A stretch of 64,000 nt of DNA. It comes from an uncultured Collinsella sp. (GTDB taxonomy: Bacteria; Actinomycetota; Coriobacteriia; Coriobacteriales; Coriobacteriaceae). The DNA lies in assembly GCA_934643145.1 (NCBI GenBank), contig CAKUBM010000009.1:1-64000 (forward strand), written 5' to 3'. Made by a program: the position numbers and the translations under genes. Positions 1 through 64,000 of the stretch are shown in pieces. The notes beneath the pieces were generated by a model. It was not told where the DNA came from. It was given only the letters and a program-made list of their open reading frames with translations, and made no database searches. Position 1 is the first letter of the stretch. Every line of letters starts with the position of its first letter.

Positions 1-2912
1 TCGGGCAGGTTGTCGACGGTGCCGCCGTATTCGGTCGATTCACTCGAGGAGTTACCCGTAGTAAAGCCGGCGTTGGCACCAAAGCACAGGCCGCCAAACA
101 ACTCGTGCTTTGCGAGCTTCGCGCCCATGACAACGCTGCCGTTCAGCGTAAAGCCGTACTCAAACTCCTGCTCCTCGCCCTCCTCGACTTCGATGGTCTG
201 CTCAATGCTCGCCCCCGACTGCGCGACAGCACCGTTAAACCCATCGTGCGTGTAGGCGCGCGTCACGCCAGGCTTGCCCAGACCAAAGGAATCTTGCACG
301 GGAGTCGTGCCGTTGAGCGCCGTGTAATAGCTGTTGGGTTCTCCCGACCGATTGGTCAAAAAGTAGCTGAGCGGCGTCATATTGTGCTGTTTGGCAATGC
401 GGTCATAGGCATCGACATTAACGACCGAAGTCTGCGCGCCGAGCGACACGGGCGCCGCCATCACGCCCTTGCCACCAGTTTCCTCATTTTCGATCTCGTA
501 CTCGTAATAGACCATCGGAATCGTGTAGAGCACGGCCTTGTCGCCTTCGCCGGCATGCGACTCATAACTTACGCTGGCGCTCACTGTACGCTCGCTCCGG
601 TAGTCATAGCATCCCTCGGCGGCAAAATCGACTGAAGCATTAATCGCGACCAGGGGCGGACCGGTCTGCACCTCGACGGCAACGCCCAACTCGGCGCCAA
701 TGGTATAGCCCTGGGATGTCCCCGCGCTCTTTCCCTCGCCGTATGACGTGCCGCCCAACACCAGATAGCCGTATGCCTGCTCCAGATCCTCAACATAGGG
801 AGCATCCTGCAGCACAGCGAGCACGCGCGGGTTGGTATAGACCTTGTAGCGGTCCTTGTACGTGATCTTGACGCTGTCATTGTCGACATCGGGCAGCGCG
901 AGCGAGATAAATGTGCCGTAGGTAGTGCCGCGACGGTTGCTCTCGCTAATCACCTGCTCCTCGCCGCGGCGCACCCTTCCGTTCTCGTCGAGCGAAAGAT
1001 GCGAGGCGGTCATCCAATAGTAGTCATCGTTCTTGCGCAGGTCCTCGTCGCGGTGCTTGCCCACCACGGCGATAAAGCTCTCGTTATAGCGGTCCGAACC
1101 CGAGACGCTGCCCGCCTTGACGTCGCTGATCCACACCTGCTCTATACCCTTGTGGTCATGCTTGTTGCTGCTGTTGTATTGCTGACCGCTCATGCTCATG
1201 GTTCCGACCATGGACCCCAAGCCCTGAGCCCCGCTCTGTGCCGTGTTGCAGGCAAAGTCGCGGAACACATCGCCGCCCACGAGCACCTCGTCGACCGCCG
1301 GCTGCTCGGACAGGCCGTCAAGGTTGGCAGTGGCAAGGGCAATAGGCGCCAAGGTGCACGGATAGCGCTTATCCTGAGCGCTATCCTTCCATGCGCTGTT
1401 GGGCACATGCATCAGCCCATAGGAGGCGAGGAGCCCGTCTCTGTATTCCTTGCAATCGGAAAGCTTGAACTCGCCAGATTCCGAGTCAAAATACGCGTAG
1501 CGGTACAGCGCGCCGTACAGCCCCTTGCTGCCGTCATTAGCGCCGTAATCAAAAGCGCTGCGTTGCCAGTCATAGCCCGCAAGAATAAGGCCCGTGACGG
1601 TTTCACCCGTCTTCTTTCCTTCTTCATCGTAGGCGGCAAACGTGCCGAACGTCGCATTCGCAGCGACCATGGTCTTGCCGTTCGCGGAGAGGGAGATCGC
1701 GCCCGCGTCACCCAGAGCATCGACATGGACGAGCGCGCCCTTGGATGCATCCCACGAAAACAGCTCGCAATGCGTCGACTTATCAATATTCTTCTTGCCG
1801 TAGGGTGCCGAGACCACGATGGCGAGGTCATCGCAAAAATCGCGATCGAGGTCGCCGGCCGCTAGCGAAACGACAGGAGATGACTGAAGCTGCGTCCAGG
1901 AGTCGTTCCCGCCCTTGTTGTGCGTGGTGTAGTCCGCGGCGTTACCGGCATCGATTTTGACGACGCTTTGCTTCCAGTTGCCGCCCTCCAAGTCATACAT
2001 GTCGACTACAGCCTTGCGCACGCCGTTCTCGTCGACATAGCAACCCGCGTAGACAAAAAGCTCGTCCACGCCGTCGCCATCGACGTCGCCCGCCTCGACA
2101 TCAAAGACAGCATCGTGCTCTTGCAGGTAACCGGCATCCAGATACTTAAAGCGGCTTCCGTCCATCATATTGGTGTTGACCGTCACCGGCAGGTGTGTGT
2201 CGAGAGTGCGCGTGCGCCCGTTGCTAAACGAGTAGAGGACCAGCTCAACCTTTCCGGCGTATGACTTGCCGTCAATCGTCGTGGAGGAACTGTCGCCGTA
2301 GGCACGGAGCTCGGCAACGCGGCTCTTTTTGCCCGTGCTGGCGTCGCTGCAGAACTCAACACTCGTGGCGTGAATGCCCGAGAAACCGTTATTGTCGTTG
2401 GCGAGTACTGTTGAGGACTCATTGTTGCTTAGGTACGACCAGGTGCCGCCGCCGTAGTCGCTATGCTTGTAGAGATCGCTGTTCGTATCGAAGTTGTTGA
2501 CGTTTTGCCAGAACTTTGCGGCGCCCCACACACTTCCATAGCCATCGGTGAGTTTGCTGCTGCCGCCAATGTCACCGCGCTCGACGTTCTCGAGCTTGTC
2601 GCGCAGAGTGTAGCGATTGCCATGGCTACCGTTAGCTGCCATATAGACCTCGCTGCGCGTGGCAAACGTCGTGGGGGTATCAGTGGAATAGGGGCCAACG
2701 GTATCGGCCGGAATGTTCTCGCTCGTGCCCAGACCCAGGTCGCTATAGTCCTGCTCGGTCATATCGGTGATTGCGGGCGTGTCCGCCGCCTGGGCGACGT
2801 TGGGGGCCGCCGTGAAACAGGCGACACTCGTTGCAATCAACGCAGCAAGCGCCGCCGTCCCAACAAGCGGGATTTTCGACAACCGACGAATGTGGGGGTA
2901 TGGAACGTGCAT
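1..2912 (-). CDS. Large secreted FG-GAP/VCBS-like protein, 3' end outside window
   Basis: The minus-strand frame is open from ATG at 2912 to the window edge, giving at least 970 residues with no stop. GAGGT lies 7 nt before the ATG. The N-terminus is a signal peptide: basic residues (RRLSK), a long hydrophobic stretch, then a probable cleavage site at AQA-ADT near residue 43. Residues about 280-300 read VEAGDVDGDGVDELFVYAG, the calcium-binding DxDGDG loop of FG-GAP/integrin-like propeller repeats; a second blade-like segment (AAGDLDRDFCDDLAIVV) follows about 65 residues later. The last visible part is rich in glycine, serine and alternating beta pattern, with amphipathic strands around VMGAKLAKHELFGG. 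That faintly recalls pore-forming beta-hairpin proteins, but this is only an impression. The protein is probably exported, for surface or extracellular binding. The exact function is unknown. The coding call is firm, the family moderate. Confidence 0.85.
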   Translation of the reverse strand, partial: MHVPYPHIRRLSKIPLVGTAALAALIATSVACFTAAPNVAQAADTPAITDMTEQDYSDLGLGTSENIPADTVGPYSTDTPTTFATRSEVYMAANGSHGNRYTLRDKLENVERGDIGGSSKLTDGYGSVWGAAKFWQNVNNFDTNSDLYKHSDYGGGTWSYLSNNESSTVLANDNNGFSGIHATSVEFCSDASTGKKSRVAELRAYGDSSSTTIDGKSYAGKVELVLYSFSNGRTRTLDTHLPVTVNTNMMDGSRFKYLDAGYLQEHDAVFDVEAGDVDGDGVDELFVYAGCYVDENGVRKAVVDMYDLEGGNWKQSVVKIDAGNAADYTTHNKGGNDSWTQLQSSPVVSLAAGDLDRDFCDDLAIVVSAPYGKKNIDKSTHCELFSWDASKGALVHVDALGDAGAISLSANGKTMVAANATFGTFAAYDEEGKKTGETVTGLILAGYDWQRSAFDYGANDGSKGLYGALYRYAYFDSESGEFKLSDCKEYRDGLLASYGLMHVPNSAWKDSAQDKRYPCTLAPIALATANLDGLSEQPAVDEVLVGGDVFRDFACNTAQSGAQGLGSMVGTMSMSGQQYNSSNKHDHKGIEQVWISDVKAGSVSGSDRYNESFIAVVGKHRDEDLRKNDDYYWMTASHLSLDENGRVRRGEEQVISESNRRGTTYGTFISLALPDVDNDSVKITYKDRYKVYTNPRVLAVLQDAPYVEDLEQAYGYLVLGGTSYGEGKSAGTSQGYTIGAELGVAVEVQTGPPLVAINASVDFAAEGCYDYRSERTVSASVSYESHAGEGDKAVLYTIPMVYYEYEIENEETGGKGVMAAPVSLGAQTSVVNVDAYDRIAKQHNMTPLSYFLTNRSGEPNSYYTALNGTTPVQDSFGLGKPGVTRAYTHDGFNGAVAQSGASIEQTIEVEEGEEQEFEYGFTLNGSVVMGAKLAKHELFGGLCFGANAGFTTGNSSSESTEYGGTVDNLP

Positions 2913-2940
2913 GGGAGACCTCGCTTTACTCGAGTGGAGT

Positions 2941-3240
2941 CGGCTCATTTCCACGAATAGTACGCCCGATGCCCAATTCCACGTGTCTCATTTCCGCCAA
3001 CGGCGTGTCTCATTTTTGAAAAGCAGCTGTGTCGGAAAACCTTGTCCCAGTTCAAAGGCCATTTCTGGGATGTACTTTCCGTCGAGTGCCTCATCGGGAA
3101 ACTGGGGACGCACTTTCCGCTAAACCATTCAACCGGAAACCACACCCCATTCCAAAGGCAAATTCCGGGACACGCTTTCCGCAACCCATTCCATCCGGAA
3201 AGCCCGTCCCACTCCGTCCGTATCCGGGACAGATCATCCG
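2941..3240. repeat. Degenerate repeat-rich intergenic stretch
   Basis: I see no gene in these 300 bases. CGTGTCTCATTT occurs twice as a direct repeat (2982-2993 and 3004-3015), with a related CGGCTCATTTCCAC just upstream. From about 3030 to 3235, imperfect units recur that begin with CGGAAA, pass through GTCCCA or CCCCATTCCAAAGG, and end GGGA...CTTTCCG. The units partly face each other. They may be relics of a mobile element end or of a hairpin family. The alignment is by eye and the family is unknown. Confidence 0.4.
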
Positions 3241-3276
3241 GCTCCCCACCTGCTAGGCCTAGGTTCTGCGAAAGGG

Positions 3277-3403
3277 CGCCTGCCCGGCGGCGGGATGTAA
3301 GGTTCATCGCGAGTTCCGCACGAGCCGGAGAGCACTTAATGTGCTCTCCGTGCGAGCAGGACTGTCCGAGCAGGGAACCTTACATCCCGCCGCCGGGCAG
3401 GCG
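3277..3403. repeat. Nested long inverted repeat (29-bp perfect arms)
   Basis: The arms at 3277-3305 and 3375-3403 are perfectly complementary over 29 bp (outer end CGCCTGCCCGGCGG). Between them sits an independent 10-bp hairpin, CGGAGAGCAC / GTGCTCTCCG (3326-3335 and 3341-3350, loop TTAAT). The element starts 19 nt downstream of the stop codon of the minus-strand membrane protein. It may act as a terminator or RNA-processing stem, but no T-run follows. It has the same architecture and almost the same size (127 bp) as the element at 31036-31160 after ilvE. Confidence 0.85.
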
Positions 3404-3422
3404 ATACAAGCACACCGACCGC

Positions 3423-4085
3423 CTAGCATTCCTTCTTCATGGCGTTGTAACCGATCAGCACGGTCCACACATACGCGCAGGTCTTTGGGATCATGAGCAT
3501 GCCGATAGCTGGGACAACCTCGGCCCACAGGACCACGGGAATGTAGAAGCCAAAGCTCAGCACGATGGTGAGCCACATCCAGCGGAAGGCCTCGTCGTTG
3601 TCCTCCTTTGCACTGCGATAGAACAGCACGATGACGATAAGCCCCATGATGGCAAACGGGATGTTGCGCAGGATGCCCCACGTGAGCGGGGTCTGGTTAG
3701 TGAGCCACTGGTTTTGCGGCAGCATGCACAGCGCGACACGCATAGCGGCAAGGACAAAGATCGCTACAGTCGTCCCAACGTGGTTCTTAACCTGATAGCG
3801 CTCGCGCCACACGTAGTAGAGCAGCACGTAGAAGACGGTCATGGTAATCGAGGTAATCCACTTGCCCAGGCCCAGCTGCACGGCATAAGCATCAAAGCCG
3901 GTCGTGCAGAGCGCCAGCGCGCGCGGCACCAGGTGGAACGAATCGCCGGCACCCAAAACCACGGCCATCCAGCCAAACAGCTGGAACTGACGGTTGCCCT
4001 TACTGCCGCGAATCATACGAATACCGATGGTGACGACCGTCACCAGATACACGATGTCAAAAAGCGTTTCGAACAAAGCACGCAT
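3423..4085 (-). CDS. Conserved multi-pass membrane protein
   Basis: This is a 220-residue protein with about six hydrophobic segments, for example IVYLVTVVTIGIRMI near the N-terminus and IPFAIMGLIVIVLFY later. There is no signal peptide or recognisable catalytic motif. The start is supported by AAGGAG 8 nt before the ATG. It lies downstream of the TetR gene on the same strand, separated by a TetR terminator, and carries its own copy of the TGAACnnnGTTCA operator (4160-4172). It is therefore probably the regulated target of that TetR protein. I do not recognise the family; a small integral-membrane efflux or sensor role is possible but unsupported. Confidence 0.85.
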   Translation of the reverse strand: MRALFETLFDIVYLVTVVTIGIRMIRGSKGNRQFQLFGWMAVVLGAGDSFHLVPRALALCTTGFDAYAVQLGLGKWITSITMTVFYVLLYYVWRERYQVKNHVGTTVAIFVLAAMRVALCMLPQNQWLTNQTPLTWGILRNIPFAIMGLIVIVLFYRSAKEDNDEAFRWMWLTIVLSFGFYIPVVLWAEVVPAIGMLMIPKTCAYVWTVLIGYNAMKKEC

Positions 4086-4097
4086 CTATATGTCTCC

Positions 4098-4142
4098 TTA
4101 AAAGAATGGTTGCAAAAGGACGGTTTGGCTTCTTGGTGCCAC
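4098..4142 (-). other. Possible 14-codon leader ORF before the membrane protein
   Basis: A GTG codon at 4142 is preceded by a strong GGAGG with 6-nt spacing. It opens a 14-residue frame (VAPRSQTVLLQPFF) whose TAA overlaps the AAGGAG used by the membrane protein at 4085. This is the geometry of a translationally coupled leader peptide. It is too short to judge by coding content. Confidence 0.3.
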
Positions 4143-4159
4143 GCACCACCTCCTTAACA

Positions 4160-4172
4160 TGAACGATGTTCA
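4160..4172. promoter_or_regulatory. TetR operator copy 1, TGAACGATGTTCA
   Basis: A perfect 5-3-5 inverted repeat (TGAAC-GAT-GTTCA) lies about 75 nt upstream of the membrane protein start. The same palindrome with another spacer triplet overlaps the region just before the TetR start. Two matching palindromes at the two promoters strongly suggest binding by the adjacent TetR protein. Confidence 0.65.
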
Positions 4173-4185
4173 CTTTCTAACTGTA

Positions 4186-4208
4186 AAAATCCCCGCTTTA
4201 CGCGGGGA
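4186..4208 (-). terminator. Rho-independent terminator of the TetR gene
   Basis: On the minus strand a GGTCCCCGC...GCGGGGA stem with an AAA loop is followed by TTTTT. It begins 4 nt past the TetR stop codon. Confidence 0.75.
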
Positions 4209-4211
4209 CCG

Positions 4212-4769
4212 TTAGTAGAGCGTTCGACGCGTGATCTCGAGCACGGCGCTCGGATCAAAGTCTTGACGAATCACGGCAGAGAGCATGAGCGAGAACAGGA
4301 CCTCGGCAAATTGCTCGGCAGCAAACTGCTCCGTAAAGGCACCGGCGCGCACCCGCGGATCGCGCTTGAGCACCACGCAAAGCTGGTCGAGGATGTGCTG
4401 CCAGGCATGATGCATCCGACGCTTGCCGTCCGCGGCGTCCTGCTGCATAAAACTCAGCGAATGGTGCGTAAAGAAGCCTGGGTACTTTTGGCAGCCGTGC
4501 TCCATCTGGCGATACATCCACTGGATGCACGCGAGCGTATCGTCCAAGATCGCCTCGTCATCGGGGTGATGGAAAATATCGCCCCAGACGCTTGCCACCG
4601 TTGCGCCGACCAGCGCTGTCTTAGAATCGAAGTAGTTGTAGATGCATCCGACCGACACGCCGCAGGCCGCGGCAACCGAACGGATGTTGACGCCGGTCCA
4701 TCCGTTTTCCTGGATGAGCTTACGACTCGTCTTGAGGATTTCCTCCTTAGACGTCGCTGTGTTATTCAT
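4212..4769 (-). CDS. TetR/AcrR-family transcriptional regulator
   Basis: This is a 185-residue protein. Residues 1-55 form a TetR DNA-binding domain: SKEEILKTSRKLIQENGWTG, then the helix-turn-helix VRSVAAACGVSVGCIYNYFDSKTAL. The C-terminal ligand domain is diverged and gives no clue to the inducer. I place the start at ATG 4769 because GGAGGTGA precedes it at proper spacing. An in-frame ATG 30 nt upstream lies at the operator edge and lacks a ribosome site. The operator TGAACACTGTTCA (4786-4798) sits just upstream, so autorepression is likely. A matching site lies before the membrane protein at 4085. Confidence 0.9.
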   Translation of the reverse strand: MNNTATSKEEILKTSRKLIQENGWTGVNIRSVAAACGVSVGCIYNYFDSKTALVGATVASVWGDIFHHPDDEAILDDTLACIQWMYRQMEHGCQKYPGFFTHHSLSFMQQDAADGKRRMHHAWQHILDQLCVVLKRDPRVRAGAFTEQFAAEQFAEVLFSLMLSAVIRQDFDPSAVLEITRRTLY

Positions 4770-4785
4770 GCCCTCACCTCCAATG

Positions 4786-4798
4786 TGAACACTGTTCA
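4786..4798. promoter_or_regulatory. TetR operator copy 2, TGAACACTGTTCA
   Basis: A perfect 5-3-5 palindrome 17 nt upstream of the TetR start. The half-sites TGAAC/GTTCA are identical to those at 4160-4172; only the central triplet differs. Confidence 0.65.
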
Positions 4799-4825
4799 TT
4801 TTGCCACGGCGCGTTCCGTTGTCAA

Positions 4826-4851
4826 GAAAAAAGCCTCGAGAATCTCGAGGC
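4826..4851 (-). terminator. Terminator of the flavodoxin-like gene
   Basis: On the minus strand the GCCTCGAG/CTCGAGGC stem is followed by TTTTTT. It lies 45 nt past the flavodoxin-like stop codon. Confidence 0.85.
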
Positions 4852-4895
4852 TTTCACGTTTGTACGATCGAACGCGCGGTACCGCGAGTGGCGGT

Positions 4896-5453
4896 CTACT
4901 CCCCCAGCACGGCCTTTTTGGCGGCTGCAGCCATGTTGTCCAGATCTTCCTTGGTGGGGTGATCCTTTGCGGCAACCCAGTTGTCGAGCAGCATCTTAAA
5001 GCGGGCATTGTCGGGATCTTGCTCGAGCATGGCCTCGTAGCGCTGCTTGACCGCGGGGCCCATCTTGCCCTGGCACATCGCCCAACCCACAAGCTCGGCG
5101 TCATCGGCCAAATTGGAGGTCACGCGATCGATAATCTGCTGATAATAGCTCTGGTCGGCACCAAAGCCGCAGGTACCAAACAGGAAAACGCGCTTGCCGT
5201 GCAGAGCGGAGAGCAGCGCGGCAACCGAAGGCGTGCACGCGCCCTTGTCGCACCAAAAACCGACGAGCACCGTGTCGGCCGCGCAGGCGCCCTGCGCCTC
5301 GAGCGCAACCTGCTCGGCATCCGCATCGTCGCTCAACGCCGCGGCATGGACAAACTCAACGCCCGCAGCCTGCAGAGCGCGCTTGATCGCGCCCGAAACC
5401 ATCCTGGTATTACCGCTCTTGCTGTTAACCACCAAAGAGCACGTCATAGTCAC
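4896..5453 (-). CDS. Flavodoxin-family protein
   Basis: This is a 185-residue cytoplasmic protein. The N-terminal phosphate-binding loop is SLVVNSKSGNTRMV (flavodoxin pattern S/T-x-T/S-GNT), followed by alternating beta strands such as ADTVLVGFWCDKG and KRVFLFGTCGFG that would cup FMN. It therefore probably binds FMN and carries electrons or acts as a small quinone or nitro reductase. The start is either GTG 5453, with GAGG 4 nt upstream, or ATG 5447. It has its own terminator. The roughly 400 bases upstream contain no other gene, so it is probably monocistronic. The redox partner is unknown. Confidence 0.85.
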   Translation of the reverse strand: MTMTCSLVVNSKSGNTRMVSGAIKRALQAAGVEFVHAAALSDDADAEQVALEAQGACAADTVLVGFWCDKGACTPSVAALLSALHGKRVFLFGTCGFGADQSYYQQIIDRVTSNLADDAELVGWAMCQGKMGPAVKQRYEAMLEQDPDNARFKMLLDNWVAAKDHPTKEDLDNMAAAAKKAVLGE

Positions 5454-5839
5454 GTTGCCTCGTTTCCCCCAAAACTAAAGCCACTAATGCAATTTATTAG
5501 AAGCATATCTTAGTACTAAAACCACAGATGTAAACCAACTTCTGCTGATTGACGGCACAGTTGACATCAATAGGCAAATACGCCCGCAGCGCAAGCCCCA
5601 TAATTCATGCGGGAACCGCGGTACCGTCAGAAAATGCAGGAGGAAATTTGACGGTCCCGTTAATAGATTTTGTGACAAGGGCATGACAGGGGGACAGGTC
5701 ATTCGTCAGGTTTCTGACAGACGATATGAGCGGGACATGAAAATTGGAAGCCCCTCCTGCATGCATATCCGCTGGTAAGGCCTGGCCCGGTTTTCACCAT
5801 CGCACGCGGCGGCCGAGCACCCATCCAACGCCCAAGTCA
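5454..5839. other. Intergenic region without a supportable gene
   Basis: These 386 bases are more AT-rich than the surroundings. They should contain the promoter of the flavodoxin-like gene near 5480-5530. A 72-codon minus-strand frame (5484-5702) lacks a ribosome site and has poor codon use. An imperfect inverted repeat, ATTCGTCAGG...CTGACAGACGAT, sits near 5700-5728. Confidence 0.5.
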
Positions 5840-5887
5840 AAATACTCAGTACATTGAGTGATTTCACTCACTATACTGAGTATTTTC
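5840..5887. repeat. Pair of degenerate 16-bp palindromes downstream of the DUF4143 gene
   Basis: ACTCAGTACATTGAGT (5844-5859) and ACTCACTATACTGAGT (5866-5881) are imperfect copies of ACTCAGTATACTGAGT, which occurs perfectly twice upstream of the same gene (7120-7166). Centre-to-centre spacing is 22 bp on both sides. Confidence 0.75.
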
Positions 5888-5901
5888 TCAATTTGCTCAG
5901 G

Positions 5902-7095
5902 CTAGTTAAACAGCGTCACCTTATCGAGCAGAAAATCCTCCACGGTGCACGCCCCGGCCGCCGCCCCTCCCACGACGATCCGCTTGGCTCGCGGATACTT
6001 TTTTAGGAGCGTCGACATGCCGCTCTGGCCGGACTCTCCACCGCTTTTGACCTCGATGGCGCTCAGTGCATCATCCCTTCGCAGCACAAAGTCGACCTCT
6101 TTGACGCCCTCACGCCACCACATGACCTCAAAACCCTCTTCCGGCGCGCGCGCAAGCAGTCGTGCACCCACTGCCGATTCCACCAAATGACCCCGCCGCG
6201 CCGAATCCTCCAGCCATTCTGCTCGGCCCTTATCGCCGAGCGCCGTCATAAACGCCGTGTCATAAACCATGAGCCGCGGGGTGCTTCGGCGCTTTGCGAG
6301 TTCCTTGTCACTGAACTTGGGAATCGCCGTAACCAAACCGGCCTTGCCCAGCAGGTCCAAATACCCGGCGACCGTGACCGTGTTACCGGCATCTTGCAGC
6401 TGGCCTACCATTTTTGAATACGAAAGCTCCTGCCCCGAATAGCTCGCCGCGAGCCAAAAGAGCGCGCGCATCAGCGCCGGTTTGCGGATATTCTCCAACG
6501 AGAGAACATCGCGCGAGATCGCCGGCTCGACGATCGCATCTCGGATATAGTTTCGCCAACGGGCGTCATCGGAAACCAGCGGCGCCGCACCCGGATATCC
6601 ACCGTGATAGAGATAGTCTTCAAAAGAAAAGCCAAAGGCCTCGCTGCACTCGCGATAGGACCAATGCGGCGACCGAATGAGCTCGTAACGGCCCATAAGG
6701 GATTCTTCCAGGCCCTTGTGCAGCAGCAGCGACGACGATCCGGTCAAAATGACCTTGAGCGGCGTCCCCTCCCGGCGATCCCGGTCGTACAATCCCTTGA
6801 CGACCGTGGACCAACTCTGCACCTTTTGAATCTCATCAACAACGAAAACGGCCGGGACCTTGCCTCCAGACGTGAGGTTTCTTGCCTGTTGCCACTCGAT
6901 TTGCAGCCAGCTGGCATCGGGATTCACAACATCGTCCGCATTGGCCACGTGACAGGGCATGTCTGCATGGTGCAACGCCTGCACGAACATGGTCGACTTT
7001 CCCGTTTGGCGGGGCCCGATTATAAATTGCATCAACGGATTATTCGTTTCCCGCATCCTCTGGGCTATCACGGCAACTTGATGGCGCTCAAACAT
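5902..7095 (-). CDS. AAA-family ATPase with DUF4143 domain
   Basis: This is a 397-residue protein of the typical family length. Residues about 25-160 are the AAA_14 domain: Walker A GPRQTGKST, Walker B FVVDEIQKV, and a sensor-like ILTGSSSLLL. The middle and C-terminus match DUF4143, ending in a nuclease-fold-like segment EVDFVLRRDDALSAIEVKSG (D...ExK). The family is widespread, often mobile, and of uncertain role; links to defence or toxin-antitoxin-like functions have been proposed but are unproven. The start has AAGGAGG upstream. Paired palindromes flank the gene on both sides, and two broken relatives lie at 7441-7731 and 13457-14363. These suggest a repeatedly acquired and lost gene. Confidence 0.9.
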   Translation of the reverse strand: MFERHQVAVIAQRMRETNNPLMQFIIGPRQTGKSTMFVQALHHADMPCHVANADDVVNPDASWLQIEWQQARNLTSGGKVPAVFVVDEIQKVQSWSTVVKGLYDRDRREGTPLKVILTGSSSLLLHKGLEESLMGRYELIRSPHWSYRECSEAFGFSFEDYLYHGGYPGAAPLVSDDARWRNYIRDAIVEPAISRDVLSLENIRKPALMRALFWLAASYSGQELSYSKMVGQLQDAGNTVTVAGYLDLLGKAGLVTAIPKFSDKELAKRRSTPRLMVYDTAFMTALGDKGRAEWLEDSARRGHLVESAVGARLLARAPEEGFEVMWWREGVKEVDFVLRRDDALSAIEVKSGGESGQSGMSTLLKKYPRAKRIVVGGAAAGACTVEDFLLDKVTLFN

Positions 7096-7119
7096 ATCAA
7101 TCTACCTCCTTGTTTCTTA

Positions 7120-7166
7120 AATACTCAGTATACTGAGTAAAATCACTCAGTATACTGAGTATTTTT
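7120..7166. promoter_or_regulatory. Twin perfect palindromes upstream of the DUF4143 gene
   Basis: ACTCAGTATACTGAGT occurs at 7123-7138 and 7145-7160, two perfect 16-bp palindromes with centres 22 bp apart (about two helical turns). They end 28 bp before the start codon, which fits operator sites for an autorepressor. Their mutated copies at the 3' side of the gene argue that they also define a unit boundary. Confidence 0.6.
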
Positions 7167-7440
7167 AGAACCGGGAGATCGAGCCCGCCAACTTAACCCC
7201 CTTCACCAGCGGGTTGCCGCCGCCCCCTCCGCGAGTCGAGTTTCTGGCCCTTCGCGCTCACTCGATATATAAAAACTGCCATAGCCATATCGAAAAACCG
7301 GTATAGTCGGCCCCATCATCGAACCATCGCGAATGGGCCACAGGATTTCGCGATGGTTCGCAGGCTTTCGCGGAGATTCGCGACAAATCGAGAACTGATA
7401 CGCATCTTATTGTTCACATTCAAGGCCCCGACGTCTCAAA

Positions 7441-7731
7441 AGGTATGCCGCTGCAAATGACTCATCGGTATCCCACTACCACGATGCCGACGATCTCGAG
7501 GTCGATGCCGTGATTCACAGGCGAGATGGAACTTGGATTGCCGTGGAAGTAAAACTCGGAAGCCCGCAAATCCCCGAGGCATCTGCAAACCTGCTTCGGC
7601 TCGAGCGCAAGCTGGTCGAGCGCGGTGAGGGGCCTCCCGCGGCCAAACTCATCGTCATCGGGTTCGGCATGCCGGTCCATACGACGCCCGAGGGCATCAT
7701 CGTTGCCCCCGTTGACACGCTCGCGCCCTAA
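7441..7731 (+). pseudogene. C-terminal relic of a DUF4143 ATPase
   Basis: From about 7444 the frame reads YAAANDSSVSHYHDADDLEVDAV and continues to VAPVDTLAP and a stop. It aligns along its length with the C-terminus of the frameshifted copy ending at 14363 (HYHDSRDLEVDAV ... VVPLDVLAP). The similarity even runs past the stop codon (TAACGCTGCG in both). The ATPase domain is missing and there is no start codon with a ribosome site at the homologous position, so this is a remnant. The preceding 7167-7440 holds no gene, only several TTCGCG repeats. Confidence 0.8.
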
Positions 7732-7759
7732 CGCTGCGTTACATATCCCACGGTCTTGC

Positions 7760-9619
7760 TTACTGGGCGAATTGGCTGCGGTAGAGCTCGGCGTAGAAGC
7801 CGCCTGCCGCGAGCAGTTCGTCGTGCGTGCCGCGCTCGATAATCTCGCCGTCTCGCATGACCAGAATACAGTCGGCGTTACGGATCGTCGACAGGCGGTG
7901 CGCAACGACAAAGCTCGTACGACCGGCCATGAGCTCGTCAAATGCCGCCTGCACCTGCAGCTCGGTGCGGGTATCGATGCTCGAGGTCGCCTCGTCCAGC
8001 AGCAGAATCGCCGGGTCGGTGAGCATGACGCGCGCGATGCACAGCAGCTGCTTTTGGCCCTGGCTAAACGTGCCGCCGTCCTCGCCGATCACCGTATCGT
8101 AGCCGCCTGGCAGCTGCACGATAAACTTGTGCGCATGCGCGCGCTTGGCCGCCTCGATAACCTGTTCGCGTGTGGCATCGGGACAACCGTAGGCGATGTT
8201 TTCGGCCACGGTGCCCTCGAACAGCCAAGTGTCCTGCAGCACCATGCCAAAGGCGCGGCGCAGGCTCGCACGCGTGTAGTCACGCGAGGAGCGGCCATCG
8301 ACCGCGATGCGCCCAGCATCGATATCGTAAAAGCGCAGCAGCAGGTTGATGAGCGTTGTCTTTCCGCAGCCCGTGGGGCCAACGAGGGCAAAGCGCATGC
8401 CGGGTTTTGCCTCGATACAGATATCCTGCAGCAGCTTGCGGTCGGGCACATAGCTAAAGTCCACATGCTCAAAGGCGACCTCGCCCTTCGGAGCGGTGAG
8501 CTCAATGGCATCAACAGCGTCGGGCTCCTGCTCGCGTGCATCGAGCAGCGCGAACATGCGACGGGCCGAGGCATAGGCCGTCTGGATCTGCGTGATGACG
8601 TTGGTGACCTCGTTGAACGGCTTGGTGTACTGGTTGGCGTAGGACAGGAAAATCTGCACGCCGCCCACCGTGAGCGCCGCGGGCACGCCCGTAATCACGC
8701 CCACGCAGCCGATCACGGCGACCACAGCGTAGATGATGTTGTTGATAAAGCGCGTGCCGGGATTGGAGAGCGAACCCATAAACTGCGCGCGCTCGCCCGC
8801 CGTATAGAGCTCGGCGTTGAGGGCATCGAAGCGCTGCTGCGCATTTGGCCCGTAGGCAAACGCGTCAACAAGCTTTTGCTCGCCCACATACTCCTCGATA
8901 TGACCGCCGAGCTGGCCCTGAATGCGCTGCTGAGCGGTAAAGCTCTTGTTGGAGAGCTTGGCGATGGCGCCGGCCGCAAAGATGGAGAGCGGCGTGACAA
9001 GCACCACCACGAGCGTCATGGTCAGGTTGATGGACAGCATAAACGCAAGCGTGCCCACGATGGTGATGGCGCCGGTAAAGAGCTGCGTGAAGCCCTGCAG
9101 CAGGCCGTCGCCCACCTGGTCGACGTCGTTGACCACGCGGCTCATAAGATCGCCGTGGGCATGGCTGTCGATAAAGCTGAGCGGCATGCGGCTGAGCTTG
9201 TCGCTCGCCTCCACGCGCATGTCGCGCACCGTCTCGTAGGACAGGCGGTTGACGCAATAACCCTGCAGCCACTGGAAGGCCGCGGCACCCACCACGACCA
9301 GCGCGAGCTTGGTGACGAGCGGCAGCAGCGCGCCAAAGTCCACCTGTCCGGCGGCAACGATGAGGTCGATGCCCTCGCCGATGAGGATGGGCGTGTAGAG
9401 CTGCAAGATCACCGAGATGGCGGCGCTCACAAACGACGCCGCAAACGAAATGCGGTGCGGACGCACGTAGCCCATCAGGCGACGGGTCACCGCGCCCACG
9501 GGATAGCGCTCGGGGTCGCCGGGCTGGCGCGGGCCGTCGCCCAGGTCGTTGAGGTTATCGTTGCCGGACACATTGGCCGTCATTGTGGCAACCGAGCCGG
9601 AAGAAGTATACGGATTCAT
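7760..9619 (-). CDS. ABC exporter half-transporter, catalytic subunit of a heterodimer
   Basis: This is a 619-residue fused permease-ATPase. Residues 1-350 hold six membrane segments and the nucleotide-binding domain follows. Walker A is GPTGCGKTT near residue 413, the signature is the non-canonical SQGQ near 517, and Walker B with the catalytic glutamate is ILLLDEATSS near 537. The start codon directly abuts the stop of the partner gene (9619/9620), so translation is probably coupled. The partner has the complementary defects, DD in Walker B and a normal SGGQ signature. Together they form one competent and one degenerate ATP site, as in BmrCD or TM287/288-type exporters. The role is probably drug or peptide export; the substrate is unknown. 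Confidence 0.93.
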   Translation of the reverse strand: MNPYTSSGSVATMTANVSGNDNLNDLGDGPRQPGDPERYPVGAVTRRLMGYVRPHRISFAASFVSAAISVILQLYTPILIGEGIDLIVAAGQVDFGALLPLVTKLALVVVGAAAFQWLQGYCVNRLSYETVRDMRVEASDKLSRMPLSFIDSHAHGDLMSRVVNDVDQVGDGLLQGFTQLFTGAITIVGTLAFMLSINLTMTLVVVLVTPLSIFAAGAIAKLSNKSFTAQQRIQGQLGGHIEEYVGEQKLVDAFAYGPNAQQRFDALNAELYTAGERAQFMGSLSNPGTRFINNIIYAVVAVIGCVGVITGVPAALTVGGVQIFLSYANQYTKPFNEVTNVITQIQTAYASARRMFALLDAREQEPDAVDAIELTAPKGEVAFEHVDFSYVPDRKLLQDICIEAKPGMRFALVGPTGCGKTTLINLLLRFYDIDAGRIAVDGRSSRDYTRASLRRAFGMVLQDTWLFEGTVAENIAYGCPDATREQVIEAAKRAHAHKFIVQLPGGYDTVIGEDGGTFSQGQKQLLCIARVMLTDPAILLLDEATSSIDTRTELQVQAAFDELMAGRTSFVVAHRLSTIRNADCILVMRDGEIIERGTHDELLAAGGFYAELYRSQFAQ

Positions 9620-11473
9620 CTAGCAGCCCTCCTTTGCGCAGGTGGATGCAGAGGCAGTCGGAGCGAACACGGCCGCCGCGCTCCCCTGCTGGCCCTCGAG
9701 CTCCTCGCGGCGGAGCTGCGACTGGCAGATCTCGCGGTAGAGTTGGCAGTTTGCGTACAGCTCGTCGTGCGCACCCAGGCCCGCGACCGAGCCGTGGTCG
9801 AGCACGCAGATCATGTCGGCATCGCGCACGGTCGAGACGCGCTGGCTCACGATGACGGTCGTCAGCGGCAGCCCGCCCTCGGCGGCACCGCGCGCGCTGC
9901 GCTCGCGAATGGCGTGGCGAAGTGCTGCGTCGGTCTTAAAGTCGAGCGCCGAGGCGGAATCGTCCATAATCAGAATCTGCGGCGAGCCCACCAGGGCGCG
10001 CGCAATGGTCAGGCGCTGACGCTGGCCACCGCTGAAGTTCTTTCCGCCCGCCTCGACCGGGGCATCCAAGCCCTGCGGCTTGTTGCGCACGAACTCGCTG
10101 GCCTGCGCCATATCGAGCGCCGCCCAGAGCTCCTCATCGGTCGCGGACTCGTCGCGCCAGGTCAGGTTGCCGCGAATCGTACCGCTCACGAGCGATGCGC
10201 GCTGCGGGACGGTCGCGACCACGTGGCGCAGTTGGTCGAGCGGCCAAGAGCGCACGTCGGTACCCATCACATCCACGCTGCCGATGCCCGCATCGTACAG
10301 GCGCGGGATGAGCGAAACGAGCGTGGACTTGCCGCTGCCCGTGCCGCCGATAATGCCGAGCGTTTTGCCCAGCGGCAGCTCCAGAGTCACGTCATCAACG
10401 GCGTTGGCCGCGCCCGCGCCAAAGGAGAAGCTCGCGTGGCTCAAGCTCAGCGCGGGGACCGGAGCGGCGTTGCCCATCGCGCTCGGCTTGGGCAGGGCGA
10501 CCGGCTCGTTGCCGTCGTCGGTGATACTCGGCGCGCAGTTGAGCACCTCGTTGATACGCGACGCGCTGGCGCTCGCCTTGGTAAAGACCACGACCAGGTT
10601 GGCGACGTAGACGATAGAGGTGAGGGTCTGCGTCATGTAGTTGACAAACGCCATGACCTGGCCCTGCGTGAGCTCGCCCACGTTGACCTGGATGCCGCCC
10701 ACCCACAGGATGGCGCACACGCCCAGGTTCATCACAAGAAACGTGACGGGGTTGAGAATCGATGAGAGCTTGCCGACCGCGATGGCGACATGCGCCTGGT
10801 CATCGGCGGCCTGGGCAAAACGCTCACGCTCGTGGTCTTCGCGCACAAACGCACGGACCACGCGAGCGCCTGAAAGCCCCTCGCGACAGATAAGCGCGAT
10901 GCGGTCGAGCTTCGCCTGCAGCTGCTTGTAGTACGGGATGCAGTGCGCCATGACAAACCAAAACACCAGGCCGATGGCGGGCGTGCAGATTAAAAAGATG
11001 ATGCCGAGCTTAAGGTCGATGGCGAGAGCCGCGACCATGGAGCCCACCGCCAGGAAGGGCCAGCGGATGAGCATGCGCACGCCCAACGCCACGGCCAGCT
11101 GCACCTGGTTGACGTCGTTGGTGATGCGCGTGATGAGCGACGGCGTGCCAAAGCGATCAAGCTCGGCGTAGCTCAGCTTGTTGATGTGCTCGTAGAGTGC
11201 GCCGCGAATATCGGTGCCCATACCCTGCGAGGTCAGCGCCGCCATCTTTTGGCAGACAAGCGTAAACGAGATGCCGATCACAGCCATGGCGCCAAGCAGC
11301 ATACCGTAGTGGACGACGGCATTCACGTCGTGCGCGCCAATGCCCTTGTCGATCATCTGGGCAATCACCAGCGGCGTCAGCAGGTCGAACACCACTTCGA
11401 TCAACTTGCACGCAGGACCAATCACCATATACCGGCGAAACTTACCGCCAAAACGCCTGAGCAACTCAATCAT
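9620..11473 (-). CDS. ABC exporter half-transporter, degenerate-site subunit
   Basis: This is a 617-residue permease-ATPase. The membrane domain contains six segments. The ATPase domain has Walker A GGTGSGKST near residue 374, signature FSGGQRQ near 478, and Walker B ILIMDDSASALD near 497, where aspartate replaces the catalytic glutamate. That makes its own site degenerate, the known pattern for one half of heterodimeric exporters. I chose ATG 11473 (MIELLRRFGGK), preceded by GGGAG. An upstream TTG would add 11 residues without better support. This is the first gene of a two-gene operon. No regulator is adjacent on this strand; the surface-protein gene at 11650 is divergent. Confidence 0.92.
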   Translation of the reverse strand: MIELLRRFGGKFRRYMVIGPACKLIEVVFDLLTPLVIAQMIDKGIGAHDVNAVVHYGMLLGAMAVIGISFTLVCQKMAALTSQGMGTDIRGALYEHINKLSYAELDRFGTPSLITRITNDVNQVQLAVALGVRMLIRWPFLAVGSMVAALAIDLKLGIIFLICTPAIGLVFWFVMAHCIPYYKQLQAKLDRIALICREGLSGARVVRAFVREDHERERFAQAADDQAHVAIAVGKLSSILNPVTFLVMNLGVCAILWVGGIQVNVGELTQGQVMAFVNYMTQTLTSIVYVANLVVVFTKASASASRINEVLNCAPSITDDGNEPVALPKPSAMGNAAPVPALSLSHASFSFGAGAANAVDDVTLELPLGKTLGIIGGTGSGKSTLVSLIPRLYDAGIGSVDVMGTDVRSWPLDQLRHVVATVPQRASLVSGTIRGNLTWRDESATDEELWAALDMAQASEFVRNKPQGLDAPVEAGGKNFSGGQRQRLTIARALVGSPQILIMDDSASALDFKTDAALRHAIRERSARGAAEGGLPLTTVIVSQRVSTVRDADMICVLDHGSVAGLGAHDELYANCQLYREICQSQLRREELEGQQGSAAAVFAPTASASTCAKEGC

Positions 11474-11649
11474 AAAAAGGCGCTCCCTATCATCATTCAC
11501 ACTCAATTCGAACCATGATAGTACTGTCGCCCTAGAGCATGCGTAAACAACAAGTCATTTCTGGCGAGATTCAAGAGCAGGTTAATCGCCTGATATACTT
11601 ACTTTAGTGCTACCAAGTGAGTCGCCAACCCTTGAAATGAGGTGCCGAG

Positions 11650-12654
11650 ATGAACGACATTCTCGCAAGAAGAGCAAGACGAGCAACTATGGGCATCGCC
11701 CTCTCCGTGGCGCTTGTCGCAGGAATCGCCCCCGCAACGGCGATCGCGGCAGAAGCCAGCTCCCCCATCGATGCAGTTGCCCTGCAGTCGGAAGATGCGG
11801 CCGCCGCAAAAGAAAAAGCGTATGCAGCCATGCAGGAAGCGCTCAAAAACCTCGAAGCCGCAAAAGCCGCCGCAAGTTCCGAGAAACTTGCGGAAATCGA
11901 TGCTGACATTGCCTGGTTTCAAGAGCTCTACGAGAAGATGTTGGCGTATGCCGCCAACTATAGGAAACCCCTTCCCGACATGCAAGCGAACGTCGATGCA
12001 GCCCAAGCCAAATACGACGAGGCCAGCAACCGGGTAAGCAATCTTGAGGCAGAATTAGCTAAGGTGCTCGACAGCGGGGCACCTAGCAAAGCTGATAAGG
12101 AAACTATTAAGCAGCTGCGTTCGAAGATCATGGCGGCAAAATTGCAAAAAGAATCTTGTGAAACGGAGCTTGACGGCTACCGTCGCAGCCTCGAAAGTCA
12201 GGAAAGACATGTTCAGTATTTCGAAAGTGCGGCGGGGAAAGCTAAAGCCAATATCGATGAAAGCAAAGCCAAGCAAGATGCGCTCCTCGGCGATTTAGAA
12301 AAGGCGCAAGCGGCCTATGACGACGCCTGCAAGGCATATGAAGAGGCAAAAGCCGCAGCAGACAAGGCCACCTCGCCCGAGATAACGCAACCGACCGAGA
12401 CAACGCCCCCCTCCAGCTCAACGCAGCCGGCCGAGACGGCACAGCCCGCCAGCTCACCCGCGACCGGCAAAGACGCTCAGCAGAGCTCCACCAAGCAAAC
12501 GAACTCGAGCAACGGCAAGCAAGCAAATACGACCGCCGGCAAGCTCGCAAACACAGGCGACCCAGCGCCAAGCGCAATCGCGCTAGCAGGAATCGCCGCC
12601 GCGGGACTCGGAATAACCGCCACAGCCACCCGCCGCATCAAGAACTCAAAGTAA
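11650..12654 (+). CDS. Secreted coiled-coil surface protein with LANTG sorting signal
   Basis: This is a 334-residue protein. It has a signal peptide (RRARRATMGIALSVALVAG ... AIAAEA). Residues about 45-245 are a long alanine/glutamate/lysine coiled coil (AAAAKEKAYAAMQEALKNLE and similar heptads). A Pro/Thr/Ser linker follows (TQPTETTPPSSSTQPAETAQ). The end is LANTGD, a hydrophobic helix and a basic tail RRIKNSK, a sortase substrate with an LPxTG-like motif. It is likely wall-anchored, forming a rod or acting as an adhesin. GAGGT lies upstream of the ATG, and TATACT at 11594-11599 may be its -10. A strong terminator follows. It could also resemble an M-like protein; no binding domain is evident. 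Confidence 0.9.
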   Translation: MNDILARRARRATMGIALSVALVAGIAPATAIAAEASSPIDAVALQSEDAAAAKEKAYAAMQEALKNLEAAKAAASSEKLAEIDADIAWFQELYEKMLAYAANYRKPLPDMQANVDAAQAKYDEASNRVSNLEAELAKVLDSGAPSKADKETIKQLRSKIMAAKLQKESCETELDGYRRSLESQERHVQYFESAAGKAKANIDESKAKQDALLGDLEKAQAAYDDACKAYEEAKAAADKATSPEITQPTETTPPSSSTQPAETAQPASSPATGKDAQQSSTKQTNSSNGKQANTTAGKLANTGDPAPSAIALAGIAAAGLGITATATRRIKNSK

Positions 12655-12699
12655 CTGCCGGCGGGCATCACCTTCGTCAATCCACAAACCCAGAGGCAA

Positions 12700-12744
12700 A
12701 AGAGGCCCGTTTCCCCAACCAAAACCAGGGAAACGGGCCTCTTT
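12700..12744 (+). terminator. Terminator of the LANTG surface protein
   Basis: AGAGGCCCGTTTCCC pairs with GGGAAACGGGCCTCT, an 11-base loop separates the arms, and TTT follows. Confidence 0.85.
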
Positions 12745-12842
12745 AACTGCAAAATCCAAGCAACAGCAACGTCTCTTGAACTACGTAGCCATCAATGCCC
12801 AGGCAACGCCAGCAAGCAGCACAAAACACGGGATTCAATTCT
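12732..12842. repeat. Left copy of a diverged ~110-bp direct repeat
   Basis: This segment aligns by eye with 14490-14600. Both run AAACGG(A/G)CCTCTTTA, then CTC(T/A)TGAAC(T/C)ACGT, then CAACGCCA(G/A)C and CACGGGAT(T)CAA. On the minus strand both can encode the end of a hydrophobic helix (IPCFVLLAGVAW here, IPCFLLLVGVI in the right copy), so both may be relics of one gene end. The two copies bracket the IstB/XRE/DUF4143 wreckage. Confidence 0.55.
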
Positions 12843-13022
12843 GCAGCTTGCGCCGTTGAACTCCACGAGCCTGCCCGTGTAGATGAGCCTGTCCACGACA
12901 GCCGCTGCCATCTTGTCGTCGCCGAACACGGTCACCCACTTGCTGAACTCTATGTTGGCCGTGACGATCATGCTCCGCCTGCCCTCCGGCACCGACATCA
13001 CCTGGAACAGCAGCCTCGCGCC
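12834..13022 (-). pseudogene. IstB-like ATPase relic (IS21 helper)
   Basis: The minus-strand frame reads RLLFQVMSVPEGRRSMIVTA, then NIEFSKWVTVFGDDKMAAAV and VDRLIYTGRLVEFNGASCR. This is the conserved C-terminal part of IstB proteins from IS21-family elements. The Walker A/B half and the IstA transposase are absent, so it is a dead remnant. Confidence 0.8.
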
Positions 13023-13215
13023 GCGATCAGGCCGTATTCACGACCCAAATCGACATGCGTGACAACACCATCGTGCTCGGCGGCGTCGAGGTGGACGAAC
13101 CCGAGGGCATCCCGTTCATCAGCCGGCTCGCCATTCTTGGCGAGATCGACACCTCCGACGTCGCCGACCCCGCCGCGCCCTAGGCGCAACGAGCCCGGGC
13201 ACTCCGTCCGCTAAT

Positions 13216-13347
13216 TTGATTGAGATGGATCGCTCCTACTACGCGAGCATTGAGGTCGGGCGGCGCAATGTCAGCCTTTCAAATCTCAAGAAGATTGCCG
13301 ACGGCTTTCACATCACCATTTCGGAGCTCATGCGCGGTGTCGAGTAG
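13216..13347 (+). pseudogene. XRE/Cro-type HTH regulator relic
   Basis: The frame reads MDRSYYASIEVGRRNVSLSN then LKKIADGFHITISELMRGVE and a stop. This is the second half of a Cro/C1 helix-turn-helix domain (recognition helix, the ...RRNVSL turn, and the ISEL end). The first helices are missing. Upstream, 13022-13183 holds another unrecognised fragment ending LGEIDTSDVADPAAP. Both fit a decayed mobile insertion. Confidence 0.7.
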
Positions 13348-13403
13348 ATGATTCTCATCTGACTTGACTCATTCATGTTTAATCTGTTTCGTTAACTGAA
13401 ATG

Positions 13404-13444
13404 CGTAAATCTGGTTAAATGAAAACCGTAAATTTGGTTAAATG
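13404..13444. repeat. Tandem 18-bp direct repeats upstream of the broken DUF4143 gene
   Basis: CGTAAATCTGGTTAAATG (13404-13421) and CGTAAATTTGGTTAAATG (13427-13444) are 23 bp apart, one mismatch in 18. They lie directly before the DUF4143 remnant, in the same position and with nearly the same spacing as the twin palindromes before the intact gene at 7095. Confidence 0.7.
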
Positions 13445-13456
13445 CGCTGGTAATCA

Positions 13457-14363
13457 ATGGTGAAAACTATGCCAAAAAAATTGCGCATGGACACCATGAC
13501 GCTTTTCGAACTTGGGAAATCTAGCGGTGCGGTTAAGCTGTCGGGCATCATTTCTGGCGAAAAGTTCAGTGGCGCCTTCGGATCGATGGGTTCTGCCGAG
13601 ATCGCCGAGCGCATCGTTTGCGGTGGATGGCCGGCGTCGATTGGGCGTGACGCGCGAATTGCGTCCGCGACGGCAAAACGATATATCGAGATAGTCGCTG
13701 AGGAAGACATCCCCCCGCGTCGATGGCTCTCGACGAGATCCTGAGAAAGTGAAAGCCGTCATCGCGTCGTTGGCGCGCAACGAATCCACTCTTGCGACGC
13801 TCAAGACGCTTGTGGCCGCTTTGGGTGGCGACGTATCGAGACAAACAGCGGCATCATACATATCCCTTCTTAGCAGATTGAGTTTCGTCTGCGATATCCC
13901 CGCATGGAATCCCGCGATGAGATCTCCGGTGCATCTGAGGGAGGCGCGTAAGCATCATCTTGCCGACCCGTCGCTTGCAGCGGCTGCGCTCGGGGCGACT
14001 GTGGAGACGTTGCTGTCAGACTTCAAGACACTTGGGCTGCTTTTCGAATCGTTGGCGCTCCATGATCTATGGGTCTATGCGAGGGCAAACGGAATGGGCC
14101 TCTATCACTATCACGATTCCCGCGATCTTGAGGTCGACGCTGTCATAGCGGCTCCAGGTGGGGCGTGGATTCCCGTTGAGGTCAAACTCAGTTCCGCGCA
14201 AATCGAAGAGGCATCTGACAATCTTGTTGCCGTCGAAGAGCGGATGGTTGCTGCCGGAAACACCCCGCCGGTTTCTAAAGTAGCGATTATTGGATTTGGT
14301 TCACAAGCCTATGTTACCGACCGCGGCGTCCAAGTTGTTCCATTGGACGTTCTCGCGCCGTAA
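13457..14363 (+). pseudogene. Truncated, frameshifted DUF4143 ATPase
   Basis: Two overlapping frames together give one DUF4143 protein lacking its N-terminal ATP-binding half. The first frame (13457-13744) reads KKLRMDTMTLFELGKSSGAV through RYIEIVAEEDI and then goes out of frame. The second (to 14363) resumes with RVDGSRRDPEKVKAVIASLA. The break coincides with a run of six C at 13711-13716; five C would restore one frame. The C-terminus has the family's EVDAVIAAPGGAWIPVEVKL nuclease-like segment. Lack of a Walker A motif means it is dead even without the frameshift. A sequencing error in the C run could account for the frameshift but not for the truncation. Confidence 0.8.
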
Positions 14364-14489
14364 CGCTGCGGGCGAAGTGAAATCGACGCATCTTTTAGAT
14401 TTCTTCAATTTGTGCGTAAACCAACAATGCCGTAATTACGCTATGTCGTTAGTGCGAACATCGCATCTTCAGTAGTCGAAGCTCGTTCG

Positions 14490-14600
14490 CAAACGGACCT
14501 CTTTACTTGCAAAAAAGGAGACAGCACCGCCGTCTCATGAACCACGTGGCCACCGCGCTTCAAATAACGCCAACGAGCAGCAAGAAGCACGGGATCAAAT
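14490..14600. repeat. Right copy of the diverged ~110-bp direct repeat
   Basis: See the left copy at 12732-12842. The stretch 14364-14760 otherwise holds no supportable gene. A 75-codon minus-strand frame (14560-14787) has no ribosome site and ends in the hydrophobic IPCFLLLVGVI shared with the left copy. Confidence 0.5.
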
Positions 14601-14759
14601 TATCAGATAAATGTGACCCTTCAGGTGGTTTTGGTCGGCAACCTGCGAGAGCCGGCAGGGCGTTTGGTAGTCGAGCGATCCCGCAGGCGAAGCCGAGGAC
14701 CAGCGAGACACTCATCGCGCCCGGAGAATGGCTCATCGATGTTTTGGCAACGCCAGCGA

Positions 14760-14859
14760 GCGCCATCCAGGGCGAACAAGTTGGCATGAAAAAGGCAGGG
14801 CATTGACCTTCTGGTCATGCCCTGCCTTTTGAATGACAAATTGTCGCCCTGGATGGCGC
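14760..14859. repeat. Nested long inverted repeat downstream of ffs
   Basis: The outer arms GCGCCATCCAGGGCGA (14760-14775) and its complement (14844-14859) match perfectly over 16 bp. An inner stem AAAAGGCAGGGCAT / ATGCCCTGCCTTTT spans 14790-14830, with TGACC/GGTCA at its tip. The inner stem looks like a bidirectional terminator. The element lies 44 nt past the 3' end of the minus-strand SRP RNA. Confidence 0.8.
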
Positions 14860-14903
14860 GCAGCGTCGAGCATTGCGCGGTTTGGTAAAACCGCGCAAGA
14901 ATA

Positions 14904-15008
14904 GCGCACTCGATGGATTCGGATGCCCGGCAGAGGCTCCTTATGGCTGCTTCCTTCCGGACCTGACCAGATTCGGAACATGTCGTCATCCGAACCCATC
15001 GAACGCGC
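14904..15008 (-). ncRNA. ffs: Signal recognition particle RNA (4.5S-like, small bacterial type)
   Basis: The minus strand contains the invariant SRP domain IV loop, GGTCAGGTCCGGAAGGAAGC followed by AGCC. It is closed by a long stem in which GCGC-TTCGATGGGTTCGGATG at the 5' side pairs with CATCCGAATCCATCGAGTGCGC at the 3' side. This gives a 105-nt small-type SRP RNA, which binds Ffh to target membrane and secreted proteins. The ends are set from the terminal GCGC pairing and may be off by a few bases. A good promoter precedes it, and a GCGCGGTTT/AAACCGCGC hairpin follows at 14875-14896. Confidence 0.95.
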
Positions 15009-15022
15009 TAGGCGCTCGGTAT

Positions 15023-15051
15023 ATCTTACCCGCTCCCGCCCACCAGGGCAA
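15023..15051 (-). promoter_or_regulatory. Sigma70-type promoter of ffs
   Basis: Reading the minus strand, -35 TTGCCC (15051-15046) is separated by 17 bp from -10 TAAGAT (15028-15023). The predicted start falls within a few bases of the SRP RNA 5' end. Confidence 0.65.
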
Positions 15052-15096
15052 GTGGGGCGAACCCATCGGATGGATTCGCCTCACTCGTGCACATCG

Positions 15097-18000
15097 CTAG
15101 CGGCGCCTGCGGTACAGGGCCGCGCCGCCCGCGACGGCCAGCGCGCCGATGCCGGCCATGGCCGCGAGGGCCGCCGCCGGCAGGCTGCGGTCGCCGGTGT
15201 CGGGCATGCCGCCCTTGGAGCCGCCGCTGCCGGAGCCGCTATCGGAACCGCCGCCCGAACCGCCGCCCGGCGTGCCGGGGTTCTCGGGGGTGCCGGGGGT
15301 CCCGGGCTCCTCGGCGTAGCCGTTGGTGAAGACCGGCGGCAGGTTGGCGTCGCCCTCGTAGGAGACCTTCGCCGACAGGTAGCCCGTCTTGGAGCCGTCT
15401 GCCGCCTCGTCGCTCACCGTGACGACGATCTTGTGCACGGCCCTGTCGTAGGTCACGTGCGCCTGGCCGTCGTCGACCTCGCTCACCGTGAAGGTGTAGG
15501 TGCCGGCCTGCTTGAAGGTCAGCGCGTCGAACGTGACGCTGCCGTCGGCGGCGTTCCTGGCGGTCGACATGACCTTGCCGTCCCGGCTCTTGAGCTCAAA
15601 GCTGAACTGGCCCGCCTTGAGCTCGGCGCCCTTGAGCACCTTGGCGGCACCCAGCTTGAGGGTGACGGGCGCGGCCTCGTAGCCGTTGGTGAACGCCACC
15701 GAGTCGTCGCCCGTGGGATTGCCCTCGGCATCCACAAGCTCGTGCTTGACGGTGAGCTTGCCGTTACCGGCATCGGTGACCGTCGTGCGCACGCGGTACG
15801 TCGCCCTGTCGTACGTCACGCCGCCCGCCGTGCCGACGACCTCGCGCAGCTCGTAGCTGTGCGTGCCGGGCGCGGTGTAGGTGACCGGGTCGAGCGCGAC
15901 CGTTCCGTCGGCGGCGTTCCTGCCCGTCACCGCGACGCTCTCGCTGCCGTCGGCGGAAATCTCGACCAGCTGGAACTCGAACTCGCCCTCGACCAGGTCG
16001 CGGCCCTTGAGCTTCTTGTTCACCTTGATCTGGTCGGTGACGGAGCTCGGGGTGGGCTCCACGCCGTAGGTATTAGTGAACTCGAAGGCGCCCTTACCCT
16101 GGGGCGTGCCCTCGGCGGGCAGGACCTCCGCGGTGAGCGTGCCCTCACTGGTGTTCTCGACCACCTTGACCGTGAAGGTCCTGGTCGCCACCGCGTCGTT
16201 GACCACGCCGTCGACCGAGCCGGACTCGCTCACCCGGTAGGCGAACGTCTTGGCGCGCAGGCCGTCGCCGTCGATCTCGACGTCGTCGAGGTCGCTCGGC
16301 TGCTTGAACGTGACGCTACCCAGCTCGACGTTGCCGGCGGCGTCGTTGACCGCCTCGGTCACCGTCTTGCCGGAGGCGTCGACCGGGGCGGGCGCTCCGT
16401 CCAGCGGTGCAATCTTGAAGGTGTACTTGCCCGCGATGTCGGCCTGCGTCAGGCCGAGTCCGGCCTGGCCGAGTGTCAGCGTCTTGGTGCCCGCGAGATC
16501 GACCGTCGCCTCGTTGGTGCCGTAGCCGTTCACGAACGACAGCGTGTCGTCAGAGCCCTCGGGGTAGGTCACGGCCACGTCCAGCTTACCGTCTCCGCTA
16601 TCGGTCACCTTGACGGTGATATCGAAGCTCGACGCAGTCGCCGTCACGCCCGCGGGCAGCGCCGCCGTATCCTCGGAAACGGTATAGGGGATGGTCCAGG
16701 AGCCGTCGTCGGCCCTGGTGGCGGTACCGTCCGCTGCCATCTGCTCGAGCGCGCCGGTGGTGTAAGCGATGGGCGAGAACGTGAGTGCCGCCGCCTCGCC
16801 GTCGCCGGAGGCCCGGTTGGACGCGGTCGCGGCCACGCTGCCGCGGGCATCGCGGACGTAGAACGAGAACTCACCCGCCGCCGCGGCGCGGCCCGTCAGC
16901 GTCTTGGTGGCGCTGATAGCCACATCGCCCTCGCCCCCGAGCGTGCCGGTGGCCTCGTAGGAGTTCTGGAACGAGACTGTCACGGGCGCAGGCAGCGACG
17001 CAGCGTCGTCGGCCGTCGAGACCTCGCTGCGGGCGACCTCGACGCCGTCCTTGACGACCGTGGTCGTGACCGTGAGCTTGCCCGTCGCGGCATCGTAGGC
17101 GGGCGCGATGGTCACCGTGCGCGGCGCGGTGTCGTTGGTGTAGCCATCGCCGCCGAGCTTGGTCTCGGTGACGGTGAAGCGGTAGGCCTTGCCCGCGTCG
17201 GCGTCGGTGAACTTCACGTCGCTCTCCGCGGCACCGCCGACGAGGTCGACCAGGTCGGCCTTCCCATCGTCAGCCGCGGCCACGGCGTAGGCATCCTTGT
17301 CGGTCTTGAGGCCGAGCTTGGCGGCCGTCTCGGCGTCCGCGGTCACGGTGAAGGCGAACTGCCCCGCCTCCATGGCGCGGCCGGAGAGCGTCTTGGACAG
17401 GCGCACGCCCGCGCGGGCCGAGTAGTCGAGCTCGGTCGTGTAGGTGTTGACGAAGTCGCCGCCGCTCACCTCCGCGATCGCGGGCGTCGAGGCCGTGAGG
17501 TTGCCGGAGCCGTCGTCGGTCACGGTCACCGTCATCGTGGCGACGTGGCCGTCGTAGGCCACGCCGGCGATGGCAGAGCCGTCATCGGGCCTGACCTCGC
17601 GCACCGTGTAGGTGAAGGTCTTGGCGCGCACGCGCTTGCCGCCGACCTCGGCGAACCCGGCGTCCTTGATGTCATCGAACGTGTAGCGGATGGGGCCGAA
17701 GTCGAAGGCGACCCTATCGCCCGCCTTGGTGCCGGCGGCGGCCGTCACGCTGACGGTCTTGGAGCCGTCGGCAGACCCCTCGGGCATGGGGGCGCCGCCC
17801 TCGCCCGCGAGCGCGAACTGGAAGCTGTCGCCCTCCGCCCAGTCGCGACCCTCGAGCGTCTTGGTGAAGAGTCCCGCGGTGGAGACGTCCCTGCCCTCGG
17901 TGGCCGTTCCGTACGTGTTGGTGAACGCGACGGTCGCGCCGTCCTCGGTCACGGCGCCTTCGGCCTTGGAGCCGTCAGCCCCGTTGACCGCAGTCGTGTA

Positions 18001-21000
18001 GCCCTCGGCGGCGTCCTCGGCCACGGTGTAGCGCGCGCCCACGGGCAGGCCGGTGATGGCTTTCTCCTCGCCGTCCCTGAGCGTGAAGGTCGCCTTGCCG
18101 TCCGCGAACGTCACGGCGTGCTCGCCCTTGCCGAAGGTGCCGGAGACGGGCTCGCCGTCCCCGTCGGCCAGCGCGACCGTAAAGCCGAACTCGCGCTGGC
18201 TGTCACCGCCGACGACCGTCTTCTTGACGGTGAGGCTGCCGGTCTTGGCGGTGTTGGTAAAGACGGCCGCCTCGACCGTGCGCTCGGCAGCGTCGCCCGC
18301 ATCGTCGGTCAGCTGTGCAATCTTGGTCTTGGCAGACAGCTTACCGGCGCCGTCGTCAGTCACCGTGACGGTGGCACGATAGGTGGCCTTCGAGAACGTG
18401 AGTGTCGCCTCGTCACCCGACTGCTCGGTAATCACATAGGTATAGGTGCCGGGCTTGGTGTACTCGATGGTACCGAAGTTGCCGACCTGGGCATCCTTGT
18501 GCAGCTCAATCGTCGACACGCCGCTCTTGGCACCCTTGGGCATAGGCGCCTCGCCCTGGGCAGTCAGCGTCATGTTAAAGGCATCCGATGTCATCCAGTT
18601 GCGTCCGGAGATCTTCTTTTGCACCTTAAAAGCGTTTTCCACCTTCGTGGACTCCACGCTGTAGACGTTGGTGAAGCCCACCTGCGTCGCCTGTCCGACG
18701 GTACCCTTCTGGGGGTTCGCCTTATCGACAACCGCAAAGCCGTCCTCGCTCGTCATGAGCTCACCCTTGGAGTCGAGCTCCTGTACCTCGTAGTGCGCAC
18801 CCATGGGCAAGGTAACCGTGACGGAGCCGCCAGCCTTGAGCGCGATGGTGTCACCGCTCTTGATCTGTCCGCTTACATAAGTGCCATTGGTGCCACTGGG
18901 GCGACCGGCGTACGCAAAGGTGCCGGCCAGAGGCGTTGTGCCATCGGCCTGGTAGAGCAGCACCTTAAAGGTAAATGCCTTGTTGGGCGCGGTGATGCCT
19001 TCGGCGGCCGTGACCGTCTTGCTCAGCGTCAGGCGCCCGTCAGTGACCTCATCGGTAGTGGTGTTGGTCTTGACGGCAGGGTTGTTGCCGACCGCCACCG
19101 ACGCCTGGTTGGAAATATTGCCCGAAGCGCCACCGCTCTTAAACGCGTCCTCGGTCACGCGGACCTTAAACTGAACCGCGCCCTCCTTGCCGGCGGGAAC
19201 GTCCGCCAGCGTCCAGGTGAGGTTGCCGTCATTGTCCTTGGAGCCGGCATCCTTATGGTCGCCGGCGAACTCCACGAACTTGGTTCCCGCGGGAACGGCA
19301 TCGGTGATCGTCACCGTGGCAGACGCGCCCTCGGTGTTCTTGTAGCCGATAGTGTAGGTAAGCTCGTCGCCCAGCGCCACACCCGACCCCGTCGAATCCT
19401 GAGCATCGCTCTCGGACTTCTTGGGCACGTAGTTGGTCGTGGTGCCGGTATAGCTCTTGTTGTCAACCGTTACGGTAGCTTTGTTCTCAACGGTGCCGAC
19501 CGCACCCTGGGCATCCTTCACAGCGTCCTCGGTAATCTTGACGCGCACGCGCACCGAACCGTGGCTGCCCGCGGGTTGCTTACCCAGGTCCCAAGTAAGC
19601 GACTGGCCGCTCGCGACGCCCTTATCGGCATACTCGCCCTCAAAGGCCTCGAACACAACGCCGGCAGGAAGCTTGTCGGTCACGGTCACGAAGGCATCGG
19701 CTTCGGTATTGGCCCAGTTGATGGTATAGACGTAGGAGTCGCCCACAGAAAGCAGCTGCCCGTCGATGTCCACATCGGGCTTCGCGACCGCGCCAATCGT
19801 CTTGACCTTGTCACGCGTGTTGTGGAAAACAATCTTGCCGTTCTCGGTACCATCGCGATAGGTCACCTTGAACGTCAGCTTGCCGTTGTTGTTGTCGGTC
19901 ACCTCGAGCAGCACCCGACACGTCGCAGACGTATCCACGGGACGCACGCCCGCGGGCAGGTTGGCCAAGCGCTCCTTTGCCACCAGGTTAAAGCTGTAGG
20001 TGGTGGTGTGGTCGGCATTGTGGCGCTTGGTGGCAACGCCATCGTTGACGGCGCGGGCAAGGTCAATCGCCTGCTCATGAGTTTCGCTGGTAGCATCGCC
20101 AAGCTTAAAGTAAACCTTGCCGAAGTCGACCGTGGCTTTGCCGTTCTCACCTTCTTGGCTCGTACCCTCATCCATCTTTTTGAGCGATCCATCGGCCTTT
20201 TCGGCATACAGGTAAAACGTATACTGGTCAGCCTTGATCTTGTCGCCGGAGTCCATTACCTTCTCGGCAGTAAGACCCTCAAAGGTTCCGGTCGCGATGT
20301 AGCTGTTGGTGAAGGACACCTGGGCCTTGGCGGTACCGCTCTCGGGGCCAAAGGTCTTCGTATCGCGGGGCTTTTCAACGTCGTTGGCGTCATAGTGCTT
20401 GACCGTGGTCACGGTATAGAGCGAACCGTCGCGGCGCTTCTTAACCGCAATCTCTACCATCCAATAGGTGGAGTCGTATGTATAGCCGCGCTTGCCGCCG
20501 CCGTTTTCGACGATCTTGTAGGTGAACGTCTTGTCTGCATCTTCCGTCGCAAAGGTCAGGCCACCCAAAATGCCGGTATGGGACGTGCCATCGGCCTGCG
20601 GCTCATCGTTTGTCACGGTGAGCTTGCCCTCATCTGCGCGTAGCAGCTTGTTGAGCTTATCGGTCGAGACGTTGTCTTTGCCTGTCACCGTAAAGCCAAA
20701 CATGCCGGCATGCAGGTCGTGCCCGCTAAGCGTCTTGACGATCTCAAGACCGCCCTGGAGCTCGTAACTCGTTGAAGTTTGGTAACTATTGGTGAAGATG
20801 AAACCTTCCGAGCCGGTCGCACCATCGGCGCGGGCCACAAGCTTGCCGCCCTCATCAGTTACGGTAACGGTCACGGTATAGATGTGCTGGTCATACTTCC
20901 ACTCGCCGAGGCCGCTATTCGGGGCCAGCTCATTAATAGCAAACTTATACGTGCCCGGTTTGTTGAAAGTGAGCTTCGAAAAGTCAATCTTTTCGTGCTC

Positions 21001-24000
21001 CCCGTCCTTGAGGGCCGCCGTCGTTTGCTTCTCCTCAGCATAGCCGTTGTCCACGCTCATCGAAGATCCGGTGATGAGCTTGCCATCGATGGCAGTCTTG
21101 GTAGCATCGTCAGCCGCGGTCATAGCAAAGGTGAACTTGCCCGGAGCATCGGCACCGGCAACCACCTTCGTCACAGACGGGGTGTAGGTTGCCGCCTCGG
21201 TGACCGTATAGGTGTTCTTGAATTTGACCGTCGCGACACCGGTGGACGTTGCACCCGACGGATAGATCCACTGGCCCTCGAGCTCGTCCTTGCCATCGAT
21301 CTGCTTGCTTACCGCTGTCGTGACTCTAAGCGTACCGTCGCCGTTATCCGCCACGACAGCCTTAACCGTATGGATCATCTTGTCGTACGTATAGCCCGTC
21401 GCCTTGTCGTCAATCTCACTCACCGCATAGGTGAACGTCTTGCCGGCATCATCCTGAGTGAAGGTCAACCCACCCGCAGGTATCAAACTCACGGTCTTGG
21501 GGGCGTCGGCCTCGACATTTGCGGTCTCAAAGACCTTGCCGTCCGTGGAAATGCCAACCTTGCTGGCAGATATCTCGTCGGCAGGCTTGACGATATAACG
21601 GAACGTGCTCTTAGGCGAGCCAAAAATGGTCGCGTCCTTGGGGTACGTCAGCGTCTTCTCGATCCGCAGGCCGCCAGCGGCGCCATAGTCGAGGCTTGCC
21701 GCATAGCGGTTCACAAACGAGACGGTGGGCGTCGTGGCGCCGGCCACGCTTGCGTCGTACTGCTGCACGTAGGTAGTCGAATCTTGCTTGAGCTCGGTAA
21801 TCTTTTCGTCCGTCAGCGCGCTCGCGTCGGCGCCGTCGCCCAGCAGCTCCGTCACACCCGCGCCCTTGAGCACGGTCGTCACGGTATAGAGCTTAGCGGG
21901 GTCGTTCTCGCGTGCAAGAACCTTGACGAGCACGATAGCGTCACCAGTGTAGCCGGTGTCATAGGTGTAGCCGACAGCCGCAGGCTGGTTCTCGTGGATG
22001 CGATAGGCAAACGTACGCCCCAGGTCCTGTTCCGTGAGCTTGCGGGCAAAGAGCTTCTCTTGCCTGCTTGCGCCCACCACGGCACCGGACACGCCGGCCC
22101 CCGCAGCCTTATTGGACAGGCTAGCCTCGGCGCCGTCGACCGATGTCTGAACGCCGTTGTACCAAAGGCCCGTCACGGCAAAGGTAAACTGTCCCGCGGC
22201 AGAAGCGCGACCCTCAAGGGTCTTGCTGACCGTCACGCCACCAAAGGTGCCCGATGCATGGTACGCGTTGGTAAAGGCAGCCTTGTCGGTTACGACCTTG
22301 TCCGCATCGGAGGCACCGGTGTTGGCGTAGGTCACGCTCGACACGCGCAGCATGCCCGTGTGGTTGTTGCCCGACTCGTCCAGATCGGTCACCACAACGG
22401 TCGCGCGTGCGGTGTGCTTGTCCATGGACATGCCCGCTTGGCCATCCTGCGCAGCATCCTCGGTGATATTGAAGGTAAAGGTGCCCGCGCGGTTGAACGT
22501 CACGGTCGGGGCGGCTTCGATGCCAACAAAGGAGAACGATGCCACGCGCCCCGAATCGGGCGTGCTGGCGACAGCCTGGTTGGCGTTAACGGCAACAGCT
22601 CCATCCTTCACCGCCTGCTTCGTGGTCTTGCTCAAACCGGTCGTACTGGCATCATCCGTAGCGGCAGTGAGGTTAAAGGTATAGCTCTCGCCCTGGTTCC
22701 AGTCGCGACCGCTCACGGTCTTTTGGCCCTGCAGGGTCTCGCTCGTGGGCTCCACGCTATATATATTGGTAAAGGAAGGTGTGACATTCTTGTCCAGCTG
22801 CTTTACCGAGTTGTTTTCTGCGGCCTTGTAGTACTCGACCGAGGTCTGGATGCCGGCACCCTTCTTGGCGTTGCGCACCACGGCGTAGTAGACCGACCCG
22901 TCGTAGGTCATGCCCGCAACGCTGCCGAGATTCTCAGTAAACCTGTACACGTAGGCGCGTCCCGCATCCGGCTTGGCGGTATAGGAGATCGCCGGCCACG
23001 TCACCGTGCCGTCAGCGTTGTTGCCCACGGTCGCGGTGTTGCCCTCGGCATCCTCGGGCATGGGGGCCTTGATGCTCGTGTCGACCTTATCGGGATCGAA
23101 CGCTGCATTGTCGTCCGCATAGCCGCCCACACGCTCAAGCTTAAAGCTAAAGGCGTTCTGGGAAAGCGGGAAACTCCCGGCGTTATCGGTCAGGATCTTT
23201 TGAGCATGGATGATGATCTTCGCTTCGTGTGCATCGTAGCGATTGGTGAAGGTTGCGACCTTATCGGAAACATCCGTATTGGTGTCGACGCGCGCGTCGT
23301 TGCACTCCTGCACCACCTTCACGCTCTTAACGACCAGAGCGCCAGCCTGCTTGTCCTCCACCACGACCGTCGCGGCATAGCGAGCAGCAGAGTAGCTCAT
23401 GCCGTCTGCCCCGGCATCGGAGCCGGGGATAACCTCCGAGATGGTATAGGTGTACGTGCCGGGCTTGGTATAGGTAATATCGCCAAACGTTGCCTTCTGG
23501 GTATTCTTGGTGAACTCGACCGTCGCCACCCCGTCCTTGGCGCCATTGGGCATGGGGGCGCCGTCCTTAGCCGCAAGCTGCACGGTAAAGGAATCGCCAT
23601 CGGCCCAATCGCGACCTTCGAGCATCTTCTTGGCGCTCAGACCGTCTTTCGCCTCAAGCGTTACCGAGCTGGCACTGTAGTTGTTGGTGAACTCGAGCTT
23701 GTTATCGGCGGGAATCTTTCCGTCCTCGAGCGCGACGATCTTGCCCGTGATGGTGTTGCCGGTTCCAGGCTGCTCCTCGCCGCCGGCCTTGCGGCTCACG
23801 AGGCTAAAGCCAGCCGGAAGCACCGACTCGTCGGCAGAGCCGGTCACAGTGTTAACGATGCTCGCCAGCACATTGCCACTGGACTCCTCGCCCTTAGTGG
23901 TGAGCTCGCTCACGCTATAGCTGTCGCCCTTCTTAAGGTCGTATACGCGAATGGTCTCGCCGGCCTTGATGGAGTGGGTGCCGCCGTTATTGAGCATGAA

Positions 24001-27000
24001 GGAGTTGCCCACGGCCTTGCCATTCGCATCGAATACGTGTGCCTCATAGCCCTTCTCGGAATCCGGCAGGGTGAACTTAAACGTAAAGGTCAGGTCTTTG
24101 TCACCATCCTTAGTAGGCGCGGTAAGCCCCGTATCTGCCGTCACCGTCTTGGTCACCTGCAGGCGTGCCACGCGACGATCGGTATACTGCACGGCCGTTG
24201 CCGTGGTAAAGAGATGATTGAGCTGAAGCGTGCCCAGATCGGTGCCATTGGTGGCATCGTCGTCTTGATAAAGGGCCATGCGGTTGATGCCCGTATCGGC
24301 AAAGATGGTCGCCAGCTGGCCGTTGCGCTCACCACCGTCCTCGACATAGCGCAGGATGGTCTTGGTACCTTGCGTCGTCTTGTCATAGCGCATATGCATC
24401 AAGTTGCCCGCAAGAGAAGGTGTCACGCCGTTGGCGGTACTCGTCTGGCCCCATGTCAGGTTTCCCTCGTCATCTAAGCCAGTTGTACTCTGCAGCCTGC
24501 CCTTAATGTGCGTAAGTGTGTTGTCGATGGAGTCGGGAGAGCCGAACTGCGCCAGGGAGGCAATCAGCGAACCCGGGCCGCTCATGCTGCGCACACCGTC
24601 GCCTTCCTTGCCGGCATCCACATACACACCCGAATCATCCACGATTACCTTGGTGATGGTGTTGTTAATCTCATAGCCATCTGGACTTACAGACTCACGC
24701 AGGTAGTACGTACCCTTGATAAGGGGCTCATGATATGTCGAATCGAGCGGGAAGCATGCAGCGCCCTTAATGTCATACGGATAGGTCATGCCATTTGCCT
24801 GCACGGTGCTATACGGCGTGGCGCCGGTTTTAATGGCATACGTGCTGGGGCTATCGCCAGTAACGTCCTTAGCCTGGTACAGCTCAAACGTTGCGCCGTT
24901 CACGGGCTCGCCCAGGTCGTCAACCTTCTGCACAAACAGACGGTTCTGAACGTTGGTGAGGTGGATCACCGTAGAGAACTGCCTGTTTATCGTTTGATAT
25001 TTGACCATAGAGGTGTTGCCGATGGTTGCCCCCGCCAGAGACGATGCCGTGGTGTGATACACCGCCACGGTATATTCCGCCTCCGACTTATCCGTCATCA
25101 TGGCGGCGTACTTCTCGATATCTCCGGGCAGCGACCTAACCGTTACCTCGTAGTCGCCCTTGGTGTTGACGCCAAAGACGCTCGTATCTGCCGATTTGGC
25201 AGCCTCGACCGCACCGGCAATGCCGTGCGCGGAGCACAGCTTATAGCCATTGAGCGGGTTGCCCGTGACCGCCGTCCACGCGTCTTCGCTTGTGTGGTCC
25301 TCGCTCGCACCGGTGAGCTTGAGTACGACGGCAAACGTCGTACCCGAGCTAATGGCGTTGCCTTTATTGTCTTGCGTATCTTTATCTAGGGAAATAGTCT
25401 CCTTAGCGGCCAGATAGCCGCCGTTCAGCCACATGCGGCTACCCGTCCATTGTTCGTTGTTGGCTGTTGTGACCGTTGTTTGCGGCGCAACCACCACGCC
25501 GCCCGTGCCACTCGCCGCGGCCTGCTTGTACTGCAGATGCAACTCGCCTGGCGTTGCGGTGGTCGACGAGGTCAGACTCGAGCGATATCCCTCGGGCAGG
25601 CCTTCCTCTTTGAGTACAAAGTAGTCGTGCCCATCGGCATGCTGGTTATCAAACGAGAGCACGGAACCGTCCGACTTCATCCGAAGCACCAGCTGGCCAT
25701 TGGCGCCCGTCGTGCCCTGAGCGATGGCCTCACCCTGCTCATTCCAGTCGGCATCCGACTGATACAAAGCGAAGGTTGCGCCCTGGACAGCCTCGCCGTT
25801 CTGGTTGACCTTCTCGACCTCGGACGACGGCAGGGTGGTGAGGTTGAACTTGAGTGACATGTTCGATGCGCCCGCGCCGCGCTCCAGATAAAAGAAGCTC
25901 AGCGTGTGCTTGGTGCTGTCACGGAAGGTGCTGCCGGAGAAGTTGGTGGTATCTGCACCGGCGGCGTCGAACTTTGCCTTGATGGTGGTTTTTTCGATTT
26001 CCTGCTCGTCTCCATCCGCACCGTCAATATGACCGACTTTCACTTCGCCGGTAGCAAAGTTGATATCAAGCGTTGCCTTCTCGTGAATACCACCCAGATC
26101 GCCCACGAGTACGTCGTCGATGTAGACCCAGACGTCATCATCGCCCGAAAACTTAAAGATCATATCCTCGTTTTTGGTGGTCTTACCACCGTTAGGCTGG
26201 ACAAACTCCGTAGTCATGGACATGCCAAAGTGATGGTTGAGATCCGTGCTTCCATCAACGATCTTTTTAGGGGAGAGGTTGTTGCCGTTCTCATCAAAAA
26301 CCTTGCTTGCAGAGTCAAAGGGGAAGAACTGACCCAGATTGGTTTCACTACTCGTATCGCCCTTATATACGCCCGCTTTATCGTAGACGTCAAAGGAATT
26401 GGTCGTGGAGTTATACACAGCGTAGTTGCCGTTAGAGCCGTACGAGTCGTAGACGTAGTAACCATCCTTGAGCTGGAAGAGGCCCTGCACATTGTTGTAA
26501 ACGTCCTTGCCGCTCTGCTGGCCATTTTCCTGGCTGGCGCTGTTAAAGAGGTAATCGAGCGACTCATCGGTGTAGTTAACGCCCTGGTAGGTGCCATTTT
26601 TGATCTCCGGATAGCCCTTTACCAGTGTGTTCTTCACAAATGGAAGGCGCCCAAAGCCACCGGTGGTGCTCTTGCCCGTCCACTTGTTAATGCCCGTGCC
26701 GGCGCCACCATTGAACTTGAGCTGATGGTCTTTATTGATACCGGTGTTGTTATTCTTGTTGTCGTTGTTTATGTTCTTCGAGCTATCGTTATCGCCATCG
26801 ACAACCCAGTAGTCGAACAGGTTAACCGTGGTGCCGGTAGGATTCACCGTCTGCACGGTATGGTCGCTCACGGCAGCCGACGCACTCGTCGCGCCAAACA
26901 TGAGCGCGCACGCCGCCAGCGGGACGGTCAAAACCCTCAGAGCACGCTTGGCAGTATTGGTTTTTGTGCCAAAAGGCTCCAGTATTTCTCGAACTCTCGC

Positions 27001-27015
27001 ACACAAGCGATTCAT
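15097..27015 (-). CDS. Giant sortase-anchored adhesin with fibro-slime head and pilin isopeptide repeats
   Basis: This is a 3,972-residue wall protein. The signal peptide ends near SATSASA-AVSD. Residues about 50-390 form a fibro-slime/PA14-like domain with the hallmark KFSGDDDVWVYIDDVLVGDL. Cna-B/SpaA-like modules follow near 400-510 and 700-820 (NGEAVQGATFALYQ, GEPVNGATFELYQ). Then come about 17 Streptococcal-pilin isopeptide (FctA-like) repeats, each starting like TLEGRxxxxGxFxFxV and ending in FxNxY. Two DUF11-like modules (SVGDSYVYTINWANTEADAF and its neighbour) interrupt them. The C-terminus has a Gly/Ser linker, MPDTGD, a hydrophobic helix and YRRRR, a sortase signal. Lys-Asn isopeptide bonds would stiffen the rod. 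The start is ATG 27015 with GGGGAGGG upstream; a TTG five codons earlier is unsupported. The 3' third looks richer in GC than the rest. The promoter has a G9 tract. Confidence 0.95.
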   Translation of the reverse strand: MNRLCARVREILEPFGTKTNTAKRALRVLTVPLAACALMFGATSASAAVSDHTVQTVNPTGTTVNLFDYWVVDGDNDSSKNINNDNKNNNTGINKDHQLKFNGGAGTGINKWTGKSTTGGFGRLPFVKNTLVKGYPEIKNGTYQGVNYTDESLDYLFNSASQENGQQSGKDVYNNVQGLFQLKDGYYVYDSYGSNGNYAVYNSTTNSFDVYDKAGVYKGDTSSETNLGQFFPFDSASKVFDENGNNLSPKKIVDGSTDLNHHFGMSMTTEFVQPNGGKTTKNEDMIFKFSGDDDVWVYIDDVLVGDLGGIHEKATLDINFATGEVKVGHIDGADGDEQEIEKTTIKAKFDAAGADTTNFSGSTFRDSTKHTLSFFYLERGAGASNMSLKFNLTTLPSSEVEKVNQNGEAVQGATFALYQSDADWNEQGEAIAQGTTGANGQLVLRMKSDGSVLSFDNQHADGHDYFVLKEEGLPEGYRSSLTSSTTATPGELHLQYKQAAASGTGGVVVAPQTTVTTANNEQWTGSRMWLNGGYLAAKETISLDKDTQDNKGNAISSGTTFAVVLKLTGASEDHTSEDAWTAVTGNPLNGYKLCSAHGIAGAVEAAKSADTSVFGVNTKGDYEVTVRSLPGDIEKYAAMMTDKSEAEYTVAVYHTTASSLAGATIGNTSMVKYQTINRQFSTVIHLTNVQNRLFVQKVDDLGEPVNGATFELYQAKDVTGDSPSTYAIKTGATPYSTVQANGMTYPYDIKGAACFPLDSTYHEPLIKGTYYLRESVSPDGYEINNTITKVIVDDSGVYVDAGKEGDGVRSMSGPGSLIASLAQFGSPDSIDNTLTHIKGRLQSTTGLDDEGNLTWGQTSTANGVTPSLAGNLMHMRYDKTTQGTKTILRYVEDGGERNGQLATIFADTGINRMALYQDDDATNGTDLGTLQLNHLFTTATAVQYTDRRVARLQVTKTVTADTGLTAPTKDGDKDLTFTFKFTLPDSEKGYEAHVFDANGKAVGNSFMLNNGGTHSIKAGETIRVYDLKKGDSYSVSELTTKGEESSGNVLASIVNTVTGSADESVLPAGFSLVSRKAGGEEQPGTGNTITGKIVALEDGKIPADNKLEFTNNYSASSVTLEAKDGLSAKKMLEGRDWADGDSFTVQLAAKDGAPMPNGAKDGVATVEFTKNTQKATFGDITYTKPGTYTYTISEVIPGSDAGADGMSYSAARYAATVVVEDKQAGALVVKSVKVVQECNDARVDTNTDVSDKVATFTNRYDAHEAKIIIHAQKILTDNAGSFPLSQNAFSFKLERVGGYADDNAAFDPDKVDTSIKAPMPEDAEGNTATVGNNADGTVTWPAISYTAKPDAGRAYVYRFTENLGSVAGMTYDGSVYYAVVRNAKKGAGIQTSVEYYKAAENNSVKQLDKNVTPSFTNIYSVEPTSETLQGQKTVSGRDWNQGESYTFNLTAATDDASTTGLSKTTKQAVKDGAVAVNANQAVASTPDSGRVASFSFVGIEAAPTVTFNRAGTFTFNITEDAAQDGQAGMSMDKHTARATVVVTDLDESGNNHTGMLRVSSVTYANTGASDADKVVTDKAAFTNAYHASGTFGGVTVSKTLEGRASAAGQFTFAVTGLWYNGVQTSVDGAEASLSNKAAGAGVSGAVVGASRQEKLFARKLTEQDLGRTFAYRIHENQPAAVGYTYDTGYTGDAIVLVKVLARENDPAKLYTVTTVLKGAGVTELLGDGADASALTDEKITELKQDSTTYVQQYDASVAGATTPTVSFVNRYAASLDYGAAGGLRIEKTLTYPKDATIFGSPKSTFRYIVKPADEISASKVGISTDGKVFETANVEADAPKTVSLIPAGGLTFTQDDAGKTFTYAVSEIDDKATGYTYDKMIHTVKAVVADNGDGTLRVTTAVSKQIDGKDELEGQWIYPSGATSTGVATVKFKNTYTVTEAATYTPSVTKVVAGADAPGKFTFAMTAADDATKTAIDGKLITGSSMSVDNGYAEEKQTTAALKDGEHEKIDFSKLTFNKPGTYKFAINELAPNSGLGEWKYDQHIYTVTVTVTDEGGKLVARADGATGSEGFIFTNSYQTSTSYELQGGLEIVKTLSGHDLHAGMFGFTVTGKDNVSTDKLNKLLRADEGKLTVTNDEPQADGTSHTGILGGLTFATEDADKTFTYKIVENGGGKRGYTYDSTYWMVEIAVKKRRDGSLYTVTTVKHYDANDVEKPRDTKTFGPESGTAKAQVSFTNSYIATGTFEGLTAEKVMDSGDKIKADQYTFYLYAEKADGSLKKMDEGTSQEGENGKATVDFGKVYFKLGDATSETHEQAIDLARAVNDGVATKRHNADHTTTYSFNLVAKERLANLPAGVRPVDTSATCRVLLEVTDNNNGKLTFKVTYRDGTENGKIVFHNTRDKVKTIGAVAKPDVDIDGQLLSVGDSYVYTINWANTEADAFVTVTDKLPAGVVFEAFEGEYADKGVASGQSLTWDLGKQPAGSHGSVRVRVKITEDAVKDAQGAVGTVENKATVTVDNKSYTGTTTNYVPKKSESDAQDSTGSGVALGDELTYTIGYKNTEGASATVTITDAVPAGTKFVEFAGDHKDAGSKDNDGNLTWTLADVPAGKEGAVQFKVRVTEDAFKSGGASGNISNQASVAVGNNPAVKTNTTTDEVTDGRLTLSKTVTAAEGITAPNKAFTFKVLLYQADGTTPLAGTFAYAGRPSGTNGTYVSGQIKSGDTIALKAGGSVTVTLPMGAHYEVQELDSKGELMTSEDGFAVVDKANPQKGTVGQATQVGFTNVYSVESTKVENAFKVQKKISGRNWMTSDAFNMTLTAQGEAPMPKGAKSGVSTIELHKDAQVGNFGTIEYTKPGTYTYVITEQSGDEATLTFSKATYRATVTVTDDGAGKLSAKTKIAQLTDDAGDAAERTVEAAVFTNTAKTGSLTVKKTVVGGDSQREFGFTVALADGDGEPVSGTFGKGEHAVTFADGKATFTLRDGEEKAITGLPVGARYTVAEDAAEGYTTAVNGADGSKAEGAVTEDGATVAFTNTYGTATEGRDVSTAGLFTKTLEGRDWAEGDSFQFALAGEGGAPMPEGSADGSKTVSVTAAAGTKAGDRVAFDFGPIRYTFDDIKDAGFAEVGGKRVRAKTFTYTVREVRPDDGSAIAGVAYDGHVATMTVTVTDDGSGNLTASTPAIAEVSGGDFVNTYTTELDYSARAGVRLSKTLSGRAMEAGQFAFTVTADAETAAKLGLKTDKDAYAVAAADDGKADLVDLVGGAAESDVKFTDADAGKAYRFTVTETKLGGDGYTNDTAPRTVTIAPAYDAATGKLTVTTTVVKDGVEVARSEVSTADDAASLPAPVTVSFQNSYEATGTLGGEGDVAISATKTLTGRAAAAGEFSFYVRDARGSVAATASNRASGDGEAAALTFSPIAYTTGALEQMAADGTATRADDGSWTIPYTVSEDTAALPAGVTATASSFDITVKVTDSGDGKLDVAVTYPEGSDDTLSFVNGYGTNEATVDLAGTKTLTLGQAGLGLTQADIAGKYTFKIAPLDGAPAPVDASGKTVTEAVNDAAGNVELGSVTFKQPSDLDDVEIDGDGLRAKTFAYRVSESGSVDGVVNDAVATRTFTVKVVENTSEGTLTAEVLPAEGTPQGKGAFEFTNTYGVEPTPSSVTDQIKVNKKLKGRDLVEGEFEFQLVEISADGSESVAVTGRNAADGTVALDPVTYTAPGTHSYELREVVGTAGGVTYDRATYRVRTTVTDAGNGKLTVKHELVDAEGNPTGDDSVAFTNGYEAAPVTLKLGAAKVLKGAELKAGQFSFELKSRDGKVMSTARNAADGSVTFDALTFKQAGTYTFTVSEVDDGQAHVTYDRAVHKIVVTVSDEAADGSKTGYLSAKVSYEGDANLPPVFTNGYAEEPGTPGTPENPGTPGGGSGGGSDSGSGSGGSKGGMPDTGDRSLPAAALAAMAGIGALAVAGGAALYRRRR

Positions 27016-27088
27016 GAAGGCCCTCCCCAATCCATGAGGACGGCAAGCAGTGGCTCGCTATATGTGTGTCGTCGTCCCCATCGATGCA

Positions 27089-27119
27089 AATATACGCCCC
27101 CCCCCGCGCAGAAACGCAA
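27089..27119 (-). promoter_or_regulatory. Adhesin promoter with nine-G spacer tract
   Basis: On the minus strand, TTGCGT (27119-27114) and TATATT (27094-27089) are separated by 19 bp that include nine consecutive G (27105-27097 in minus order). -10 matches the consensus at 5 of 6 positions. Loss of two G would give the optimal 17-bp spacing. The 5' leader would be about 66 nt. Confidence 0.55.
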
Positions 27120-27259
27120 GGCGGGTCATCGCTATATACTTAAAAGTGTAGCAATTTGAGTGACCCGAAATTCCCCATCAGGTTGCAACTCAGGCCCAAA
27201 ATCGAACCATTCGCGCCACACAAGGTAGCTAAAACAGCCCGTCCCAAAATGACTGGTCG

Positions 27260-27328
27260 AAGTTGCGGTGGAATAGTTCTTGTTTGGCTGCTCAGGCCGC
27301 AAAAACAGGAACTATTCCACCGCAACTT
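27260..27328. repeat. 20-bp perfect inverted repeat after the TadA-GlxK gene
   Basis: AAGTTGCGGTGGAATAGTTC (27260-27279) and its exact complement (27309-27328) enclose 29 bases. Pairing extends imperfectly inward (TTGTTT against AAAACAG). It begins 15 nt past the stop codon of the minus-strand gene. No T-run follows directly. Confidence 0.8.
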
Positions 27329-27343
27329 ATCGAGGGATGCGTT

Positions 27344-29125
27344 TTAGATGCGGGCGAAGTCGTAGGCTTGGGCGGCGGCTTCGCCGGCGCAGATGAGATT
27401 GACTGTGGCTTCCCGCGGATCGAGCGCCTGGTCGAGGGGCATAGGCTTTCGGCAGACGGGAAGCACCAAGTCGATACCCTGCTCGTACACCGCATCCAGG
27501 TTGTCGGCACGACCGCCCACGACAGCGACCACCGGCTTGCCATATCGCTTGGCGCGGCGGGCCACACCCACCGGCGCTTTGCCGGCGGCGGATTGCTCGT
27601 CCATATTGCCCTCGCCCGTTATGACCAGGTCGACATCGCGCACGCGCTCGTCAAACCCAATCAGATCGAGCACCGTCTCCACGCCCGAACGCAGCCCCGC
27701 GCCGAGCGCCAGCAGCGCGGCACCCAGGCCGCCGGCGGCACCGGCACCGGGCACGCCGAGCACCGAGCCAAATGTCCGTGCGCCTTCGGACACGCGCAAC
27801 AACCCTTGAGCCCGCGCCTCGGCAATCGCCGCATCGAGCAGGCGGCCGTAGCCGACCATCCAACTGTCGTACTTGCGCAGCACCTCGGCGTCACCCGTCG
27901 GCAGGCCCTTCTGCCCGCCGAACACCGTCAGCGCCCCACGGCGCCCCACAAGCGGATTCTCGACATCGGAAAGCACGACGATGCGCACGCCATCCAACGC
28001 CCGCACCGCCGGCACCAGATCAACACCGGCCACTTGCTCAAGGCCCGCGAGCCCCGGCGCGATATCGCAGCCACGGTCGTCGACAAGACGCGCGCCCAAC
28101 GCCTGTAGCATGCCAGCGCCGCCGTCGTTGGTGGCACTGCCGCCCAGTCCTATATATAGAGTCTTCGTCCCCGCGCGAACCGCGCGGAGTATGAGCTCGC
28201 CCACGCCATAGGTTGTAGCAGCCAGCGCCGACGACTCCGTGCAAGGCGAGTACCCGATGCCCGCGGCTTCGGCCATCTCGATGACCGCGGACTCGCGCTC
28301 GACATCAACCAGCATCCGGGCAGGCACACGCTTGCCCAAGGGACCTGCCACCTCGCAGGTCACAAGCTCGCCACCGCAGGCGGCAACGGCATCGAGCGTT
28401 CCCTCACCACCATCTGCCAGCGGCAATGTGCGCACCTCGGCATCGGGCCAAACGCGTCGTACGCCTTCGGCAACCGCCGCCTCTGCCTGCGCACTCGAAA
28501 CACTACCCTTAAAGGAGTCGATCGCCAGCAGCACACGGCGGGGCCGGCGGCACGCAGGACCAAAGTTGAGCGCCTCAACGGCAATATCTTTGGCACACGC
28601 GAACGCCTCGGCATGAGCGGCATGTGCCTCAAGATCGACCCCACAACCGCAGCCAGTACCATCGGTGCCACGCAGCCCACTAAAATAGCTGCTCAACACC
28701 TCACGACACTCGTCTGCCAGCACGCCGGCGGTCACATTAAACCGATGATTCAGGCGCGAGTCGGCATTCAAATCGTATAGGGATCCCAACGCGCCCGCCT
28801 TGGCGTCGCTCGCGCCATACACGCAGCGCCCCACGCGCGCGTTGACCATAAGGCCCGCGCACATGCAGCAGGGCTCGAGCGTCACATAGACGGTGCAGTC
28901 GGAAAGGCGCCAACGGCCGAGCGTCCGAGCGGCGGCACACAACGCCGCAAACTCAGCATGCGCCGAAGGGTCTTGATCGAGCTCGCGACGATTGTGCGTC
29001 CGCGCGACGATCTCGCCCGCGCACACCACCACGGCACCAATGGGCACCTCGCCCACCGCCGCGGCAGCGCGCGCCTCGGCCAGCGCCTCGCGCATGAACT
29101 TCTCGTCGATTTCGGTGATCGTCAT
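27344..29125 (-). CDS. Fusion of tRNA-adenosine deaminase (TadA) and glycerate kinase
   Basis: One uninterrupted frame of 593 residues. Residues 1-150 are TadA: zinc ligand and proton shuttle H56-A-E58, then P85-C86-C87-M88-C89, the HAE and PCxxC signature of the enzyme that makes inosine-34 in tRNA-Arg. After a linker rich in Ala/His/Cys (about 155-195), residues about 200-590 are a type-1 (GlxK/GarK) glycerate kinase: LLAIDSFKGSVSSAQAEAAV, LPLADGGEGTLDAV, GLGGSATNDGGAGML and DLVITGEGNMDEQSAAGKAP. The start ATG 29125 has AGGGAAGG upstream. An ATG at 29176 would run over the tRNA promoter. I see no stop or frameshift between the halves. The two activities are unrelated, so coupling may be only expressional. 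tRNA-Ser lies divergently upstream. Confidence 0.93.
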   Translation of the reverse strand: MTITEIDEKFMREALAEARAAAAVGEVPIGAVVVCAGEIVARTHNRRELDQDPSAHAEFAALCAAARTLGRWRLSDCTVYVTLEPCCMCAGLMVNARVGRCVYGASDAKAGALGSLYDLNADSRLNHRFNVTAGVLADECREVLSSYFSGLRGTDGTGCGCGVDLEAHAAHAEAFACAKDIAVEALNFGPACRRPRRVLLAIDSFKGSVSSAQAEAAVAEGVRRVWPDAEVRTLPLADGGEGTLDAVAACGGELVTCEVAGPLGKRVPARMLVDVERESAVIEMAEAAGIGYSPCTESSALAATTYGVGELILRAVRAGTKTLYIGLGGSATNDGGAGMLQALGARLVDDRGCDIAPGLAGLEQVAGVDLVPAVRALDGVRIVVLSDVENPLVGRRGALTVFGGQKGLPTGDAEVLRKYDSWMVGYGRLLDAAIAEARAQGLLRVSEGARTFGSVLGVPGAGAAGGLGAALLALGAGLRSGVETVLDLIGFDERVRDVDLVITGEGNMDEQSAAGKAPVGVARRAKRYGKPVVAVVGGRADNLDAVYEQGIDLVLPVCRKPMPLDQALDPREATVNLICAGEAAAQAYDFARI

Positions 29126-29176
29126 CGTTCGCCTTCCCTGTTGCAAATTCAAAACGATGCTATCATTACGACTCAC

Positions 29177-29266
29177 GGAGAGATGGCAGAGCGGTTGAAT
29201 GCGGCGGTCTTGAAAACCGTTGAGCGCGAAAGCGTTCCGGGGGTTCGAATCCCCCTCTCTCCGCCA
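29177..29266 (+). tRNA. tRNA-Ser (anticodon UGA)
   Basis: This is a 90-nt class II tRNA. The acceptor GGAGAGA pairs with TCTCTCC, the discriminator is G and CCA is encoded (29264-29266). The anticodon loop CTTGAAA gives TGA, reading UCA. A long variable arm (GAGCGCGAAAGCGTTC) and a T-loop GGTTCGAATCC are present. Confidence 0.97.
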
Positions 29267-29269
29267 CTC

Positions 29270-29866
29270 TTAGTGATGCACCGGCGTCATGGTCCGTTCA
29301 AACAGTGCATCGACCACGTCGGCAATCTCGGGTCGACTCTCAAGATCGTGACCCGATTCCCACCATTTGGTGAACAGTCGAATAATGCCGCCGGCGATAA
29401 ACTCCGATGTCGTCTCGAGCGATACAGGGGCCAAGGCGCCCTCGTCAAGCGTGCTCATCACGCGCTCGCGAATGGAATGGGCAATGCGGTCGCAAATCAT
29501 GCTGGTCAGCATGCCCGACATACTGCTCTCCAGGATGTTATCCATGAGCTGCTCATGCGCCAGAATCATGTCCATGGCGTCGGCAAACACCTCATGGCGA
29601 AGCACGCGCACGTCGTCGGCCGACGCTGCACTCCCCTTACCGGTCCGCTTTTGCGGCAGCCCCGACATAAGCTCATCGACATAAAAGGCAAAGTAATCGT
29701 TCTTGTCGCGGAAATGCTTGTAGAACGTCGTGCGGCGGATCATGGCACGCTCGCACAGCATGGCAACCGTAAGGTCCTCAAAACGATGCTCCTCGAGAAG
29801 CTCGGTGAAGGCATCGAACAGGGCACGGTAGGTTTTCTTGATGCGAAGGTCCACTGGTATCGCCAT
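29270..29866 (-). CDS. TetR/AcrR-family regulator
   Basis: This is a 198-residue protein. The N-terminal domain reads RIKKTYRALFDAFTELLEEH then LTVAMLCERAMIRRTTFYKHFRDK, the TetR helix-turn-helix. The C-terminal half (FIAGGIIRLFTKWWESG) resembles the TetR_C_33/DhaS-like ligand domain often found in Gram-positive regulators. The start is uncertain. ATG 29866 has a GAGG only 1 nt away; GTG 12 nt further in has better spacing to the same GAGG. An upstream extension to 29980 is unlikely. The gene is convergent with tRNA-Ser and divergent from lemA, which it may or may not control. Confidence 0.85.
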   Translation of the reverse strand: MAIPVDLRIKKTYRALFDAFTELLEEHRFEDLTVAMLCERAMIRRTTFYKHFRDKNDYFAFYVDELMSGLPQKRTGKGSAASADDVRVLRHEVFADAMDMILAHEQLMDNILESSMSGMLTSMICDRIAHSIRERVMSTLDEGALAPVSLETTSEFIAGGIIRLFTKWWESGHDLESRPEIADVVDALFERTMTPVHH

Positions 29867-30063
29867 CCTCAGGGCAAAGACAACACTCGTCAATCTGTCG
29901 CATATCTTACACCTGTACCCCGCCCCTCGCTGAGCGGTCGACCTTACCGAAAACATAACGCTTACCGGAAAGTTCGGCACGGCAAAACGTTGCGGGTATA
30001 CTAGTAGCGTTATACCAACGGCAGCTGGCGCATGCCGCCGCGGCCTTTCGAAACGGAGACATC

Positions 30064-30615
30064 ATGATTACCGTCATCATCGGCATCGTTGTTGTCATTG
30101 CGATTGTCTGCGCCATCGCCGGCATCTACAACAACATGGTCACCAAGCGCAACCGCATCGACAACGCGTGGCAGAACATCGACACGCAGCTGCAGCGCCG
30201 CAACGACCTGATCCCCAACCTGGTCGAGACCGTCAAGGGCTACGCCAAGCACGAGCAGGAGACACTCTCCGCCGTGATCAGCGCGCGTAACACCGCCGTC
30301 AAGGCCACCACGCCCGAGGCCAAGATGGAAGCCGACAACGTGCTGACCGGTGCGCTGCGCCAGCTCTTTGCCGTGGCCGAAGCCTATCCCGATCTTAAGG
30401 CAAACACCAACTTTACGCAGCTGCAGGCATCGCTCGAGGATACCGAGAACAAGATTAGCTATGCACGCCAGAGCTACAACGATTGCGTGCTCAGCTACAA
30501 CAACGCCATTCAGACGTTCCCGGCTGTCATCTTTGCCGGCATCTTCCAGTTTAAGGAGCGCCAGGGCTTCGAGGCCGCCGAAGCAGCCCGCCAGGCACCG
30601 ACCGTCAAGTTCTAG
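30064..30615 (+). CDS. lemA: LemA family protein
   Basis: This is 183 residues, the usual LemA length. One N-terminal membrane helix (VIIGIVVVIAIVCAIAGIYN) is followed by the family motif RNRIDNAWQNIDTQLQRRND and LIPNLVETVKGYAKHEQETL. The rest is a helical bundle ending KERQGFEAAEAARQAPTVKF. LemA proteins are membrane-anchored with a helical domain outside; their function is unclear, and here no TPM-domain partner (YgcG) is adjacent. CGGAGA precedes the ATG, and TATACT at 29997-30002 is a possible -10. A strong terminator follows. Confidence 0.93.
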   Translation: MITVIIGIVVVIAIVCAIAGIYNNMVTKRNRIDNAWQNIDTQLQRRNDLIPNLVETVKGYAKHEQETLSAVISARNTAVKATTPEAKMEADNVLTGALRQLFAVAEAYPDLKANTNFTQLQASLEDTENKISYARQSYNDCVLSYNNAIQTFPAVIFAGIFQFKERQGFEAAEAARQAPTVKF

Positions 30616-30651
30616 TAGTTTGACAGCGCATCCTTAATCGGCCAAATGCAT

Positions 30652-30690
30652 AAACCGCCCCGTCGAACGCATACTTCGACGGGGCGGTTT
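30652..30690 (+). terminator. Terminator of lemA
   Basis: AAACCGCCCCGTCGAA pairs with TTCGACGGGGCGGTTT around a short loop, followed by CCTTTTT. Confidence 0.85.
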
Positions 30691-30721
30691 CCTTTTTCGC
30701 GAAGGTCCCCCTCTAAGCGCC

Positions 30722-30922
30722 GTGCATTTTTAGGAGTATTCAACATAACCAAGAGCTTCGGGCGCTACGATAAATGCCAAAGACCGCGAATATCCCTGCA
30801 AATCACCCGCTGTCAGCCCATAACCCCGCCCATCATTCGTAGAAAACATCGAGAAATCCCGATTTTTTGCCCGAGGTCGGTATGCAGGGGCCTTCGATTG
30901 CAGAATACTCGCAAAAATGCAC
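30722..30922. repeat. 201-bp element bounded by 20-bp inverted repeats
   Basis: GTGCATTTTTAGGAGTATTC (30722-30741) and the complement of 30903-30922 (GTGCATTTTTGCGAGTATTC) match at 18 of 20 positions. The interior has no convincing gene. A 69-codon minus-strand frame overlaps it but starts outside. The size and terminal repeats resemble a miniature inverted-repeat element. No target duplication is evident. The whole 30690-31035 gap contains nothing else but a terminator. Confidence 0.65.
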
Positions 30923-30960
30923 GTCGCCATCACCCCCACATGGCGCGAACCAAAACAAAA

Positions 30961-30981
30961 GCGCGGCCTAAAAGGCCGCGC
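30961..30981 (-). terminator. Hairpin terminator, probably for ilvE read-through
   Basis: GCGCGGCC-TAAAA-GGCCGCGC; on the minus strand it is followed by TTTTGTTTTGG. It lies about 200 nt past the ilvE stop, beyond the long inverted repeat. Confidence 0.6.
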
Positions 30982-31035
30982 ACCATCTTTAATTCAGATC
31001 TATATTGCCCGTAACGGCAGCGCCGAGGTAACGCA

Positions 31036-31160
31036 GGCCCGAGGGCAACCTTCCTTTCCGGCGCACTCCGCAGGACGAAAGAACCTCCGCCGCACGAAGT
31101 GCGCAGCGGAGGTTCTTTCATGTCCGAGGACGCGCCGGAAAGGAAGGTTGCCCTCGGGCC
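31036..31160. repeat. Nested long inverted repeat after ilvE (29-bp perfect arms)
   Basis: The arms 31036-31064 and 31132-31160 are perfectly complementary over 29 bp (outer end GGCCCGAGGGCAACC). Inside is a second strong hairpin, AAAGAACCTCCGC (31078-31090) with GCGGAGGTTCTTT (31106-31118), tipped by CGCAC/GTGCG. The element begins 16 nt past the ilvE stop. It shares the design of 3277-3403 but not its sequence. Confidence 0.88.
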
Positions 31161-31176
31161 GAACAGCTATGGCAGC

Positions 31177-32229
31177 TTACGCCACGGTGTAAACCCAGTT
31201 GTGCTTATCCTCGACAGCACCAGACTGGATACCAGTCAGGGTCTCGCGGAGCTTCTTCATCACAGGGCCGATCTCGGTGTAGCCAGCCGGGAAGGTCACG
31301 GTCTCATCGGCACCATAAACCTTATTGTCGATCTCGCCCACCGGGGAGATGACGGCGGCGGTGCCGCACAGGCCGCACTCCACAAAGGTGCCGGCCTTGA
31401 CCTCGGCCCACTCGACGGGGCGCTGGTCGACGGTTATGCCCAAGTCCTGAGCAACCTGAACGAGCGAGCGACGGGTGATGGAGGGCAGGATGGAGTCAGT
31501 GTGCGACTGCGGAACGACGAGGGTGCCATCCTCCTTCACGAACAGGACGTTGGCGCCACCGGTCTCCTCGACATAGGTGCGGGACTCGGAGTCGAGATAC
31601 AGGTTCTCGGCATAGCCCTCGCGATGGGCCTCCATCGTGGGCTTGAGGGACATGGCGTAGTTCAGGCCGGCCTTGATGTTGCCGGTGCCGTGCGGTGCGG
31701 CGCGGTCATACTCGGAAACGCGCAGCTTGACGGGCTTGAGACCACCCTTAAAGTACGGACCGACCGGGGTCACGAGAATGCGGAACGTGTACTCAGGAGC
31801 GGGAGCCACGCCAATCACGTCACCGGAGCCGATCATAAACGGACGCACGTACAGGGTCGCGCCGGAACCGAAGGGCGGAACCCAGGCGGCGTTGGCAGAA
31901 ACGACCTGCTTGACGGCCTCAACGAACTTGTCCTTGGGGAACGGGGGCATCTCGAGGCGCTGCGCAGAGTTGTACATACGCTCGGCGTTCATGTCGGGAC
32001 GGAAGCAGACGATGCTACCGTCCTCGGCGGTGTAGGCCTTCAGGCCCTCAAAGACCTCCTGGCAGTAATGGAAGATGCCACCGCACTCGGAGACATGCAG
32101 GGTGTGGTCGGTGGTCAGGCCGCCCTCGTCCCACTCGCCATCCTTCCAATGAGCCTCGTAACTGTAATCGGTCTTCATGTAGCCAAAGCCGAGGCTACCC
32201 CAATCGATATCCTTCTTCTCGACAGTCAT
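31177..32229 (-). CDS. ilvE: Branched-chain amino acid aminotransferase
   Basis: This is a 350-residue fold-type IV PLP enzyme catalysing the last step of Leu/Ile/Val synthesis or the first of their breakdown. The PLP lysine lies in HGTGNIKAGLNYAMSLKP. Other class IV landmarks are YCQEVFEGLKAYTAEDGSIV, FRPDMNAERM, LYVRPFMIGSGDVIG, YVEETGGANVLFV and ITRRSLVQVAQDLG. It belongs to the longer class II (eukaryote-like) BCAT type. The start is ATG 32229 with AAGGAGC upstream. The frame is open 50 codons further, but that stretch looks like an untranslated leader. It is probably monocistronic. Confidence 0.95.
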   Translation of the reverse strand: MTVEKKDIDWGSLGFGYMKTDYSYEAHWKDGEWDEGGLTTDHTLHVSECGGIFHYCQEVFEGLKAYTAEDGSIVCFRPDMNAERMYNSAQRLEMPPFPKDKFVEAVKQVVSANAAWVPPFGSGATLYVRPFMIGSGDVIGVAPAPEYTFRILVTPVGPYFKGGLKPVKLRVSEYDRAAPHGTGNIKAGLNYAMSLKPTMEAHREGYAENLYLDSESRTYVEETGGANVLFVKEDGTLVVPQSHTDSILPSITRRSLVQVAQDLGITVDQRPVEWAEVKAGTFVECGLCGTAAVISPVGEIDNKVYGADETVTFPAGYTEIGPVMKKLRETLTGIQSGAVEDKHNWVYTVA

Positions 32230-32459
32230 ATGTCGCTCCTTACATACACAGTTGCATACTCGCGAACCCGCACGCAAGGACCGAGGCCGACCGCGTCGCA
32301 ACGTCGCACGCCCGGAGCGTAGAGCCGGACGGGACACGCGAACGGCATCAAAGCCGATGGCACGTCGATTCGCATGCACGAGATTGTACTCCCCGTACGC
32401 GTCTGATAAAACGCTTTTCTTTAACTAAGTAAAGTATTTTCATTTGACCGAAGCAAAAA

Positions 32460-32487
32460 GGCCCGCCACCGTAAGCGGTGACGGGCC
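32460..32487 (-). terminator. Terminator of the DedA gene
   Basis: On the minus strand GGCCCGTCACCGC pairs with GCGGTGGCGGGCC, then TTTTTGC. It sits 30 nt past the stop. Confidence 0.85.
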
Positions 32488-32517
32488 TCAACTGCACGGT
32501 TTGCGCGCTGGCTCGAT

Positions 32518-33165
32518 CTACGCGTTCTTTTTGCCCAGCTTTGCCTTAACCAGACCGACCACGGTCGGGATGATCGACACGGCGACGATGCCGATAATCA
32601 GCAGCTCAAAGTGCTCCTGCACAAAGGGAATGCCGCCAAAGAAGTAGCCCAGCAGCGTAAAGAGCGTCGACCAGGTAATGCCGCCCAGCACGTTAAAAAT
32701 GACAAAGTTGCGCCAGTGCATGCCGCCCATGCCGGCGATAAAGGGCACAAAGGTGCGGATAAACGGAAAGAAGCGGCCCAGGAAGATGGCCAGGTGGCCC
32801 CACTTATCCAAGAAGTCCTCGGACTTTTTGATGCGCTCGGGCGTCATGGCCTTGACCTTGCCCGAGGCAATGATCTTTTTGCCAAAGAAATGGCCGATCA
32901 TAAAGTTGCACTGATCGCCCAGGATGGCTGCGGCCCATGCGGTGGCCAAAAGCGCCACGATATTAAAGCCGCCGTTGTGGGCAAAGAAGCCCGAGGCAAA
33001 CAGCAGCGAATCGCCGGGAAGGAACGGGAAGAACACCACGCCCGTCTCGATAAAGATAATCAGGAACACGCAGCCATAGGCCATAAGCGGGCCGGCGGCG
33101 ATCCAGCTGGCGATCGCGGTACGCGGATCCTTAAGCAGCTCGGCGATAAAATTGATGAAACCCAT
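32518..33165 (-). CDS. DedA family membrane protein
   Basis: This is a 215-residue protein. The DedA/SNARE-associated signature is present: FIETGVVFFPFLPGDSLLFA, then GDQCNFMIGHFFGKK, and FLGRFFPFIRTFVPFIAGMG with its essential arginines. About five membrane segments follow. DedA proteins act in membrane homeostasis and undecaprenyl-phosphate or phospholipid translocation; which substrate applies here is unknown. The start ATG 33165 has GAGAGG upstream; an upstream frame to 33249 is not supported. It is divergent from cysE. Confidence 0.93.
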   Translation of the reverse strand: MGFINFIAELLKDPRTAIASWIAAGPLMAYGCVFLIIFIETGVVFFPFLPGDSLLFASGFFAHNGGFNIVALLATAWAAAILGDQCNFMIGHFFGKKIIASGKVKAMTPERIKKSEDFLDKWGHLAIFLGRFFPFIRTFVPFIAGMGGMHWRNFVIFNVLGGITWSTLFTLLGYFFGGIPFVQEHFELLIIGIVAVSIIPTVVGLVKAKLGKKNA

Positions 33166-33389
33166 GAAGTAAAACCTCTCAGTTGTGGGCGCGGATACGT
33201 CCAAGTTGACCAGTATACGGTTGCGGCGCGACCATGCACACGACCGCACAAAAGCATGACTCCATTACCAGCAAGTTTGCATAACTGACACCTGTCACGC
33301 AAAGCCGTGAAAGATTGCTCTTCCTAATCCCTAGCGAATCGCTATACTTTATTGAATCGCATTGCCATGGCGCTAAGGGAGGGCGGCCG

Positions 33390-34094
33390 GTGAGCTTTAT
33401 CAATACCATTCGCGAGGACATCAAGACCGTCCAGGCGCAGGACCCCGCTGCGCAAAACGGCCTGGTCATTTTCCTTTCGTACCCCGGTCTTCACGCCAAG
33501 TGGAATCACGTGCCCGAGCACTGGCTCTGGGAGCATGGTCATCGCTCGCTCGCCCGTGTGCTCTCACAAATCACCCGCCACATCACCGGCGTCGAGATTC
33601 ATCCCGCCGCGCAAATTGGCAAGCACTTCTTTATCGACCACGCCATGGGCGTCGTCATCGGCGAGACCACCATTGTGGGCGACAACTGCGTGCTCTACCA
33701 GGGCGTCACGCTCGGCGGTACCGGTAACGAGACCGGCAAGCGCCACCCCACCCTGGGCAATAACGTCACCGTGGGCACGGGCGCCAAGGTGCTCGGCAAC
33801 ATCCGCATCGGCAACAACGTCAAAATCGGCGGCAACTCGGTCGTCGTCAAGGACGTACCCGATAACTGCACCGTCGTGGGCGTGCCCGGGCGCATCATCA
33901 AGCGCAACGGCTGCCGCGTGTTCGAAGAAAGCTTCGACGCCAAGCAGCACCGCGAGTATATGCCCGACGATGCCGCCGAGCAGAGTGCCCTCAACCGCCA
34001 GGGCATCACCGAGAATGCCCGCCGCGTCAAGGAACTCGAGCGAGAGGTGGCCGAGCTCAAAGCCCTCGTCGCCAAGCTCGTGGACGAGCGCTAG
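33390..34094 (+). CDS. cysE: Serine O-acetyltransferase
   Basis: This is a 234-residue protein of the short CysE/EpsC type. Acetyl-CoA plus L-serine gives O-acetylserine for cysteine synthesis. The left-handed beta-helix is clear from hexapeptide repeats: [20 protein letters not shown], then [20 protein letters not shown] and [19 protein letters not shown]. Catalytic His and Asp lie in [14 protein letters not shown]-terminal coiled coil follows ([19 protein letters not shown]). I chose GTG 33390 with GGGAGG 7 nt before; the frame upstream has no ribosome site. TATACT near 33342 is a likely -10. No cysK is adjacent. Confidence 0.94.
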
Positions 34095-34132
34095 GAACGC
34101 AAGCGGCACAAAACGACATCGCACCGACGCAA

Positions 34133-34167
34133 AAGGCGCGCCAGGGAGTCCATCCCCGGCGCGCCTT
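34133..34167. terminator. Bidirectional terminator between cysE and the ABC operon
   Basis: AAGGCGCGCC and GGCGCGCCTT are perfect 10-bp arms with a 15-base loop. T-rich sequence follows on the plus side (TATTTG) and AAAA precedes it, so it can serve both convergent genes. Confidence 0.8.
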
Positions 34168-34174
34168 ATTTGTG

Positions 34175-34205
34175 ATGTGACAAAGGGACTGTCCCTTTGT
34201 CACAT
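34175..34205. repeat. GGGACA-core palindrome touching the ABC stop codon
   Basis: ATGTGACAAAGGGA (34175-34188) pairs with TCCCTTTGTCACAT (34192-34205), centre CTG. Its last base is part of the TAA stop of the minus-strand ABC gene. The centre GGGAC(A/T)GTCCC is shared with the palindromes at 45965, 46193, 54109 and 54335. Confidence 0.8.
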
Positions 34206-36217
34206 TATGCGAACTGGCTCAGATAGAGGTCGGCGTAGGCGCCCTCGGCAGCCAACAGCTCCTTGTGCGTTCCCTGCTCGATAATGTTGCCGTGATCCAT
34301 GACCAGGATGAGGTCGGCATCCACGATCGTCGACAGGCGATGCGCGATCACAAAGCTCGTGCGCCCATGCATGAGCGCGTCCATGGCGCGGCCGATGGCA
34401 AGCTCGGTGCGCGTGTCCACGCTTGAGGTTGCCTCGTCCAAGATGAGAATCGCCGGGTTGTTGAGCAGCACGCGCGCGATGGTCAGCAGCTGGCGCTGGC
34501 CCTGGCTAATGCTCTCGACATCGTTGGCCACCCGCGTGTCATAACCCTGCGGCATGGTGCGCACAAAGAAGTCGACCTGCGCGGCGCGGGCGGCAGCCAC
34601 GATCTCGTCGCGCGTTGCCTCGGGACAGCCATAGGCGATGTTTTCGGCAATCGTGCCGTCGAACAGCCAGGCGTCCTGCAGCACCATGCCAAACTGCTGA
34701 CGGAGCTCACCGCGGTTCATGAGGCGCGTATCCACACCGTCGAGCGTAATGCGGCCGCCGTCAATCTCGTAGAAGCGCATGAGCAGGTTGATGAGCGTGG
34801 TCTTACCCGCACCCGTGGTTCCCACCACCGCAATCTTCTGACCCGGTTCGGCGGTAAACGACACGTCGCGCATGAGCGGCTTTTCGGGCGTGTAGCCAAA
34901 GCGCACATGCTCAAAAGTGACACGGCCCTCCACGCGACCCGACAGCTTGGCGGCCTCGTCCGGCAGTGGATCGGCCTCCATCTCGGGCTCATCGAGCAGG
35001 TCGAACACGCGCTCCGCACTCGCTAGCGCGCTCTGCAGCGAGTTGAAAGTGAACGACAGCTGCGTCATGGGTTCGGACGCCTCGTAGATAAACTGGAAGA
35101 ACGCCTGGAACACGCCGACGGTCATGCGGCCGGCAACCAGCATGCTGCAGCCCACGAGCGCAATCACGATCTGCGCCAGGCGACCGATAAAGCGGACCGC
35201 GGGTCCGACGGCGTTGATCATAAAGTCGGCCTTGGCGCTCACGCGGGCCAGCTCGCCCGAGGCTTCGTGCACTTCGGCAGAGCTCTGGTGCTCGCGATTG
35301 AACGCGCGAATCACCAAACGGCCCGAATAGCCTTCCTCGACCGCGCTCGTGATTTTGGACACCCACTCCTGACGCTCGCCCGTCACATCATGCGTACGGC
35401 GCGAAACCACCTTGGTCACCAGCAGCGATACCGCCGTAAAACCCAAAAAGATCAACGTGAGCCTAACGCTATAGACGAACATCATGATGATGGCGCCCGT
35501 CACGGTACCGATCGATACCAGCAGCTGCAGCAATCCGCGCTGCATGCTCTCGGACATCTTGTCCAAGTCGTTGGTCGCACGGCTGACCACTTCGCCGGGG
35601 CGATGCGCGTCAAAGTAGGCGAGCGGCAGGCGGCTGAGCTTTTGCGCGATGCGGTTGCGCAGACGCAGGTTGAGTCGCTCGGCCACACTCGACATCAAAA
35701 AGCTCTGCAACGCATAGAACGACCCGGCGGCCGTCCAGATCAAGAAGTAGACAAAGATGGTCTTGCCGCATTGATCCCAGGTGATGCTGAAGGTGGTTCT
35801 GTTGGCAAACGCCACCTGTATATGGCCCCACAGCTCGTCGATAACATGAGCGCTATATGCCGGCGCGGCGGTGTTAAAGATGACGTAGAACACGATGCTC
35901 GCAAACACGATGTAGAAGCGCCAATGGTCGCCGGCGGCCTCGCCCCACAAGCGGCGCACCGTCGCCCAGGTATCGCGGGGTTTCTCGTCCTCATCCTCGT
36001 CGTCCACATCGCGCATGCGCTCTGCCTCCGCGCGGGCACGCTCGTCCTCGGCACGCTCGTTTTCCTCGTACAGCGCTTGGCGGCGAGCCTCACGCTCGGC
36101 CGCGGCCTTGGCAACGTCATCCAGCTCGGTCGGCGCGGCAGCCTGCTCGACCGCTTCGGCCGCGTCCGCAGCGGCGGCATCGATAGCGTCGCCGCGCTTC
36201 TTGAGCTCCTCGGTCAT
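34205..36217 (-). CDS. ABC exporter half-transporter with charged N-terminal extension
   Basis: This is a 670-residue permease-ATPase, about 90 residues longer than usual. The extra N-terminus is highly charged and alanine-rich, probably a coiled coil (AAAEREARRQALYEENERAE then DERARAEAERMRDVDDEDED). Six membrane segments and an ATPase domain follow: Walker A GTTGAGKTT near residue 465, signature ISQGQ near 569, Walker B ILILDEATSS with catalytic Glu near 586. The partner upstream has the complementary degenerate Walker B. GGGAGG lies 8 nt before ATG 36217. A GTG three codons upstream is possible. The gene overlaps the partner stop region, so translation is coupled. MarR heads the operon, suggesting drug-inducible efflux. 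Confidence 0.92.
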   Translation of the reverse strand: MTEELKKRGDAIDAAAADAAEAVEQAAAPTELDDVAKAAAEREARRQALYEENERAEDERARAEAERMRDVDDEDEDEKPRDTWATVRRLWGEAAGDHWRFYIVFASIVFYVIFNTAAPAYSAHVIDELWGHIQVAFANRTTFSITWDQCGKTIFVYFLIWTAAGSFYALQSFLMSSVAERLNLRLRNRIAQKLSRLPLAYFDAHRPGEVVSRATNDLDKMSESMQRGLLQLLVSIGTVTGAIIMMFVYSVRLTLIFLGFTAVSLLVTKVVSRRTHDVTGERQEWVSKITSAVEEGYSGRLVIRAFNREHQSSAEVHEASGELARVSAKADFMINAVGPAVRFIGRLAQIVIALVGCSMLVAGRMTVGVFQAFFQFIYEASEPMTQLSFTFNSLQSALASAERVFDLLDEPEMEADPLPDEAAKLSGRVEGRVTFEHVRFGYTPEKPLMRDVSFTAEPGQKIAVVGTTGAGKTTLINLLMRFYEIDGGRITLDGVDTRLMNRGELRQQFGMVLQDAWLFDGTIAENIAYGCPEATRDEIVAAARAAQVDFFVRTMPQGYDTRVANDVESISQGQRQLLTIARVLLNNPAILILDEATSSVDTRTELAIGRAMDALMHGRTSFVIAHRLSTIVDADLILVMDHGNIIEQGTHKELLAAEGAYADLYLSQFA

Positions 36218-36218
36218 G

Positions 36219-37955
36219 CTACTCACCTCCCTTCATCTGCGATTCCGCGATGGCGCGGTATACCTCGCAGGTTTCCATAAGTTCCTCGTGCGTGCCCAAG
36301 CCCACGACCTCGCCGTCCTTGAGCACAACGATCTGGTCGGCGTGCAGAATCGTCGAGATGCGCTGCGCGATGATAAGCACCGCGGCGTCGCGCGTCTCGT
36401 CCTGCAGCGCATGGCGCAGGGCCGCATCGGTCTTAAAGTCCAGGGCCGAAAAACTGTCGTCGAAGATATACAGGTCGGCGCGCTTCATGAGCGCGCGAGC
36501 AATGGCCAGGCGCTGGCGCTGACCACCCGAGAAGTTCGTACCGCCCTGGGCAACCGGGGTATCGAGCCCCTGCGGTTGATCGAGCACAAAGGTGCTCTGG
36601 GCAACCTGCAGCGCATGAAGCATGTCCGCCTCGGTCGCGTCCTCGTTGCCAAAGCGCAGATTGCTTGCCACGGTGCCCGAGAACAGCCACGCCTTCTGCG
36701 GCACATAGGCAATGCGCCCGCGAATCTCGTCTTGCGAAAGGTCGCGCAGGTCAACACCGTCCAGGTGGATGGCGCCCTTCGTGGCATCGTGAAAACGCAG
36801 CAAGAGCTTTGCCACCGTCGACTTACCCGAACCGGTCGAGCCCACGATCGCGGTGGTCTGCCCGCGACGGCAGGCAAAGCTCAGGTCGCACAGGGTGTCC
36901 TCATCGGCATCGTCAAAACGAAACGACATGTGATCGAACTCAGCGACCGCATCCGCATCTCCCTCGGAGGCAGGCGCCCCGTCACCCAGCATACGCTCGC
37001 CGTCCACGATGCTCGGCTCAATCTCCAACACCTGCTGTGCGCGACTTAGGCACGCCGCGGCGCGCGGAAGCGTCAGCACCACCATCTGGGCCATCATCAC
37101 AAAGAACAGGATCAGAAGCGCGTACTCCAGCACCGCCGAGATGCTCGCGATCTGCATGGCGTGGGCGCCCACGCGGTTGCCGCCCACCCACAGTACCGCC
37201 ACCTCGGCGATATTCATCAGAAAGAAGGTGGAGCTGTCGAGGCCCACAAACAGATGGTTGACTTTTATGGCGTTGGCGGCGTAGTCGCTAAACACCTCGT
37301 CCAGGCGCTGTTCCTCATGACGCTCCTTGTTAAACGCACGGATGACGCGCACGCCCACGATGTTTTCGCGCAGCACCACGTTCATGCGGTCGATAAAGCT
37401 CTGCAAGCGCATAAAAATCGGAGCCGCGTTGGCAACCGTAAAGACCGCCGCAACCAGCACGATCGCAACCACGACGCCCAGAAGCATGCCCATGGCCGGA
37501 TCGATGAGCCAGGCGAAGATGATGCCCGCCACCGCCAGGAACGGCACCGGCAGCACCAGCTGAATGGTCTGCAGAATCGCCTGCTGGATCACGTTGATGT
37601 CGTTGAGCGAGCGCGTAATCATCGAGCCCGTGCCAAACTGCTCAAAATCGCTGGCAGACAGCTCGAGCGACTTGTCGTAGACAGCGTTGCGGATGTCGCA
37701 GGCCACGTTGGCGGCCAGGCGCGCCGAAAGGTAGCAGCCCAGCACCGCGCCGCCGCTGGCCATGCCGGTCGCGATAAGCATGTAGAGACCGTTCCGCAAA
37801 ATGTAGTCGACATCGCCCGTGGTGATACCGGTGTTGACCATGTTCGCCAACATCGTGGGTACCAGCAGTGTGCCAACGTTGTCGATTAGCAGCACCAACA
37901 ACGTCACCGCGACAAGCCTGCGATACGGCTTCATAAACCTCATTAAGAGTCGCAC
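36219..37955 (-). CDS. ABC exporter half-transporter, degenerate-site partner
   Basis: This is a 578-residue permease-ATPase. After six membrane segments come Walker A GSTGSGKST near residue 370, canonical signature FSGGQRQ near 475, and Walker B LYIFDDSFSALD near 493, with Asp in place of the catalytic Glu. This is the same division of labour as the pair at 7760-11473. The gene starts at GTG 37955 inside the end of the MarR gene (12-nt overlap), or possibly at ATG 37943. Tight overlaps make MarR-ABC-ABC a single coupled operon. Confidence 0.92.
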   Translation of the reverse strand: MRLLMRFMKPYRRLVAVTLLVLLIDNVGTLLVPTMLANMVNTGITTGDVDYILRNGLYMLIATGMASGGAVLGCYLSARLAANVACDIRNAVYDKSLELSASDFEQFGTGSMITRSLNDINVIQQAILQTIQLVLPVPFLAVAGIIFAWLIDPAMGMLLGVVVAIVLVAAVFTVANAAPIFMRLQSFIDRMNVVLRENIVGVRVIRAFNKERHEEQRLDEVFSDYAANAIKVNHLFVGLDSSTFFLMNIAEVAVLWVGGNRVGAHAMQIASISAVLEYALLILFFVMMAQMVVLTLPRAAACLSRAQQVLEIEPSIVDGERMLGDGAPASEGDADAVAEFDHMSFRFDDADEDTLCDLSFACRRGQTTAIVGSTGSGKSTVAKLLLRFHDATKGAIHLDGVDLRDLSQDEIRGRIAYVPQKAWLFSGTVASNLRFGNEDATEADMLHALQVAQSTFVLDQPQGLDTPVAQGGTNFSGGQRQRLAIARALMKRADLYIFDDSFSALDFKTDAALRHALQDETRDAAVLIIAQRISTILHADQIVVLKDGEVVGLGTHEELMETCEVYRAIAESQMKGGE

Positions 37956-38443
37956 GACTCCCCCTCACCTTGATTCTCGGCCTGGCTCTCGGCAGCGATA
38001 TGCTGCTTAAAGGCATCGCACTCATCGCCGAGCGCATGGGAAAATTTTCCGATTAGGCGCATGATTTCGCGTTGCTCACACGGCTCAAGCGCGCCAAAGG
38101 CTCGCTGCTCGGCCTTGAGTGCCGGCAGCGCATAACGCTCGGCAAATTGCCTGCCCTCTTCGGTCAGGCTCACAACCTTATTCTTGCGACTGCCCTCGGC
38201 AAACTCCAGTGTGGCGAAACCCCGCGCCTTCAAGGTTTTAATTGCCGAGTTGATGGTCTGTTTGCTATAGAACCATTCGCTTGTCAGACGGCTTACAGCA
38301 ATACTGCCGCCCGCCGTGCTGGTATCGACGAGCATCCAGTAAGCGCAGTCCGAAAGGCCGCAGGCGCGCGAGAACTCCGAATAGATATGGTCGAGTCCAT
38401 TGAGCAACCGGTCGAAGTCGACCAGCGTAACCGCACTATTCAT
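37943..38443 (-). CDS. MarR-family transcriptional regulator
   Basis: This is a 166-residue protein. The winged helix-turn-helix spans about residues 40-110: YWMLVDTSTAGGSIAVSRLT, SEWFYSKQTINSAIKTLKAR and the wing GFATLEFAEGSRKNKVVSLT. The short acidic tail overlaps the next gene. As first gene of an ABC exporter operon it is expected to repress that operon until a ligand binds. The start ATG 38443 has GGTGGG upstream. No clear palindrome was recognised in the AT-rich promoter region 38444-38520. Confidence 0.9.
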   Translation of the reverse strand: MNSAVTLVDFDRLLNGLDHIYSEFSRACGLSDCAYWMLVDTSTAGGSIAVSRLTSEWFYSKQTINSAIKTLKARGFATLEFAEGSRKNKVVSLTEEGRQFAERYALPALKAEQRAFGALEPCEQREIMRLIGKFSHALGDECDAFKQHIAAESQAENQGEGESCDS

Positions 38444-38567
38444 CTATCCCACCATTCGATTGTCCGATTTTTGACCAATTTTGTGTCTCTAGATTAGTCC
38501 GAGTTTTGACTATCGTCAACAGGCTCTCCGCAAATGCTTGCACTTTTATGGCCTATCGGCAGAAAAA

Positions 38568-38598
38568 GACCGCCGGCGCGGGGGCGGCGCCAGCGGTC
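38568..38598 (-). terminator. Terminator of the 96-residue gene
   Basis: On the minus strand GACCGCTGGCGCCGC pairs with GCGCCGGCGGTC, followed by TTTTTC. Confidence 0.8.
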
Positions 38599-38624
38599 AC
38601 GTGAAAATCGGGTTTTATTGCCTG

Positions 38625-38915
38625 TTAGGCGGCGACGGCCTCATAGACCGTAGCGCCCGAGAAGCTGTCATGCAGGCTCTTGCCGGCAATCCACGGCAGC
38701 TCGACGACCTCGCAGACCGTGTTGACCAGCTCGGAGCAGTCAGTAAAGTGGCCCTTGTCGTTGAGGGCCTCGCAATCCTGAACACGCCAATAGCCATCGG
38801 TGTGCGTGATGTAGTACTCGTGATCGTCAATCGTCACAAAAGCGCGCGTCTTGGAACGCAGCAGCTTCAGAAATCCTTCGAAGTCGGTCTCGACGACATC
38901 TCCAGCCTGGAACAT
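38625..38915 (-). CDS. Small conserved-looking hypothetical protein
   Basis: This is a 96-residue acidic protein with no membrane segment. The start ATG 38915 is set by AGGAGGT at ideal spacing; the frame extends upstream but without a ribosome site. Its own terminator and clean coding pattern support a real gene. The sequence FEGFLKLLRSKTRAFVTIDD then HEYYITHTDGYWRVQDCEAL suggests a compact alpha/beta fold. I do not recognise a family. The unusually AT-rich upstream region (38950-39140) probably holds promoters for this gene and the nitroreductase. Confidence 0.75.
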   Translation of the reverse strand: MFQAGDVVETDFEGFLKLLRSKTRAFVTIDDHEYYITHTDGYWRVQDCEALNDKGHFTDCSELVNTVCEVVELPWIAGKSLHDSFSGATVYEAVAA

Positions 38916-39209
38916 GATGTTACCTCCTGGCCCGGCGCCACCACGGCGCATTGATAAACGTTGGTACTCCTTTAGTAAAACCTTTATCAATTGATATGCG
39001 CACATGATTTAGGCAAGTGGTAAAAAACCGCAGGGTAGACGGGATAAAACGTTTAATCATCTCACGTGCTTCTCACATTTTGCCAGCAGTTTTATGCAAA
39101 CCTATTTTTCCAATTGGTAGCTAGCGTTATTTGAGGTTTCGTGCACGATTACAGTTTTAGCTCGGCGGGTAAGAACGGGGCATCTGCAACGCCACTACAA
39201 GGAGACACC

Positions 39210-39731
39210 ATGGAGACTATCGAAGCGCTCATCCACCGCCGCAGCTGCCGCAAATACAGCGATCGTCCCGTCGAGGCCGAAAAGCTCGCCCGTATTATCG
39301 AAGCCGGCCAATATGCACCGAGCGGCATGGGCCGCCAGCCGGTGACGTTTGTCGCCGTCACCGACCCCGCGACCGTCGAGCGTCTCTCACAGCTCAACGC
39401 CCAGGTCATGGGCAGCAACGGCGACCCCTTCTATGGCGCCATGACCGTTGTGGTGGTGCTGGTCGACCGCAGCGTGCCCACGCATCTGGAAGACGGCTCG
39501 CTCGCCATGGGCAACTTGCTCAACGCCGCCTATGCACTGGGTGTCGATTCGTGCTGGATTCATCGCGCACACGAGGTCTTTGACTCGCCCGAGGGCCTGG
39601 AGCTGCTGGCCAGCTGGGGCCTGCCCGCCGACGGCAGTCTGCGCGGTGTCGGTCACTGCATTCTGGGCTATGCCGAAGACACGCTACCCGAGCCCAAACC
39701 CCGCCGCGACAACGTGGTGTATGTAAAGTAA
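39210..39731 (+). CDS. Nitroreductase-family FMN oxidoreductase
   Basis: This is 173 residues, the short single-domain class. The N-terminal FMN contact is IEALIHRRSCRKYSDRPVEA, then AGQYAPSGMGRQPVTFVAVT. The C-terminal loop is GVGHCILGYAEDTLPEPKPR, where the GYA-P-KPR pattern contacts the FMN phosphate in this family. It probably reduces nitroaromatics, quinones or similar substrates using NAD(P)H. The start ATG 39210 has AAGGAGA upstream. Hairpin CCGCCGTT/AACGGCGG at 39740-39760 may end transcription. Confidence 0.93.
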   Translation: METIEALIHRRSCRKYSDRPVEAEKLARIIEAGQYAPSGMGRQPVTFVAVTDPATVERLSQLNAQVMGSNGDPFYGAMTVVVVLVDRSVPTHLEDGSLAMGNLLNAAYALGVDSCWIHRAHEVFDSPEGLELLASWGLPADGSLRGVGHCILGYAEDTLPEPKPRRDNVVYVK

Positions 39732-39772
39732 TTAGTTCCGCCGTTCCAACGAACGGCGGACCCGCTCGCAAC

Positions 39773-40348
39773 TTATCTTGCCGGTGGAGTTGTCGTCGTT
39801 TCGTTCGTGTGGGTCGTTTCGGCATCGTCGCCCTGTTCGCCCTCGTCCTTTTGCGCATCAGCGATGGTGGAGGCCGCAGCAACGATGCCTCGTTGGGGCG
39901 CGACACCCGTCTGAGTCTGTGCGCCCTCGACGACCTCTGTACCTGCATGCGCGAGCTCGGGCGACTTGAACATTGCGTCCAGGTTGGCACCGCCGCCGGC
40001 GTAGCCAAGCGCTGCGAGCGCGATGACAATCACTGCAACGACGACCGCGATCGGAACATAACGATGCCAGCCAGCAGGGTTGAGCCCACTGCGACGAGCT
40101 GCCCCGCGGCTAATGTAGCCAAGCGTTCCGTCGTGCTTGAGCTTGGAGCCCACCACGCGCTTACGACCCCACAGCGACGACTCGGCCTGCATGGCCAAGC
40201 GGGCGCTTGCCGAAGGATAACCATATTTTGTACGCTTAAATGAGCCATCGAAGCCAGAGGCATGCTTGCCCCACGTCACCGATGTCGTGCGTCGGCTGAC
40301 CGGCGCGGCACTCCGCCTTCTGCGGCTCGGTTTTGTAGTCTCAGCCAT
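39773..40348 (-). CDS. Single-pass membrane protein, hypothetical
   Basis: This is a 191-residue protein. Residues 1-95 are basic and cytoplasmic (KPSRRRRSAAPVSRRTTSVT at the start). One membrane helix follows (YVPIAVVVAVIVIALAALGY, about 98-117). The last 75 residues are acidic, Thr/Glu-rich and probably outside (DEGEQGDDAETTHTNETTTT). No catalytic motif is seen. The start ATG 40348 has GGGGGCG upstream. The bipartite charge pattern resembles the anchor of a secreted tail. The family is not recognised. Confidence 0.75.
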   Translation of the reverse strand: MAETTKPSRRRRSAAPVSRRTTSVTWGKHASGFDGSFKRTKYGYPSASARLAMQAESSLWGRKRVVGSKLKHDGTLGYISRGAARRSGLNPAGWHRYVPIAVVVAVIVIALAALGYAGGGANLDAMFKSPELAHAGTEVVEGAQTQTGVAPQRGIVAAASTIADAQKDEGEQGDDAETTHTNETTTTPPAR

Positions 40349-40432
40349 ACGCCCCCGCACGCCGTAACCAAATCGAAACAATAACGCTTTGGACTGTAGC
40401 ACACGCGTCGCGCGCGGTCACGGGCGCCTCGC

Positions 40433-41650
40433 TCAACGGTCATCGTCCTTCAGCAAGCGCCACAGCGTTGTTCGGCTTATGTCCAGCACCTCCGCCGCAC
40501 GGGTTCGGTTGCCGTGGAGATGATCTACAACCAGATGTGCGATATCTCGCTCGGTATCGGCCAGCGGTCGCAGGATATACAGGTCGCTTTCGAGTGTCGG
40601 GGCGCCAAAGGTTGCGGTCTTAATCACGTCCTCTTGGGCGAGCACTTCCTCCGCCACAGCGCGGTCCACCGTGCCCGCCCCCACCAATATATACAGTCGT
40701 TCCGAGACCTCGCGGAGCTGCAGATAATTGCGCGGCCAGCGGTAAGCATCGAGCGCCTTCGTCGCCGCGGCAGACAGCGTGGGCGCTGCCGTTCCAAATG
40801 CATCAGCGAGATATTCCAAATAGCGCGCAACCTTCGTCGACGCGGCTCCCTGCTCGGCGATTGTCGGCGCCACGCTCACCGCACAGGCGAAGCGCTCGGT
40901 CACAAAGGCGGCTTGATCACTTTCGCTGCCACCCGGCATGTCATTCGCCGTCAGCACCACATGGCAGCGCGTCGCCAACGCGGTGTCGGCCATCGTGGAA
41001 ACGAGCTCGCGAAGGCGCTGGGGGCCAACCGCATTCCAGCCCGCAATGCAAAGGGTCAGCCCCGTTTGGAACAGCGGCGATTCGGCGCTTTTGAGCACGT
41101 GGCGCCAACCGCGATCGGTAAGCTCATCGAGCGCAACGGCAACAAAGGGCTGGTCGACAAAAGGACCGTCCAGATAGAGACGCATGGCAATCTCGACCTG
41201 ACCCGCTCCCAGCTCGCCCTCGAGCATGAGGGGCACACCGCGCGCATAGCTCTCGGCGACCGGCGCAGCCACCGAGGCCGCCCCCTCAACGATGCCGTAC
41301 GCGCTCGATTCGTAGCGGGCCTCAACTTCGTCGGCGTTGAGCCACTCGATGCCCGCATGTGCCGCGGCGCCACGCACCTCGCGGACCACGACGACCCAAA
41401 GGCCCCCGCCCTCTTTGTCGGTGGGGCGAACGGTCAGGCTCAGGCGCGTACCCGCACGTCCCATAACCAGACGCGCGCCGTCTCCTATACGGTCGAGGCG
41501 TTCGGCAACAAAAGCCGCCACACCCCGCTCAAGCGCCGCGTCATTCATGGTCGAAATCGCGACGTCCCCACGCGCATCAATTGCCAATGCCGAGGCCCCG
41601 GCAGCGGCCAGGGCCTCGGTCAAGATGTTCAGCTTGGCATCGCTGTCCAT
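40433..41650 (-). CDS. Degenerate NtrC-like regulator with Fis-type HTH
   Basis: This is a 405-residue protein. The C-terminus (about 370-403) is a Fis/NtrC helix-turn-helix, LHGNRTRAAEVLDISRTTLW. The middle (about 135-330) follows the AAA+ domain of sigma54 activators, but Walker A is ruined (EGELGAGQVEIA: Gln where Lys is needed) and no GAFTGA loop that contacts sigma54 is present. Residues 1-110 look like a PAS/GAF-type sensor. It therefore probably binds DNA and a signal without ATP-driven sigma54 activation, like some TyrR/PrpR-like proteins. The likely target is unclear; yeiH lies upstream on the same strand 265 nt away. Confidence 0.8.
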   Translation of the reverse strand: MDSDAKLNILTEALAAAGASALAIDARGDVAISTMNDAALERGVAAFVAERLDRIGDGARLVMGRAGTRLSLTVRPTDKEGGGLWVVVVREVRGAAAHAGIEWLNADEVEARYESSAYGIVEGAASVAAPVAESYARGVPLMLEGELGAGQVEIAMRLYLDGPFVDQPFVAVALDELTDRGWRHVLKSAESPLFQTGLTLCIAGWNAVGPQRLRELVSTMADTALATRCHVVLTANDMPGGSESDQAAFVTERFACAVSVAPTIAEQGAASTKVARYLEYLADAFGTAAPTLSAAATKALDAYRWPRNYLQLREVSERLYILVGAGTVDRAVAEEVLAQEDVIKTATFGAPTLESDLYILRPLADTERDIAHLVVDHLHGNRTRAAEVLDISRTTLWRLLKDDDR

Positions 41651-41771
41651 GGTTCGCCCCGTCTCCAGCCACGACCCTTATCTGCGGCTTGGCATCTCAA
41701 GTGTTTCAAAATTGAACGATATTGCTCACCAAACACTATAGGGCAGAAGCCGCCGTCCTGCGAGTATAGGT

Positions 41772-41863
41772 GTTGCCCCGCATCGCCATCCTGGCGGGGC
41801 GATAAGAGCTCTTCGGGACCTATAAACCTGCGGACAAGCCATACCCGCAAGAGCTCCTATCGC
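41772..41863. repeat. Nested inverted repeats downstream of yeiH
   Basis: GCCCCGC...GCGGGGC (about 41775-41800) forms one hairpin. GCGATAAGAGCTCTT (41799-41813) pairs with 41849-41863 at 14 of 15 positions. They start 52 nt past the yeiH stop and probably include its terminator. Confidence 0.55.
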
Positions 41864-41915
41864 TCCACCGCAGGCATGCGCGCACCAGCACGCAGCACGC
41901 AAATCAGTTGCCTCT

Positions 41916-42950
41916 TTACCAGATTCCCAGCACGTGCTGCATTCCCAAGCTCATGCACGCAATGCCAATCCAGCAGCAAAAGCCCAACGCGATGGGCTTG
42001 CCGCCCTTTTTGACCAGCTCGACGATATCGGTATTAAAGCCAATAGCCGCCATGGCCATCACGATAAAAAACTTCGACAGCTCCTTGATGGGCGCCGTGA
42101 TGGACACGGGAAGCTGAAGCACCGTGGTGATTACGCTCGCCAGCACAAAGAACAGCACAAACATGGGAAACGCGCGTTTCAACGAGAACGTGCTTTTGGC
42201 GTCGCCCCCGGCCTTGCGCGCCAGATGCATCTGCCAGCACGCAAGAACCAACGTGATGGGGATAATGGCCAACGTCCTGGTGAGCTTGACCACCGTGGCG
42301 CTCTCGAGCACGTTGGCGCCGGGATGCATGCTGTCCCAAGCGCTCGCCGCAGCCGTTACGGACGAGGTGTCGTTGATGGCGGTGCCGGCAAACAGCCCAA
42401 AGCCCTCGTTGGTCAGGCCGAGTATGCCACCGAGCGTCGGAAACACGAGCGCCGCGATAACGTTAAACAGGAAGATAACCGAAATGGCCTGGGCAATCTC
42501 GCGATCGTCGGCATCGATGACGGGTGCGGTCGCGGCGATGGCCGAACCGCCGCAAATCGACGAACCCACGCCCACAAGCGTCGCAATCTTGCCCGGCACG
42601 TTCATGACGCGGCAGAGCACGAAGGCGATGACAAGAGAGGTCGAGATCGTCGCCACGATAATCGGCAGCGACTGGGCGCCCTTGGACAGAATCTGGGAGA
42701 GGTTCATGCCAAAGCCAAGCAGGATAACTGCGTACTGCAAGACTTTTTTGGACGTATAGGTGACACCGGAGGCGAGCTGTTCGCGATGATTCTTGGGAAA
42801 GACGAGCGCCAGGACCATGCCGAAGAGGATGGCAAATACCGGCCCGCCGACCACCTCAATCTGTTTGCCGAGCAACGTCGCGGGGATAGCGATGATCAGG
42901 CAGAACAAGACGCCTTTCCAGCGCTCGCGTACGAAATTTGCCAGTTGCAT
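41916..42950 (-). CDS. yeiH: YeiH/UPF0324-family putative sulfate exporter
   Basis: This is a 344-residue, about ten-helix membrane protein. Family marks are VLQYAVILLGFGMNLSQILS, then VGVGSSICGGSAIAATAPVI and NDTSSVTAAASAW. The GxSxCG-type loop and re-entrant halves are typical of the PSE family, some members of which are linked to sulfite, sulfate or taurine metabolism. AAGGAA precedes the ATG. A GntR-type regulator is divergent (43144), so it is the natural candidate controller. The substrate is not proven for most of the family. Confidence 0.9.
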   Translation of the reverse strand: MQLANFVRERWKGVLFCLIIAIPATLLGKQIEVVGGPVFAILFGMVLALVFPKNHREQLASGVTYTSKKVLQYAVILLGFGMNLSQILSKGAQSLPIIVATISTSLVIAFVLCRVMNVPGKIATLVGVGSSICGGSAIAATAPVIDADDREIAQAISVIFLFNVIAALVFPTLGGILGLTNEGFGLFAGTAINDTSSVTAAASAWDSMHPGANVLESATVVKLTRTLAIIPITLVLACWQMHLARKAGGDAKSTFSLKRAFPMFVLFFVLASVITTVLQLPVSITAPIKELSKFFIVMAMAAIGFNTDIVELVKKGGKPIALGFCCWIGIACMSLGMQHVLGIW

Positions 42951-43143
42951 ATGGGATTCCTTCTTTCTATTTCACGTTTGCGACGGCTTATGATACGGCA
43001 ACATCGAGCACAGTCTCGCGCAAACAAAGACTAAGATGCCGCAATAGTTCTCGGGCGACAGTCGAATTACTCACTGCGGAGAGCTGATTCGCGGCATAAT
43101 AAACAACTGACATATGAGTTTGATAGAACGGTTGCGAGGCACT

Positions 43144-43845
43144 ATGGAAGAATCGATGCACGTCGGCGAGCAAGAAACAAGCCTACAAGACCAGTCCTAC
43201 CACACCATTCGACGCAAAATCGTCTACCTTGACTACAAGCCGGGCGAAAAGCTAGGCGTCAAGCAACTTTGCGACGACCTGGATATGGGGCGCACCCCTG
43301 TGCGCGAGGCACTGGTGCGTCTGGCGCAAGAGGGCCTGGTGCGCACCGTGCCCCAGAGCGGTACCTACGTCTCACCCATCAATCTCACCCTTGCCGAGAG
43401 TGCCTGTTACATCCGCGAGCATCTGGAAAAGCAGGTGATCGTGGAGTGCTGCGCCCGTGCCACCTCGGCAGGCATCGAGCAGCTCGACCGCGCCATCGCG
43501 CTGCAGGAAAAGGCCATGGCCGAAGAGGATCGCATCGGCTTCTTTTTGAGCGACAACCTCATGCATCACATGATTTTTAGCATCGCATGCCGCAGCACCG
43601 TGTGGTCGTGGCTCGAGGAGACCAATGCCGACCTGGAGCGCTTCCGCTGGCTGCGCGCCGCCACGCAGGTTCTCGACAATCAGGACATCGTGAACGAGCA
43701 CAAGCAGATTCGCCGCGCCATCGCCGGTCGCGACCCCATCGAAGCGAGCTTTTTGGTCAGCAAGCACCTGCACATGATGTTCCGCAACCAAACCGAAGTT
43801 CTGGACCAGTTCCCCAAGTACTTCGAGACCAGCAAGCTCCGCTAA
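43144..43845 (+). CDS. GntR/FadR-family transcriptional regulator
   Basis: This is a 233-residue protein. The N-terminal winged helix is YHTIRRKIVYLDYKPGEKLG then MGRTPVREALVRLAQEGLVR, the classical GntR motif. The C-terminal FCD domain has the metal-binding set in REHLEKQVIVECCARA, DNLMHHMIFSIA and EHKQIRRAIAG (Asp/His pattern). Such regulators bind small organic acids. I chose ATG 43144 because GAGG lies 6 nt before; an ATG 30 nt upstream lacks one. It is divergent from yeiH. A GGGACA repeat overlaps its stop codon. Confidence 0.9.
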   Translation: MEESMHVGEQETSLQDQSYHTIRRKIVYLDYKPGEKLGVKQLCDDLDMGRTPVREALVRLAQEGLVRTVPQSGTYVSPINLTLAESACYIREHLEKQVIVECCARATSAGIEQLDRAIALQEKAMAEEDRIGFFLSDNLMHHMIFSIACRSTVWSWLEETNADLERFRWLRAATQVLDNQDIVNEHKQIRRAIAGRDPIEASFLVSKHLHMMFRNQTEVLDQFPKYFETSKLR

Positions 43846-43889
43846 CCTGCCAAAAAGGGACAGGTTTATTTTGGCAGGTTTTATCTGGG
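43844..43889 (+). repeat. AACCTGCC...GGCAGGTT hairpin repeat at the GntR stop codon
   Basis: The element starts with the last two bases of the TAA stop. AACCTGCCAAAA (43844-43855) pairs with TTTTGGCAGGTT (43869-43880); the loop holds AGGGACAGGTTTA. AACCTG can instead pair with CAGGTT inside the loop. The same sequence occurs at 61654-61699 at an identical position relative to a stop, and inverted at 46250-46296. Confidence 0.85.
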
Positions 43890-43899
43890 CAAATGCAAC

Positions 43900-43935
43900 A
43901 AGGCCCGGCTCCGTCTGATGCGGAGCCGGGCCTTG
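43900..43935. terminator. Terminator between the convergent GntR and glmS genes
   Basis: AAGGCCCGGCTCCG and CGGAGCCGGGCCTT form a near-perfect stem with loop TCTGATG. It probably serves both directions; T-runs are weak. Confidence 0.75.
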
Positions 43936-43958
43936 GTCGTTAGAACAACGGGGCTCGA

Positions 43959-45806
43959 TTATTCAACCGTAACGCTTTTCGCCAGGTTACGAGGCTGGTC
44001 GACGTCGCATCCGCGCAGGATGGCGACCTCGCGGGCGAGCAGCTGCAGCGGGACGCTCGCGGTGATGGGGCTGAACACGTCGCGGACTGCCGGCACGCGG
44101 ATGATGCAGTCGGCAATCTTGTTGATCTCCTCGTCGCCCTCGGTGGCAACGACGATGACCTTGGCGCCACGCGCTTTGCACTCCATAAGGTTCGACACGG
44201 TCTTGTCGTAAGTGGCGCTCTTGGTGGCCACGGCGATGACGGGGAAGCCCGGGTCGATCAGGGCAATAGGGCCGTGCTTCATCTCGCCGGCGGCATAGGC
44301 CTCGGCGTGCAGGTAGCTGACCTCTTTGAGCTTGAGCGCACCCTCGTAGGAAATAGCGGCACCCATGCCACGACCCACGAACAGCGCCGACTGCGCGTCC
44401 TTGCACAGCAGGGCGGCCTCATGCACGGCCTCGGTCTGGGTATCCAAAATCCACTGAATCTGCTCGGCCGTATCGGAAAGCTCGCGGAACAGCATGCGCG
44501 CCTGCTTGGTGGTCAGACGGTACTTGACCTGCGCCAACAGCAAAGCCAGCAGCGTAAGGCTCACGACCTGGCCGATGAAGCTCTTGGTCGAGGCGACCGC
44601 GATCTCCTTGTTGGCCTTGGTGTAGATGACGCCGTCGCTCTCACGCGCCACGGGGCTGCCCACCACGTTGGTGATGCCGAAGACCTTGGCGCCCTTGATG
44701 CGCGCGTCGCGAATGGCGGCAAGGGTGTCGGCCGTCTCGCCCGACTGGGACACGGCCACGACAAGCGTCGTCGGCGTGATGATGGGATTGCGATAGCGGA
44801 ACTCGCTGGCCGCCTCAACCTCGGTGGGGATGCGAGCCCAGCCCTCAATAAGGTTCTTGGCGATGAGGCCAGCGTGATAGCTGGTGCCGCAAGCGATCAC
44901 GTAGACGCGGTCGATGTCGTTGAGTTCCTCGAGGGACAGGCCCAGCTCGTCGATATCGAGCTCGCCGGCGGGGGTCATACGGCCCACCAGCGTATCGCGC
45001 ACGACGCGCGGCTGCTCGTGGATTTCCTTGAGCATAAAGTCGGGATAACCGCCCTTTTCTGCCATGTCCAGGTCCCAGTCGATGTGGGTGACCTTGGGCT
45101 CGATGACGTTGCCGGCCTCGTCGGTGTACTCGACGCCCGCGGGCGTGAGCTTGGCAAACTGACCGTCCTCGAGCACCACGACATCGCGGGTGGCGTCGAT
45201 GAGCGCGATGACATCGGAAGCAACATAGGAGCCGGTTTCGCCCACGCCGACTACGATCGGGGAATCCTTGCGGGCCACGGCGATCACGCCAGGCTCGTCG
45301 GCGGAAACGGCGGCCAGACCATAGGCACCGACCACATGGGTGCAAGCCTCGCGCACGGATGCCATCAGGTCGTGCGTCTCGGCATAAGCCTCTTCGATCA
45401 GATGCGCGAAGACCTCGGTATCGGTCTCGCTCTTAAAGTGGTGGCCGCGACCCTCCAGCTCTTCGCGCAGCTCGGCGAAGTTCTCGATGATGCCGTTGTG
45501 GACGATGGCGATACGACCGTCGCAGCTGGTGTGGGGGTGAGCGTTAACGACGGAGGGCTTGCCGTGGGTGGCCCAACGGGTGTGGCCGATACCGCAGGTA
45601 GCGTCGCTGTCGATGTTGGAAAGCTCGCTCTCCAAGCCCGCGACCTTGCCCACGCGGCGGATGACGTCGAGGTGCGCTGCGGCGCCCTCGCCCACCTCGA
45701 GCGCGACGCCCGAGGAGTCATAGCCGCGATACTCCATACGCTTGAGGCCCGTGACCAGGATGTTCTTTGCAATATCAGAGCCGGTGTAGCCGACGATTCC
45801 GCACAT
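43959..45806 (-). CDS. glmS: Glutamine-fructose-6-phosphate aminotransferase (isomerizing)
   Basis: This is a 615-residue protein of full family length. It makes glucosamine-6-phosphate from fructose-6-P and glutamine for the cell wall. Cys2 (MCGIVGYTG) is the N-terminal nucleophile. The Ntn glutaminase has RMEYRGYDSSGVAL and GIGHTRWATHGKPS. Two SIS domains follow (ACGTSYHAGLIAKNLIEGWA, VAVSQSGETADTLAAIRDAR). The C-terminus is ...DVDQPRNLAKSVTVE, the canonical ending. AAGGGA precedes the ATG. I found no glmS ribozyme core in the 80-150 nt leader. A 16-bp palindrome lies about 100 nt upstream. Confidence 0.97.
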   Translation of the reverse strand: MCGIVGYTGSDIAKNILVTGLKRMEYRGYDSSGVALEVGEGAAAHLDVIRRVGKVAGLESELSNIDSDATCGIGHTRWATHGKPSVVNAHPHTSCDGRIAIVHNGIIENFAELREELEGRGHHFKSETDTEVFAHLIEEAYAETHDLMASVREACTHVVGAYGLAAVSADEPGVIAVARKDSPIVVGVGETGSYVASDVIALIDATRDVVVLEDGQFAKLTPAGVEYTDEAGNVIEPKVTHIDWDLDMAEKGGYPDFMLKEIHEQPRVVRDTLVGRMTPAGELDIDELGLSLEELNDIDRVYVIACGTSYHAGLIAKNLIEGWARIPTEVEAASEFRYRNPIITPTTLVVAVSQSGETADTLAAIRDARIKGAKVFGITNVVGSPVARESDGVIYTKANKEIAVASTKSFIGQVVSLTLLALLLAQVKYRLTTKQARMLFRELSDTAEQIQWILDTQTEAVHEAALLCKDAQSALFVGRGMGAAISYEGALKLKEVSYLHAEAYAAGEMKHGPIALIDPGFPVIAVATKSATYDKTVSNLMECKARGAKVIVVATEGDEEINKIADCIIRVPAVRDVFSPITASVPLQLLAREVAILRGCDVDQPRNLAKSVTVE

Positions 45807-45907
45807 AGGATAAATCCCTTCGTTCGCGTGACTGCAAGACGTCCACGCACAGGGGGCGCTGAGACGTATAACGTTCGAGTATTGTACTCACGCAAACGCA
45901 AGCTGAT

Positions 45908-45923
45908 ATACCAGAAGTGGTAT
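45908..45923. promoter_or_regulatory. Possible operator upstream of glmS, ATACCAGAAGTGGTAT
   Basis: Perfect 6-bp arms (ATACCA/TGGTAT) around GAAG. A second half-site ATACCAC follows at about 45935. TGGTAT/ATACCA half-sites resemble those of GntR/HutC-type amino-sugar regulators such as NagR, but this is analogy only. Confidence 0.35.
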
Positions 45924-45964
45924 CTCAACTTAGATACCACCCGATGCACACACGTCCAGCCGGT

Positions 45965-46230
45965 CCAAACCACCACAATGGGGACTGTCCCCTTCTTGGT
46001 GGTTTTGGACGGGCTGGCCGTCGCTCCGCCGAAATATCTCAATCTGTAACATCTGGGCCGCAAAAAGCCGGTTAGTTGTTACAGATCGAGACGTTTGGAC
46101 CCGATACCAGCGCTTCGTCTCAATCTGTAACAGGTAGAGCCGGTTTTGCCGTCCAGATGTTACAGATCGAGACAGTTGAAGGCCCGGGCAGCAAAACCAC
46201 CGCGAAGGGGACTGTCCCCTTCGCGGCGGC
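45965..46230. repeat. Cassette repeat, copy 1 (four 15-bp motifs between two hairpins)
   Basis: It begins with the palindrome CCAAACCACCACAATGGGGA...GTCCCC (45965-46008) and ends with AAAACCACCGCGAAGGGGA...TCCCC (46193-46228). Between them TCTCAATCTGTAACA occurs at 46037 and 46118, and its inverted form TGTTACAGATCGAGA at 46077 and 46158. Start-to-start spacing is 40, 41 and 40 bp. Copy 2 is at 54109-54376. The region between glmS and the MFS gene holds no gene. Confidence 0.9.
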
Positions 46231-46249
46231 CCAGCAGGCAGCAGCGTTT

Positions 46250-46296
46250 CCCCAGATAAAACCTGCCAAAATAAACCTGTCCCTTTTTGGTAGGTT
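46250..46296 (-). repeat. AACCTACC...GGCAGGTT hairpin repeat after the MFS stop
   Basis: Read on the minus strand it is AACCTACCAAAAAGGGACAG, then GTTTATTTTGGCAGGTTTTA and TCTGGGG. It is one base different from the copies at 43844 and 61654 in the stem. It starts 5 nt past the stop of the minus-strand MFS gene. Confidence 0.85.
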
Positions 46297-46301
46297 TTCG
46301 T

Positions 46302-47879
46302 TTAGGTGGTTTGTTTGGGAAAGGTTGTTGCGAGCGCTGCGACAGCGAGGCCGGCCACCACGTAGAAAGCCGTGGCTGCGGAGCTCGCGCGGACCTCGGC
46401 GTTATCTGCCAAGAGCTCTCCTTGTGCCTCGGGCGCAACGTTCATGGATTCCAGGCGCGCCGTAAATGCCGCGTCGCTTTCAAAGGTGTAGACAACCTCT
46501 TCGAGCGCCGTCTTGCCTTGCGTGTCGACCATACCGCTCGCCTCGATACGCGCATCGAGGCCGGTGTTGACGGCGATAAGCAAGACCGAACCCATGGCAG
46601 CGGAGCCCAGCGCGAGGCCGAGATTTCGCGCGGCGCCCTGAATGCCGCCCGACTGCTGGGCGTCACTCGGCGGCACAGCAGAAGCAACGATGTTGTTGGC
46701 CTGCGAGTTCACCAAACCAACGCCCACGCCGCCAAAGAGTGTACCGACCACCATGATGGGCGTAAGCTCGGACGCTCGCACGCCAAACGCCATGCTCACG
46801 CAGGCGGCGGCCATAAAGACATAGCCCACACGGACCACAGACCAGGGCTTGAGCTGCGGGAACTTGCGTGGCACAAACATCGCGAGCACCAGCATGGGCA
46901 CGCCCGAGATAATGCCCAGGAGTGCGGTCTGCATACCGCCGAGGCCAATCACAAGCTGATAGTACGAAGTGCCCACCAAGCCCTGAGCGCCCATGTAAAA
47001 GAACGGCAGGGCAATGGCCACAACGCCGGCTCGAACGGTGGCGTTGCGCACAAAGCTCGATGGCAAAATCGCTATACCGTGCGTCCGCTCCATCCAACGC
47101 TCGACCGGAATCAAAACCACCAGCAACAGTATGCCGACGCCAACGATAGGAAGCGCAGGAGAGATACCCGCGATTGTAAAGGGCGCCTGCGGCAAAGGGG
47201 CAAACACGCCCCAAGTCGAGATGCGCGAGAGGCCACACATAACGGCGAACAATCCCAGAGAGGCAATAACTGCACCCGGTGTGTCAAACTTGCCCGCATG
47301 CAGGCCGCCGCCCGTCGGCAGCTTCGCGCTCGCAACGAGCAGGGCCACAAAATAGGCCGCAAGCACGCCAAAGGTCACGCGAAAGCCCGCAACATCGACC
47401 AGAATGCCCAGAGCGATGGGAATGATCGTCGCAAGCGCTGCGGACGCAGCGATAACACCGTACGCCTGCTTGCGCTCCTCCCCCTCGTACAGCATGGACA
47501 CCATGCCGAGTACCGAAGGGATAATGAGGCTTGCGCCCAGGCCGACCATAAGACGGCCACCCCAAATAAGCAGCTCGATGCTCGGCGAAAACGCACACAG
47601 CAGCTCGCCCACCACGGCAAGCACCAATCCGGCGCGGAAATTACGGCACCACCCGATAACCATGCCGAGCAAACCGCTCGCAAGCATAAAGGTTCCTGCC
47701 ATAAGCGAATAAACCGTGCTCGCCATCTGAACGTCGGAGAGCGGGCACCCAAACACACACATCATCTCGGCCATGGCAACCGAAAACGCGCCGTTGTCTG
47801 CCGAGGTGCCCACCTGAGCGCATGCCAGCACGATCAACGGCGCCAGACGCGCCAAACGAGAAGGCGCCGTGGACTCCAT
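46302..47879 (-). CDS. MFS transporter, 14-helix DHA2-like (paralogue of 51641-53257)
   Basis: This is a 525-residue protein with about 14 hydrophobic helices. The early motif LACAQVGTSADNGAFSVAMA and GMVIGWCRNFRAGLV (motif A-like loop), then GGRLMVGLGASLIIPSVLGM, match the EmrB/QacA-type branch. Before the last helix is an outside loop of about 85 residues rich in charged residues. The start ATG 47879 (MESTAPS) has GAGGTCGGGG upstream; an ATG 13 codons earlier is weaker. It is divergent from the BglG-type regulator, a plausible controller. The similar carrier at 51641 sits with an amidohydrolase, so substrates may be related. The substrate is unknown. Confidence 0.88.
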   Translation of the reverse strand: MESTAPSRLARLAPLIVLACAQVGTSADNGAFSVAMAEMMCVFGCPLSDVQMASTVYSLMAGTFMLASGLLGMVIGWCRNFRAGLVLAVVGELLCAFSPSIELLIWGGRLMVGLGASLIIPSVLGMVSMLYEGEERKQAYGVIAASAALATIIPIALGILVDVAGFRVTFGVLAAYFVALLVASAKLPTGGGLHAGKFDTPGAVIASLGLFAVMCGLSRISTWGVFAPLPQAPFTIAGISPALPIVGVGILLLVVLIPVERWMERTHGIAILPSSFVRNATVRAGVVAIALPFFYMGAQGLVGTSYYQLVIGLGGMQTALLGIISGVPMLVLAMFVPRKFPQLKPWSVVRVGYVFMAAACVSMAFGVRASELTPIMVVGTLFGGVGVGLVNSQANNIVASAVPPSDAQQSGGIQGAARNLGLALGSAAMGSVLLIAVNTGLDARIEASGMVDTQGKTALEEVVYTFESDAAFTARLESMNVAPEAQGELLADNAEVRASSAATAFYVVAGLAVAALATTFPKQTT

Positions 47880-48062
47880 CCCCGACCTCGAAACCGCGCG
47901 ATCCATGCACATCACCATCCGCTTTTTTCATTCCGTATATGCGGCAAGGATTTAAAACCAACCCTTCCCCTACTCATCATAAAAAATGCGTATCATGACA
48001 GGTGCCACGCTCTTTTCCAGATATACGGCAAATCGAGCTTTCCCGCGATACCAGGAGCCTTC

Positions 48063-49895
48063 ATGAGCATCAATCAACGTCAAGCCAAACTGTTAAAGAT
48101 CCTGCTCGACCAGGCAGGATACATCCCAACGGTCGACGTTTCCGATGCCCTTGCCTGCTCAGAGCGCACCGTCCGCAACGACATGCGGGCCGCCAACGCC
48201 TTTCTCGACGAGATGGGCATCCAGGCGGCCATCGTCTCCAAGCGCGGCAACGGCATCCGTATCGATGGTGACAGCACGCAGCGCGGCCAAATCTCGGACA
48301 TCATCAAGGAGCGCTCGCTCTCCATGGACGCCGGCCTCGACCGCTTCTACCGTGGCATGCTGCTGCTCACCTGCGACTACCGGCACCAATACACCACCGA
48401 ATCGCTCGCGCGGGCCATTCTCACCAACAAGCAACAGGCCCAAGACGACCTACGCACGTGGAACGAGCTCATGACGCCTTTTGGAGCCCAGATCGTACGC
48501 GGCCGTCGCATCACCGTCGAGGGCCCCGAGGAATACATCCGCTTCTTTGTCGTCTACTATCTCTTTGAGCTCGCGTCGACCGCCATGAAGCGCCGCATCG
48601 AGCCGCAGCTCTTTGGCGGCAACGAACAGTTCTTCAATGACCTCATCGCATATGTCGAGCGCGAGAGCCATACGCTCTACACCGACAATGCCCGCCACCA
48701 ACTTGCCGTCTACCTGCAGATTATGGCCCTGCGCATTCTTAAGGGCAAAGAGGTCGGCGGCTACACCTCGGCGATTCCCGTTGTGTACGACGACGTCGCC
48801 AACCGCATTGAACAGCACTTTGGCATCGAGGTCTCCGACAACGAGCGCGGCATCATCCGTGACCTCTTTACGGTCTCAACACGTCGCTGGACACCGGAAT
48901 TCCAGCGCACCTATCAACCCACGCCCGAGGCGGCACGCCTCACCGAGGAGTTATTCTGCGCCCTCGGCGAACGCTTTGGCACACGACCACCGCTCCATCT
49001 GGAAAAGCCATGCGCCGCGCTCATCGAAGCAGGGCAAACCCACATGCGCTACGAGCGCGCCATCTCACTGCCGCAGGAAAACACCTGGACGGTGCGGTAC
49101 GACAACATGGCATCGTTCATGCGCCTGTCCGAGGTGCTGCGCGACGCCCCCAGCCTGTCCGGGCTGAATCTATACCAGACCGATGTGACGCGCTTGGCAA
49201 TGCTTTTGCTCTCGTATATGGACGGTCTGTCCTCGCACGACCAGTGGCGTGTCGGACTCGTGGTCAACTGCGGCATTGAGCAGGTCTTCTATGCACGTGA
49301 TCGACTCGAGCGACTCATTCCCTGCATGCGGGTCGCGCGCGTGTTGACCGAAACCGAGGTCGCCGAGATTGAATCGGAACCCAAGCATGGCAGCCTCGAC
49401 TTTCTGGTGTCGTTTGACCCCATCAAAACGTCGTTGCCGCTCTGCGTGCTGAGCAACGCCATCGACGATGCCGACCGCAGCCGTATCGAGCTGTTGCTAA
49501 TGAAGCTCGGGTGCCCGCACGGACTTGATGACGCCCCGCTTGCCGGCGGCCTTCCCGAGCGCGAGCTCGATATTTCGCACGCGCGCATGCTCACGCGAAC
49601 CCTTCACGCAGCGCTCGTCGAAGACGGCCTCTGGCGCGGCACGCTCTCCGGCTTCTCAAGCGTCTTCGAGATGCTCTCCTTTACACGAGGACCGTGGCTC
49701 TTGCTGACCGTTTGCTCCCAAGATGTCGCCCAAACTGGAGCCGTGCATTACCGCGTGGAAACGCGCGTCGGCTTTACCGGCGACCGCTTGCAACATATCC
49801 TGGTGCTCTGCGTCGCCCCGAGCGACGAGCGCATCCTTACTCCAGCTACGCAGCGCTTCCGAGAGCTCGCATCCGATGCCGGCCTTGGGCGATAA
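48063..49895 (+). CDS. BglG/LicR-type multidomain transcriptional regulator
   Basis: This is a 610-residue protein. Residues about 5-60 form an HTH_11/Mga-like winged helix (KLLKILLDQAGYIPTVDVSD then CSERTVRNDMRAANAFLDEM), with a second, weaker HTH near 110-160. The central region (about 170-390) is all-helical and fits diverged PRD-like modules, though the conserved histidines are not obvious. C-terminal parts resemble EIIB-like (VGLVVNCGIEQVFYARDRLE) and EIIA-like (HILVLCVAPSDERILTPATQ) folds. It is probably a carbohydrate- or PTS-linked activator, but the loss of phosphorylatable histidines would make it ligand-driven. It is flanked by MFS genes rather than a PTS. The start ATG is at 48063; the upstream open frame is antisense to the MFS gene. 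Confidence 0.82.
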   Translation: MSINQRQAKLLKILLDQAGYIPTVDVSDALACSERTVRNDMRAANAFLDEMGIQAAIVSKRGNGIRIDGDSTQRGQISDIIKERSLSMDAGLDRFYRGMLLLTCDYRHQYTTESLARAILTNKQQAQDDLRTWNELMTPFGAQIVRGRRITVEGPEEYIRFFVVYYLFELASTAMKRRIEPQLFGGNEQFFNDLIAYVERESHTLYTDNARHQLAVYLQIMALRILKGKEVGGYTSAIPVVYDDVANRIEQHFGIEVSDNERGIIRDLFTVSTRRWTPEFQRTYQPTPEAARLTEELFCALGERFGTRPPLHLEKPCAALIEAGQTHMRYERAISLPQENTWTVRYDNMASFMRLSEVLRDAPSLSGLNLYQTDVTRLAMLLLSYMDGLSSHDQWRVGLVVNCGIEQVFYARDRLERLIPCMRVARVLTETEVAEIESEPKHGSLDFLVSFDPIKTSLPLCVLSNAIDDADRSRIELLLMKLGCPHGLDDAPLAGGLPERELDISHARMLTRTLHAALVEDGLWRGTLSGFSSVFEMLSFTRGPWLLLTVCSQDVAQTGAVHYRVETRVGFTGDRLQHILVLCVAPSDERILTPATQRFRELASDAGLGR

Positions 49896-49951
49896 GCCGC
49901 CCGGACGCCCGTCGTGCAGGCTCGAGCAAGCCGTCGCAAGCGCTTGAACGC

Positions 49952-49989
49952 AAAGGACCCGTGGCCGCCCCTGCAGCCACGGGTCCTTC
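49952..49989. terminator. Terminator between the regulator and the amidohydrolase gene
   Basis: AAAGGACCCGTGGC pairs with GCCACGGGTCCTT, loop CGCCCCTGCA, then CTCT. It is shared by convergent genes. Confidence 0.8.
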
Positions 49990-50020
49990 TCTATCGTCTT
50001 CGGCCTAGGCCGCAGCTAAG

Positions 50021-51637
50021 CTAATTACGAGCCCAGACGGTCTCGCCCTCTTTGACCGTCTCGAGAACGCGCAGGTTGCGCACCTCATCGAGCTCAATCT
50101 TGAGCGGGTTCTTCTCAACGATGCAGAAGTCGGCAAGCTTGCCGGCCTCGAGCGTACCCTTGCGGTCGAGCTCGCCGTACTGGAAAGCGCCGTTGACCGT
50201 GATGGCCTTCAGGCCCTCGTACACGCTGATCTTCTGATCCTCATCCAGCTGAGCGCCGCCCTTGGTGACGCGCTTGGCGGCGCACCACACGGCCTCAAAG
50301 AAATTGGGGCGCAGCACCGGCGTGTCGGTGTGGAAGGTAAACGGCAGGCCGCACTCCAGAGCATCATGGCAGGCAGACACGCGACCGCCGCGCACGGGAC
50401 CGAAGTTCTTAAGGTGTACGTCGGCCCAGTACCAGATATGGCTTGCGAAAATCGACGGGATCATGTTGATCTCAGCCATCTGCTCGTACTGATCGCGACG
50501 GGCAGTCTGGCAGTGGATCATGACCGGGTGCAGGCTCGCCTTGTCGGGATTGGGCGAATCCTCCAATGCGCGCTTGTACACACGCAGATACTGGTCGGCA
50601 GCAGCATCGCCGTTGGTATGGGCGAGCAGCTGATGGTTGCCATCGATAGCCTTACGCATAAAATCATACGCAGCCTTGTCGGTCATGGTGCCATAGCCGC
50701 AATAGCCCTCTCCCTCATCGCCGGGGGTATAAGGCTCGGTCATCCACGCTGTACGGCCCTGGGGCGAACCGTCAAAGAACATCTTGAGGCCGCCGATACG
50801 GAAGTGACCGGTGTAGTCCTGAGAGACAAACGACTCGTGATCGGCCAAGATCTTGTCGACATCCTCGCCGTACATGGGGTAGCTCACGACGTCCATCTTG
50901 AGCAAGCCCTTGTTCGCAAGGCCGCAGAACAGCGCAGCGAAGTCGGCGGTGGTGGCGCCCTCCTGGCAGGTGGTGATGCCGTTTTCCAGATAGATGTCCT
51001 GCATCTCGCCGATCATGACATCCATGTCCATCTTCTGACGCGGCTGCGTCACGGCAAAAAGCGGCCACATGGCGCCCGGCTCCTCGCAATAACCGTCCGG
51101 CGTGCCATCGGCCTCGCGGCCATAGCGGGAACCCTCGGGATCGGGGGTCTCGGCGGTAATGTTAGCGAGCTCGAGCAGCTTGGTGTTGGCAACGATCATA
51201 TGGCTCGAGGCGTGAACAGCGATGACCGGAATGGTCTCGCTCACGCGGTCGAGCACGTGGCGGTTGGGATGCTCGTGTTCGGCAAGAGAATTCTGGTCGT
51301 AGGAGACGCCCATGATCACGCCGTCCTCGCCAATGCCGCGCTGCTCGGCAAAAGCGGCCAGACGATCGACGATCTCATCGAAATCCGCCGCACCGTTAAG
51401 GTCGGCAGCCACGATGTACTGCGTGCAGCCCGAGATGTGGCTGTGGGGATCGATCAGGCCGGGCATGAGGCAGGCACCGTCAAGGTCAATCTCCTCGGCA
51501 TCCCCGGCCTGAGCGCGAGCCTCCTCGAGCGAGCCGGTGAACGCGATGGTACCGTCGTCTGCAACCAGCAGGGCCTCAAAAGTATCGCCCTCGCCCGTCA
51601 TGGGAACAAAGTCGCCATTGAAGTACAGCTTCTTCAT
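50021..51637 (-). CDS. Amidohydrolase family protein (YtcJ-like)
   Basis: This is a 538-residue metal-dependent hydrolase of the amidohydrolase-3 group. The first metal site is CLMPGLIDPHSHISGCTQYI (HxH). Later ligands are near HASSHMIVANTKLLELANIT, LLAHTNGDAAADQYLRVYKR and HPVMIHCQTARRDQYEQMAE. The C-terminal beta-sandwich strand is GKLADFCIVEKNPLKIELDE. These proteins hydrolyse C-N bonds such as N-acyl amino acids or related amides; the substrate is not predictable here. GGAGGAG precedes the ATG. It follows the MFS gene by 3 nt in one operon, suggesting import followed by hydrolysis. Confidence 0.92.
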   Translation of the reverse strand: MKKLYFNGDFVPMTGEGDTFEALLVADDGTIAFTGSLEEARAQAGDAEEIDLDGACLMPGLIDPHSHISGCTQYIVAADLNGAADFDEIVDRLAAFAEQRGIGEDGVIMGVSYDQNSLAEHEHPNRHVLDRVSETIPVIAVHASSHMIVANTKLLELANITAETPDPEGSRYGREADGTPDGYCEEPGAMWPLFAVTQPRQKMDMDVMIGEMQDIYLENGITTCQEGATTADFAALFCGLANKGLLKMDVVSYPMYGEDVDKILADHESFVSQDYTGHFRIGGLKMFFDGSPQGRTAWMTEPYTPGDEGEGYCGYGTMTDKAAYDFMRKAIDGNHQLLAHTNGDAAADQYLRVYKRALEDSPNPDKASLHPVMIHCQTARRDQYEQMAEINMIPSIFASHIWYWADVHLKNFGPVRGGRVSACHDALECGLPFTFHTDTPVLRPNFFEAVWCAAKRVTKGGAQLDEDQKISVYEGLKAITVNGAFQYGELDRKGTLEAGKLADFCIVEKNPLKIELDEVRNLRVLETVKEGETVWARN

Positions 51638-51640
51638 GGC

Positions 51641-53257
51641 CTACTCCTCCTCTTTGGAGAACTTCTTGATGGCAGGGGTGGTGGCCAGGCCAAGCACGAT
51701 GATGGCGGCACCCACGTAGTAAGCGAAACGAGTGGAGTTGAAGCGAGACTGGGCGTTGATCTCAACCAGAGCGTCACGCTCTTCATCGCTCATGTCGATG
51801 TCCTGGATGGAAGCGCGGAAATTCTCGTCGGAGACAAGGTCGATGTTGCGCTCGGAAATAGCGGCAACGGTGGTCTCGGAAATGCGAGAATCGTTGGCGG
51901 CTGCATCCTTCACGGAGTTGGTGATACCAAAGAGCAGCACGGCGCCCAGCAGGGCAATGCCGATGGCCTGGCCAACATTGCGCATGGTGGTCTGAATGCC
52001 ACCGGACTGGGAAGCGTCGCGCTCGTTCACGGCAAGGGCAACAACGTTGTTGGCCTGGGCGGAAACAATACCAGCACCCGAGCCGGCGACAACGCAGCCG
52101 ATGAGGATTCCAGGCATAGAGGCGGCATCGAGGGTGACCGAGAACGCCATGATGATCAGGGCCGCGGCAAGGGTGAGGTAGCCGACCTGGATGACGCGAC
52201 GCGGGTTAGCCTTCGGCATGAACTTGGGGATACCGATGGAGAAGGCGAAGGTCGGAACGCCAACGACGATGGAAAGCACGCCAACGATAGCCGGAGACCA
52301 GCCGGCAACGAGCTGCAGGTAGGGCGCCATCAGAATAGACTGAACGCCCATGAAGAAGAACGTGATGGCAGAGGCGGCGAGACCAGCGAGAACCTGCGGG
52401 GTCTTGAGGAAGGACTGGGGAAGCAGGGCAAAGCCGTTCTTCTCCTCGACCTTCTTCTCGACGTTAATCATGACGATAAGGATGATCACGCCCAAGATGG
52501 CCATGGGCAGGCAGGGCGAGATGCCGGCAATGGTGAAGGGGCAGGCCGGGAAGGGCTCGACGAGACCCCAGGCGGAGATGCGGGACACGCCGACCAGGAA
52601 CAGGAACAGGCCGGTTGCGGCGAGGGCGACGCCGGCGCCATCGAACTTGAGCTTCTCGTCGGACTGCTCGATCTCGGGCAGCTTAAAGGAAAGCAGGAAC
52701 ACGAGCACAAAGTAGGCAGCGAGGACGAAGAACGTCACGCGCATGCCGGCGGCCATGAGCACAATGGAGAGCAGCAGCGGTAGCAGGGCGGAAAGGCCAG
52801 AAGCGGCGCCGATGCAGCCAAATGCAAGCACGCGGTTCTTACCGTGATAGATCTTGGGGACAAGACCCAGGACCGAGGGGATCATGAACGAGGCGCCGAA
52901 GCCCACGAGGGTGCGGCCGCCCCAAATGAAGATGGCCATATTGGGGGACATAGCGAGCACAACCTCGCCGGCGGCGCACAGCAGAGCGCCCATGCGGAAG
53001 TTCTTCTTCCAGCCAATAATGGTGCCCATCATGCCACCGGCAATCATGAAGGCGCCGGCCATGAGGGAATAGACCATGTTGGCAAGCTGGATGTCGGCGG
53101 TGGTGGCGCCGAGGTCCTGCGTCAGGGCGGTTGCGGCGAGCGAAAGGGCGCCGTTATCGCCCGAAGTGCCCATCTGGGCCAGGATCAGAACGAGAACGGG
53201 GAGAAGCATGAACTTCTCGGCACCCTTCTCCTCTGCCACAGCTTTAGCTTTAGCCAT
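51641..53257 (-). CDS. MFS transporter, 14-helix DHA2-like
   Basis: This is a 538-residue protein. About 14 hydrophobic helices are visible, with the conserved LILAQMGTSGDNGALSLAAT, TIIGWKKNFRMGALLCAAGE and GGRTLVGFGASFMIPSVLGL. It parallels the carrier at 46302-47879 along its length, including the charged loop before the last helix (SISERN-like here: AAISERNIDLVSDENFRASI). The C-terminus ends in KKFSKEEE. It is the first gene of an operon with the amidohydrolase. Codon use is notably biased to preferred codons, suggesting high expression. The exact substrate is unknown; an organic acid or amide-type nutrient is possible. Confidence 0.9.
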   Translation of the reverse strand: MAKAKAVAEEKGAEKFMLLPVLVLILAQMGTSGDNGALSLAATALTQDLGATTADIQLANMVYSLMAGAFMIAGGMMGTIIGWKKNFRMGALLCAAGEVVLAMSPNMAIFIWGGRTLVGFGASFMIPSVLGLVPKIYHGKNRVLAFGCIGAASGLSALLPLLLSIVLMAAGMRVTFFVLAAYFVLVFLLSFKLPEIEQSDEKLKFDGAGVALAATGLFLFLVGVSRISAWGLVEPFPACPFTIAGISPCLPMAILGVIILIVMINVEKKVEEKNGFALLPQSFLKTPQVLAGLAASAITFFFMGVQSILMAPYLQLVAGWSPAIVGVLSIVVGVPTFAFSIGIPKFMPKANPRRVIQVGYLTLAAALIIMAFSVTLDAASMPGILIGCVVAGSGAGIVSAQANNVVALAVNERDASQSGGIQTTMRNVGQAIGIALLGAVLLFGITNSVKDAAANDSRISETTVAAISERNIDLVSDENFRASIQDIDMSDEERDALVEINAQSRFNSTRFAYYVGAAIIVLGLATTPAIKKFSKEEE

Positions 53258-53494
53258 GTGTTGGTTCCTTTCTTTTCCGTTTCACGCGGGCATTGAACCC
53301 CTTTGAGCCCGCGCGTCTTGTCGAGGCAAATATAGGGCGGGGCGCAATAAGGGCAGCATCAGAGCCATTGCCGTAGATGCGGCAATTCTGCCGATTGGCC
53401 TAAAGGGCGCCGGCTTTTCTCGCGCAAAGCAAAACGGCCGGCCCCTTTGTTCGGGCCGACCGCTTGAAAGAGAGTTTTTAATTGTTGAGATGTT

Positions 53495-54001
53495 TTAGGC
53501 AGTCACAGTGGCTTCCGCAGCATCGACACCCGCGGTGGTTGCACCAATAACGACGTAGCCACTCACGCAGCCGGCAATGGCGCACATGACGCCCTTAAAG
53601 ATCATCATGCCCGTGCGCGAAAGCGGCAGCGGGAGCACAAAGGCGCACAGCCAGGCAAGGGGCGTGGCGACCGCAAGGGCGATGATGCCGACGACAACCG
53701 ACAGGGGAATCGACTTTTTGGGCAGTTTGGCCAGCCAGCCATAGCCTTCGGAATTACCGAGGTAAACACCCTTGTTGAAGTCCATTTTGGTCAGCGGCAC
53801 CACACACCAGGTCAGGATGAGGCCGAGCAGAGCGCCCGTCAGCGCAATCTCCTCGATCACCTTGCCGGCAGCAAAGGTAATGCTGGCATCTCCCGCGTGC
53901 ATGCCCATAAAGATGAGCGCGTTAACGACGCCATTGACGATGCCGTAGCCGACGATGCATTTGTTCTTAAGATAGCTCTGGTAGTCCTTTGCGGCGGCCA
54001 T
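53495..54001 (-). CDS. Hypothetical multi-pass membrane protein
   Basis: This is a 168-residue protein with four hydrophobic segments: YGIVNGVVNALIFMGMHAGD, IALTGALLGLILTWCVVPLT, PLSVVVGIIALAVATPLAWL and FKGVMCAIAGCVSGYVVIGA. A charged loop after helix 2 carries KMDFNKGVYLGNSEGYGWLA. It has no signal peptide and no recognised motif. The start ATG 54001 is set by GGGGAGGG; the frame upstream is unsupported. Hairpin at 53434-53463 may end it. No linked partner is evident. Confidence 0.8.
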   Translation of the reverse strand: MAAAKDYQSYLKNKCIVGYGIVNGVVNALIFMGMHAGDASITFAAGKVIEEIALTGALLGLILTWCVVPLTKMDFNKGVYLGNSEGYGWLAKLPKKSIPLSVVVGIIALAVATPLAWLCAFVLPLPLSRTGMMIFKGVMCAIAGCVSGYVVIGATTAGVDAAEATVTA

Positions 54002-54108
54002 ATGCCCTCCCCGTTTTCGCAGTGTCATTTGAGTGGGGCACAGTGTATCCTCGCGCGTCGCGCACGCTGACCAGAAGGATTGCCGCATTAACGGCAACGC
54101 TCGGCCCT

Positions 54109-54376
54109 AAAACCACCACGAAGGGGACCGTCCCCTTCGTGGTGGTTTGGGCGGGCTGGCCGTCGCTCCGCCGAAATATCTCAATCTGTAACATCTGGGC
54201 CGCAAAAAGGCGGTTAGTTGTTACAGATCGAGACGTTTGCGTTCGGCCCCAGCGCTTCGTCTCAATCTGTAACAGATAGAGCCGATTTTGCCGTCCAGAT
54301 GTTACAGATCGAGACAATTGAAGGCCTGGGCAGCAAAAACCACCACGAAGGTGCCTGTCCCCATTGTGGTGGTTTT
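54109..54376. repeat. Cassette repeat, copy 2
   Basis: It has the same plan as 45965-46230: palindromes at 54109-54148 and 54335-54376, and the motif TCTCAATCTGTAACA at 54179 and 54260 with inverted TGTTACAGATCGAGA at 54219 and 54300. Spacing is again 40, 41, 40 bp. Intervening bases are nearly identical to copy 1. It fills the space between the membrane protein and the LacI gene. Confidence 0.9.
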
Positions 54377-54405
54377 GACACCCCAAGGGCAGACGATGCT
54401 ACAAT
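54375..54405 (+). promoter_or_regulatory. Promoter of the LacI-type regulator
   Basis: -35 TTGACA (54375-54380, consensus) and extended -10 TGCTACAAT (hexamer 54400-54405) are 19 bp apart. The first bases of the -35 box are the end of the cassette repeat. Confidence 0.6.
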
Positions 54406-54416
54406 CTGGCTTGTAC

Positions 54417-54430
54417 TTGAAACGCATCAA
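54417..54430. promoter_or_regulatory. LacI-type operator before its own gene
   Basis: TTGAAACGCATCAA matches the rhaB operator TTGAACCGTTTCAA at 11 of 14 positions, with the CG centre kept. It lies 11 bp before the start codon and just after the promoter, fitting autorepression. Confidence 0.55.
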
Positions 54431-54440
54431 AGGGGCCGCT

Positions 54441-55553
54441 ATGGCAAAGGTTAAAATCAGCGACGTCGCACGCGAGGCCGGGGTTTCGTTGGGCACGGTT
54501 TCCAACGCGCTCAACCATCCCGAAAAGCTGCGCCCCGATACCCTCAAGCTCATCAACGAGACCATCAATCGCTTGGGCTACCTGCCCAACCAAAGCGCTC
54601 GCCAGCTGGCCGGCGGCACCACCAAGTCCTTTGGCCTGGTCCTCCCCCGCCTCGACCACGGCTTTTCGCTTCAGATTGCCAGCGGCGCCCACAACGAGGC
54701 CCGCAAGCACGGCTATGACCTGCTCATCGCCAACGCCGATAACGACGACATTCTCGAAGACCATTACCTGCGCTACTTTATGGGCACGCAGATGTCCGGC
54801 GTCATGGTTCAGCCCATGGCATCCCCCGACTGGCACCCGGCCATGACCAAGATGCCCGTGCCCATCGTCCATCTGGACATCCACTGTTCCGAGCCCGGTT
54901 ACTACGTGGCCGCCGACAACGAGGCCCAGGGCCGCATCATTGCCGAGCTCGCCATTGCCCGCGGCGCACACCATATTGTCGTTGTGGGCCGAGCGGCATT
55001 TATGCAGCTCACCCTACGCGTGCTTGGCATTCACAAGGCCCTTGCCCTGCGCCCCGATATCAAGATCGAAGTCATCGATGCCGGTGAATGGAACACCGCT
55101 GCCGACGGCTACGGTATCGGCGCCCAAATCGCCGAGCGCCCCGCTGACGAGCGCCCCGATTTTGTCATCGGCCTGACCGACGTACTGGCGTCGGGCGTTA
55201 TCTCGGCGTTAATCGACAAGGGCATCTCCGTCCCCGAGCAGGTCCGCGTGGCGGGCTGCGACGGCAATCCGCTCGCCTGGAGCGGGTCGGTCCCACTGAC
55301 CACAGTAGCGCCTCCGGGCTACGAGATTGGCCGCAAGGGCGTTCAGTTGCTGATGGAGCAGATCGAGAACAAGCCCGCCGCCAAGACCAAACGCGTCCGC
55401 ATCGGCTCTGCCGCGCGCACCGTCACCGCGGTCACGGCCATCGAGGACATCAACCGCCAAGAGCTCGTGCGGCCGTTCTTGCTCGAGCGTGCCAGCACTC
55501 AGGCAAGCAGCCAGGCCGAAGCCACCGCCATCAACCTGGGCGCCTACCTGTAG
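54441..55553 (+). CDS. LacI-family regulator of the rhamnose-type operon
   Basis: This is a 370-residue protein. The N-terminal HTH and hinge are KISDVAREAGVSLGTVSNAL then YLPNQSARQLAGG. The rest is a periplasmic-binding-like sensor (SFGLVLPRLDHGFSLQIASG, FVIGLTDVLASGVISALIDK). An unusual C-terminal tail of about 30 residues (LERASTQASSQAEATAINLG) extends past the usual end. It lies beside isomerase-RhaD-RhaB, and TTGAAnCGnTTCAA sites occur at its own promoter and at rhaB, so it most likely represses this regulon in the absence of sugar. It is convergent with the isomerase gene. Confidence 0.92.
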   Translation: MAKVKISDVAREAGVSLGTVSNALNHPEKLRPDTLKLINETINRLGYLPNQSARQLAGGTTKSFGLVLPRLDHGFSLQIASGAHNEARKHGYDLLIANADNDDILEDHYLRYFMGTQMSGVMVQPMASPDWHPAMTKMPVPIVHLDIHCSEPGYYVAADNEAQGRIIAELAIARGAHHIVVVGRAAFMQLTLRVLGIHKALALRPDIKIEVIDAGEWNTAADGYGIGAQIAERPADERPDFVIGLTDVLASGVISALIDKGISVPEQVRVAGCDGNPLAWSGSVPLTTVAPPGYEIGRKGVQLLMEQIENKPAAKTKRVRIGSAARTVTAVTAIEDINRQELVRPFLLERASTQASSQAEATAINLGAYL

Positions 55554-55591
55554 CATCTTTCCCCAACAATCCAATCCATCGCCGAACAAAA

Positions 55592-55625
55592 AAGAGCCCG
55601 ACAAGCAAACACTTGTTGGGCTCTT
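55592..55625. terminator. Bidirectional terminator between LacI and isomerase genes
   Basis: AAGAGCCCGACAAG pairs with TTGTTGGGCTCTT; an A-run precedes it, so T-runs exist on the minus strand. Confidence 0.8.
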
Positions 55626-55664
55626 CCCTATCGTTTCAGCCGAAGTTAGAACGGCAGAACACAG

Positions 55665-57092
55665 CTAGCGGCAGACAACGTCCACTGGCACGTTCAGGAT
55701 CTTGGCGACCTTGAGGATCGTGTCGGTCTGGCTGCCCAGGCAGGCGGCCATGTGATGAGTCGGGCCTGTCTCGTTCCAGCGGTCCATGAACTCACGGGCG
55801 CCGATCGAGAACTTCATGCGCATGTTGGTGTCGCCGAAGGTAAAGATCGGGCCGTCGACGTTCTCGCCCTCGGCAACCACGAACTTAAAGTTGCCGTCGC
55901 CATCCTGCGTGATGCCCAGGAAGGTGATGGTGCCGTGGCCGGGGTAGAACTGGGTGAGGTAGCCGCCACCGGTCTTGCCGTGGAACACGGGAACGACCTT
56001 GAGCGTCGGCTTCTTGGCGGTCGAGATGTCGGCATCGCCGGAGCCGGAGTGGCCGATGATGACGATGTCCTCGGGGAAGTCGATGGAGTACATCTCGGAG
56101 AGCTGACCGGTGCCAGAAATGGTCTTGAGGATGCTCATGGCGATGGCGACCTTCATATCGCCCTCGACAGCGCAGCTCGTACCCTGCTTGATGAGCATGG
56201 AGAACGCCGGGATGAGCATGGAGTCGAGCACGCCGGCCTGACCCTTGGCATAGCCGTCGTAGTGGCTGGCGACCAGGCCGATCTCCTCGTCCTTGACCCA
56301 CTGCTCAAAGGCAACGACGTACTTGGCCATCTCCTGGATGGGCTCGTCGGTCACCTTGGCACCACCCTCGACGTCAAAGGTGTCGAGAATCTCGGCAGCC
56401 TTGGCGTCCACGGCAGCCTGGTCGTCGATGTTGTCGGCGATAGCCCACATCTTCTCCCAGTCGAACTGCTTGGTGTAGAGGCCCAGACGGTTGTAGAGAT
56501 TGGTCTCGTCGATGTAGAGGTCCATCATGCCCGGGTACGGACGGCCGATCTGGGCGATGTTGGTGCGGCGCAGGCGACGACGCACCTGGGCGGCACGGCA
56601 CCACTGCTCGAGCTGCTCGGCCACAGCCGGGTCGCCACCCTCGACAACGCCGGTCACGACGGCATGACGCTTGCCGGCGCGGTTAAGGTCGGCCACGACC
56701 TCGCCGGGGGCGCCGCAGGCGTACAGATCGCCCAGCCACGTGGGGATGTCGGTGTTGGCGTAGTCGGGCTGGGCCTTCTTCTGCACGTTGACCACGACGA
56801 CGGGCACGTCCAGGTCGCGCACGACCGGCAGCACGTTGTAGCTCGTGGCATAGGTGAGCATCTGCAGGATAACCAGATCGACGTCCTCGGCGCGGAACTT
56901 GTCGCCGGCGACCTGGGCCTGCTCCTTGGTGGTCACCATGCCGCCGTCGATAAGCTCGACAGTCGTGGGCAGCGTGGCCTTAAAGTCCTCGTACTGCTGC
57001 TCAAAATTGGGAACGAGCTGCGGGAACTGCGGAAGATAGGCACCGAGGGCGATCGAGAAAACGCCAACCTTGGCTTTGGTGTTAACGAGCAT
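55665..57092 (-). CDS. L-arabinose/L-fucose isomerase-family protein
   Basis: This is a 475-residue cytosolic enzyme with the AraA/FucI fold. It starts KAKVGVFSIALGAYLPQFPQ. Typical blocks include LVILQMLTYATSYNVLPVVR, IDETNLYNRLGLYTKQFDWE, GTSCAVEGDMKVAIAMSILK (metal-site glutamate) and GPTHHMAACLGSQTDTILKV (His pair near the active site). Known members convert aldoses to ketoses using Mn2+. It is the last gene of an operon with rhaB and rhaD and no RhaA is present, so it probably isomerises L-rhamnose, or possibly L-fucose, to the ketose. GGAGG precedes the ATG. Confidence 0.88.
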   Translation of the reverse strand: MLVNTKAKVGVFSIALGAYLPQFPQLVPNFEQQYEDFKATLPTTVELIDGGMVTTKEQAQVAGDKFRAEDVDLVILQMLTYATSYNVLPVVRDLDVPVVVVNVQKKAQPDYANTDIPTWLGDLYACGAPGEVVADLNRAGKRHAVVTGVVEGGDPAVAEQLEQWCRAAQVRRRLRRTNIAQIGRPYPGMMDLYIDETNLYNRLGLYTKQFDWEKMWAIADNIDDQAAVDAKAAEILDTFDVEGGAKVTDEPIQEMAKYVVAFEQWVKDEEIGLVASHYDGYAKGQAGVLDSMLIPAFSMLIKQGTSCAVEGDMKVAIAMSILKTISGTGQLSEMYSIDFPEDIVIIGHSGSGDADISTAKKPTLKVVPVFHGKTGGGYLTQFYPGHGTITFLGITQDGDGNFKFVVAEGENVDGPIFTFGDTNMRMKFSIGAREFMDRWNETGPTHHMAACLGSQTDTILKVAKILNVPVDVVCR

Positions 57093-57218
57093 GATTTCCT
57101 CCCATGAGAAAAGTTGATGTTTGCAAGCAAGCGGGCGCGGCTGTTATCAGATCAGCAGCGATATGACGGCGGTTTCCACGAGCTCCCCAGCAACCGGAAC
57201 CGCCGTTTTTCCTACCTA

Positions 57219-58049
57219 CTAGTCAACAAATGCCTCGTTGATCTTGATGCCGAAGTCACGGCAGGTGTCCTTGAGGCCCTTGTCGCTAATCTTGTTGAGG
57301 AAGTCATCCGAACCACCGTTGGCAGCACGCGCGGCCAGGTAGATCTCGGCGGCCTTCTCGACGGTGTGAGCCAGGCCAAAGGTCGTGTCAAAGTCGGGAC
57401 CGGCGGCGAACAGACCGTGATGAGCCCAGACGATGGTGTCGTAGGTCTTCATGAGCTCGGAGCTTGCCTCGGCGATGGCCGGGCCACCCGGGACCATCCA
57501 GGGCACAACGCCCACACCGGTCGGGAAGACGACGACGCACTCGGTCATCATCTGCCACAGGATGCGGGTGAAAGCACGGTCCTCCAGCGGCACCACGAAG
57601 GACATCTCGATGATGCCGGGGGTGTGAGCGTGGTAAATCACCCGGTCGGCGCCATCGGTACGGGCGGCGGCGACACAGTGGTTCATATAGTGGCTCTCGA
57701 ACTCACTGGTCGGACGGGCGCCGTTGGCAAGGCCCCACACAATGCGGAAGGCGTCGCCGGTCTCGTTGATCTCGACGATGCCGATGTTGGCGTGCGGATC
57801 CTCAAGAACATTGCGCATGTACTTGCCCGAGCCGGTGCTCACAAAGTACTGGCCGGCAAGATTCTCGCCGCGCACGCCCATCTTGACCCACTCGCGAGGC
57901 TCCTCGAAGAACGGCTTGGCCTCGGCGACCTCCTCGTCGGTCATACGGTAGGTGAGGTTGCCGCCGTTGCGCTCATGCCAGCCCTGCTTAAAGCCGTCAT
58001 CGCACAAGCGGCAGAAGCCCTTGATAAACGCCAGATCTTCCATTGCCAT
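57219..58049 (-). CDS. rhaD: Rhamnulose-1-phosphate aldolase
   Basis: This is 276 residues, the usual length of class II aldolase RhaD. It splits L-rhamnulose-1-P into dihydroxyacetone phosphate and L-lactaldehyde. Marks are GWHERNGGNLTYRMTDEEVA, the zinc ligands in VIYHAHTPGIIEMSFV (HxH) and IVWAHHGLFAAGPDFD. ATG 58049 has GAGGAG upstream. A long hairpin (58112-58148) lies between rhaB and this gene. L-lactaldehyde handling enzymes are not in the window. Confidence 0.95.
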   Translation of the reverse strand: MAMEDLAFIKGFCRLCDDGFKQGWHERNGGNLTYRMTDEEVAEAKPFFEEPREWVKMGVRGENLAGQYFVSTGSGKYMRNVLEDPHANIGIVEINETGDAFRIVWGLANGARPTSEFESHYMNHCVAAARTDGADRVIYHAHTPGIIEMSFVVPLEDRAFTRILWQMMTECVVVFPTGVGVVPWMVPGGPAIAEASSELMKTYDTIVWAHHGLFAAGPDFDTTFGLAHTVEKAAEIYLAARAANGGSDDFLNKISDKGLKDTCRDFGIKINEAFVD

Positions 58050-58111
58050 TGTTTGTCTCCTCTCCGGGACCCGCAGGTCCAATTGAAAAACTTAGGTAAG
58101 CCGATTGACGA

Positions 58112-58148
58112 CGGCGCGGAGCATGGTTCGTGTAGGGCCTCCGCGCCG
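58112..58148 (-). other. Intercistronic hairpin between rhaB and rhaD
   Basis: CGGCGCGGAG and CTCCGCGCCG (perfect 10-bp arms, 17-base loop) stand 63 nt before rhaD. There is no T-run, so an mRNA-stability or processing stem is more likely than a terminator. Confidence 0.55.
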
Positions 58149-58248
58149 CATGTCATCGGAGAGAGCCGCTCGCGCCCGGCAGGAGTCGCTTGCCGCACGC
58201 GGGGCTGGGGGTAGGTGAAGGGTGAATTGGGGCAGGCCCCGCTCTCGT

Positions 58249-59733
58249 TTAGGCCTGGGCGCCCTTGGGGTCGATGCGCTTAACATCGAAGGAACGGGCA
58301 ACGCAGGCGCGGGCAGCGGCCAAGTCGGTAAAATCGCCGCCGGCGATCATCTGCACGATAAAGTTGCCGATGCAGGTGCCCTCGATGGGGCCGGCGAACA
58401 CGGGAAGCCCGCAGGTGTCGGCCGTCATCTGGTTGAGGTAGTAATCCTGGCAGCCGCCGCCCACGATGTTGATGCTCGTGTAGTCGTGGCCCGAAAGCTC
58501 GCGCAGGCCCTCGATGGCCTTGGCATACGAGCGGGACAGGCTGCAGTAGTTGGTGCGCATGATCTCGCCCACGGTCTGCGGAACCGGCTCGCCGCCCTCG
58601 GCGCAGGCCTGCTTAATCTCCTGGATCATGGAATCGGGGGCCAGGAAACGGTCGTCATCGACATCGACATACGCCTCGAAGGGCTCGGCCTCGCGGCAGA
58701 GCGTGCGGAGCTCGTCAAAGCCAACCTTATGATCCATGAGAGCCTTATGCGAGGTCTTGCCCTCGACGTAGTCGACGCCGTTGATCTCGCGGCGGACGGA
58801 CTGGTTCATCCACAAGCCCATGATGTTCTTGAGGAAACGGTAACGCTTGAGGTAGCCGCCCTCGTTGGTAAAGTTCTGCTTGCGAGCGAGCTCGTTGGTG
58901 ATGGCGTGCTGGTTCTCAACGCCCAGCAGGCTCCATGTGCCGCTCGAGATATAGACGGCATTGTCGTCCTTGGCGGGTACGGCCAGGAAGGCAGAGCCGG
59001 TGTCGTGCGTGGCGGGCAGCACAACGGTCGCGGAGTAGCCGATCTTCTCGGAGATGTCGGCCGTGAGCTCACCGAGCACAGCGCCGGGCATGGTCGGCTC
59101 CAGGAAGATGCCCCGGGGAATACCAAAGCGCGAAAGGATCTCGGTGTCCCACGTGCACTTCTCGGCATCGAGCATGCCGGTGGTACTCGCGTTGGTGTAC
59201 TCGTTGGCCTTAATGCCGGTCAGGCGCCAGTTAAGATAGTCCGGAATCATCAGGAAGGTGCGAGCTGCCTCGAGCTGCTCGGGATGCTCGTTCTTAAGGG
59301 CGAGCAGCTGATAGAGCGTGTTGAAAGGCTGACGCTGAATGCCGGTACGGGCATAGACCTCAGCCGGGTCCATAATTTGATCGGCAACTTCGTAGATGCC
59401 GTCAGTGCGGGCATCGCGGTAGGCGACCGTATCGCCGACGATCTTGTTGCGCTCGTCGAGCAGCACGAAATCAACGCCCCAGGTATCGATACCGATGGTG
59501 GCCGGAGCCTGTCCGGTCTGATCCTTGACGGCGCGCAAGCCTGCGACAACATGGTCGAACAGAGCCTCAACGTCCCAGCAGTCGTGGCCGTCTACGCGCT
59601 TTTGCTCGTTATCGAAGCGGTAGACCTCCTGATAGGACATCTTACCGTCCTCGACCCAGCCAGCAAGAACGCGACCGCTCGAGGCACCGATATCGACCGC
59701 TGCGTAATGCTTGGACTCGATGCGACTCTCCAT
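58249..59733 (-). CDS. rhaB: Rhamnulokinase
   Basis: This is a 494-residue FGGY-family kinase that phosphorylates L-rhamnulose at C1. The N-terminal phosphate loop is YAAVDIGASSGRVLAGWVED. The substrate region is IGIDTWGVDFVLLDERNKIV, and the ATP site is VVLPATHDTGSAFLAVPAKD and SINIVGGGCQDYYLNQMTAD, all characteristic of RhaB. GGGAG lies 5 nt before ATG 59733; two in-frame ATGs further upstream lie in the operator region. It is the first gene of rhaB-rhaD-isomerase, controlled by paired LacI-type operators. Confidence 0.96.
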   Translation of the reverse strand: MESRIESKHYAAVDIGASSGRVLAGWVEDGKMSYQEVYRFDNEQKRVDGHDCWDVEALFDHVVAGLRAVKDQTGQAPATIGIDTWGVDFVLLDERNKIVGDTVAYRDARTDGIYEVADQIMDPAEVYARTGIQRQPFNTLYQLLALKNEHPEQLEAARTFLMIPDYLNWRLTGIKANEYTNASTTGMLDAEKCTWDTEILSRFGIPRGIFLEPTMPGAVLGELTADISEKIGYSATVVLPATHDTGSAFLAVPAKDDNAVYISSGTWSLLGVENQHAITNELARKQNFTNEGGYLKRYRFLKNIMGLWMNQSVRREINGVDYVEGKTSHKALMDHKVGFDELRTLCREAEPFEAYVDVDDDRFLAPDSMIQEIKQACAEGGEPVPQTVGEIMRTNYCSLSRSYAKAIEGLRELSGHDYTSINIVGGGCQDYYLNQMTADTCGLPVFAGPIEGTCIGNFIVQMIAGGDFTDLAAARACVARSFDVKRIDPKGAQA

Positions 59734-59746
59734 GTGCTCTCCCATT

Positions 59747-59793
59747 TTGAAGCGGTTCATTTACAGTTTTCATTATTATTTGAACCGTTTCAA
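59747..59793. promoter_or_regulatory. Two LacI-type operators before rhaB
   Basis: TTGAACCGTTTCAA (59780-59793) is a near-perfect LacI palindrome with a central CG. TTGAAGCGGTTCAT (59747-59760) is a second, slightly degenerate copy. Centres are 33 bp apart, about three helical turns, placing both on one face. The rhaB promoter must lie among them. Confidence 0.75.
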
Positions 59794-59880
59794 TTTCAAT
59801 ATGAGTCAATTTCAGTCCGGCGAGCGGTTGTTTCTAATCGGTAAACGGTATTTTTTGGGTTGAAGTCTCTTTCAAATACA

Positions 59881-59920
59881 AAGATGCGGCCACCCGCGCT
59901 GAGCAGCTGGCCGCATCTTT
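59881..59920. terminator. Terminator of the HAD phosphatase gene
   Basis: AAGATGCGGCCA pairs with TGGCCGCATCTT; TTTG follows on the minus strand and TTAAAA on the plus. Confidence 0.75.
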
Positions 59921-59952
59921 AAAATGTTATTGAAATGGCTCGGGTGCAAACG

Positions 59953-60603
59953 CTAGCGCACGGCCTTGACCGCCGCCGTCAGATCGAATAGCGTATCGAG
60001 CACGGCCTCGCAGCCGTCCACCACGTCCTGCGGCAGCGGCACGATATCGGGGACAGCAAAGACGTGGCAGCCAGCCGTAATGCCCGAGACGCAGCCGTTG
60101 CGCGAATCCTCGACCACGGCACATTCCTCGGGAGCAAAGCCCGCGCGCTCGCAGGCGAGCAGATACATCTCGGGGTCGGGCTTGCCGTGCACGACGTCCT
60201 CGCCACACGTTACCGTTTCAAACTTGTCAAAGAGGCCGACCATCTTAAGGTTGCGCTCGGCCGTAACATGGCGCGATGACGTCGCAAGGCCTACGTGATA
60301 GCCCGCAGCCAGCAGCTCGTCTATGCACTCGGCGGCGCCGGCCTTAAGCTCCAGGTCGGTCTTGACCATCTCGTCGCGAATCTCCTTGTGGCGATGATAA
60401 ATCGCCTCAGCGGTTTCTCTGCTGCCGCAATGCGCCTCAAGGATGTCCATGACATCGGGCAGCGTGCGACCGATAAACTGATGAATCAGCGTGTCATCAA
60501 TCGCGACACCCAGCTCAGCAGCGGGCGCTTTCCATGCCTTGATGCCCAGACGCTCGGTGTCGACCAGCGTTCCGTCCATATCAAAAATAACAGCCTTGAT
60601 CAT
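59953..60603 (-). CDS. HAD-superfamily phosphatase (beta-phosphoglucomutase-like)
   Basis: This is a 216-residue protein. Motif I IFDMDGTLVDTE has both aspartates. The helical cap follows (GVAIDDTLIHQFIGRTLPDV). Motif II is LATSSR, the lysine is in VVHGKPDPEMYL, and motif III is CAVVEDSRNGCVSG. This is subfamily IA with a C1 cap, like PgmB or sugar-phosphate phosphatases. The start ATG 60603 has GGGGGAC upstream. It sits beside the rhamnose operon but has its own promoter and terminator. GTATATA-ACG-TATATAC at 60664-60680 is a possible operator. Confidence 0.92.
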   Translation of the reverse strand: MIKAVIFDMDGTLVDTERLGIKAWKAPAAELGVAIDDTLIHQFIGRTLPDVMDILEAHCGSRETAEAIYHRHKEIRDEMVKTDLELKAGAAECIDELLAAGYHVGLATSSRHVTAERNLKMVGLFDKFETVTCGEDVVHGKPDPEMYLLACERAGFAPEECAVVEDSRNGCVSGITAGCHVFAVPDIVPLPQDVVDGCEAVLDTLFDLTAAVKAVR

Positions 60604-60776
60604 ATCGGTCCCCCATCGACTCTCGCTGTCGCATTGCCGCAACTCTACCGCATTTGGCAACTTGTATATAACGTATATACCATATTGCACTTTCGTTACA
60701 TAGATAGAAGTCTTATGACAAGCAGCCCAGTAGGATTATAGTTTTCGATCGAGTACTCAACGATAAGGATCGTTTC

Positions 60777-61655
60777 ATGATTTTAGACACCACGGCACCC
60801 GCAGAGGAGCTTCAAGACAAGCTATCGGCGCTCGAACAGCTGCTTTTGGCATACGGGCGCGTGGCTATCGGGTTTTCCGGCGGCGTTGACAGCAGCTTTT
60901 TGGCCGCCGTATGCGCCCGCATCATGCCTACCAATACCCTCCTCGTCCATCTCACCACGCCGCTCATCGGCACGCCCGAACAGGCTTCGTTTGAGCGGTC
61001 CGTTGACGGACAAACCGATGAGGGTCCGCATTTTATGCTCCCCGTGCTCAATCTTTCGGTCGATCAGCTGCAGCTCCCCCAGGTAGCCTGCAACGATGCC
61101 GACCGCTGCTACCACTGCAAGCGCGCCGGCTTCACCGCCATCGTCAACCACGCCAAGTCGCTGGGCTTTCCCACCGTCATCGATGGCAGCAATGCAAGCG
61201 ATCGAGGCGATTACCGCCCCGGCATGCGTGCGGCAGAAGAACTCGGCGTGCGTTCACCCCTTATGGAGGTCGGCTTTACCAAGGGCGAAGAGCGCGAGCT
61301 GCTGCGCGCATGGGGCTATCCCGTTTGGAACCTGCCGGCGGGGGCCTGCCTTGCCACGCGCGTCCCCACGGGCGAGAAGCTTACGCGCGAGAAGGTCTCC
61401 CTGATTCGCGCCTGCGAGGATTACCTGCACAATCTTGACCTGGCTCAGGTCCGCGCACGCCTGGTCGGCGGCTGCATGCATATCGAAGCCGCTCCCGCAG
61501 ATGTCGCAAAGATTGCCGCCCTCGGCGGTACCGCCGTCGACGACAAGGGCAAGACCCCGCTGCCTGCCGCTATCGAGTCCGCGCTGCGCGACCTAGGCTG
61601 CGGCCACATCTCCCCCGAGGTCACCCCCTACATCCACGGCAACATGAATCAGTAA
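60777..61655 (+). CDS. larE: ATP-dependent sacrificial sulfur transferase LarE
   Basis: This is a 292-residue PP-loop ATPase (SGGVDSS, residues 34-40) of the LarE family. LarE adds sulfur to pyridinium dicarboxylate to build the nickel-pincer cofactor of lactate racemase. Three cysteines (C111 and C114 in RCYHCK, C191 in AGACLATR) are the set seen in the iron-sulfur type of LarE, in contrast to the single sacrificial cysteine of the Lactobacillus enzyme. AAGGATCG precedes the ATG. No larA, larB or larC is present in this window, so it is either unlinked or serves another sulfuration. A GGGACA repeat overlaps its stop codon. Confidence 0.9.
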   Translation: MILDTTAPAEELQDKLSALEQLLLAYGRVAIGFSGGVDSSFLAAVCARIMPTNTLLVHLTTPLIGTPEQASFERSVDGQTDEGPHFMLPVLNLSVDQLQLPQVACNDADRCYHCKRAGFTAIVNHAKSLGFPTVIDGSNASDRGDYRPGMRAAEELGVRSPLMEVGFTKGEERELLRAWGYPVWNLPAGACLATRVPTGEKLTREKVSLIRACEDYLHNLDLAQVRARLVGGCMHIEAAPADVAKIAALGGTAVDDKGKTPLPAAIESALRDLGCGHISPEVTPYIHGNMNQ

Positions 61656-61699
61656 CCTGCCAAAAAGGGACAGGTTTATTTTGGCAGGTTTTATCTGGG
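61654..61699 (+). repeat. AACCTGCC...GGCAGGTT hairpin repeat at the larE stop codon
   Basis: Identical over more than 40 bases to the element at 43844-43889. It again begins with the last two bases of the TAA stop. Stem arms are 61654-61665 and 61679-61690. Confidence 0.88.
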
Positions 61700-61711
61700 G
61701 AAACGCAGACA

Positions 61712-61740
61712 GGGCCGCGACGTCTATAGCGTCGCGGCCC
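61712..61740. terminator. Terminator after larE, shared with the EIIA operon
   Basis: GGCCGCGACG pairs with CGTCGCGGCC (loop TCTATAG), followed by CCTTTCC. Confidence 0.75.
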
Positions 61741-61783
61741 CTTTCCTTGGAGAAGGATCGATTAATGAAACGGAGAGCCCGTT

Positions 61784-62236
61784 CTAGCCCTCGAGTCCGG
61801 CGTTGATGAGCTCGGCAATCTCGACGGGATCGGTGCTCGCGCGCACCTTGTCACGGAAGCCGGCGTCCATCAGCATCACGGCAGCCTTGGAAAGCAGGCG
61901 CAGATGCGTGGTTCCAGCTTCGCCGGCGGGCACGTACAGCGCAAGCGCGACATCGACGGGCACGCCGTCAAAGCTCGGCCACTCGACAGGCTCGGCCAGC
62001 TTGAGCACGGCAACGCCCGGCGTATGGATCGCGTCGCTCTTGGCATGCGGAACGGCAAAACCGGCGACAAGGCCCGTCTCGGCCTCGTTCTCGCGAGCAA
62101 TGAAGGCCGCCTCTACAGCAGCAGCATCGTCGGCAAAGCCGAGCTCGATGGCCTGCTCGGACAAATAATGCAGGGCGTCCTCGCGCGAGGCGGCGGCATA
62201 CCCGATCGTCACTTGGTTGGCAGATACAAATCCCAT
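61784..62236 (-). CDS. PTS EIIA (fructose/mannitol type)
   Basis: This is a 150-residue single-domain EIIA of the fructose-mannitol (IIA2) family. The phosphorylated histidine is H64 in LVAGFAVPHAKSDAI, and the second block PVEWPSFDGVPVDVALALYV matches the family. It takes phosphate from HPr and passes it to an EIIB. No EIIB or EIIC is present here. AAGGAAGG precedes the ATG. It lies 11 nt after transketolase C, in the same operon, so it may serve a pentose or ascorbate-type system elsewhere or be regulatory. Confidence 0.93.
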   Translation of the reverse strand: MGFVSANQVTIGYAAASREDALHYLSEQAIELGFADDAAAVEAAFIARENEAETGLVAGFAVPHAKSDAIHTPGVAVLKLAEPVEWPSFDGVPVDVALALYVPAGEAGTTHLRLLSKAAVMLMDAGFRDKVRASTDPVEIAELINAGLEG

Positions 62237-62247
62237 GGAAACCTTCC

Positions 62248-63186
62248 TTACAACACGGACCTGACCGTGGCTTCGATGCCGTCGGCGTCCAAACCGTACT
62301 TGTGCAGCAGATCAACCGCAGGGCCGGACTCGCCGTACACATCGCGCACGCCGACGCGACGCATCGGCACTGGATGCTGCTCCGCGAGCACCGAGGCAAC
62401 GGCCTCGCCCAATCCGCCGACAATCGAATGCTCCTCGGCGGTGACCACACGACCGGTCTTCTTGGCGCTGGCAACCACCAGGCGCTCATCAAGCGGCTTG
62501 ATCGTGTGCATGTTGATGACCTCGGCGTCGACACCATCGGCAGCGAGCGCCTCGGCGGCCTCGAGCGCCTCGGCGACCATGAGGCCGCATGCGACGATAG
62601 TCACATCGGAACCCTCGCGCACGACCACGCCGCGACCAATCTTGAACTCATAGTCCTCGTGGTCGTTGATAACCGGCGTAGCCAGACGGCCAAAACGCAT
62701 GTAGACCGGGCCCTCAAACTCATAGGCGGCGCGCACGCAGGCGCGAGCCTCGATGTCATCGGCAGGAACGATCACCGTCATACCCGGGATCGTGCGCATG
62801 AGCGCGATATCCTCGCAACACTGATGCGTGGCGCCGTCCTCGCCCACCGAAATGCCGGCATGGGTGGCGCCAATCTTGACGTTGAGATGCGGGTAGCCAA
62901 TGGAATTGCGGACCTGCTCGTAGGCGCGACCGGCGGCAAACATCGCAAAGGTGCTCGCAAAAGCAACGTGGCCCGTGGTCGCGATGCCGGCGGCAAGACC
63001 CATCAGGTTGCTCTCGGCGATACCGGCATCGTAAAAGCGCTCAGGGTGGGCAGCCTTAAACTTACCCGTCTGCGTAGCGGCAGCCAGGTCGGCATCGAGC
63101 ACTACAAAGTCATCGTGCTCATTGCCCAGCTCGACAAGTGCCTCGCCATAGCTAACGCGCGTGGCGACTTTCTTGACCTCTGCCAT
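62248..63186 (-). CDS. Transketolase, C-terminal subunit
   Basis: This is a 312-residue protein with the pyrimidine-binding (about 1-170) and C-terminal domains of transketolase. Marks are VVLDADLAAATQTGKFKAAH, FYDAGIAESNLMGLAAGIAT (catalytic Glu in the AESN motif) and VGVRDVYGESGPAVDLLHKY. It pairs with the N-terminal subunit encoded just upstream. The stop and start overlap as TAATG at 63188-63184, so translation is coupled. The complex moves two-carbon units in the pentose phosphate pathway using thiamine diphosphate. Confidence 0.95.
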   Translation of the reverse strand: MAEVKKVATRVSYGEALVELGNEHDDFVVLDADLAAATQTGKFKAAHPERFYDAGIAESNLMGLAAGIATTGHVAFASTFAMFAAGRAYEQVRNSIGYPHLNVKIGATHAGISVGEDGATHQCCEDIALMRTIPGMTVIVPADDIEARACVRAAYEFEGPVYMRFGRLATPVINDHEDYEFKIGRGVVVREGSDVTIVACGLMVAEALEAAEALAADGVDAEVINMHTIKPLDERLVVASAKKTGRVVTAEEHSIVGGLGEAVASVLAEQHPVPMRRVGVRDVYGESGPAVDLLHKYGLDADGIEATVRSVL

Positions 63187-64000
63187 TAGAGCTCCTCTCC
63201 TGCTGCCGCGAGCTCGGCCATGGCCTGCTCAAACTGCTCGTCATTGGGCGCCTTGCCATGCCAGCCAACCTGGTTCTCCATAAAGGAGACGCCTTTGCCC
63301 TTCACCGTCTCGGCGATGATAGCGACGGGCGCGCCATCCACCTCGCGAGCTTCGGCAAAGGCGGCGGCAATCTGCGCCATGTCGTTACCGTCGGCAAGCT
63401 CGATCACATGCCACTTAAAGGCGCGAAACTTGTCCGCGAGCGGCATGGCCGAGTTGACTTCATCGATCGTGCCGTCAATCTGCAAGCCGTTGTGGTCGAC
63501 GACGGCAACAAGATTGTCGAGCGCATGGTTGCCGGCGAACATGGCCGCCTCCCACACCTGGCCTTCCTCGCACTCACCGTCGCCCAGCAACGTGTAGACA
63601 CGGTAGCTGTCGCCCCAGTGCTTAGCGGCAAGCGCCATTCCAACTGCAGCAGAGATGCCCTGACCGAGCGAGCCGGTGGACATATCGATGCCCGGGGCGT
63701 CGTTCATATTGGGATGGCCCTGCAGGCGGCTACCAATATGGCGGAGCGTCTCGAGCTCTTCGACGGGAAAATAGCCGCGATGTGCCAGTACCGAATACAG
63801 GCCCGGCGCCGCGTGACCCTTGGAGAGCACAAAGCGGTCGCGATCGGCCTTGTGAGGGTCGGCAGGATCGATATTCATTTCCTCAAAGTACAGATAAGTC
63901 ATGATGTCGGCAGCACCGAGCGATCCACCCGGATGTCCCGACTTGGCCGCGTGAACCGCAGTCACGACACCCTTCCTGACCTCATTGGCGACCTTCGCCA
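63186..64000 (-). CDS. Transketolase, N-terminal subunit (5' end outside window)
   Basis: This frame stays open to the window edge. Codons before MTAVHAAKSGHPGGSLGAAD continue KVANEVRKGVV, as expected for the family, so the true start lies beyond 64000. Thiamine diphosphate and metal contacts are GDGECEEGQVWEAAMFAGNH (GDG...N motif), and HGKAPNDEQF is near the end. It makes the thiamine-binding half of a split transketolase. Followed by the C-terminal subunit and EIIA. Confidence 0.95.
   Translation of the reverse strand, partial: AKVANEVRKGVVTAVHAAKSGHPGGSLGAADIMTYLYFEEMNIDPADPHKADRDRFVLSKGHAAPGLYSVLAHRGYFPVEELETLRHIGSRLQGHPNMNDAPGIDMSTGSLGQGISAAVGMALAAKHWGDSYRVYTLLGDGECEEGQVWEAAMFAGNHALDNLVAVVDHNGLQIDGTIDEVNSAMPLADKFRAFKWHVIELADGNDMAQIAAAFAEAREVDGAPVAIIAETVKGKGVSFMENQVGWHGKAPNDEQFEQAMAELAAAGEEL

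Follow-up and report, generated by a model that had tools for sequence, protein, structure and literature searches.

Phase variation through poly-G or poly-C tracts in promoter spacers is established for porA and fetA (frpB) of Neisseria where a G or C homopolymer lies between the -35 and -10 elements of a surface-protein gene and its length alters transcription (PMC3899988, PMC5320596). Repeat number in the promoter of an adhesive appendage also alters the -35/-10 spacing in the hifA/hifB system of Haemophilus influenzae, although the repeats there are TA dinucleotides in a bidirectional promoter (PMC3899988). In the gut actinobacterium Bifidobacterium breve UCC2003, deep sequencing revealed length variation of G tracts at the sortase-pilus genes bbr_0113 and bbr_1889, and the authors mention, without detail, further G tracts in promoter spacers (PMC9187656).

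The tract studied here lies in front of a giant adhesin gene of Collinsella, in a 64-kb window (by which we mean the whole stretch of DNA analysed). Collinsella is a common human gut genus that differs from Neisseria in phylum and in cell wall. The window tract probably belongs to the porA/fetA type of promoter-spacer phase variation and would not represent a new principle; unlike in Neisseria, its target is a giant sortase-type adhesin. With B. breve UCC2003 it shares a gut actinobacterial setting, a sortase-dependent surface structure and G-tract length variation. The switches studied in B. breve are coding-sequence frameshifts, whereas the window tract sits in a putative promoter, and the frameshift type resembles the sister adhesins of Collinsella described below rather than the window promoter (PMC9187656). 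A search of the open-licence literature (Collinsella with phase variation, slipped-strand mispairing, and adhesin or sortase) found no report of a promoter-spacer tract in Collinsella, and a search of open-licence papers for phase variation by homopolymeric tracts in gut Actinobacteria gave no match.

The adhesin gene and its putative promoter

Read on the minus strand, the region runs from TTGCGT (27119-27114) through a 19-bp spacer to TATATT (27094-27089), followed by a leader and the ATG at 27015. The features are listed below; L001 and L002 are the two relatives of this locus.

15097 to 27015, minus strand: adhesin gene, 3,972 aa, from frame translation and domain matches
27021 to 27028, minus strand: ribosome-binding site GGGGAGGG, called by eye, preceding the ATG at 27015
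27058 to 27060, minus strand: TAG stop (adhesin frame) after the tract and ahead of the ATG, which in the window blocks any frameshift fusion across the tract
27089 to 27094, minus strand: -10-like hexamer TATATT, read in the sequence, identical in L001 and L002
27097 to 27105, minus strand: G9 tract within the 19-bp spacer (27113-27095), G10 in both relatives
27114 to 27119, minus strand: -35-like hexamer TTGCGT, read in the sequence, identical in L001 and L002
27120 to 27209, minus strand: upstream region with an AT-rich block (AAATTGCTACA.TTTTAAGTATAT), alignable among all three copies, any two of which differ by 10-18 substitutions over 90 bp
27260 to 27328, minus strand: inverted repeat separating the upstream gene from the adhesin promoter, its 26-nt arms 96% complementary, a possible terminator

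By its architecture, the 3,972-residue protein is a sortase-type giant adhesin. It begins with a signal peptide (called by eye) and contains a fibro-slime domain (residues 260-326), 15 FctA (Spy0128-like) isopeptide stretches, and DUF7601/DUF5979 and SpaA-like matches. Its C-terminus consists of MPDTG, a hydrophobic stretch and RRRR, and we take the MPDTG end to be a sortase sorting signal. In agreement with the original prediction of a sortase-anchored adhesin of this length, the fibro-slime domain, the FctA repeats and the MPDTG end indicate that the putative promoter would drive a surface-exposed protein.

Upstream of the adhesin and on the same strand lies a single 610-aa frame (27344-29176, minus strand) that encodes a deaminase domain fused to a glycerate kinase, all 610 aa of which align in L001 and L002. 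With the inverted repeat between it and this gene, the adhesin could well be transcribed from a promoter of its own. A terminator scan called none at the repeat (27260-27328). The arm letters TTCCACCGCAACTT also adjoin G9, G10 and G12 tracts at three further loci (L078, L010 and L015, respectively), and the arm is perhaps a dispersed palindrome.

The minus-strand reading bore out the prediction of a -35 TTGCGT and a -10 TATATT 19 bp apart with nine consecutive G between them: the G occupy 27105-27097, and the spacer ends in CG. As in porA and fetA, the homopolymer thus sits between a -35-like and a -10-like element, as far as can be judged from the letters, with a weak -35 (three of six consensus matches, against five of six for the -10). 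Using a score of our own (consensus matches less a spacing penalty), TTGCGT/TATATT was the best-scoring pair in 27016-27343, by a narrow margin (7 versus 6.5 for the next nine), and none of the 12 hexamer pairs listed surpassed its 8 of 12 matches. A generic promoter scanner that accepts only spacers of 16-18 bp and at least 4 of 6 matches per hexamer called no promoter in 26900-27420; the observed spacings of 19 bp (G9) and 20 bp (G10) both fall outside that range. The hexamers of the promoter called by eye are present, form the best pair locally and are unchanged in three copies, but the poor -35, the narrow margin and the silent scanner leave TTGCGT/TATATT a weak call.

On the plus strand, the C9 at 27097-27105 is the sole run of G or C longer than six within the 64-kb window. 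Runs of nine or more were found in 19, 5 and 2 of 60 simulated 64-kb windows under first-, third- and fifth-order Markov models, respectively; one such run per window is only moderately rare and proves little by itself. With 2 to 19 of 60 simulated windows containing one, depending on the model, we dropped sheer rarity as proof. The tract is instead set apart by its position, its conserved flanks and its change of length in relatives.

Tract length at the same locus in Collinsella aerofaciens

Using the first 500 adhesin residues as query against a species-level genome collection, a search that reaches close relatives only, we matched two loci, both from C. aerofaciens, with best segments at 81% (L001) and 80% (L002). 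Both occupy the same place as the window locus, with the full-length 610-aa gene just upstream at 88-89% identity. All three copies share every letter of TTGCGTTTCTGCGC-Gn-CGTATATTTGCATCGATG apart from n, which is 9 in the window and 10 in L001 and in L002, and between -35 and -10 tract length is the only difference among them. Tract length therefore differs between strains within conserved flanks (three copies, two lengths), as read from assemblies and with a possible error of one base. Comparison across strains had been proposed as a check of the original prediction, and the length indeed proved variable. The presence of 9 or 10 G at this place in two named C. aerofaciens assemblies as well as in the window makes an assembly artefact unlikely.

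Substitutions were counted for window-L001, window-L002 and L001-L002, in that order. The segment that begins at the -35 and reaches to about +7, which with the tract spans 44-45 columns, has 1, 0 and 1; the 90 bp upstream of it have 10, 18 and 15, and the initial 114 bases of the coding sequence have 6, 13 and 15. The 60-bp leader (27075-27016), with 4, 4 and 2, is fairly conserved too, and much of the AT-rich block is also kept in the three-copy alignment. The contrast between the promoter block and its surroundings is clear only against L002, being slight for window-L001 (1 in 44 versus 6 in 114).

Besides the window, the promoter was present in just two of the 43 Collinsella genomes searched (those of L001 and L002), and viral contigs searched for it gave 0 matches. 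The intergenic stretch before the adhesin promoter in L002 (3860-4040) is largely unlike that of the window and L001, though the upstream gene is the same.

Sister adhesins with a G tract in the first codons

A protein search with the first 400 adhesin residues found relatives in 18 of 43 Collinsella genomes. Ten of these 18 have a G run of at least seven near the gene start, namely G017, G038, the genomes of L001 and L002, and six that carry sister adhesins. In the remaining eight no G run of this length was seen in the stretch examined, which need not include the real start of the gene when the match is partial.

The six sister adhesins (L097-L102) are 52-55% identical to the window adhesin and carry the tract after 16 codons, following GGGGAGGAAATTATG. 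Its length is G7 in genome G005, G9 in G010, G10 in G026, G7 in G008, G8 in G007 and G7 in G012, making four lengths among six genomes whose flanks are near-identical. The frame runs on into the signal peptide and the adhesin in the G9 copy alone (L098, in G010). It ends after 20-27 codons in the remaining five, so that five of the six copies seen are in an out-of-frame state. The sister tract is likely a translational switch, with the caveat that an internal ATG (GTG in one) 54 bp past the tract could restart translation. A further relative, in G017 (L021), has a G10 in its coding sequence and is in frame as it stands. The adhesin family appears to have come under poly-G control twice and by two mechanisms, through a promoter spacer in the window and through the first codons in the sisters.

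Proposed mechanism and alternative readings

We consider it probable that the G tract acts as a contingency (phase-variation) element, placed between the -35 and -10 hexamers of a promoter that belongs to the adhesin itself. At replication, G would be gained or lost by slipped-strand mispairing, and each step would shift both the spacing of the hexamers (19 bp for G9, 20 bp for G10) and the way they face each other around the helix. The altered spacing and facing may change promoter use by RNA polymerase, and a clonal population would then contain cells with differing amounts of the sortase-type adhesin. We infer here that the promoter is in use, that tract length affects transcription and that switching occurs within a strain. 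A G7 tract (17-bp spacing) differing from G9 is the textbook expectation. The phase-variation reading of the original prediction gains support from the G9 versus G10 and G10 tracts between otherwise identical letters from -35 to -10, from the exclusion of a frameshift in two of three copies, and from the length-variable sister tracts, whose lengths (7, 9, 10, 7, 8 and 7 in six genomes) point to the adhesin family as a target of G-tract length change.

If Collinsella adhesins switch randomly by G tracts, a single strain would comprise cells with different surfaces, and comparing strains or assaying binding without regard to tract length would give misleading results. Of greatest interest is that a single adhesin family may have two kinds of G-tract switch. 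Because deep sequencing can read the tract, the idea is directly testable.

A real promoter in which the tract is a spacer or a regulator-binding element, drifting slowly in length with no role in switching, would fit the finding of G9 and G10 alone in three copies. We regard this as unlikely, since the tract is the sole change between -35 and -10 and the sister tracts show four lengths in six genomes. It is quite improbable that transcription starts from a different promoter, perhaps one near the AT-rich block at 27154-27133, with the tract falling in an untranslated leader and affecting RNA structure or translation from there. No pair among the 12 listed exceeds TTGCGT/TATATT in matches, and TATATT with its immediate surroundings is unchanged in all three copies, even if nine other pairs score close behind (6.5 versus 7) and the AT-rich block is largely conserved as well.

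Between the tract and the ATG, the adhesin frame contains a TAG in the window and a TGA in L001, and is open through the tract in L002. Owing to these stops, a start upstream of the tract could not be fused to the adhesin at any tract length in the window or L001; in these two copies the tract is not in frame with the adhesin coding sequence, and a frameshift switch is ruled out for these two. A translational switch, with the tract in an upstream leader frame and slippage joining or parting the leader and adhesin frames, is thus very improbable despite the same layout in the sister adhesins, the open frame of L002 and an ATG upstream of the tract in all three copies, given the stopped frames, the ribosome-binding site of the ATG at 27015 itself and a one-base leader indel in L002, as expected for non-coding DNA. 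Because of the stops and of the ribosome-binding site before 27015, the promoter reading is better than a frameshift, and a transcriptional switch is favoured, the frameshift being excluded in two of three copies.

G tracts across the genus

The layout of the window promoter is shared by L122 in G030, where TTGACG, 19 bp including a G9, and TATACT precede a gene for a DUF6020 protein, with the start codon 67 bp from the first base of the tract. Two weaker cases lack a good -35 by eye: in G011, a G10 lies directly before TATACT, upstream of a 340-aa protein that is membrane-like by eye and has no Pfam family, and in G038, a G10 followed by ATGC and TATAGT precedes an adhesin relative. Over the 43 genomes, a tract of at least eight G followed by TATANT within 6 bp occurred at 6 sites versus 4 in a reversed control, with no demonstrated excess; two of the six are the promoter studied here and one (G024) is probably coding. 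A genus-wide excess of G tracts before -10-like boxes is accordingly unsupported.

Runs of at least nine G were found in all 43 Collinsella genomes. As context we took 58 further such stretches from seven genomes (G002-G008; for G008, among the runs listed), leaving out five duplicate loci (L003, L004, L016, L035 and L036) and L094; many of the 58 lie in coding sequence or at places that are hard to assign. We then compared 93 G-tract instances, an incomplete set made up of the window, L001, L002, L122, about one run from each of 29 genomes and the further G002-G008 runs, without the same five loci, L094 (a low-complexity tangle) and L095-L125 except L122. Thirteen families of flanks were seen more than once in this set. 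Tract length varies in 10 of these, including the window's family, and two of the 13 consist of repeats inside a single genome. One recurring tract family has G9 in seven and G10 in two of nine matching genomes (43 searched). Tract-bearing genes, as assigned by eye, encode secreted coiled-coil and other secreted proteins, Flp-type pilin-like proteins, sugar transferases and one DNA methylase.

This pattern fits a genus that uses G tracts often. We lean towards the view that Collinsella varies its surface through a wide range of poly-G contingency loci (adhesins, Flp-type pilin-like proteins, secreted coiled-coil proteins and sugar transferases), in which one adhesin family would have been captured two or more times and in different ways, through the promoter spacer in the lineage of the window and through the first codons in that of the sisters.

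Genomes differ widely in the number of such runs: G031, G032 and G033 have 270 to 989 overlapping G9 places each, versus mostly under 35 elsewhere, and G008 is also well above most genomes among the runs listed, though less so than these three. At eight loci (L040, L042, L037, L063, L045, L005, L066 and L064), tracts of G9 to G11 lie early in frames, from about codon 7 to codon 105, and several of them recur between genomes with differing lengths.
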